From: Candidatus Shikimatogenerans bostrichidophilus
Lineage (GTDB): Bacteria > Bacteroidota > Bacteroidia > Flavobacteriales > Blattabacteriaceae
Reading direction: 5' to 3'
Length of the DNA: 34,355 nt
Assembly: GCA_029851305.1 (NCBI GenBank)
Contig: CP099829.1
Coordinates: 162,124 to 196,478 of the forward strand
The notes beneath the pieces are model-generated. The model searched no databases, was not told the origin of the DNA, and was given only the letters and a program-made list of their open reading frames with translations. A program made the position numbers and the translations under genes. This document shows, piece after piece, positions 1 to 34,355 of this stretch (position 1 is the first letter of the stretch; every line of letters starts with the position of its first letter).

Positions 1-717
1 TTTTATGACTATAATTATCCTCAAGATTTCGGGTTAATGATACATAAAATTTTATTTTTTTTATATAAAAAATACATTAATATAAACTTAAAAATTGATC
101 ATATAAAAAGAATTAAAAAAAAAGTAAAAAATAAATATATAATAAAAAAAATATATTATAAATATTATAAAAATATAAAAAAAAATCAAGAATTAAATTA
201 TTTTTATAATATAATTCAAAATATTATTATAAAATTTATAAATTATGATGAGAAATTAATATTAAATGGAAATTCTTTAAAAATATTATCGTTGGAAAAA
301 AAATCTTATAAAAAGTTAAAAATCAAAAATAATAAAGATTATATAAAAATAAAAGGTAAAATAGATAGAATAGATAAATTGAATAATATTTATAGAATTA
401 TAGATTATAAAACATATTTGAATATAAAAAACAAAAATGTATTAATATATAATAATGAAAAAAATATAAATTATTTGTTTACGGAAAAAGAATATAGTAA
501 CATTTTACAATTATTAATATATTCTTTAATTTTTTATAAAAACAAATATAAAATTATATATAATATTGTATGTTTACCAAATAAATTAAAATTTATAAAA
601 ATAAATAATAATATAAATATAACTTATGATTTTTTATTAAAATTTAAAATAATTTTATATAATTATCTTTTAAAAATTTTTAATAATAAAATAATTACTA
701 AATTATCAAATTTTTAA
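1..717 (+). CDS. PD-(D/E)XK nuclease domain protein (AddB/RecB-like), 3' part
   Basis: The reading frame is open from base 1, so the start lies before the window; the ATG at 37 is internal (the residues before it are part of the domain, ending FGLMIH). The visible 238 residues match the C-terminal nuclease domain of RecB/AddB-type helicase-nuclease subunits. An FG..IH..L-like start is followed by a KIKGKIDRID segment (about residues 116-125 of the visible part) and a DYKT motif (about 137-140), which are the Asp and D/E-x-K parts of the PD-(D/E)XK metal site. The family trims double-strand DNA ends for recombination. A long Lys/Asn/Ile/Tyr-rich segment links the helix to the site. The gene converges on trpS with a 12-base overlap. 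The domain is well supported; the exact family (AddB-like or another Cas4/RecB-type protein) is not decidable without the upstream part. Confidence 0.7.
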   Translation, partial: FYDYNYPQDFGLMIHKILFFLYKKYININLKIDHIKRIKKKVKNKYIIKKIYYKYYKNIKKNQELNYFYNIIQNIIIKFINYDEKLILNGNSLKILSLEKKSYKKLKIKNNKDYIKIKGKIDRIDKLNNIYRIIDYKTYLNIKNKNVLIYNNEKNINYLFTEKEYSNILQLLIYSLIFYKNKYKIIYNIVCLPNKLKFIKINNNINITYDFLLKFKIILYNYLLKIFNNKIITKLSNF

Positions 718-1695
718 ACCTATTTCTTTTTTTATAAAATTTATTTTTTTTTTTGCATATACATTAGATTTTTCATATCCTTTTAATAAAATTTCTTTTA
801 TTATTTTTTTTTTATTTAAATAATAAATAAATTTTTTTCTTTCTTTTGAAAATCTATATAATATATAATTAAACAATTTTTTTTTTATATTATAAAATCC
901 TATATTAAAGTTTTTAATTTTTTCTATTATATATTTATATTCTTCTTTATTAGTAATTAGTCTATATATTTTTAATAAAACAGTATTTTTTATATCTTTA
1001 TAAGAAATATTATATATAGATTTATTAGTTGTTTTTATACTCATTACTTGTTTTTCTAATAAATCTTTATTCGCAAATATATTTATAATATTATTTAAGG
1101 ATTTACTCATTTTTTTCCCATCTATACCAGGTATTATTTGGGTTTTTATTATTAAAGGTTTTGGTATATTAAATATATTTTTATTTATTTTTTTATTTAT
1201 TATATTAGCTATTTTCCTAGTAATTTCTATATGTTGTTTTTGATCTATACCTATAATAACTTTATCTATATCATATAACAATATGTCTGAAGCCATTAAT
1301 ATAGGATAATTAATTATACCAGTATTATATTTTTTATTTGTTTTATTATATTTTTTAATAGAATGTGATAATTTTAATCTATTAAAAGGATAAAAACAAT
1401 TTAAATACCAAAATAATTCATTAATCTCTTTAATATCTGATTGTCTATAAAAAAATACATTTTTATAATTATATTTTATATTAAAAGATAACCAAACAGA
1501 TGCGTTTATATATAAATTTTGTTTCAAAATAACTGGAGAACTATAATTAGTTAAACTATGCAAATCTGCAATCATAATAAAAAATAAGATATTTTTGTTA
1601 TTTTTTATATATGACATAGTAGGTAATATGATATTTATTATATTACCTATATGAGGTATTCCATTACTTTGTATACCAGTCATAAATTTTAACAT
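706..1695 (-). CDS. trpS: Tryptophanyl-tRNA synthetase
   Basis: Class I aminoacyl-tRNA synthetase that charges tRNA-Trp in the cytoplasm. It is 329 residues long, the usual size for bacterial TrpS. The N-terminus carries TGIQSNGIPHIGN (residues 6-18), with PHIGN as the HIGH signature, and the KMSKS loop is at 195-199 (GIDGKKMSKS). Tryptophan-pocket segments NYPILMASDILLYD (from 129) and GIDQKQHIE (from 149) are also present. It ends in TGA, showing that UGA is still a stop. Downstream member of the minus-strand cluster glyS-rplU-rpmA-trpS, 13 bases after rpmA; its 3' end overlaps the convergent nuclease gene. Confidence 0.97.
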   Translation of the reverse strand: MLKFMTGIQSNGIPHIGNIINIILPTMSYIKNNKNILFFIMIADLHSLTNYSSPVILKQNLYINASVWLSFNIKYNYKNVFFYRQSDIKEINELFWYLNCFYPFNRLKLSHSIKKYNKTNKKYNTGIINYPILMASDILLYDIDKVIIGIDQKQHIEITRKIANIINKKINKNIFNIPKPLIIKTQIIPGIDGKKMSKSLNNIINIFANKDLLEKQVMSIKTTNKSIYNISYKDIKNTVLLKIYRLITNKEEYKYIIEKIKNFNIGFYNIKKKLFNYILYRFSKERKKFIYYLNKKKIIKEILLKGYEKSNVYAKKKINFIKKEIGLKI

Positions 1696-1708
1696 ATTAA
1701 ATTTATTA

Positions 1709-1981
1709 TTATTTATTTTTAATTTTAGGTGAAATAGGCATTATTGTAACATAAGTTTTTCTTTTACATTTAATATATTTTACGATACCATATATTTTAG
1801 AATGAATAGTATAATCTCTACTTATATATGTATTTTCACCAATATAATATTTATTTCCTCTTTGTCGTAATAGTATTTGTCCAGGTTTTATTAAGTTACC
1901 ATGAAATTTTTTAATTCCCAATCTTTTTCCTATAGAATCCCTACCATTTTTAGTACTACCAACCCCTTTTTTATGTGCCAT
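1709..1981 (-). CDS. rpmA: 50S ribosomal protein L27
   Basis: Large-subunit protein near the peptidyl-transferase centre. It is 90 residues, full length, with the conserved start MAHKKGVGSTKNGRDS, the core LIKPGQILLRQRG and a short basic tail. There is no N-terminal propeptide of the Firmicutes kind. It directly follows rplU with an 11-base overlap, the universal rplU-rpmA pair, so translation is probably coupled. Confidence 0.98.
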   Translation of the reverse strand: MAHKKGVGSTKNGRDSIGKRLGIKKFHGNLIKPGQILLRQRGNKYYIGENTYISRDYTIHSKIYGIVKYIKCKRKTYVTIMPISPKIKNK

Positions 1982-2300
1982 TTTTTTTAATAGATATTAT
2001 TTTTAATTTTGTTATTTGTTGTCTATGTCCCCGTTTTTTTTTATATCCTTTTCTCTTTTTTTTTTTAAAGATAATTACTTTTTTATTTTTTAAATGATTA
2101 ACTATTATAGTTTTTACTATAAATTTTTTTAAATATGGATTACCTATAAAAATTTTATTAAACTTATTAACAATTAATAATATTTTATTAATATTTAATT
2201 TCGTATTAATATTTAAATTTAATTTTTTTACATAAATATATTTTTTAGGATATACTAAATATTGATTGTTTTCTAATAGAATAATAGCTTTTTTATACAT
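1971..2300 (-). CDS. rplU: 50S ribosomal protein L21
   Basis: Large-subunit protein that binds 23S rRNA. I place the start at the ATG at 2300 (MYKKAIILLENNQYLV), which matches the L21 N-terminus and gives 109 residues, the normal size. An in-frame ATG at 2369 would add 23 hydrophobic residues unrelated to L21 that lie inside glyS, so I reject it. The C-terminal signature VIIFKKKKRKGYKKKRGHRQ is typical of L21. The start overlaps the glyS stop by 8 bases and the stop overlaps the rpmA start by 11 bases. Confidence 0.96.
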   Translation of the reverse strand: MYKKAIILLENNQYLVYPKKYIYVKKLNLNINTKLNINKILLIVNKFNKIFIGNPYLKKFIVKTIIVNHLKNKKVIIFKKKKRKGYKKKRGHRQQITKLKIISIKKNGT

Positions 2301-3720
2301 TTTTAATATATTTTTTAAAAAAAAAAGATATATCAAATTCCTTTTTAAAAAAATTATATAAGGAATCAATTTTACATCTTATCTGTTTCATATCATCTCT
2401 ATTTCTTATAGTTACTGTTTCATTTAATATACTTGTTTTATCTATAGTTACACAAAAAGGAGTACCTATAGCATCTTGAATTCTATATCTTTTCCCTATT
2501 GAATGTTTATCATCATAAACTATATTAAATTGATATTTTAGATCATCAAATATTTTTTTAGAAATGTTTACAATTTGATTATTTATTTTAATTAATGGTA
2601 ATATTGCAATTTTTATAGGAGCTATGAATTTCGGTAATTTAAAAAAAATTCTTTTTTTTTCTATAATTATAGATTTACATAATATAGAATAAAATACTCT
2701 ATCTAAACCTAATGAGGTTTCTATTACGTAAGGATAATATTCTTTTTTATTTTTTAAATCATAAATAGTTAATTTTTTTTTACTATATTTTTGATGATTT
2801 TTTAAATCAAAATCTTTTCTAAAATGTATTCCTTCTAATTCTTTAAATTTATTTATATATTTAAATTCTATATCTGAAGCATAAGTTGTATAATGTGATA
2901 ATTTTTTATGGGTTTTAATTTTATAATATTGTTTCCCTAATTTAAAAAATTTATGCCAAATTAATCTACTTCTTAACCAATATTTATACCAAAAATTTTC
3001 TTCACCAGGATAAACAAAAAATTGCATTTCCATTTGTTCAAATTCTTTAGTCCTAAAAATAAATTCTTTAGTTATTATTTCATTTCTAAAAGATTTTCCT
3101 ATTTGAGCAATTCCAAAAGGTATTTTCATTCTAGTTGAATTTATAACATTTTTAAGATTTATGAAAATTCCTTGAGCTGTTTCTGGCCTTAAATATGTAA
3201 AACTTTTATTTTTTAAAGTATTTATTTTGGTTTTAAACATTAAAGTAATTTTTTTAATTCTAAAATTATTAAATAAATTATGTTTTTTTAAAATTTTATT
3301 TAATTTTTTTTTTATTTTTTTTTCTTTTTTTAAATTTAATAGCTTTATAAATTTTTTTTTAATGTTCTTTTTATAACGGGGTTTTATTTTATTTAATATT
3401 AATATTAAAAATTTTTCTAATTTATAAATTTTAGTATCTTTTTTTATAAAATATTCATTAAAATTGTTATAATGTCCAGAAGATTTCCATACATTTTTAT
3501 TCATTAAAATAGAAGTATCTATTCCTACTATATTATCTCTATATCTTACCATATACTCCCACCAAAATAATTTTATATTATTTTTCATTTCAACTCCATA
3601 AGGACCATAATCATATACCCCTTTTATCCCATTATATATTTCACTAGAATTATAAATAAATCCATATAATCTAGCATGATTTATTATTTTATTTAGTTTA
3701 TCTTTTTTTAAATTATTCAT
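2293..3720 (-). CDS. glyS: Glycyl-tRNA synthetase (homodimeric class II)
   Basis: Charges tRNA-Gly. It is 475 residues, of the single-chain alpha2 type used by Bacteroidota (their versions are usually a little over 500). Conserved blocks: YDYGPYG (37-43), the WWEYMV helix near 53, RPETAQG (178-184), motif 2 as FRNEI..EFIFRTKEFEQMEM (from 211), motif 3 GLDRVFYS, and a C-terminal anticodon-binding domain starting near PIKIAILPLI. A Lys-rich insertion at about 105-150 replaces the usual zinc-binding insert and shows no clear cysteine ligands. It sits upstream of rplU; the tRNA-Phe gene lies just upstream on the same strand. The eukaryote/archaea-like GlyRS name (glyQS/glyS) varies between annotators. 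Confidence 0.95.
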   Translation of the reverse strand: MNNLKKDKLNKIINHARLYGFIYNSSEIYNGIKGVYDYGPYGVEMKNNIKLFWWEYMVRYRDNIVGIDTSILMNKNVWKSSGHYNNFNEYFIKKDTKIYKLEKFLILILNKIKPRYKKNIKKKFIKLLNLKKEKKIKKKLNKILKKHNLFNNFRIKKITLMFKTKINTLKNKSFTYLRPETAQGIFINLKNVINSTRMKIPFGIAQIGKSFRNEIITKEFIFRTKEFEQMEMQFFVYPGEENFWYKYWLRSRLIWHKFFKLGKQYYKIKTHKKLSHYTTYASDIEFKYINKFKELEGIHFRKDFDLKNHQKYSKKKLTIYDLKNKKEYYPYVIETSLGLDRVFYSILCKSIIIEKKRIFFKLPKFIAPIKIAILPLIKINNQIVNISKKIFDDLKYQFNIVYDDKHSIGKRYRIQDAIGTPFCVTIDKTSILNETVTIRNRDDMKQIRCKIDSLYNFFKKEFDISFFFKKYIKNV

Positions 3721-3743
3721 CTAAAAATTAATTATATAATATA

Positions 3744-3816
<73 letters not shown>

Positions 3817-3823
3817 AATTCCA

Positions 3824-4555
3824 CTATATCCTTATTATATTATAATTATATATATTTATATTTTTTAAATAATATAAATATTTTTTTAAATTAATATTAA
3901 TTCTTTCTAAAAAGTTAGTATCTATATTTTTATTATTATAATATTTATTAATATTATATATTTTATTTTCTTTATTTAATAATTCATTACCTATAAGATC
4001 TAAACTTATATATTTTATAATTTTTTTATTAATTTTTTTATTTTTATTTTTTATATTATAACCAACTAAAGAAGATAATTTATAATTATAATGATTATAA
4101 TTATAAATATAATCTGCCTTAATATTAATTAATTTTTTTATAATAATTTTATCTTTAAACATTATACTTTTATCTAATAATTCATTTTTTACAATTATGT
4201 CTTTATTAATTCTACTATTTAGAATCTGTTTAATATCTTTACAATTATTATATATTGAAATTTTTAATATTTTTTTTAACAATTTAAATAATATTTTATT
4301 ATTAGAAACCTCTTCTGATTTTACTATTAACTGTATAATATGGCCTAATTTCTTGCTTTTATTTACCATAGAATATACTATGCCATAATTTAAATTGTTA
4401 TCATTAATTAATTTTTTATCCTCTTTTTTCCTTAAATATTTTATTGCTTTTTTTATATCCCAATTGTTCTTTTTTAAAGCATCTTTACAAAAAATAATAC
4501 TAAATTTAGTAAAAGATCTAAGTTCTAGAATTTTTTTTAATTGTTTTTTATTCAT
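3824..4555 (-). CDS. tsf: Elongation factor Ts
   Basis: Guanine-nucleotide exchange factor for EF-Tu. The N-terminal UBA-like region reads KKILELRSFTKFSIIFCKDALKK with NWDIKKAIKYLRKK after it, matching the EF-Ts start (LR..TGAGMMDCKKAL, GD..KAI.WLR). It is 243 residues, shorter than the usual 270-320. The core TDFV motif of the exchange site is replaced by a segment reading SEEVS (see findings), and the C-terminal half is hard to align. Position directly after rpsB, with an 8-base overlap, supports the call. The start ATG lies inside the last copy of the 27-bp repeat at the rpsB 3' end. Confidence 0.9.
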   Translation of the reverse strand: MNKKQLKKILELRSFTKFSIIFCKDALKKNNWDIKKAIKYLRKKEDKKLINDNNLNYGIVYSMVNKSKKLGHIIQLIVKSEEVSNNKILFKLLKKILKISIYNNCKDIKQILNSRINKDIIVKNELLDKSIMFKDKIIIKKLINIKADYIYNYNHYNYKLSSLVGYNIKNKNKKINKKIIKYISLDLIGNELLNKENKIYNINKYYNNKNIDTNFLERININLKKYLYYLKNINIYNYNIIRI

Positions 4556-5381
4556 CTTTTTTTAAATTTAATTTATCTTCATCTTTTTTTAAATTTAATT
4601 TATCTTCATCTTTTTTTAAATTTAATTTATCTTCATCTTTTTTTAAAAAAAGTTTGTTTTTCTCTTTTTTTAAATTAAGTTTTCTTTCTTTTAATCCTTT
4701 AATTATAGATCTAGTTAATCCTTTTAAAATATAATTAATAGATTTTGATAAATCATCGTTAGCAGGAATTGGATAATCTATATATTGAGGACTAGAATCT
4801 GTATCAACAATTCCTATAGTATAAATAGATGTTTTAAATGCTTCTTTTACTGCTATATGCTCTTTTTTTACATCAACTATTATTATAGCCATAGGTAATC
4901 TATTCATATTAAAAATAGTTCCAAACTTTTTATTTATTTTATCATATTTTCTATTCATAAATAGTTTTTCTTTTTTAGATAAATATTTATAAATAGTTTT
5001 TTTTTGAGTTTCTAATATGTTTTTTTTTTTAATAGATAACCTAGTATTTTTTATATTTGTTAATAATCCAGCAGGCCATTTATAATTAATAAAAGGCATT
5101 TTTACCTTTTTTGCATACTTTTCTACTATAAATTTTATTTGTTTTTTAGTACCTACATATAAAATAATTCCTCCAATAGAAGCACATTCTTTTAAAAATT
5201 TTTGAGCTTTTTTTTTATATTTTAAAATTTTAAAAGGATTTATAATGTCAAATTGTTTATTTTTAAATAATATAAATTTTGCCATTTTAGGATTTCTACT
5301 TGAATTGCTGTGCCCTACTACTATCTTATTTTTATATATTTTTTTTAATATTTTTTTTATTTTTTTTTCTTTATTTAACAT
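4548..5381 (-). CDS. rpsB: 30S ribosomal protein S2 with repeat tail
   Basis: Small-subunit assembly and mRNA-path protein. Typical S2 segments: VGHSNSSRNPKMAKFI (HWNPKMKPYI-like block, about residues 22-37), GGIILYVGTKKQ (about 69-80), INYKWPAGLLTN (W-x-G-G-LTN block) and the C-terminal core MAIIIVDVKKEHIAVKEA and TIGIVDTDSSP..IDYPIPANDD. Total length 277 residues, longer than expected here because of a C-terminal tail of about five 9-residue repeats (KLNLKKDED type). The tail is lysine/aspartate-rich and is probably disordered. It belongs to the rplM-rpsI-rpsB-tsf cluster. Confidence 0.97.
   Translation of the reverse strand: MLNKEKKIKKILKKIYKNKIVVGHSNSSRNPKMAKFILFKNKQFDIINPFKILKYKKKAQKFLKECASIGGIILYVGTKKQIKFIVEKYAKKVKMPFINYKWPAGLLTNIKNTRLSIKKKNILETQKKTIYKYLSKKEKLFMNRKYDKINKKFGTIFNMNRLPMAIIIVDVKKEHIAVKEAFKTSIYTIGIVDTDSSPQYIDYPIPANDDLSKSINYILKGLTRSIIKGLKERKLNLKKEKNKLFLKKDEDKLNLKKDEDKLNLKKDEDKLNLKKDE
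4551..4682 (-). repeat. 27-bp tandem repeat at the rpsB 3' end
   Basis: Five in-frame units of 27 bases encode, in order, KLNLKKEKN, KLFLKKDED, KLNLKKDED, KLNLKKDED and KLNLKKDE followed by the stop. The last three units are essentially identical in DNA, while the first two are diverged, which suggests recent expansion from an older seed next to the stop. Each of the last four units contains AAAAGATGAA on the coding strand; the final ATG (4553-4555) is the tsf start codon. Confidence 0.93.
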
Positions 5382-5386
5382 AAAAA

Positions 5387-5797
5387 TTAACGTTTTGAAA
5401 ATTGAAATTTTTTTCTTGATTTTTTTCTTCCAAATTTTTTTCTTTCTACTTTTCTAGAATCTCTAGTTAATAATTTATTTTTTTTTAAAATTATTAAATT
5501 ATCTTTATCTATTTTACATAAAGCTCTAGAAATTCCTAAAATTATTGATTCTAATTGGCCTTTATATCCTCCTCCCTTTACTTTTATATTAATATCTAAA
5601 TTTTTATTTAAATTTTTAGTAATTAATAAGGGTAAATATATTCTATTTTTAAAATATTTATTGCTTATAAAATATTTTTCTATAGTTTTATTATTTATTC
5701 TTATATAATTTTCACCTTTTAAATTTTTGTTTTCCTTAATATATATTCGAGCAATTGAACTTTTTCTTCTACCTATTGTATGAAAATATTTATTCAT
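5387..5797 (-). CDS. rpsI: 30S ribosomal protein S9
   Basis: Small-subunit protein whose C-terminal tail reaches the P-site tRNA. It is 136 residues, near the usual 128-130. Signatures: HTIGRRKSSIARIYI at the N-terminus, IKVKGGGYKGQ in the middle, LLTRDSRKVERKKFGRKKSRK near the end, and the conserved terminal FQFSKR. It lies 3 bases after rplM and 5 bases before rpsB on the same strand. Confidence 0.98.
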   Translation of the reverse strand: MNKYFHTIGRRKSSIARIYIKENKNLKGENYIRINNKTIEKYFISNKYFKNRIYLPLLITKNLNKNLDINIKVKGGGYKGQLESIILGISRALCKIDKDNLIILKKNKLLTRDSRKVERKKFGRKKSRKKFQFSKR

Positions 5798-5800
5798 AAA

Positions 5801-6235
5801 TTATATTTTTATTTCTTTTATTGAATTAAGTCTTTTATAATTATTATCTTTATATATATATATTTTTTTTTTTGCATGTTCTCCTAATATATTTTTAGGT
5901 AACATTCTATATAAAGAAAGTTTTACTAATAAACATGGATTTTTTTTTAATAAAAAATCCATTGTATATTTCTTTTTATTACCTATATAGCCTGTATATT
6001 TATAATAAATTTTTTTTTTTATTTTTTTTTTATTAAATTTAATTTTATTAGCATTTATTATTATTATATTATTAAGATAATTATAATTAGGAGTATATGT
6101 AGGTAAATGTTTCCCTATTAAATATTTAATAGTATTAGAACATAATCTACCTAATATTTTGTTTTTTGCATTTATTAAATAATTTTTTGGAGTTTTTTTT
6201 ACAAAATATTTTGTTTTAAAACTAAAATATATCAT
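5801..6235 (-). CDS. rplM: 50S ribosomal protein L13
   Basis: Early-assembly large-subunit protein. It is 144 residues, close to the Bacteroidota length of about 150. Features: the Bacteroidota-type N-terminal extension (SFKTKYFVKKT) before the L13 core NYLINAKNKILGRLCSNTIKYL, then GKHLPTYTPNYN, NIIIINANKI, YTGYIG and the signature RMLPKNILG. First gene of the minus-strand rplM-rpsI-rpsB-tsf cluster and divergent from dnaK. Confidence 0.97.
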   Translation of the reverse strand: MIYFSFKTKYFVKKTPKNYLINAKNKILGRLCSNTIKYLIGKHLPTYTPNYNYLNNIIIINANKIKFNKKKIKKKIYYKYTGYIGNKKKYTMDFLLKKNPCLLVKLSLYRMLPKNILGEHAKKKIYIYKDNNYKRLNSIKEIKI

Positions 6236-6299
6236 TTTATATAATTTTTTTTATAATTTATTAATATATAATAAATAATATTATAAAATAATTAAAAAT
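6236..6299. promoter_or_regulatory. Divergent intergenic region rplM / dnaK
   Basis: Sixty-four bases, almost pure A/T, separate the divergent starts of rplM and dnaK, so promoters for both transcripts are expected here. I see no convincing match to the Bacteroidota -33/-7 (TTG / TANNTTTG) pattern and no purine-rich ribosome binding site. The call rests on gene arrangement only. Confidence 0.35.
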
Positions 6300-8216
6300 A
6301 TGAATAATAAAATTATAGGTATTGATTTAGGTACTACTAATTCTTGCGTAGCTGTTATGGAAGGAAAAGATCCAATAGTAATACCTAATTCTGAAGGTAA
6401 AAGAACTACTCCATCTATAGTAGCTTTTACTGAAAATAATGTAAAAATAATAGGAGATCCAGCAAAAAGACAAGCTGTTACTAATCCTAAAAAAACTATA
6501 TATTCTATAAAAAGATTTATAGGAAGAAAATATAATGAAGTTATAAATGAAATTAAAAATTTTCCTTATATAATAAAAAAAGGAAAAAATGATACACCAT
6601 GTGTAGAAATAGAAGATAAATTATATACTCCACAAGAAATTTCTGCAATTATATTACAAAAATTAAAACAAGATGCAGAACAATATTTAGGTTATAAAAT
6701 AAAAAAAGCAGTAATTACTGTTCCAGCATATTTTAATGATTCACAAAGACAAGCAACTAAAGAGGCAGGAGAAATAGCAGGATTAAAAGTAGAAAGAATA
6801 ATTAATGAACCTACATCTGCATCATTAGCTTATGGATTGGATAAAACTAATAAAAATAAAAAAATTGCAGTATTTGATTTAGGAGGAGGGACTTTTGATA
6901 TATCGATTTTAGAATTGGGAGATGGAGTTTTTGAAGTATTATCTACAAATGGAGATACATATTTAGGAGGAGATGATTTTGATCAAGTTATTATAGATTG
7001 GTTAAACAAAGACTTTTATAAAAAAGAAAAAATAAATTTAAAAAAAGATCCTATAGCACATCAAAGATTAAAAGAAGCAGCTGAAAAAGCTAAAATAGAA
7101 TTATCTTCAAGCCCACAAACAGAAATAAATTTACCATATATAACTGCTAGTAGTAGCGGACCGAAACATTTAATTAAAAAATTAACTAGATCTAAATTTG
7201 AAAATTTATCATATGATTTAATTAAAAGAACAATATTACCTTGTAAAAAAGCATTAAAAGATGCAAAATTAAATTTAAATGATATAGATGAAGTTATATT
7301 AGTAGGTGGTTCTACAAGAATTCCAAAAATACAAGAAGAAGTTGAAAAATATTTCAATAAAAAACCTTCTAAAGGAGTAAATCCTGACGAAGTAGTAGCT
7401 ATAGGTGCAGCAATTCAAGGAGGGGTTTTAGCTGGTGATGTAAAAGATGTTTTATTATTAGATGTTACTCCTTTATCTTTAGGTATTGAAACATTAGGTG
7501 GTGTATTTACTAAATTAATAGAAGCAAATACTACTATACCTACTAAAAAATCTGAAATTTTTTCTACAGCTGTTGATAATCAATCAACTGTAACAATAAG
7601 AGTAGGACAAGGTGAAAGACCTATGTTTGATGATAATAAAGAAATAGGTAGATTTGATTTAATAAATATTCCACTAGCTCCTAGAGGTGTTCCACAAATA
7701 GAAGTTACTTTTGATATAGATGCAAATGGAATGTTAAATGTTTCTGCAATGGATAAGGGAACAGGAAAATCACAATCTATTAAAATTGAACCTTCTTCTG
7801 GTTTATCACAAGAAGATATAGAAAAAATGAAAAAAGAAGCAAAAGAAAATGAAATTAAAGATAATAAAAGAAAAGAAGAAATAGAAAAATTAAATATGAC
7901 AGATTCTTTAATATTTCAAACTGAAAAACAATTATTAGAAAATAAAGATAAAATTTCTAAAGATAATATAGAAAAGATTAAAAAGATTCTTAAAAAATTA
8001 AAATCTGCTTATAATAAAAAAAATATTATAGATATTGATATTTATACTAAAAAATTAAATGAAATTTGGGCTAATATTTCTAGAGAATTATATAATAGTC
8101 CTAAAAATAATACTGAAAATAAAGATAATAAAGAAGATATCCAAGAAGCTGATTATGAAGAAGTAAAAGATAAAGATAAAAAGAAAGATAAAGATAAAAA
8201 TAAAGATAAAAAATAA
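6300..8216 (+). CDS. dnaK: Chaperone DnaK (Hsp70)
   Basis: ATP-dependent chaperone for folding and disaggregation. Full length at 638 residues and by far the best conserved protein of the window. ATPase domain (about 1-380): [10 protein letters not shown] (residues 6-15), [44 protein letters not shown]. Substrate-binding domain (about 390-500): [17 protein letters not shown] and [16 protein letters not shown]. The lid helix bundle follows, and the tail is a low-complexity KDKDKK run in place of the usual EEVD-like end. No dnaJ or grpE is adjacent. The gene ends just before a 12-bp perfect hairpin. Confidence 0.99.
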
Positions 8217-8221
8217 AAAAT

Positions 8222-8250
8222 ATTTAACTGTATAATTCATACAGTTAAAT
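8222..8250. terminator. Perfect 12-bp hairpin after dnaK
   Basis: ATTTAACTGTAT (8222-8233) and ATACAGTTAAAT (8239-8250) are exact inverted copies around a 5-base loop. It begins 5 bases after the dnaK stop and lies between dnaK and the oppositely oriented tRNA-Arg. In the plus direction it is not followed by a T run; in the minus direction it is followed by a T-rich tract. It therefore suits termination of the tRNA transcript and, at least, 3'-end protection of dnaK mRNA. Confidence 0.6.
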
Positions 8251-8261
8251 AAAATATAAAA

Positions 8262-8335
8262 TAACCTCGAAAGGATTCGAACCCTTAGCCTTCTGATCCG
8301 TAGTCAGATGCTCTATCCATTTGAGCTACGAGGTC
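8262..8335 (-). tRNA. tRNA-Arg (anticodon ACG)
   Basis: The minus strand gives a 74-nt cloverleaf: acceptor GACCTCG with CGAGGTT (the first pair is G-U), discriminator A, D arm AGCTCAAATGGATAGAGC, anticodon stem TCTGA/TCAGA around loop CTACGGA (anticodon ACG), and T arm GGGTTCGAATCC. CCA is not encoded. A34 is normally deaminated to inosine by TadA so that CGU, CGC and CGA are read. It stands alone between dnaK and the 5' nuclease gene. Confidence 0.95.
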
Positions 8336-8368
8336 TAAAGTTATTTCATATATAATATAATATAATAT

Positions 8369-9229
8369 ATGAAATTAATAAATGATAAAAGACTATTTAT
8401 AATAGATTCTTTTATATATATATATAAATATTATTATTATTATAAAAAGTTTTTTAAAAATAAATCTATAATATTAGGTTTTATAAATTTTATTTTAACT
8501 ATATTAATTGAAAAACAACCAACATATATTATTGTAGTTTTTGATGGAAAAATTAAAAAAAATTATAAAAAAAAAATATTTATAAATTATAAAATTAATA
8601 GAAAGAAACCCCCATTTAATTTAAAAAAAAATTTATTAAAAATAAAATATTTCCTTAATTTATTAAATATACCATATTATTCTATAAAATATATAGAAGC
8701 TGACGATATTATAGGTAGTTTAATTTATAGTAGCGAAAAATTGGGTTATACTAACTATATATACACAGAAGATAAAGATTATTATCAATTAATATCTAGA
8801 AAAACTTTTATAATAAAAAAAAAATTTTTAATTGATATTAATTATATATTGGAAAAATATAATATTAATTCAATAGATCAATATATAGATCTAATTAGTT
8901 TAATAGGAGATAAAAGTGATAATTTATCAGGTATTCCGTATATAGGTATAAAAACTGCAAGTAAATTATTAAAAAAATATAATTCAATTGAAAATATTTA
9001 TTTAAATATTAATAAAATTAACCCAATAATAAAAAAAAGGATAATTCACTATAAATATTTAGTTCTTTTATCTAAAAAAATTATTAAAATTAATAAGAAA
9101 ATAAAATTTAAAAAAAAAATTATACGTAGTAGATTAAAACTTAGTAAAAATAAAATTATTGAAATTTTAAATAAAATAGATAAGTTATTTTTTAAAAAAA
9201 AAATTTTTTATTTAAATAAATATATATGA
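8369..9229 (+). CDS. Stand-alone 5'-3' exonuclease (DNA polymerase I N-terminal domain)
   Basis: This 286-residue protein covers the 5' nuclease (FEN-type) domain of DNA polymerase I, which removes RNA primers and flaps. Visible metal-site motifs: IEADDIIG (109-116), TEDKD (133-137), GDKSDN (180-185) and the helix-hairpin-helix GIPYIGIKTA (188-197). An early aspartate (D13 in FIIDSF) matches the first acidic ligand. There are no 3'-5' exonuclease or polymerase domains, and a stop (TGA) ends the frame, so it is a single-domain relic or a dedicated flap nuclease. It overlaps the korA start by 4 bases (ATGA), suggesting coupled translation. Confidence 0.88.
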   Translation: MKLINDKRLFIIDSFIYIYKYYYYYKKFFKNKSIILGFINFILTILIEKQPTYIIVVFDGKIKKNYKKKIFINYKINRKKPPFNLKKNLLKIKYFLNLLNIPYYSIKYIEADDIIGSLIYSSEKLGYTNYIYTEDKDYYQLISRKTFIIKKKFLIDINYILEKYNINSIDQYIDLISLIGDKSDNLSGIPYIGIKTASKLLKKYNSIENIYLNINKINPIIKKRIIHYKYLVLLSKKIIKINKKIKFKKKIIRSRLKLSKNKIIEILNKIDKLFFKKKIFYLNKYI

Positions 9230-10959
9230 ATAATGATATTAGTATAATATTATCAGGATATTCAGGAGAAGGAATACAACATATGGGGTATCATTTATCT
9301 TATATAATATATAAAAACAATTATTATATAAAAACTTTTAGTGATATTCCTTCTGAAATTTTTTCTCCAACCCAAAAAATTACAGATATATCGGAGTTTA
9401 TTATTAAATTTTCTAGAAAAAAAATTATTTCTTATTTTAAAACTAAATATTGTATTTTACTATCTACAAATTATTTATCATTAAAAAAAAATATTGACAA
9501 AATAAAAAATAAGGGAGTAATAATAATAGATTTTGATAAAAAAAATTATAACTTTTTAAAAAATGATAAAATTTTATTAAAAAGAATAAAAAAAAAAAGA
9601 TATATAAAGTTAAATAGTGTTAATTATATAAATTTTAGTTTATTAATAAAGTATAAAATTAAAAAGTTATCTAATATAAATTTATTAAAAAATTCATTAT
9701 TTATAGGATTTCTGGTTTTTTATTTTAATTTATCTAAAAAATATTCAATATATTTTTTAAAAAAAAAATTTAAAAATAAAAATATTTTTTTTTTAAATTA
9801 TTATTTATTTAAAATAGGTATAAAAATAGGAGAAAAAAAAAAATTATTTTATAAAAATAACACTAAAATAGCTAAAAAAGAAATAGCTAAAAATTATAAA
9901 ATTATAAATGGGAATTTAGGTATAGTATTAGGTATAATTAGTAGTAGTATAAAATATAAAATAGGTATTTTTTATAGTAGTTATCCAATTACTCCATCTA
10001 TAACTATTACTAAATATTTAATTAAGAATAAAAATTATATAGATTTAAAAATTTTTAATGCAGAAGACGAGATAAGTGCTATATGTACTTCTATTGGGGC
10101 ATCGATAAATATAAAAAAACTTTTAGGAATTATAGCGACCTCAGGTCCAGGTATGTCTTTGATACAAGAATCTTTAGGTTTTGCTGTTGTATTAGAAATT
10201 CCATTATTAATTATTAATGTACAAAGAGTAGGTCCTTCTACAGGATTTCCTACAAAATTAGAACAATCAGATTTAATGCAGTCTATATATGGTAGACATG
10301 GAGAAGCTCCTATACCAGTGTTTTCAATAAATAAAATTAATAATACTATACATATAATATATAATATTATAAAAATATCATTAGAATTAAAAACTCCTAT
10401 AATAGTTTTAAGTGATATTTATATTGCTAATAATTTATCTTTATGGAATAAAATAAAATATAAAAATTTAAAATATAAAAAAATAAAAATAAAATCTGTT
10501 ATTAACAAAAAAAAATTTAAATGTTTAGGAGGATTAGTAAAAAATATAGATAAGCATCATGAAGTAATTAAAAAAAGACAAAATAAAATTAATTTAATTA
10601 TAAAAAATTATATTAATATTACGTATATACTAAAAGGTAATAAAAATGGTAATATACTAGTTATTAGTTGGGGCTCTACTTATGAAATAATAAAAGAATC
10701 AATTTATTTTTTAATTAAAAAAAAATATAAGATAGGATATTTACATTTAATATGTTTATATCCATTACCATCTAATTTAATAGAAAAAATTAGTAAAAAA
10801 TATAATAAAATTATAATTTTTGAATTAAATAATAAACAACTTTTTTATATTATAAAAAGTTATTGTAAAATAAATATAAAACTTTATAATGTAAATAAAA
10901 TGACAGGGTACCCTTTTACTAAATTAGAAATCATTAAAAATATAAAAAAAATATTATAA
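9226..10959 (+). CDS. korA: 2-oxoacid (2-oxoglutarate):ferredoxin oxidoreductase, fused gamma/alpha subunit
   Basis: CoA-dependent oxidative decarboxylation of a 2-oxoacid with ferredoxin as acceptor. It is 577 residues; Bacteroidota homologues are about 600-620. The N-terminal gamma domain (1 to about 195) has SGYSGEGIQHMG (10-21) and FSDIPSEIFSP (38-48). The alpha domain follows, with YPITPS (253-258), ATSGPGMSL (304-312) and QRVGPSTGFPTK (333-344), which carry the thiamine pyrimidine and substrate-binding segments. The thiamine-pyrophosphate beta subunit (korB), usually the next gene, is absent: the convergent dnaB follows with a 6-base overlap. The substrate (2-oxoglutarate or pyruvate) cannot be told from sequence alone. 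Confidence 0.9.
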   Translation: MNNDISIILSGYSGEGIQHMGYHLSYIIYKNNYYIKTFSDIPSEIFSPTQKITDISEFIIKFSRKKIISYFKTKYCILLSTNYLSLKKNIDKIKNKGVIIIDFDKKNYNFLKNDKILLKRIKKKRYIKLNSVNYINFSLLIKYKIKKLSNINLLKNSLFIGFLVFYFNLSKKYSIYFLKKKFKNKNIFFLNYYLFKIGIKIGEKKKLFYKNNTKIAKKEIAKNYKIINGNLGIVLGIISSSIKYKIGIFYSSYPITPSITITKYLIKNKNYIDLKIFNAEDEISAICTSIGASINIKKLLGIIATSGPGMSLIQESLGFAVVLEIPLLIINVQRVGPSTGFPTKLEQSDLMQSIYGRHGEAPIPVFSINKINNTIHIIYNIIKISLELKTPIIVLSDIYIANNLSLWNKIKYKNLKYKKIKIKSVINKKKFKCLGGLVKNIDKHHEVIKKRQNKINLIIKNYINITYILKGNKNGNILVISWGSTYEIIKESIYFLIKKKYKIGYLHLICLYPLPSNLIEKISKKYNKIIIFELNNKQLFYIIKSYCKINIKLYNVNKMTGYPFTKLEIIKNIKKIL

Positions 10960-12279
10960 GTTTTTAAATTTAGCTTGTGTTTTTATAAATTTTAATTTTA
11001 TATTGCCTAATTTTCCATTTCTATGTTTAGCTATAATTATTTCTGCTTGACCTTCGCATAATGTAGTATAATCATTATCCCAATATTTAAAACCGTAATA
11101 ATCTGGTCTATATAATAATAATACTATATCTGCATCTTGTTCTATTGCTCCAGACTCTCTTAAATCAGACAACATAGGTCTTTTATACCCCCCTCTAATT
11201 TCTACAGCTCTAGATAATTGAGATATAGCAATTATAGGAATTTTAAATTCTTTAGCAATATATTTAATATTTCTAGATATAGTAGAAATTTCTTGTTCTC
11301 TATTTTTTATTTTTATATCGTTAACATTAATTAATTGTAAGTAGTCTATTATTATAAGTTTAACATTATGTTTGTATATTAATTTTCTACATTTATTTTT
11401 TAAATCTATTAATGATAAATATGGAGAGTCGTCAATATATAAAGGATATTTTTTTATATTTTTTATTTTTTTTTTAAAAATTTTTAATTCTTTTTTTGTT
11501 AAGTTTATTGTATTTAATTTTTCATAACTTATTTTTGTTTCTAAAGTTATTAATCTAGAAATAATTTGATAATAAGACATTTCTAAAGAAAATAACCCTA
11601 TTGGTATATTTCTTTTTATAATATTTATAATTAAAGATAAAGCGAAAGAAGTCTTACCCATACCTGGTCTAGATGCTATTATAATTAAATCTGATTTTTG
11701 TAATCCTAATATTATATTATCTAACTTATTAAATCCTGTAGGAATATATAAAAAATTTTTATTATTTATCCTTTTTATAGTTTTAGGAATTAAATGTTTA
11801 ATTGATCTTAAATTGTTCTTTATATATTTTATATATATATCGTCAATATTTATTTGTATATAATTCAATAAATCTAATGTATTTGTATTTTCCCTATATG
11901 TTCTATTAATTATGGTAGTTGATAATTTAATTAATTTTCTTAAAATAAATTTTTCTATTAATATTTTAACATATTTTTCAATTTTATTAAAATTAGTATT
12001 ATTATTTATTATATATGATATATATATTTCTCCTCCTATAACATTTAATACATTATCTTTTTTTAATTCAGATATTAAAGTTAAAAAGTCAATTTTATTA
12101 TATTCATAGAACAATTTTTTAATGTATTTAAAAATAATTTTATTTTTTTTTAGATAAAAAAATTCTGGTTTTAAAATATCTATAACTTTTTCTAAACTTT
12201 TTTTATTTATAATTATAGATCCTAATACTGCTTCTTCTAATTTTATAGAATTAGGAGATTGTTTTTGTAAGTTTATAAT
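10954..12279 (-). CDS. dnaB: Replicative DNA helicase DnaB, no canonical start codon
   Basis: Hexameric helicase that unwinds DNA at the fork and recruits primase. The RecA-like domain has Walker A SRPGMGKTS (about residues 203-211), FSLEMS, a Walker B region IIIDYLQL, SQLSRAVEIRGGYKRPMLSDLRESG, and the C-terminal AKHRNG. The first internal start-type codon is TTG at 12114, but the frame is open upstream to the stop at 12316-12318 and encodes the conserved N-terminal collar: LQKQSPNSIKLEEAVLGS then ILKPEFFY and IFKYIKKLFYEYNKIDFLT. No ATG, GTG, TTG or CTG precedes that segment. I place the start tentatively at the ATT at 12279 (441 residues, close to the family's 450-500); ATA at 12312 or 12276 is also possible. 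Minus strand, directly after pheT. Confidence 0.88.
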   Translation of the reverse strand: MINLQKQSPNSIKLEEAVLGSIIINKKSLEKVIDILKPEFFYLKKNKIIFKYIKKLFYEYNKIDFLTLISELKKDNVLNVIGGEIYISYIINNNTNFNKIEKYVKILIEKFILRKLIKLSTTIINRTYRENTNTLDLLNYIQINIDDIYIKYIKNNLRSIKHLIPKTIKRINNKNFLYIPTGFNKLDNIILGLQKSDLIIIASRPGMGKTSFALSLIINIIKRNIPIGLFSLEMSYYQIISRLITLETKISYEKLNTINLTKKELKIFKKKIKNIKKYPLYIDDSPYLSLIDLKNKCRKLIYKHNVKLIIIDYLQLINVNDIKIKNREQEISTISRNIKYIAKEFKIPIIAISQLSRAVEIRGGYKRPMLSDLRESGAIEQDADIVLLLYRPDYYGFKYWDNDYTTLCEGQAEIIIAKHRNGKLGNIKLKFIKTQAKFKNL

Positions 12280-12331
12280 AAAAAAAAATTGTTTATATAA
12301 ATATAAAAATATATATTAATTTATTAATTTG

Positions 12332-14524
12332 TTAATTAATTTGTTTTAATCTTGCTCCTAATTTTTTATAAAAAATATTAATTATATTTTTTAATAAATT
12401 ATTTATAACTTCTTTTCTCATACCAACTTGGTTTTTAATTGTAAATCTAAAAGTATAGGATTTTTTATTAATAGGTAAATTTTTAGTATATATATCAAAT
12501 AATTTTAATTTAATTAATTTTTCTTTTAATTTTTTTTTTGATATTTTATAAAAATCATAATAGTATATATTTTTATTTACTATAAAAGTAAGGTCTTTAT
12601 TTATATATTGATATTTACTATATTTTTTATATTTAATTATTTTTTTTTTTTTTAAAAGTTTTATAATTTTGTTTATATTAATTTTAGAAATAAAAAGGAA
12701 TTGATTTATTTTTAAATTTTTTATTTGACTTATTTTTATAATTTTTTTTCTTTTATAATATATAAATATTTCTATATATTTTTTTTTATTTAAAAATATT
12801 TTTCTGTTATAATGTTTTATACCTATTTTTTCTAAAATTATAATTATAATATTATAAAGTTTATAGATATAATTTATATAATTTTTTGTGTTTTTTTTTG
12901 TAATTAAAATTACTAAATTTCTTTTTACTTTTATTTTTTTATTCTTATTAAAAGAATACAAATTACTAATTTCAAATAATTTTAAAGAATATTTTTTTCT
13001 ATTAATATTATATAATATGTTGTTAATTAGAGATTTTTCTAATTTTTTTCTTAAATATAAATTAGATTTTATTTTAATATATTTTTTTTTATTAAAATAT
13101 AAATTATTATTAAAATAAATAAAAGGTGTATTTATAACTTCATACATCCCATAATCTATTAAAATGTTTATTATAGTTTGTTCAATTTTATAATTATATA
13201 TATTATTATTATTAAATAATAATGGAATATTATTATTATAATTATTAATATTGTTTATATTTAAAATTTTAATAATTTCATTTATTATATCTATTTTATC
13301 TTTTATATGTATATTTTTATTTGTATTTACTTTTATTAAATATTTATTTTTTTTTATTATTTTATAATTTAAATTTTTTAATATTTTGATTATATACTTT
13401 TTATTAATTTTTATACCAATAAATTCATTAATATAATTATATTTTAGTGTAATTAATTTATTTTTTACTTTAATTCTATTTAAAGTATATATTTCTTTAA
13501 TATTATTTTTGAATAAAAATTTTAATTTATTAATAGCATATTTTAAGTTATATATATTAATTTTATTTTTATAAATATTTGATGATAATGTATTTATTTT
13601 ATTAATATAAGATGATTTTAAAACATCATAATTTTTAAATATTGTAATTAATAATAAAACGTTTTTTACATTATTATCTACATTATAGCTATATTTATTT
13701 ATAATCCCATATAAACTAATAGGAGATTCATTATTATATATTAAAATATCTTTATTTTTACTTTTTAATTTGATAAAATTATTTTTTTTAAAATAAAAAT
13801 TTATATTTTTTTTATTTTTTTTAATTATTAAATTTTTAATTTTATCTAAATTTAATAATTGTATAGGTACACCAGTATCTTTAATTAATAAATTTATTAC
13901 ATTATTTATACTGCTTTTTTTATTAATATTAAAATCATTAGATAAAATAATTTTATTAATTTCTTTATAATTAGAGGGTTTTATATTATTTTTTATATAA
14001 AAAGCTTTTAAAAAATAAATTTTTTTGTTTGGATATAATATTTTTATTTTTTTTTTGTATTTTTCTATATTTAAAATTTTATTTTGAAATTTATATAATT
14101 TTATAATATATTTTTTTAACCTAAAATATAATATTATGTTTTTAAATAAATTAATATAATAAGATAAATAATTAATATTAGGAGTAAATTTAGAAAGAAT
14201 TATATAGTCTATACTATAACTACTACTTACTATATTATATTTTCCATTTTTTTTTTCTACTAAAATTTTAGTATTTCTTTTTAAATAGAAAGAATTATTT
14301 ATTAATTTTTTATTATTTGTTAAAAAAAAATAATTGTTTTTTTCTTTATAAATATGTAAAATACTATATATTTTTATATTTTTATAATCATTTATATATT
14401 TTATTGGATATATTTTTTTTATAGATATTATTTCTATCCCTAAATAATTAAAAATGTTATAAATTTTTTTATAACTAAAATTAAATTTTATAAAATTTTT
14501 AATCCTACTTAATAATATTTTCAT
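12332..14524 (-). CDS. pheT: Phenylalanyl-tRNA synthetase beta subunit
   Basis: Beta chain of the alpha2-beta2 enzyme that charges tRNA-Phe. It is 730 residues against about 800 usually. The N-terminus MKILLSRIKNFIKF and NYLGIEI match the family. The B3/B4 core is recognisable (NNVINLLIKDTGVPIQLLN), then the B5 domain (LNRIKVKNKLITLKYNYINEFIG), the catalytic-like domain and the C-terminal ferredoxin-fold anticodon domain (YQYINKDLTFIVNK, FDIYTKNLPINKKSYTFRF, VGMRKEVINNLL). The tRNA-binding (EMAP-like) insertion and the editing site look eroded (see findings). pheS is not in the window. It precedes dnaB and follows dnaN by 9 bases. Confidence 0.95.
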   Translation of the reverse strand: MKILLSRIKNFIKFNFSYKKIYNIFNYLGIEIISIKKIYPIKYINDYKNIKIYSILHIYKEKNNYFFLTNNKKLINNSFYLKRNTKILVEKKNGKYNIVSSSYSIDYIILSKFTPNINYLSYYINLFKNIILYFRLKKYIIKLYKFQNKILNIEKYKKKIKILYPNKKIYFLKAFYIKNNIKPSNYKEINKIILSNDFNINKKSSINNVINLLIKDTGVPIQLLNLDKIKNLIIKKNKKNINFYFKKNNFIKLKSKNKDILIYNNESPISLYGIINKYSYNVDNNVKNVLLLITIFKNYDVLKSSYINKINTLSSNIYKNKINIYNLKYAINKLKFLFKNNIKEIYTLNRIKVKNKLITLKYNYINEFIGIKINKKYIIKILKNLNYKIIKKNKYLIKVNTNKNIHIKDKIDIINEIIKILNINNINNYNNNIPLLFNNNNIYNYKIEQTIINILIDYGMYEVINTPFIYFNNNLYFNKKKYIKIKSNLYLRKKLEKSLINNILYNINRKKYSLKLFEISNLYSFNKNKKIKVKRNLVILITKKNTKNYINYIYKLYNIIIIILEKIGIKHYNRKIFLNKKKYIEIFIYYKRKKIIKISQIKNLKINQFLFISKININKIIKLLKKKKIIKYKKYSKYQYINKDLTFIVNKNIYYYDFYKISKKKLKEKLIKLKLFDIYTKNLPINKKSYTFRFTIKNQVGMRKEVINNLLKNIINIFYKKLGARLKQIN

Positions 14525-14533
14525 TTTTTATAT

Positions 14534-15685
14534 TTAATTTTTAATATTCATAAGGATTATAAATATTTTTTGTGTCTTTTTTTTATATTTAATAAATATA
14601 TAATTCTTTTTTATATAAATTGTAATTATTTCTTTTTTTATATTTATTAATATTTTTATTAAATAATATAAATTAATTTTTAGGTTTATAGTTTTACCAT
14701 GGAAATGAACATATTTTACTATCTCTTTAACTTTAATTAATCTTGTTTTTAAGTATAAAATTATAATATTGTTAATATTATATATTTTAATATTTATTAT
14801 ATTTATAATATTAATTTTATTAATTATATTATATAATTTAATTAATTTATTTAAAAATTTTTTTTTATTTATTTTTAAAATAAAAAAATTCCTATTAATT
14901 ATTTTTTTTATAAATAAAAAAGTTTTTTTTTTTTTTATTTTTTTTAATTTAAATCCTAAGATATTATTTTTATATTTAAAGTATATAAAATTTTTATATA
15001 TATATATATATATATATTTTATTCTTTTTTTAAATACAGCTTTATATACATATATTGCATAATTTGATAATTTATATATATTAAATTTTAATTTTTTTTT
15101 ATTATATATATTTATTTTAGTTTTAAAAAAGACAAATTTATAATCAGTAATATATAATGTAATTTTTTTTTTATATAAAATTAAATAAAAATTAAAACTT
15201 TTTATAATTTTATTATTTATTTTTAATCCTAATAATACAAATTCAATATTTTTTATAAGTTTTTTATTATTTATAATAATAAAAAATTTAATTTTTTTAA
15301 TTTTTAAAAAAAAATTTTTTTTATAAAAAATATGTATAGGTATTTTATAATAAAATTTATTTGGTCTATATATATATATATTGTTTTTATTTAAAATAAA
15401 ATTTATTTTTTTTTTATTATTAAATAAAAAAATTTTAAATAAAAAATTTAAATTATTAATATAATATGTATTTAATTTATTGAAATTTAATCCTAAATAA
15501 AAAGATAATAATAAAATATAGTTTTTATCTTTGATAAAAAAATAAATTTTTTTTTTAAAAAAGAATATATAATTATTATATTTATAATTTAAAGGTGTAT
15601 TTAAAAGAAATTTATTATTATTATTAAATAAGCTAAAATTATAAAAATTTTTAATAAATTCATTATTATATAATTTTATTTTCAT
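14534..15685 (-). CDS. dnaN: DNA polymerase III beta subunit (sliding clamp), very divergent
   Basis: Length (383 residues; clamps are about 365-385) and scattered signatures fit DnaN, the ring that tethers the polymerase. Domain 2 block: FVLLGLKINNKIIKSFNFYLILYKKKITLYITDYKFVFFK resembles the clamp segment GV.FE...L.LVATD.HRL, given here in part: ITLYITDYKFVFFK. Domain 3: NRNFFILKINKKKFLNKLIKL, then GKTINLKINLYYLIKILINI resembles I.FN..YL...L..I, and the end KIFIILMNI resembles the clamp terminus with its MPM-type strand. The protein is over half Lys/Ile/Asn/Tyr/Phe, so the match is by pattern only. A pure TA run (about 14996-15017) lies inside. First gene of the dnaN-pheT-dnaB cluster, divergent from tRNA-Asp. 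Confidence 0.7.
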   Translation of the reverse strand: MKIKLYNNEFIKNFYNFSLFNNNNKFLLNTPLNYKYNNYIFFFKKKIYFFIKDKNYILLLSFYLGLNFNKLNTYYINNLNFLFKIFLFNNKKKINFILNKNNIYIYRPNKFYYKIPIHIFYKKNFFLKIKKIKFFIIINNKKLIKNIEFVLLGLKINNKIIKSFNFYLILYKKKITLYITDYKFVFFKTKINIYNKKKLKFNIYKLSNYAIYVYKAVFKKRIKYIYIYIYKNFIYFKYKNNILGFKLKKIKKKKTFLFIKKIINRNFFILKINKKKFLNKLIKLYNIINKINIINIINIKIYNINNIIILYLKTRLIKVKEIVKYVHFHGKTINLKINLYYLIKILINIKKEIITIYIKKNYIFIKYKKKTQKIFIILMNIKN

Positions 15686-15754
15686 ATTAATAAATTGTAC
15701 ATTTTTATTTTTTTTTTATATATATTAATTATATAATATAATAATATATTATAT

Positions 15755-15829
15755 GGTTTGGTAGTTCAAATTGGTTAGAATACGTGCCTGTCACGCACGA
15801 GGCTACGGGTTCAAATCCCGTCCAAACCG
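15755..15829 (+). tRNA. tRNA-Asp (anticodon GTC)
   Basis: A 75-nt cloverleaf on the plus strand: acceptor GGTTTGG pairs with CCAAACC, discriminator G (the expected identity base for tRNA-Asp), D arm GTTCAAATTGGTTAGAAT, anticodon stem CGTGC/GCACG around loop CTGTCAC (anticodon GTC), and T arm CGGGTTCAAATCCCG. CCA is not encoded. A perfect 10-bp A/T inverted repeat (15731-15754) ends exactly at its 5' end. Confidence 0.97.
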
Positions 15830-15853
15830 TTTTAATATTAGTGCAATATATAA

Positions 15854-16618
15854 ATGTATAGTATCAAAAAACAATTAGAATATATATACAGTATCCATAT
15901 TTTTGAAAAAAAAATTAAAGATTTTAAAGAAGAATTAAAGTTTATTCCTAATTTAAAAATTAAAAAATCTTATAAAATATATAAAAAAAAATTCTTAAAA
16001 TATAAAAATAAATATAAAAAATATATAAACCTTAAAAATTTTTTTAAAAAAAAAAGTATAAAAAATTATAATTTATCAAAAAAATATAGTCGTCAAAAAA
16101 AATTTGTTACAACATTTAAAGATTTAATAAAATTAAATGAACAAATAAAATATGCAATTCTTAAATATAAATTGTCTAAAAAAAGAATAAAATTTTGTAA
16201 TAAAAAAATATTTTCTTTTTTAAAAAGAAAAAAAAAAAATAAAAATAAATTTTTAAAATTTTATAAGGGAATTAAAAAAAAAAAGACAATAAATTCTAAA
16301 ATTAAAAATGATATAAGGAAAAAAATATCTAATATAAAAAAAGAATTAAAAAGTTATATAAAAAGAATAAAAAAATATAATATTTACAAAAATTATATTT
16401 ATATAAAAAAAAAATCTAAAGATAATATAGGGATTTTATCAATATATAAAAATAGGTCTGTAGAAAATGTATATTTAACTATACCTAAATATAAATATTA
16501 TAAATTATGTAGAAGAAAGAAAATTTTATATGATTACTATACTGGAAAAATTTTAATAGATGATATTTTTTCAAAAAAAATTAAAAATAAAATAAATAAT
16601 AAACTAATTAATAATTAA
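15854..16618 (+). CDS. C4-type zinc-ribbon family coiled-coil protein (cysteine ligands lost)
   Basis: The 254-residue protein matches the Bacteroidota zinc-ribbon domain-containing protein (CT398/HP0958-like family) in order and length. It starts with QLEYIYSIHIFEKKIKDFKEEL, followed by a long Lys-rich coiled coil containing SRQKKFVTTFKDLIKLNEQIK (the NNREYDALNKEIE-like hinge). The C-terminal head reads RSVENVYLTIPKYKYYKLCRRKK and YDYYTGKILID, matching FTIPPQ..EI..RK.I..DE.SGRILVD. The four zinc cysteines are not seen (a single Cys in LCRRKK), as I recall for Bacteroidota members. Function in this phylum is unclear; relatives act in envelope or RNA-related roles. Downstream of tRNA-Asp; its end overlaps trxA inside a palindrome. 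Confidence 0.75.
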   Translation: MYSIKKQLEYIYSIHIFEKKIKDFKEELKFIPNLKIKKSYKIYKKKFLKYKNKYKKYINLKNFFKKKSIKNYNLSKKYSRQKKFVTTFKDLIKLNEQIKYAILKYKLSKKRIKFCNKKIFSFLKRKKKNKNKFLKFYKGIKKKKTINSKIKNDIRKKISNIKKELKSYIKRIKKYNIYKNYIYIKKKSKDNIGILSIYKNRSVENVYLTIPKYKYYKLCRRKKILYDYYTGKILIDDIFSKKIKNKINNKLINN

Positions 16619-16629
16619 TTAGTTTATTA
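16597..16629. terminator. Perfect 16-bp palindrome at the zinc-ribbon gene / trxA junction
   Basis: Arms 16597-16612 and 16614-16629 are exact inverted copies around a single central base (16613). The palindrome contains both stop codons (TAA at 16616-16618 on plus, TAA from 16610 to 16608 on minus), placed symmetrically so that each pairs with the other. It probably marks the 3' ends of both convergent transcripts, although it has only one G-C pair per stem and no separate T run. Confidence 0.55.
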
Positions 16630-16916
16630 CATAATTCTATAAATTTTTTTTTATTTATTAGCCCTATATGTCTATTAATTTCTTTTCCATATTTTAAAAA
16701 TATTATAGTAGGAATACTTATAACATTATAAAATTTTGAAATTTTTTTTTCTTTATCAATATTAATTTTATAAATAAAAATTTTCTTTTCATATTTTTTT
16801 TTTATTTCTTCTAATATTGGGTTTAAATATATACAAGGAGCGCACCAATTTGCCCAAAAATCAATTATAGTATTTTTGTTATTTTTATATATTTTTAATG
16901 TTTTAATTTTGTTCAT
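16608..16916 (-). CDS. trxA: Thioredoxin
   Basis: Small dithiol oxidoreductase, 102 residues, normal length. Active site WCAPC at 24-28 inside DFWANWCAPC, the cis-proline loop ISIPTI near 73-78, and the terminal helix. It likely reduces the peroxiredoxin encoded at 25441-26061 and other cytosolic disulfides; no thioredoxin reductase is in the window. Its start overlaps the end of rpsU by 14 bases. Its last residues NKLINY mirror the NKLINN end of the convergent gene because the junction is palindromic. Confidence 0.96.
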   Translation of the reverse strand: MNKIKTLKIYKNNKNTIIDFWANWCAPCIYLNPILEEIKKKYEKKIFIYKINIDKEKKISKFYNVISIPTIIFLKYGKEINRHIGLINKKKFIELCNKLINY

Positions 16917-17100
16917 ATATTTTTTTTTTAATTAAGTATTGTTTACGAAATCTTTTTAATCTTTTAATTTTTGAAGGTTTTATATAATATTGTTTTTCTT
17001 TATAATATTTTATTAAATTTAATTTATTAATTTTTTGTTTATATCTTTTTAATCCTTTTTCTATAGGTTCTCCAACTTTAATTATAGTAATTAATTTCAT
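16903..17100 (-). CDS. rpsU: 30S ribosomal protein S21
   Basis: Small-subunit protein near the anti-Shine-Dalgarno region; 65 residues, normal size. The pattern VGEPIEKGLKRYKQKINKL, then YIKPSKIKRLKRFRKQY, matches Bacteroidota S21 (EGE.IERALKR.KRK, ..KPS..KR). Divergent from hisS with a 38-base spacer. Confidence 0.94.
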   Translation of the reverse strand: MKLITIIKVGEPIEKGLKRYKQKINKLNLIKYYKEKQYYIKPSKIKRLKRFRKQYLIKKKIYEQN

Positions 17101-17138
17101 TATATATATTTATAATTATATAGTTTAACTATAATATA

Positions 17139-18449
17139 ATGGAAAATATTAATAAAATTAAAGGTACTATTGATTTATATAATAAAAAATATATAATAGT
17201 AAAAAAGATTATAAATACTATAAGAAATGAATTAAAGTTATATGGATATACTCCTATAAAAACACCATCTATAGAAAATTCTAAAATACTTTTAAAAACG
17301 GATAATAAAATTATATATTATATATATAATGGAAAGAAAAAATATAAAAAATTTTTAATTTTTGATTTAACTATCCCTTTAATAAGGTTTTTGTTAAATA
17401 ATTATAATAAAATTATTTTTCCATTTAAAAAATATCAAATACAAAAAGTATGGAGAGGAGAAAATACACAATATAATAGATATAGAGAATTTTATCAATT
17501 CGACGTTGATATTGTTACATTCAAAAAAGATTACAGATATATAATAGAATTAGAATTAATAACATTGTGTGAAAAAATATTTAAATCTTTTAAAATAAAT
17601 GTTACTTTATTAATAAATGACAAAAATATATTATATGGATTATGTAAAATTTTTAAAATAAAAAAAAATAAATGGGATAAATTTTTAATTATTATAGATA
17701 AAATAAAGAAAATAAATATAAAAAAAATTATAAATATTTTAATAAAACAAAATTTTATTTTAAAAAAATATATAAAAAAATTAATTAAACTATATAATAT
17801 AGATATTTATTATGATAACGAAAAAAAAATAAATATTTTAAAAAAAATTTTTAAGAAAACTAGTATAGGAATAAAAGGCGTAAAAAATTTGTTAAAATTA
17901 TTCAATCATATAAAAATAATGAAGTTAAAATATATAAATTTAAAAATAAATTTTTTTTTGTCTAGAGGATTTAATTATTATAATAGTATAATATTTGAAA
18001 TTATATCAAATAAAGATTCTTTATCTATATTAGGTGGAGGTCGATATGATAATTATATAAAAATAAATAATAGAAATACTTATTATATAGGAATGTCTTT
18101 TGGAATATATAGAATATATAATATTTTAAAAAATAATATTAATTTTATAAAAGAAAAAGACTCTATTAAAGTATTATTTGTTAATTTAAATCAAGATTAT
18201 AATATATATATATATTATAGAAATAAATTAAATAATTATAAAATAATCAATGAAATATACCCTTATTATGATAAAATAACTAAACAAATAAAATATGCAA
18301 TTAAAAAAAACATAAATTTTTTAATTTTTTTAGGTAAAAAGGAACTTAAAAATAAAATTATAAAATTAAAAAAAATCAATACCCATAAAGAATATATTTT
18401 TAAAAATATAAATAAACTTATAATATTTTTAAAAAAAAATTATAAATAA
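17139..18449 (+). CDS. hisS: Histidyl-tRNA synthetase
   Basis: Class II synthetase for tRNA-His, 436 residues (family about 420-460). The start KIKGTIDLY matches the conserved (K/R)GT.D. Motif 2 is VWRGENTQYNRYREFYQFD (104-122). The histidine-specific loop is SRGFNYYNS (275-283, for RG.DYY.G), and GGGRYDN (299-305) follows; the C-terminal anticodon domain includes VLFVNLNQDYN and LIFLGKKEL. Its end overlaps the end of dnaG by 10 bases. Confidence 0.97.
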   Translation: MENINKIKGTIDLYNKKYIIVKKIINTIRNELKLYGYTPIKTPSIENSKILLKTDNKIIYYIYNGKKKYKKFLIFDLTIPLIRFLLNNYNKIIFPFKKYQIQKVWRGENTQYNRYREFYQFDVDIVTFKKDYRYIIELELITLCEKIFKSFKINVTLLINDKNILYGLCKIFKIKKNKWDKFLIIIDKIKKINIKKIINILIKQNFILKKYIKKLIKLYNIDIYYDNEKKINILKKIFKKTSIGIKGVKNLLKLFNHIKIMKLKYINLKINFFLSRGFNYYNSIIFEIISNKDSLSILGGGRYDNYIKINNRNTYYIGMSFGIYRIYNILKNNINFIKEKDSIKVLFVNLNQDYNIYIYYRNKLNNYKIINEIYPYYDKITKQIKYAIKKNINFLIFLGKKELKNKIIKLKKINTHKEYIFKNINKLIIFLKKNYK

Positions 18450-18469
18450 TATAATTTATTTATAATTTT
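18436..18469. terminator. Perfect 14-bp inverted repeat at the hisS/dnaG junction
   Basis: Arms 18436-18449 and 18456-18469 are exact inverted copies around a 6-base loop (TATAAT). The left arm holds both stop codons (hisS TAA 18447-18449, dnaG TAA read from 18442 to 18440). The stems are pure A/T, so stability is low and chance is a real possibility in this composition. The position at a convergent junction is the reason to list it. Confidence 0.35.
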
Positions 18470-20236
18470 ATTTTTTTTTTTAGTTAAAAAAAAAATTTTA
18501 TATAATAATAAATTATTTTTTTTATTTTTTTTTATTTTTTCCCTGTATAACTTAATATTTTTTAATAGTAAATAATATTTATATTTTAATATTATTTCAT
18601 TAATATCTCTAATAATTTTTTTATTAGAAATATTTTTTATATTATTTTTATAATTTATTTTTTTATAAACTGTTTTATTTTTTAATTTTTTTTTTATATT
18701 TATTAATAATAAACGATTTTTTTTTTTAAAAAACAGTATTTTATATTTATTTAATGTTTTTATAACAAAATTTAAAATCTTTTTTATGTTAACTATTTTA
18801 TTTTTTTTATTTCTTTTTTTAAGGATAAAAGTATAGTTTATAAAATTTTTAAATTTTTTTAAATAAAGAATTAATAATTTTTTATATTTTTTTATTAATA
18901 TATTAATATCAATAAAAAATTTATTTTTAGTATTTTGTATTTTATTTGTTATATTATTTACATTTTTTTTTACTTTAAATATTTCTTCATATATATTACT
19001 TTTTTGAAGATTAAACTCTTTAATTAGTTCTTGTATATAAAACTCTTTTATTAGTCCATTTTCAATATTTTGTATATTATTTAAAATTTTTTTTATAAAA
19101 GTATATTTTTTATATGGATTTCCATTATACAATAATTTTTTAAATTTTATTTGTTGTAATTTTATAAAATTTACGCTTTTTTTTTTAAAAAATAAATTAA
19201 AATTTATATTAGATTTTTTTTTAGATAGTATAAAAGTATTTGGATCTTTATTTTGGGGAAAAATAAAATATCTTATATTTACATTGTTTTTAAGAAATAT
19301 ATTAATATTTTTAATAGCAGCATTAATACCAGTTTCATCACCATCAAATAATACAATAACATTATTTGTAAATTTTTTAATTAAATCTATCTGTATTTTA
19401 TTTATATATGTACCTAAAGTAGATATAACATTTTTAATCTTGTTTTGATATAATGATAATAAATCCATATATCCTTCAACGATATAGCAAAATTTTTTTT
19501 TTAAAATATATGTTTTAGCTTCATATAAACCATATAGATTTTCACTTTTATTATATATTAAATTATTTGGAGAATTTATATATTTATTTTTTAAATAAGT
19601 ATTTAATGTTCTTCCTCCAAATCCTATTATATTTCCTTCTAAATTTTTAATAGGAAACATAATTCTATTTTTAAATAAATAAAAAAAATTTTTATTAATT
19701 TTAGTAAACAATCCAATATTTTTTAAAATAAAATTATTATAATAAATTTTTTTATGAGTTAAAAAATCTAAAGGATAAAAGTTTGGAGAATATCCTAAAG
19801 AAAAAATTTTAATTATTTTATTTTTTAGCCCTCTATTTTTTAAATACTGTAAAGCTATTTTATTTTTTTTTAATAAATTATTATAATATTTATTAAAAAT
19901 ATTTATAATTTTATATATATATAATTTTTTATTTTTTCTTCTTTTTACTATTGGGTTTGTGGAATAATTTATAAATTTATTTTTACTATATTTATTTTTT
20001 AAATATTTTATAGCCTCTATATAATTTAAATTTAAATAATACATAACAAATTTTATTAAGGTACCACTTTTACCAGAACTAAAATCTTTCCATATATTTT
20101 TTTTAGGACAAACCATCAAAGAAGGAAAAGTTTCCTTTTTAAAAGGACTAAAACCTCTATAATTATTTCCACATTTTTCAAGTTTTACAAAACTACTAAT
20201 AACTTTTACTAAATCAAATTTTGTTATATAAGTCAT
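18440..20236 (-). CDS. dnaG: DNA primase
   Basis: Synthesises RNA primers at the fork with DnaB. I start it at the ATG at 20236 (MTYITKFDLVKVISSFVKL), giving 598 residues. An in-frame ATG at 20323 would add 29 hydrophobic residues foreign to the family and overlap the divergent dapA-like gene. N-terminal domain: CGNNYRGFSPF..ETFPSL and IWKDFSSGKSG (about 22-57), without the usual zinc-binding Cys/His set, a pattern I associate with flavobacterial primases. Core: GFGGRTL (205-211), SPNNLIYNKSENLYG (222-236), TOPRIM EGYMD (254-258) and DGDETG (298-303). The C-terminal helicase-interacting part is poorly conserved. Confidence 0.95.
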   Translation of the reverse strand: MTYITKFDLVKVISSFVKLEKCGNNYRGFSPFKKETFPSLMVCPKKNIWKDFSSGKSGTLIKFVMYYLNLNYIEAIKYLKNKYSKNKFINYSTNPIVKRRKNKKLYIYKIINIFNKYYNNLLKKNKIALQYLKNRGLKNKIIKIFSLGYSPNFYPLDFLTHKKIYYNNFILKNIGLFTKINKNFFYLFKNRIMFPIKNLEGNIIGFGGRTLNTYLKNKYINSPNNLIYNKSENLYGLYEAKTYILKKKFCYIVEGYMDLLSLYQNKIKNVISTLGTYINKIQIDLIKKFTNNVIVLFDGDETGINAAIKNINIFLKNNVNIRYFIFPQNKDPNTFILSKKKSNINFNLFFKKKSVNFIKLQQIKFKKLLYNGNPYKKYTFIKKILNNIQNIENGLIKEFYIQELIKEFNLQKSNIYEEIFKVKKNVNNITNKIQNTKNKFFIDINILIKKYKKLLILYLKKFKNFINYTFILKKRNKKNKIVNIKKILNFVIKTLNKYKILFFKKKNRLLLINIKKKLKNKTVYKKINYKNNIKNISNKKIIRDINEIILKYKYYLLLKNIKLYREKIKKNKKNNLLLYKIFFLTKKKNKIINKLYYL

Positions 20237-20295
20237 TTTTATTTTTTTATAATTAATAATTATAAATTTAATAAAAAAAATAAAACTTATATATA

Positions 20296-21174
20296 ATGAA
20301 AAAAATAAAAATTTATATACCATTAATTACTCCATTTGATAAAAATTTAAACATTGATTATTTATCTTTAGAAAAATTAATGTTATACATAATAAATTTA
20401 GAAAATATAGATGGTATAATTTTATTTGATAAAATTTCAGAATATTATACTTTTACTGTTAATGAATACATAGATATAATTAATTGTATTTTAAATAATA
20501 ATAAAAATAAAATTAATATAATTCTAAAAATTAATAACATATATAATTATAAAGATTTAATAAATATAATAGATTTAAAATTTTATAAAGATATAAATAT
20601 AATTATGTTAGATTTTCCAAATTTAAATAATAAATATAAATATGATATTATAAAAAATTATAATTATTTATTTAAGTATTATAGATATTTATCTTTTTAC
20701 TTTTATTTAAATAATAAAAAGTATATAGATGAAAATATTCTTTTAGAAATAAAAAATTCAAATAAAAATTTTATAGGAATTATAAATAAAACAAATTATA
20801 TATTTAATAACTATAATTTAATAAATAGTTTATCTATTATAATTTATAATGATTTATTATTTTATAAACTTATTAATTTAAAACCCTATGGTATAATATC
20901 CCCGATATTTTTGTTTTTATTTAATTATATTTATAATAATATAATTTTAAATATAAATAACAATAAATTATTTATATATGATAAAAATTACTATAGATTA
21001 ATAAAGTTTATATATATTTTATATAAAAAAATAAATCCAATTTCAGGAATAAAATTTATTTTAGATAGTATTAATTTATGTGAACCTTATGTAAAATATC
21101 CAATTTATAATGTAGATAAACTTTTAGAATATCAAAAAATAAAAAAAATTTTTAATAAAATTATAATATCATAG
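20296..21174 (+). CDS. DapA-fold protein (dihydrodipicolinate synthase family) with altered active site
   Basis: It is 292 residues, the exact length of DapA, starting IYIPLITPFDKNLNIDYLSLEKLM (in part: PLITPFDKN..ID..SLEKL), and GIISPIFLF near 199 matches the GvISv..N block. DapA condenses pyruvate and aspartate semialdehyde in lysine/DAP synthesis using a Schiff-base lysine in GIKE and a Thr pair in GTTGE. Here the lysine position reads GIINK (161-165, Ile at the lysine site) and the GTTGES block reads FDKISEY (44-50). Catalysis by the known mechanism is therefore unlikely. The frame is intact and ends cleanly 13 bases before rpoZ, so it is not an obvious pseudogene. Another aldolase-superfamily role is possible. 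It has no lysine-pathway neighbours. Confidence 0.6.
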   Translation: MKKIKIYIPLITPFDKNLNIDYLSLEKLMLYIINLENIDGIILFDKISEYYTFTVNEYIDIINCILNNNKNKINIILKINNIYNYKDLINIIDLKFYKDINIIMLDFPNLNNKYKYDIIKNYNYLFKYYRYLSFYFYLNNKKYIDENILLEIKNSNKNFIGIINKTNYIFNNYNLINSLSIIIYNDLLFYKLINLKPYGIISPIFLFLFNYIYNNIILNINNNKLFIYDKNYYRLIKFIYILYKKINPISGIKFILDSINLCEPYVKYPIYNVDKLLEYQKIKKIFNKIIIS

Positions 21175-21187
21175 AAAATCTTAAATA

Positions 21188-21511
21188 ATGAAAATAAAAA
21201 AAAATCAAAACATAAATTTAATGTTTAATATTAGGAAGTTAGAAAAAATTTCTCAAACAAACATTTATAAAATTATTAATATATTATCAAAAAGAGCTAA
21301 TAAAATTTATATTGATATTAATCTTTTTTTAAAAAAAATAAATTTACAATGCTTTAATTTAAAAAATGAAAAAAAAAATAAAATGTATATATATTTAAAA
21401 AAAAAAATTAAAAAAATTAATGAATTACCTTATCCTAGTAATTTATCTATTTTAGAATTATTAAATAAAGAATTAATTTATAAAAATAAAGGTAATGGAA
21501 AAAAAAATTAA
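21188..21511 (+). CDS. rpoZ: RNA polymerase omega subunit (Bacteroidota Rpb6-like)
   Basis: Small subunit that helps hold the beta-prime chain. The 107-residue protein matches Bacteroidota omega: IYKIINILSKRANKIYIDI (for ETV.IISKRANQI..EIK), then ELPYPSNLSILELLNKELIYKN (for LPKPT..AI.E.L.GKIYYR; shown here in two parts, ELPYPSNLS and ILELLNKELIYKN). It overlaps aroB by 17 bases, so translation is probably coupled. The partner rpoC is at the right end of the window. Confidence 0.82.
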   Translation: MKIKKNQNINLMFNIRKLEKISQTNIYKIINILSKRANKIYIDINLFLKKINLQCFNLKNEKKNKMYIYLKKKIKKINELPYPSNLSILELLNKELIYKNKGNGKKN

Positions 21512-22568
21512 TAATATTATTATTAGTGATTCTTTAAAAAATTTATCTATCTATTTAAATAACAATAAATTTTCTAATTTAATAATTTTATTAGATATTA
21601 ATATTGAAAATAAATGTTTAGATTTACTTTATAAAGATGTTCCTATATTAAAATTAAAAAAAACAATAATTATTAAAATATTATCAGGAGAAAGATATAA
21701 AAGTTTAAAAACTTGTATAAAAATATGGAAAATTTTTATAAAAAAAAATATAGATAAAAAAAGTTTATTAATAAATTTTGGAGGAGGAGTTGTTACTGAT
21801 TTAGGAGGGTTTATAGCTAGTTTATTTAAAAGAGGAATTAATTTTATTAATGTGCCTACAACTTTATTAGGTATGGTAGATGCATCTATAGGAGGTAAAA
21901 ATGGGATAAATTTTTATAAGTATAAAAATGAGATTGGGGTAATAAATAATCCTATATATACTATAATAAATTATAGATTTTTAGATAGTTTGCCTAAAAA
22001 AGAAATATATTCAGCTTTTGGAGAAATTTTAAAATATGGATTAATATATAATAAAAAATATTTTAATTATATAAAAAAAATAAAAATTTATGGGATCGTA
22101 AATTGGGTAAAAATAATATATATAGCGGTAAAAATTAAAAATAAAATAGTTGATAAAGACCCTAAAGAAATATTAGGTATAAGAAAAATTTTAAATTTTG
22201 GGCATACTATAGGCCATGCTATAGAAAGTTTATTTTTATTAAAAAAAAAGATAATAACACATGGAGAAGCCATTTCATTAGGTATGATATGTGAGTCTTG
22301 GATATCTAAAAAAGTTAATAATTTAAGTAATAAAGACTATAAAACTATTTGTAAAGTAATATTAAGTTTTTTTAAGATTAGAAAGATAAAAAAAAAATAT
22401 TTTAAATATATTTTAAAAATAATTAAAAACGATAAAAAAAATTATAATAATAAAATATATTTAGTTTTATTAAAAAATATAGGATCAGCTTCGTATAATC
22501 ATGAAGTTCACGAAAAGTTAATTATAAAAAGTATAAAAAAAATGAATGATTTATATAAAAAAAAATAA
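21495..22568 (+). CDS. aroB: 3-dehydroquinate synthase
   Basis: Second step of the shikimate pathway: cyclises DAHP to 3-dehydroquinate with NAD and a divalent metal. It is 357 residues, normal. The sites look complete: GERYKS (65-70), GGGVVTDLGGF (96-106), PTTLLGMVDASIGGK (121-135), NEIGVINNP (145-153), FGEILKYG (175-182) with the metal-ligand Glu, KILNFGHTIGHAIES (231-245) and HGEAISLGM (256-264). That preservation in a genome this eroded implies selection for aromatic amino acid supply. No other aro gene is in the window. Confidence 0.97.
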   Translation: MEKKINNIIISDSLKNLSIYLNNNKFSNLIILLDINIENKCLDLLYKDVPILKLKKTIIIKILSGERYKSLKTCIKIWKIFIKKNIDKKSLLINFGGGVVTDLGGFIASLFKRGINFINVPTTLLGMVDASIGGKNGINFYKYKNEIGVINNPIYTIINYRFLDSLPKKEIYSAFGEILKYGLIYNKKYFNYIKKIKIYGIVNWVKIIYIAVKIKNKIVDKDPKEILGIRKILNFGHTIGHAIESLFLLKKKIITHGEAISLGMICESWISKKVNNLSNKDYKTICKVILSFFKIRKIKKKYFKYILKIIKNDKKNYNNKIYLVLLKNIGSASYNHEVHEKLIIKSIKKMNDLYKKK

Positions 22569-22583
22569 TAAAAACACAAGTAT

Positions 22584-25022
22584 ATGAAACCATATGTTAA
22601 AAAAACTAATATTAATGATGAAATAAAATCTTCATATATAGATTATGCTATGTCTGTTATTATATCTAGAGCATTACCAGATGTAAGAGATGGATTAAAA
22701 CCAGTACATAGAAGAATTTTATATTCAATGTATAAATTGGGTATATATAATAATAAAAACTATAAAAAGTCCGCACGTATAGTAGGGGAAGTTTTAGGAA
22801 AATATCATCCACACGGGGATAAATCAGTATATGATAGTATAGTAAGAATGGCTCAAAAATGGAATATAAGATATAAATTAATAAGTGGACAAGGAAATTT
22901 TGGATCAATAGATAATGATCCTCCTGCTGCAATGAGATATACAGAAATTAAATTGGCTAAGATTACTGAAGAAATGTTAAAAGATATAAAAAATAATACA
23001 GTAGATATGAAATTAAATTTTGATGATTCTTTGGTAGAACCTATAATTTTGCCTACTAAACTACCCAATATTTTAATAAACGGAGGAACTGGAATAGCTG
23101 TTGGTATGGCTACAAACATGCCACCACATAATTTAATAGATACAATAAATGCTATATGTAAATATATAGATAATAATGATATAAGTATAGATAAATTAGC
23201 TTATTATATTAAAGCCCCTGACTTTCCTACTGGAGGAATTTTATTATCTTATGATGGTGTAAATAAGGCTTATAAAACAGGAAAAGGGAAAATAATTATT
23301 AGATCAAAATATTTTATAAAAGAAACTAAAAAAAAAAAATATATAATTATTAAAGAAATCCCGTATCAAGTTATAAAAAGTAATTTAATAAAAAAAATTT
23401 TTTTCTTAGTAAAAACAGGTAAAATAGAAGAAATATTAAATATAAAAGATGAGTCTAATAAAAATGGAATAAGAATACTATTATTATTAAAAAAAGATAG
23501 TATAATAGAAATAGTAATTAATAAACTTTTAAAATATAGTGACCTACAAATTAGTTATCATATAAATAATATAGTATTAGTAAATGGAAATCCTAAACGC
23601 TTAAATTTAAAAGAATTAATTTATTATTTTATAGAACATAGGAATGATGTAATTATTAATAAAGCAAAATATTATTTATCCTCTTTTAAAAAAAAATTAC
23701 ATGTATTAAAAGGATTTATTAAAATATCAAATAAAATAGACAAATTATTTAAACTAATTAAAAAATCTATATCATATAATGATTCTTTTAACAAAATAAA
23801 AAAAAAATTTAATTTATCTAAACTACAAATAAAATTTATTTTAAATACTAAATTATATAAACTAACTAATAAAGAAGTAAATAATCTATTTAAAGAATAT
23901 AAAGATGTAAAAAAGAATATAATAAAAAATAAAAGAATTATAAATTCAAGAAAAGAAAGAATGAATATAATTAAAAGCGAATTATCTAATATAAAAAAAA
24001 CATATGGAGATAATAGAAGAACATTAATAGATTATTCTAGCTATGAATATTTAAATTATAAAAAAGAAAATTTAATAGAAAACTTTAAAGTATTATTAAC
24101 TATTTCTCATAAAGGATATATTAAAAGGACTATGCTATCAGAATATAAAACTCAAAATAGAGGTGGTGTAGGTAATAGGGGTATGACTATAGATACATAC
24201 GATAAAATTGAACATATTATAGTAGCTAATAATCATGATACTATTATATTTTTTACAAAATTTGGTAAATGTTATTGTTTAAAAGTATATGAAATTCCTA
24301 TAGGAGATAAATTATTTAGAGGTAGAGCAATACAAAATTTTATAAAAATAAAAAAACATATTAAAACCTATATATTAATAAAAACGTTAAATGATAAGAA
24401 TTATATAGATAATCATTATGTAGTTATGGTAACATATAATGGAGTTGTTAAAAGAACAGTCTTAAATAAATATTCAAAAATTAGAAAAAATGGGATAAAT
24501 GCTATAACAATTAAAGAGAATGATACTTTATTAGAGTCTAAATTAACTAATGGAAATTCTCAAGTTTTAATTGCTATAAAAAGTGGAAAAGCTATAATTT
24601 TTAATGAAGATAATATAAAATCAACTAATAGAAATACTATAGGTGTTAAAGGTATAAATATAAATAAAATAAATGATAAAGTTATAGGTATGGTATGTTT
24701 TAAAAAAAACACTAATAAAGATGTATTAGTGGTATCTGAACATGGATATGGAAAACGGACTTTATTAAAAAATTATAGAGTAACTAATAGAGGTTGTGTA
24801 GGGGTAAAAACTATAAATATTACTAAAAAAACTGGTAAATTAATTTCTATTTTAGTAGTATCTAATAAAGATGATATAATAATAATAAAAAATACTGGTA
24901 TATTATTAAGAATAAATGTTTCATCTATAAGAATTGTTGGTAGAAATTCTCAAGGGGTAAAATTAATTAAATTAAATAAAAATGAAAAAATAGCTGATGT
25001 AGCTTTAGTAAAAAAAAATTAA
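22584..25022 (+). CDS. gyrA: DNA gyrase subunit A
   Basis: Breakage-reunion subunit of type II topoisomerase, 812 residues (GyrA about 830-880). N-terminal winged helix: SRALPDVRDGLKPVHRRILY (29-48), KKSARIVGEVLGKYHPHGD (61-79), GQGNFGSIDNDPPAAMRYTE (102-121) with catalytic Tyr119, and NGGTGIAVGMATNMPPHN. A C-terminal beta-pinwheel with repeated RTxL blades is present. The GyrA box reads QNRGGVG instead of QRRGGKG, which still favours GyrA over ParC. A lysine occupies the position of the quinolone-determining Ser83. It starts 15 bases after aroB. Confidence 0.93.
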   Translation: MKPYVKKTNINDEIKSSYIDYAMSVIISRALPDVRDGLKPVHRRILYSMYKLGIYNNKNYKKSARIVGEVLGKYHPHGDKSVYDSIVRMAQKWNIRYKLISGQGNFGSIDNDPPAAMRYTEIKLAKITEEMLKDIKNNTVDMKLNFDDSLVEPIILPTKLPNILINGGTGIAVGMATNMPPHNLIDTINAICKYIDNNDISIDKLAYYIKAPDFPTGGILLSYDGVNKAYKTGKGKIIIRSKYFIKETKKKKYIIIKEIPYQVIKSNLIKKIFFLVKTGKIEEILNIKDESNKNGIRILLLLKKDSIIEIVINKLLKYSDLQISYHINNIVLVNGNPKRLNLKELIYYFIEHRNDVIINKAKYYLSSFKKKLHVLKGFIKISNKIDKLFKLIKKSISYNDSFNKIKKKFNLSKLQIKFILNTKLYKLTNKEVNNLFKEYKDVKKNIIKNKRIINSRKERMNIIKSELSNIKKTYGDNRRTLIDYSSYEYLNYKKENLIENFKVLLTISHKGYIKRTMLSEYKTQNRGGVGNRGMTIDTYDKIEHIIVANNHDTIIFFTKFGKCYCLKVYEIPIGDKLFRGRAIQNFIKIKKHIKTYILIKTLNDKNYIDNHYVVMVTYNGVVKRTVLNKYSKIRKNGINAITIKENDTLLESKLTNGNSQVLIAIKSGKAIIFNEDNIKSTNRNTIGVKGININKINDKVIGMVCFKKNTNKDVLVVSEHGYGKRTLLKNYRVTNRGCVGVKTINITKKTGKLISILVVSNKDDIIIIKNTGILLRINVSSIRIVGRNSQGVKLIKLNKNEKIADVALVKKN

Positions 25023-25025
25023 TAT

Positions 25026-25427
25026 ATGAAATTAAATAACATTATAAATTATTTAGAAAATAAAAATATAAAAGTTAATAATATAAATTATAACTTTAAT
25101 GTAGGGGATAATATTAGTGTATATTATAGTTCTAGTAATAATTCTAGTAATATAAAAAAAAAAGACGATAGGTTAAAAAAAAGAAATAAAGTAAAAAACC
25201 AAATATTAACTGGATATGTAATAAGTAAAAAAGGAGATAATAAATTTAATAAAACTTTTATAATTAGAAAAATCATTAATAATATAGGTGTAGAAATAAC
25301 ATTTTATTTATATTCTCCATATATAAAAGACATAAAAATAAATAAAAGAGGTAAGGTAAAAAAAGCTAAATTGTATTATCTTAGAAAATTATCTAATAAA
25401 AAAATAAAACTAAAAAATAAAAAATAG
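25026..25427 (+). CDS. rplS: 50S ribosomal protein L19
   Basis: Large-subunit protein at the 30S interface. It is 133 residues; the family is about 115-120. Core motifs: NFNVGDNISVYY, ILTGYVISKKG, KTFIIRKIINNIGVEITFYLYSP (in part: FIIRKIINNIGVE and FYLYSPYI) and the end GKVKKAKLYYLRKL. An insertion of about 20 residues (SSSNNSSN then a KKKDDRLKKRNK run) after the first strand comes from a duplicated 12-base unit near 25128-25151 and accounts for the extra length. The stop codon TAG sits in the stem of the junction hairpin with ahpC. Confidence 0.94.
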   Translation: MKLNNIINYLENKNIKVNNINYNFNVGDNISVYYSSSNNSSNIKKKDDRLKKRNKVKNQILTGYVISKKGDNKFNKTFIIRKIINNIGVEITFYLYSPYIKDIKINKRGKVKKAKLYYLRKLSNKKIKLKNKK

Positions 25428-25450
25428 AGATATAAAATCTCTATTTTTTA
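25418..25450. terminator. Bidirectional terminator between rplS and ahpC
   Basis: Arms TAAAAAATAGAGAT (25418-25431) and ATCTCTATTTTTTA (25437-25450) are perfectly complementary around a 5-base loop. The A run on one side and the T run on the other make a classic two-way intrinsic terminator. The rplS stop TAG (25425-25427) pairs base for base with the ahpC stop TAG (25443-25441 on the minus strand). Confidence 0.82.
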
Positions 25451-26061
25451 TAAAATGTTTTAAAATTTTTTTTTATATTTATTGTTTTTCCCCCTTTATT
25501 CCAATTAGCAGGGCATAATTCTCCATATTTTTCATAATATTGCCATGCATCTATAATTCTTAAAACTTCATTAATGTTTCTCCCTATATGTACATCATTA
25601 ATTAATTGATGTCTAATTATACGGTCTTTATCTATAAAAAATAATCCTCTATAAGCTATTAATTCCCCTTTAGCTATTAATTTATTCTCTTTTATAAATA
25701 ATTCTCCAGATAATACTCCATAATTATATGATATAGTTTTATTTATATCAGATATTAAAGGATATTCTATTCCCATAATTCCACCATCTTCTTTTTTAAT
25801 TTTTCCCCATGCTAGATGTGTATATTCACTATCAGTTGATACTCCTATAACTTCAACATTTCTAATTTCAAATTCTTCATATAATTCTTGGAAAGCATGT
25901 AATTCAGTTGGACATATAAATGTAAAATCTTTTGGATAAAAAAATAATATAATATATTTATTTTTTATTATTTTTTTGAAATTAAATTTTTTTATTATTT
26001 TATTTTTTATTACTCCATTAGCTATAAAATTAGGAGCCTTTTTCCCTATTAAATTATTCAT
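25441..26061 (-). CDS. ahpC: Typical 2-Cys peroxiredoxin (AhpC/Prx)
   Basis: Thiol peroxidase that reduces hydrogen peroxide and organic peroxides, 206 residues. The peroxidatic cysteine is C50 in FYPKDFTFICPTE; the resolving cysteine is C183 in GELCPANW; VIGVSTDSEYTHLAW and the conserved Arg in RGLFFIDKD..IRH complete the site. It is of the eukaryote-like Prx/TSA type used by Bacteroidota, likely recycled by thioredoxin (trxA in this window) rather than AhpF. Just upstream of its ATG is a 13-base palindrome (26062-26074). Second gene after efp on the minus strand. Confidence 0.96.
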   Translation of the reverse strand: MNNLIGKKAPNFIANGVIKNKIIKKFNFKKIIKNKYIILFFYPKDFTFICPTELHAFQELYEEFEIRNVEVIGVSTDSEYTHLAWGKIKKEDGGIMGIEYPLISDINKTISYNYGVLSGELFIKENKLIAKGELIAYRGLFFIDKDRIIRHQLINDVHIGRNINEVLRIIDAWQYYEKYGELCPANWNKGGKTINIKKNFKTFYKK

Positions 26062-26074
26062 AACGTAATACGTT
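26062..26074 (-). promoter_or_regulatory. Palindrome abutting the ahpC start codon
   Basis: AACGTA-A-TACGTT on the plus strand, perfect 6-bp arms, lies immediately 5' of the ahpC ATG in the 16-base gap after efp. It holds four of the few G/C bases of the intergenic DNA. It could be an RNA hairpin at the ribosome-binding region or an operator; no known motif is matched. Confidence 0.3.
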
Positions 26075-26077
26075 TAT

Positions 26078-26644
26078 TTAATTAATTTTAATTCTTTCTA
26101 TATATTGTTTAGTAGCAGTATTTATTTTTATATAATCCCCTATTTTAATAAATAATGGGGTATATATTGACAAACCAGTTTCTAATATAGATTTTTTATA
26201 TTTTTTATTTCCTTTTATTTCTATTTTATTTTTTATTACCTTTAAAATAACATACTTATTTATTTTTAAAGATAAGGGAAAATTATTATTTTTAATAAAA
26301 TTAATTATTACTTCATCATTATTTTTAAGAAACATAATTTTATCTCCTATAAAATCACTATATAAATTAATTTGATTAAAATTTTTTTTATTAATAAAAT
26401 AAAAATTTTGGTTTTTTTTATATAAAAAAATATAATGTTTAGAAACAATTTCTATTTTATTAATTTTTGTCCCTGGAAAAAAATTTTTTTTAATTATATT
26501 ACCATTTTGTAAGTTTTTTATTATAGTTCTTACAAAAGCATTCCCTTTACCTGGGTTAACATGTAAAAAATCCATTATTTTAAAATATTTTTTTTTTATT
26601 TCTAAACATATACCTTTTTTGATTTTTGATATATTAATTAACAT
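26078..26644 (-). CDS. efp: Elongation factor P
   Basis: Relieves ribosome stalling at proline runs. It is 188 residues, full length, with three beta-barrel domains: N-terminal KOW-like domain with VNPGKGNAFVRT (29-40), where K33 is the position modified in many bacteria; an OB domain around 65-125; and the C-terminal signature GLSIYTPLFIKIGDYIKINTATKQYIER (in part: PLFIKIGDYIKINTATK). It is divergent from rpmH and upstream of ahpC. Confidence 0.94.
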   Translation of the reverse strand: MLINISKIKKGICLEIKKKYFKIMDFLHVNPGKGNAFVRTIIKNLQNGNIIKKNFFPGTKINKIEIVSKHYIFLYKKNQNFYFINKKNFNQINLYSDFIGDKIMFLKNNDEVIINFIKNNNFPLSLKINKYVILKVIKNKIEIKGNKKYKKSILETGLSIYTPLFIKIGDYIKINTATKQYIERIKIN

Positions 26645-26677
26645 AATATATATTTTAATAAAATTTGAATTTTAAAT

Positions 26678-26815
26678 ATGAAAAGTACTTATAATCCTTC
26701 TAATATAAAAAGATTAAGAAAATTTGGATTTTTAAAAAGAAATAAAAAAAATAAAAAAATTTTATATAGAAGAAGATTAAAAAAAAGAAAAAAATTAACA
26801 GTAAGTGATAATTAA
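26678..26815 (+). CDS. rpmH: 50S ribosomal protein L34
   Basis: A 45-residue basic protein read from the ATG at 26678: MKSTYNPSNIKRLRKFGFLK, then a KNKKILYRRRLKKRKKLTVSDN end. This matches L34 (MKRTFQPS..KR....GF..R....GR..L..RR.KGRK.LTVS). The Arg-rich 23S-binding core and the Bacteroidota-like KLTVS ending are kept. It lies in the gap between the divergent efp and convergent rplY, overlapping the rplY stop by 4 bases. It is not next to rnpA or dnaA here. Confidence 0.93.
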   Translation: MKSTYNPSNIKRLRKFGFLKRNKKNKKILYRRRLKKRKKLTVSDN

Positions 26816-27354
26816 TCCTCTTTATTTACTTTTTTAATTTTTATAGATACTACTATTTGATTATATGGATGTAATATTTTTACATTATTAATTTTTATAT
26901 CTTTAATATAAATTTTATCTCCTATATCTAAATTAGTAATATCTATATAAAATTCTTTTATATAATTATCTAATGTTGTTTCTATTTTAATTTTTTTTAA
27001 TGGGATATTACATATAGCGCCTTTAGATATTCCAATTGAATTTCCTTTTATTTTTACGTTTACATAACATTTAAATGGTTTCTTTTTTTCAATTTTATAA
27101 AAATCTATATGTAGAATTTTATTTTTTAATATATTATATTGTATATCTTTAACTAAACAAACTATTTTTTTTTTAGTGTTTATACTAACATTAATTATAT
27201 ATTTTTTCTTTTTTATTATTTTTTTAACTTCTACTAAAGGTATATAACAAGGTAAATTAAATTTTTTATTATATATTATACATGGTATGTTTTCTTTTTT
27301 ATTTATTTTATTTATAGTTCTTTTTTTGACTATTATATTTAATTTATTGTGCAT
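26812..27354 (-). CDS. rplY: 50S ribosomal protein L25 (CTC/TL5 type)
   Basis: 5S rRNA-binding protein, 180 residues with both the L25 domain and the C-terminal TL5 beta domain. Signatures: ENIPCIIYNKKF (for G.VPAVVYG), VKDIQYNILKNKILHIDFYKI (in part: VKDIQYNILKNKILHIDF), KIKGNSIGISKGAICNIPLKKI (for V.G.A.GV..GG.L....R.L). The expected D.T.L..GD.I...D motif appears as DITNLDIGDKIYIKDI. It is 4 bases upstream of nothing else: ftsH lies 4 bases away on the 5' side of the same strand. Confidence 0.92.
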   Translation of the reverse strand: MHNKLNIIVKKRTINKINKKENIPCIIYNKKFNLPCYIPLVEVKKIIKKKKYIINVSINTKKKIVCLVKDIQYNILKNKILHIDFYKIEKKKPFKCYVNVKIKGNSIGISKGAICNIPLKKIKIETTLDNYIKEFYIDITNLDIGDKIYIKDIKINNVKILHPYNQIVVSIKIKKVNKED

Positions 27355-27358
27355 ATTA

Positions 27359-29116
27359 TTAAATTTTCATTATTAGGTCTATATCTTTTTCAAATAATAC
27401 TTCTTTTTTTAATAAGTTTTTAGATAGAATATGTAATTTTTTAATTTTTTTATGTAAAATTCTTTTTGCTCTTTTAAATTCATTATTTATTATTTTATAA
27501 AGAATTTTATCTATTTTATAAGCTGTTATTTTACTATATGGGGTATTATTATCAATTAAACTTTTATATGATATATTAGTACTATAACCATAATTTATAA
27601 TCATATTATAGGCCATTTGGGTACTATTTTCTAAATCATTTAAAGCCCCTGTTGAATAATTTTTATATATTATATATTCAGAAGCTCTTCCACTTAATAA
27701 TACACAGATATCCTTTTTAATATTATATAAAACTTCAATGTTATTGTTATCTGGATCTGGCAAAATTAATGTAGTACCTAAAGAGGATCCTCTAGGAAGA
27801 ATAGAAGCTTTTATTATTTTTTTATTTTTATTTAAAATATAATTTACTAAAACATGACCTGCTTCATGATAAGCTATTCTTTTTTTTTCTTTATAATTAA
27901 AAATTTTTTTTTCTCCTTCTATTCCTAAATAAAATCTATCTATAGAATCCCCAAAGTCTTCATTATCTATTTCTTGTTTATTTTTCCTAGCAGCTATTAA
28001 TGCAGCTTCATTACATATATTAGATATATCTGCTCCACTTAATCCAGATGTTTCTTTTACTAATAAATCTAAATTAATATTTTTTTTTACAATTATATTA
28101 TGTAAATATTTTTTAAAAATATCTTTCCTTTCTATTATATTAGGTAATTTTATAACTATTTTCCTATCAAATCTACCTGGTCTTAATAAAGCTTTATCTA
28201 ATATTTTTAATCTATTTGTAGCTGCTATAACGAAAACATTAGTATTTTCTTCAAATCCATCCATTTCTGTCAATAATTGATTTAATGTGTTTTCTTTTTC
28301 ATCATTATAATTACTAATATGGTTGGTACTTCTAGCTCTACCTATTGTATCTATTTCATCTATAAAAATAATAGAAGGAGATACTTCTTTTGCTTTATTA
28401 AACAAAGTTCTTACTCTAGATGATCCTACACCTATATAAAGTTCTACAAAACTTGATCCTGATAAATAAAAAAAAGGAACTTTTGCTTCCCCTGCTACAG
28501 CTTTAGCTAACATAGTTTTTCCTGTTCCTGGGGGACCTACTAATAATATTCCTTTAGGAATTTTACCTCCTAATTTATTATATTTGTTAGGATTTTTTAA
28601 ATAATGTACTACTTCTTTTATTTCTATTTTAGCTTTATATAATCCTGCGATATCTTTAAACTTTATATTATTTTCATTATTATATAATTTTACATTGCTT
28701 TTAATAGTTTGATTATTAGGGATAATATTAAATACTATAATTATAAAAATTATAATAAATATTAATAGACTATTATTAATTAAAAAATTATACAAGTTAA
28801 ACTGATAAATATTTTTAAATTCTATCAAATATTTTATTTTATATTTCTTTTTAAATTTATCTAATTGTTTATGGAATAATACTAAATCACCTATATCAAA
28901 AGTATATTGATATCTTTTAAAAAAATTAAAAAAATTTTCTTTTAAAAATTTTTTATATAGTTGTATATATATATTTTTTTTATTATTTATTAATATTTTT
29001 TTTACTTTATTTTTTAATAAAATTTCTTTAAAAAAATAAGTTATATTAATAAATTTTGGATAAGTAATTATATATTGTATTATAAAAAAAAAAAATATAT
29101 ATATATAATTATTCAT
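27359..29116 (-). CDS. ftsH: ATP-dependent zinc metalloprotease FtsH
   Basis: Membrane-anchored AAA+ protease for quality control of membrane proteins; 585 residues (family about 610-650). Two membrane segments: about 4-20 and 113-132, with a shortened periplasmic domain between. AAA domain: Walker A GPPGTGKT (194-201), Walker B IIFIDEID (249-256), [11 protein letters not shown] (312-319). Protease: HEAGH (417-421) with the third zinc ligand Asp494 in GALNDLE. The C-terminus is short. It overlaps rsfS by 8 bases in the typical Bacteroidota order rsfS-ftsH. Confidence 0.97.
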
Positions 29117-29495
29117 AATTATATATTATTTTTTTTTTAAAAATATCAATAATAGGATAATTTTTCCACATATTATCTATATTATAATATATTCGTATTT
29201 TTTTTAAAAAAATATTAATAATTAAAAAATTATAATCTATTAATACCCATTTATTATTTATTTTCCCTTCAATATTATACGGTTTTATTTTAAATATTTT
29301 ATATATTGATTCTACTATTTTATTATATATAGATTCTACATGTAAATTAGATTTTCCTTCACAAATTATAAAAAAATTAAATAGATTATTTTTTTTGTTC
29401 CTTATATCTATAACTTTAATATTTGCCCCTTTAATTAAATTTATATTTTTTATAATTTTTTTTATAAAGTAATAATCTTTTTTATAAATTTTCAT
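29109..29495 (-). CDS. rsfS: Ribosomal silencing factor RsfS
   Basis: Binds L14 and blocks subunit joining when nutrients are short. The 128-residue protein shows the Iojap pattern: KGANIKVIDIR (for A.DI.VLDLR), NFFIICEGKSNLHVESI (for DYFVI.SG.S..Q..AI), and PYNIEGKINNKWVLIDYNFLIINIF (in part: KWVLIDYNFLIINIF, for WVLLDYGDVVVHVF). IRIYYNIDNMW matches R.FY.LE.LW. Located between the UPF0173 gene and ftsH on the minus strand. Confidence 0.9.
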   Translation of the reverse strand: MKIYKKDYYFIKKIIKNINLIKGANIKVIDIRNKKNNLFNFFIICEGKSNLHVESIYNKIVESIYKIFKIKPYNIEGKINNKWVLIDYNFLIINIFLKKIRIYYNIDNMWKNYPIIDIFKKKIIYNYE

Positions 29496-29500
29496 TTTTA

Positions 29501-30187
29501 TTATAATTTTATATAATTATTTTGTTTTAATAAAAATAAATTTTTCTTTTTTTTTTTAAAATAAAATATTGCTTTTTTTTTATTTATTTTAATTTCTGGA
29601 TAAGTATTATAATGTACTCCTAATATATTATTACACTTTAATAAATTTGAAGCTAAATATGCATATTTTACATTCATCGTATATCTACCTCCTATAGGTA
29701 ATATTAATAAATTAAACTTTTCATTAAAATATTTCATATCATTAAAAATATCTGTATCCCCTGATATATAAATTGTTTTTCTTTTATTTTTTATAATAAA
29801 TCCTCCAGGATTACCTCCATACGTACCATCTTCAAAACTACTAGAATGTAATGCATATACATATCTAATAGAAATTATTTTATTTATTTTTATATAAGAC
29901 CCATAATTTAAACTTAAAGTTTTACAATTTTTATAATATTTACAAATTTCATAATTAGAAATTATTGTAGAATTATATATTTTAGATAAAATTTCTACAT
30001 CTTTCGTATGATCATAATGTGCATGTGTAACTAAAATATAATTTATATAATTAAAACTATTAATATAAAAATTAACTTTATTTTTTATAATTTTAGGATT
30101 GTTTGTAAAAAATGGATCTACTAAAAATTTTACTGAATTTATATTTAATAAAATCGTAGAATGTGTATAATATATAATTTTTATCAT
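29501..30187 (-). CDS. UPF0173 metallo-beta-lactamase-fold hydrolase
   Basis: A 228-residue metal-dependent hydrolase of the UPF0173 (YtkL-like) family. Metal site: VTHAHYDHTKD (53-63, the HxHxDH motif), a conserved H near 114 (ALHSSSF), GDTDIF (about 142-147, metal-bridging Asp) and HYNTYP for the last His. GGNPGGFII and LLILPIGGRYTM are family hallmarks. The physiological substrate of the family is not established. It sits 9 bases after rpoC on the same strand, so it likely shares the rpo transcript. Confidence 0.88.
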   Translation of the reverse strand: MIKIIYYTHSTILLNINSVKFLVDPFFTNNPKIIKNKVNFYINSFNYINYILVTHAHYDHTKDVEILSKIYNSTIISNYEICKYYKNCKTLSLNYGSYIKINKIISIRYVYALHSSSFEDGTYGGNPGGFIIKNKRKTIYISGDTDIFNDMKYFNEKFNLLILPIGGRYTMNVKYAYLASNLLKCNNILGVHYNTYPEIKINKKKAIFYFKKKKKNLFLLKQNNYIKL

Positions 30188-30196
30188 TTTTTTTAA

Positions 30197-33100
30197 TTAA
30201 AAATATTTTTTATTAGATTTTATTTTTATTTTATCATAATATTTAAATCCTGTCCCAGCTGGTATTTTATTACCTATAATAACATTCTCTTTTAGACCTT
30301 CTAAATTATCTGTTTTTGCACTTATTGCCGATTCACTTAAAATTCTAGTTGTTTCTTGAAAAGAAGCTGCTGATATAAAAGATTTATTATATAAAGCAGA
30401 TTTTGTAATACCTAATAAAATAGGTTTAGCTATAGCCGGTTTCATTTTTATAGTTTTTATTTTTTTTTTATTTTGTTTTTGTAAATATTTATTTTTAATT
30501 TTTAATTTATATTTATTAACTAATTGTCCTTTTTTAAATTTATAACAATCCTCTTTAATAATTACTATATTTTTTATTCTATTATTAATTTTAAAAAATT
30601 TCTTTTTATCTACAATATTGCCTTCAATTAAATTAGTATCACCACTGTCAATAATTTTTACTTTTGTCATCATTTGTTTAATAACTATTTCAAAATGTTT
30701 ATTATTTATTTCTACTCCTTGTGCTTTATATACTTCTTGTATTTGTTTAATCAAATATTTTTGAAAATATCTTATTCCTTTTATATATAATATATCATAT
30801 AATGATATAAATCCATCTGTTAGTTGTTTACCAGGTTTTATATAATCATTATCTTGTATTAAAAGTTGTTTAGATGTTCTAATTTTATATCTTATTTTTT
30901 TTTTTAATTTAAATGATTTTATTAATATTTCAAAAGTACTTATATTTAGTTTTTTTATACTAATTATACCATCTATTTCTGATAATTTTGCAATATTATA
31001 TGGTTTTCTTGCTTCAAACAATTCTGATAATCTAGGTAATCCTCCGGTAATATCTTTAGTTTGTGAATATTTTCTTGGAATTTTTATTAAAATATGCCCT
31101 TTTTTTATTTTTTCATTATCTTCAACATTTAAAGAAGATCCTATAGGTAAATTATATTCTTTAATTTTTTCTCCTACACTATTTATAACAATTAAACTAG
31201 GAATTAAAATTTGATTTTCTATAATAATTATTTCTTTATATCCAGTAGTTTCATCTATATTTATTTTATAATTTATATTTTGTTTAAAATTATTATATTT
31301 TATTATACCACTATATTCTGATATTAATACAGAATTATATGGATCCCACTTATATATTATATCCCCTTTATTTATATAATCATTATTTTTTAAATATAAT
31401 ATACTACCATAAGGTATATTATTATTATTTTTATATACTTTATTCTTTTTTTTATTTATTATAAAAAATTTAGTAAATCTAGAAACAACTATATATTTTT
31501 TATCCCTTTTTATATATTTTAAGTTTTTGTATAATATTCTTCCTTTATATTTAGAAATTATTTTTGTATTTTTTGATAAATTACTTGCAGACCCCCCAAA
31601 ATGAAATGTTCTTAAAGTCAATTGTGTTCCTGGTTCTCCTATTGATTGTGCTGCTATAACTCCTACTGTTTCTCCTTTTTCAACTAATTTTCCATTAGAT
31701 AAATTTGTTCCATAACATTTAGAACATATACCATTTTTAGTTTCACATGTTAATGGGGAACGAATAGTAATAGAATTTATTTTATTTTTATTTATTATTT
31801 TTATTATTTTATTATTTATTATAGTTCCTTTTTTAACTAAAACTTTTTTTTTATAAAAAATATTTAATAACAAGACTCTACCTAAAAGATCACATGTAGA
31901 TACTTTATAATTTTTATTATTAATTTTTATTCCATTTAATGTATTACAATTTTTTTCTTGAATTATTACATTATGTACTACATCTACTAATCTTCTCGTT
32001 AGATATCCAGCATCAGCAGTTTTTAAAGCAGTATCTGCCAACCCTTTTCTAGCACCATGTGTAGATATAAAATATTCTAATACCGATAATCCTTCTAAAA
32101 AATTAGATATAATAGGATTTTCTATAATTTCATTACTATCATTATCATTTATATTAGTAGAACTAGTTATAGACATATTATATTTTTGAGGTTTTGAAAT
32201 TAACCCTCTTAACCCAGATAATTGTCTAATTTGTACTATAGAACTTCTAGCTTCTGAATCTAACATCATATATATTGAATTAAAATCTTTTATTTTAATT
32301 TTTTTTACTACTAAATCAGAAACTTTTGATATTGTATTACTCCATATATCAATAATCTGATTATACTTATCTTGATTAGTTATAAACCCCATATTATAAT
32401 GTTTATATATTTCATTTACTTTTTTTTTAGTTAAATTAATGACTTTTTTTTTATTTTTAGGAGTTATTATATCTTTAATATTAAAAGAAAGACCACCTTT
32501 AAAAGAATAATATAATCCTAATGTTTTTAATTTATCTAAAAATTTAGTTGTTGTAATTATATCAGTTTTCTGTAGTACTTTAATAATTATATTTTTTATA
32601 GTGTTTTTATTTATTAATTTATTAACAAATTTAAAATTTTTATATTTAGGTATAATATTATTAAACAAAGCACGACCTATAGTAGTTTTAATAATTTTAT
32701 TTTTATATTTTAAATTTATTTTATCATGTATTTTTACATAATTCAAGCTATTAGATAAATATATTTCATCTATTGAAGAAAAATATTTTCTTTTTTTTGA
32801 ATCAATATTATTATTTTTTTTCATAATAGTTAAATAATATAAACCTAATATTATATCTTGTGATGGTATTATAATAGGATTACCATTAGATATATTTAAT
32901 ATATTTTGAGAAGATAACATTAATAATTGTGCTTCTAATATCGATTCTATAGATAAAGGAATATGTACAGCCATTTGATCCCCATCGAAATCAGCATTAA
33001 AAGCAGAACAAACTAAAGGATGTAATTTAATAGCTTTTCCTTTTATTAAAATAGGTTGAAAAGCTTGTATGCTAAATCTATGTAAAGTAGGTGCTCTATT

Positions 33101-34355
33101 TAATAAAATAGGATGTCCTTTTATAATCTCATTTAATATTTCCCATATAAATTTTTTCTTTTCTTTAATAAGTTTTTTAGCACTTTTTATAGTAATTACT
33201 ATTCCTAAATTTAATAACTTATTAATTAAAAAGGGTTTATATAATTCTAATGCAATTTCTCTAGGTAATCCACATTGATATAGTTTTAAATTTGGTTCAA
33301 CAACTATTACAGATCTAGCTGAATAATCGACTCTTTTACCTAATAAATTATGTCTAAATCTACCTAATTTTCCTTTTAATGTATCTGATAAAGACTTTAA
33401 AATTCTATTATTATCAGTTTTAACTGAATTTATTCTCCTAGAATTATCTAATAAAGAATCAACAGATTCCTGTAACATTCTTTTTTCGTTTACCAATATT
33501 ACTTCTGGAGCTTTTACTTTTACTAATTTTTTTAATCTATTATTTCTTATAATTATTTTTCTATAAAATTCATTTAAATCTGAACTGGCATATTTTCCTC
33601 CTTCTAATTTTACTAATGGCCTTAAATCGGGTGGTATTACAGGTAATACAGTAATTACCATATATTCTGGTTTATTTATATGTTCCCCTTTTAAAAATAA
33701 TTCTACTATTTGTATTCTTTTTAATAATTCTGATTTTTTAGGTTTATATTTTTCTTTAAATATTTCTTTTTTTAAGTTATTATAGGTTTTTTTTAAATTA
33801 ATATTTTTTAATAAATAATATATAGCTTCTCCACCAGTTTTTATTATAAAATTGTTTTTATATTTAAATATTTTATTCTTTATTTTTAAATAAATTTCTT
33901 CACTTATTAAATCATATAGTTTTAAATATTTATTATTAATTTTTATATTTTTTTTATCCCAAATTTTTAATACTATATATTTTTCATAATATATTATTGA
34001 TTCTATTTCTCTAGAATTTTTACCAATTAAATATGAAATTTTATTTGGTAAACATCTAAATGCCCAAATATGTACAATAGGAACAGCTAATTTAATATGT
34101 CCAAATCTTTCTCTTCTTACAGATTTTTTAGTAATTTCTATCCCACATCTATCACAAAAAATTCCTTTATATTTTATATTTTTATATTTCCCACATGAAC
34201 ATTCATAATCTTTTATGGGACCAAAAATTTTTTCACAAAATAATCCATTTGGTTCTGGTTTTTGTGTTTTATAATTAATAGTTTCAGAATTTAATATTTC
34301 TCCATAAGATTCTTTTAAAATATTGTTAGGAGAAGCTAAACTTATTAAAATTTTT
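30197..34355 (-). CDS. rpoC: RNA polymerase beta-prime subunit (5' end outside window)
   Basis: Catalytic subunit of RNA polymerase. The frame is open to the right edge of the window: 231 more codons precede the ATG at 33661, which is internal. The first visible residues are [19 protein letters not shown], only about 10 residues from the normal start. Zinc site 1 is ECSCGKYK and FCDRCG (about 34130-34210); RAPTLHRF and the active-site [12 protein letters not shown] lie near 32965-33000; zinc site 2 is [13 protein letters not shown] near 31700-31750; the trigger-loop region [21 protein letters not shown] follows (in part: [18 protein letters not shown]). The C-terminus with GNKIPAGTG is complete. 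About 1385 residues are visible, near the family length of 1420-1440. rpoB should lie just beyond the window. Confidence 0.98.

Follow-up and report, generated by a model that had tools for sequence, protein, structure and literature searches.

The DapA-like gene at 20296–21174 of the window probably encodes a pseudoenzyme or repurposed barrel that descends from DapA and is no longer a DHDPS, and the role for which it is selected would be non-catalytic. The window forms the final 34,355 bases of the single 196,478-base contig of Candidatus Shikimatogenerans bostrichidophilus, a symbiont of wood-boring beetles, and its genome (G000) is one of the nine genomes of the genus that were compared. 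By descent the protein is DapA; catalytic site and pathway are both lost, yet selection preserves an intact protein, which therefore probably does a different job. The features concerned are listed below.

18440–20323, reverse strand: dnaG primase, divergent neighbour of the DapA-like frame (profile match)
20296–21174, forward strand: DapA-derived protein of 292 amino acids, probably a (beta/alpha)8 barrel, DHDPS catalytic residues lost (open reading frame, profiles, alignment, structural matches)
20428–20439, forward strand: codons 45–48 (DKIS), where the GTTG loop with T44 and T45 would stand (alignment)
20527–20541, forward strand: codons 78–82 (KINNI), end of predicted strand beta3 (K78-I79-N80 invariant in all eight orthologues)
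20782–20784, forward strand: codon of Ile163, opposite the Schiff-base lysine, K161 of E. coli (alignments; position computed from the frame's start)
20788–20790, forward strand: codon of K165, candidate shifted lysine, Lys in only six of the eight orthologues (alignment column)
21188–21511, forward strand: probable rpoZ (RNA polymerase omega), downstream neighbour, a 107-aa ORF (motif, and order as in relatives)
21495–22568, forward strand: aroB, 3-dehydroquinate synthase, used as yardstick (profile match)
22584–25022, forward strand: gyrA (profile match)

The frame starts with ATG and is intact over 292 residues, as the first-pass annotation had read it, and the DapA ancestry proposed there is borne out by profile evidence. 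The protein matches NCBIfam dapA (TIGR00674) with E 7.3e-12 and a score of 44.7 (equivalog cut-off 206), a model that is matched by all eight genus proteins, while its 21.8 bits against Pfam DHDPS (PF00701) lie slightly under the cut-off of 22.1; both matches rest mainly on the N-terminal 77 residues. PF00701 alone misses the gene in four of the eight genomes that hold it, all of which are found with the protein as query. When the eight-member genus profile was aligned with 10 canonical DapAs by hhalign, 279 columns were covered (probability 99.2, E 7e-20). Trees unite the eight genus proteins with full support, and three pairs within them (G000+G007, G003+G004 and G005+G006) are also found in the tree of aroB. 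Orthologues are present in the isolates HHAM, ESQU, SUNI, LCAV1 and RDOM of the same symbiont, HHAM being nearest to the window's genome (85% in the DapA-like protein). No convincing second DHDPS-family gene was found in the window's genome, where a weak second match at 127544 (E 0.006, 11.5 bits) falls in an ORF that by eye is tRNA nucleotidyltransferase-like.

The ancestral order dapA-(bamD)-rpoZ was seen by eye in 17 of the 20 relatives' stretches, including all seven of the same family, where the lipoprotein gene sometimes found between the two is presumably bamD. The window has the same arrangement, the DapA-like frame being followed by the 107-aa ORF, which reaches only E 0.082 against PF01192, below the cut-off. 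The profile alignment together with the gene order thus makes the gene the positional and phylogenetic orthologue of dapA; on this evidence it is a vertically inherited flavobacterial dapA. On the other side, dnaG as listed shares 28 bases with the beginning of the DapA-like frame, but its orthologues start close to the position of Met30 inside that listed frame (about 20236).

The protein is probably DapA-like in fold as well. A weak structure model built from six sequences (mean pLDDT 61.5, pTM 0.58) has eight strands (residues 6–9, 40–44, 74–79, 100–106, 133–138, 159–164, 180–183 and 198–200), and with this low-confidence model the top Foldseek match is N-acetylneuraminate lyase (NAL) 5zjm (E 5.3e-9), followed by DHDPS, and the best VIA match is 3qfe (Z 14.4, rmsd 4.0, 197 aligned). 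A second model, of the ESQU orthologue (pLDDT 53.5), has seven strands and the same DHDPS and NAL families on top; the matches from both programs are mostly DHDPS/NAL-like with few other barrels, and the absence of other families there proves nothing. The likeness to DapA/DHDPS (TIGR00674, PF00701) thus comprises length, full-length profile alignment, gene order with rpoZ, eight predicted strands (weak model) and DHDPS/NAL proteins as best structural matches, whereas the Schiff-base lysine, T44, T45, Y133, R138 and the pathway partners are missing. NAL shares the fold superfamily and holds the top Foldseek rows, but the symbiont protein matches the dapA model better (E 7.3e-12) than that of NAL (5.3e-7), and the catalytic lysine, which NAL uses in common with DapA, is not there. 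Type I dehydroquinase AroD (PF01487), which is also a lysine barrel, had no match in any of 12 genomes; type II AroQ is present in all nine genus genomes.

The catalytic residues of E. coli DapA, which we take to be K161, T44, T45, Y107, Y133 and R138, were confirmed as letters at these numbers in its sequence and compared with a control of 21 DapAs, consisting of E. coli and 20 Flavobacteriales sequences from 20 of the 45 non-genus genomes with matches, no stretch being dropped. Ile163 lies opposite K161 in MAFFT and hhalign alike, in agreement with the first reading that the lysine of GIKE had been replaced. K161 and T45 are found in 21/21 canonical proteins and in 0/8 genus proteins, which carry I, L or F at the lysine site; T44 is found in 19/21 (Ser in the other two) vs 0/8, and Y107 in 21/21 vs 2/8. 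R138 and Y133 are likewise present in 21/21 vs 0/8, where 19 of the 20 Flavobacteriales controls had been picked by a motif containing both residues (G048 was added by hand) and a two-residue gap in the YNVPxRTG segment makes the residue opposite Y133 uncertain. That stretch is gone, with no Tyr-Asn-Val-Pro pattern left in the genus proteins. The threonine loop reads FDKISEYY in the window's protein, and the replacement of the GTTGE threonines, claimed at first for this protein, extends to all eight orthologues. The canonical set has 59 columns with an identity of at least 95%; in 34 of them the canonical residue is gone from all eight genus proteins, and in 13 it is kept by at least seven, E47, D188, G201, S204, K253 and P270 (DapA frame) being kept by all. 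As the catalytic loss is common to the eight orthologues, neither an error of sequencing nor a change within one strain accounts for it; the loss is old, and is placed on the stem of the genus. Judged by these alignments, the protein lacks what defines a DHDPS enzyme. Lysine mutants of E. coli DapA keep traces of activity; the absence of any activity in the symbiont protein is presumed, as is the order of the losses.

The pathway around DapA is gone too. The search for asd, dapB and lysA proposed in the first-pass annotation found none of them in the nine genus genomes, as the domains Semialdhyde_dhC (Asd) and DapB_C and the LysA C-domain gave no match there at E up to 1; the former two are present in six of seven other family genomes searched (the exception is G012), and the LysA C-domain is positive in G009 and G018, of three related genomes searched. 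Mur_ligase_M is absent from all nine genus genomes, eight of which have weak Aminotran_1_2 matches. With the Asd, DapB, LysA and Mur-ligase domains absent, the substrate source of DapA and its downstream steps are therefore lost. The published genomes of S. bostrichidophilus range from 172,971 to 200,377 bp, and the symbiont is described as keeping almost only the shikimate route (PMC10284843); neither 'dapA' nor 'dihydrodipicolinate' occurs in the main text of that paper.

The DapA-like gene is under purifying selection. In pairwise maximum-likelihood comparisons tested against omega = 1, dN/dS is 0.114 for G003-G004 (2lnL 70.8), 0.112 for G005-G006 (2lnL 46.4) and 0.396 for the closest pair, G000-G007 (2lnL 8.8), the corresponding aroB values being 0.113, 0.117 and 0.200. 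Six of the 28 DapA-like pairs had runaway dS (saturation) and were not used; omega in the remaining 22 lies between 0.037 and 0.396, and 2lnL is nowhere below 8.8. Ranked from the lowest dN/dS among reciprocal-best ORF pairs, a yardstick that includes at least one antisense ORF (22853–23119, inside gyrA), the gene stands 17th of 24 in G003-G004 and 12th of 21 in G005-G006; it is highest, 27th of 27, in both window comparisons that involve G000 (G000-G007 and G001-G000), so that constraint may be weakening there. Eight of the nine genus genomes carry the frame open, with no internal stop. In a neutral simulation the frame stayed open in 22 of 2000 copies at 0.05 substitutions per site and in none of the 2000 copies simulated at 0.1, at 0.2, at 0.5 or at 1.0, and an open frame by drift is thus not credible.

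The stem between the genus and its relatives is 1.29 + 1.27 = 2.56 changes per column for the DapA-like protein and 0.41 + 0.047 = 0.46 for aroB, about 5.6 times longer in the former; the taxon sets differ slightly (8+5 and 9+6, respectively), and unequal amino-acid composition makes long branches imprecise. A larger tree gives the same DapA-like split as 2.71 + 0.86. Crown branches are alike (G000/G007 0.088/0.090 for the DapA-like protein vs 0.084/0.077 for aroB). A long stem followed by an aroB-like crown indicates that an old constraint was lost and a new one then imposed.

Where the new constraint lies was examined on the active-site face, defined as the C-terminal strand ends and loops from the predicted strands of the weak model. 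Canonical-conserved positions are concentrated there (25/48 vs 38/244 elsewhere, p 2e-7), whereas genus-invariant positions are not significantly so (14/48 vs 46/244, p 0.12), although the odds ratio is still 1.77 and eight sequences give little power. This result favours loss of the active-site face, and is also compatible with a small new site given the eight sequences. New invariants on the face are P9, F44, K78, N80, Y83, I183, N185 and P203; K78, N80, N185, D186 and S202 of the C-face are invariant in the genus proteins, K78 and N80 occurring in none of the 21 canonical DapAs. A kept dimer surface at helix alpha2 was considered, as residues 46–69 are invariant at 10/24 positions vs 51/268 elsewhere (p 0.016), but is not claimed because a window of 24 residues with the same density arises in 1038 of 5000 shuffles.

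The gene is missing from G008, whose nearest relatives are G003 and G004. The gap between hisS and aroB is only 363 bases there and contains a weak remnant of the dnaG end (tblastn E 1.4e-4 over 22 residues of the protein from SUNI) as well as a remnant, recognised by eye, of the rpoZ end; neither DHDPS nor DNAG_N has a match elsewhere in this genome. One deletion would be the simplest account of the joint absence of dnaG, the DapA-like gene and the greater part of rpoZ. No DapA-like gene is present either in G012, which belongs to the family, has an aroB locus of 17% GC and may represent S. silvanidophilus, so the gene is not universally needed. As to dnaG itself, it is present in seven of the nine genus genomes, with no DNAG_N match in G002, G008, G009, G012 or G018, so that the primase is being lost in the clade, and rpoZ looks degenerate by eye in G002, where the SKRA motif reads SKIS. 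A link of the DapA-like gene to DnaG was rejected, as G002 has the gene without dnaG and its presence does not follow DnaG.

Among other explanations, the main rival, which we consider rather unlikely, is a repurposed enzyme with a new active site at the strand C-ends (e.g. K78, N80, D106, N185, D186 and S202) acting on a metabolite of the host or of the shikimate branch. Changes of chemistry are frequent among (beta/alpha)8 barrels; this readiness, the long stem followed by constraint, the residues K78, N80, Y83 and N185 (invariant in all eight and absent from the 21 canonical DapAs) and D106 (D in seven, E in one) speak for it, but the C-face is not significantly richer in invariants than the rest, no reaction suggests itself, and the extreme A+T content favours Lys and Asn, so that invariance of AAA/AAT codons is weaker evidence. 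A lysine shifted to K165, which the first reading had thought conceivable, or to K78 would allow a working DHDPS or pyruvate aldolase; K165 lies only two residues from the old site and K78, with which beta3 ends, does not vary. However, K165 is replaced by Q in G001 and by S in G005 (column K,K,Q,S,K,K,K,K) and T44, T45, Y133 and R138 are gone in all eight, for which reasons K165 is unsupported, and with Asd, DapB and LysA in none of the nine genomes the substrate and product of a DHDPS would have no partner. We regard the relocated lysine as highly improbable.

Slow decay, in which the gene is a leftover under relaxed selection awaiting deletion, has in its favour the absence of the gene in G008 along with dnaG and the start of rpoZ, and the dN/dS of 0.396 in the closest pair, the highest of 27. 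Yet the frame is open in all eight genomes that hold the gene, dN/dS across relatives (0.40 down to 0.11 in two independent pairs, like aroB) is significantly below 1, simulated neutral copies lose the frame at once, and the catalytic loss is old, on the stem; decay, early or slow, is thus improbable. The least credible proposal is that the protein substitutes for shikimate dehydrogenase (AroE), whose absence from the symbiont is reported together with the inference of a functioning pathway (PMC10284843), the DapA-like gene being near aroB. It was rejected, as G008 and G012 keep aroB and aroQ without any DHDPS-family match and would lack the same AroE step, the fold matches are DHDPS/NAL barrels rather than a dinucleotide-binding fold, and the neighbourhood is inherited, rpoZ following dapA in relatives.

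A pseudoenzyme under selection for a non-catalytic role is therefore the most economical account, the likeliest function being protein or ligand binding. Of the first interpretation, the part in which the barrel was kept for a non-catalytic or altered role is supported by selection, fold, pathway loss and the burst on the stem, and its early-decay and K165 parts fall away. The ancestral symbiont of bostrichid beetles probably lost all other steps of the lysine/diaminopimelate route, and the Schiff-base lysine, the relay of threonine and tyrosines and the substrate arginine would have disappeared from the protein. After a burst of change, the protein would have come under purifying selection again, of a new kind but of ordinary strength. 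It would now be a DapA-fold protein unable to work as DHDPS, selected as a folded scaffold or as a ligand- or partner-binding protein. Arabidopsis PDX1.2 is a comparable (beta/alpha)8 pseudoenzyme, a barrel without catalytic lysines retained by selection, but PDX1.2 joins active paralogues, whereas the symbiont genome has no other convincing DHDPS-family gene.

A broader reading, offered tentatively, is that DapA neofunctionalised in a shrinking genome of 173–200 kb after the loss of its pathway, acquiring either a new active site (K78/N80/D106/N185/D186) or a binding role new to the symbiosis, and that eight of the nine sampled lineages then retained it. Descriptions of extreme genome reduction usually deal with loss, and the DapA-like gene is a clean candidate for a new role gained in the course of it; where such genomes carry a gene labelled 'dapA', nothing about lysine follows from the label. 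Searches of the open-access PMC literature found no paper linking dihydrodipicolinate synthase with pseudoenzymes, and none that brings together three of the subjects Shikimatogenerans, dapA, lysine biosynthesis, pseudoenzymes and neofunctionalization.

Several other frames of the window may be mentioned. The dnaB ORF at 10954–12114 has 235 aa from its ATG, in which form its match is restricted to the helicase half (206–433) of DnaB, while a 386-aa version requires a TTG start. The 254-aa ORF at 15854–16618 has no Pfam or NCBIfam match and has reciprocal best hits in six of eight relatives' stretches; the ORFs at 37–717 (226 aa) and 14534–15685 (383 aa), both without NCBIfam match, have reciprocal hits in seven of eight relatives and in G008 only, respectively. 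At 9226–10959, a 2-oxoacid:acceptor oxidoreductase alpha subunit is retained in this minimal genome.
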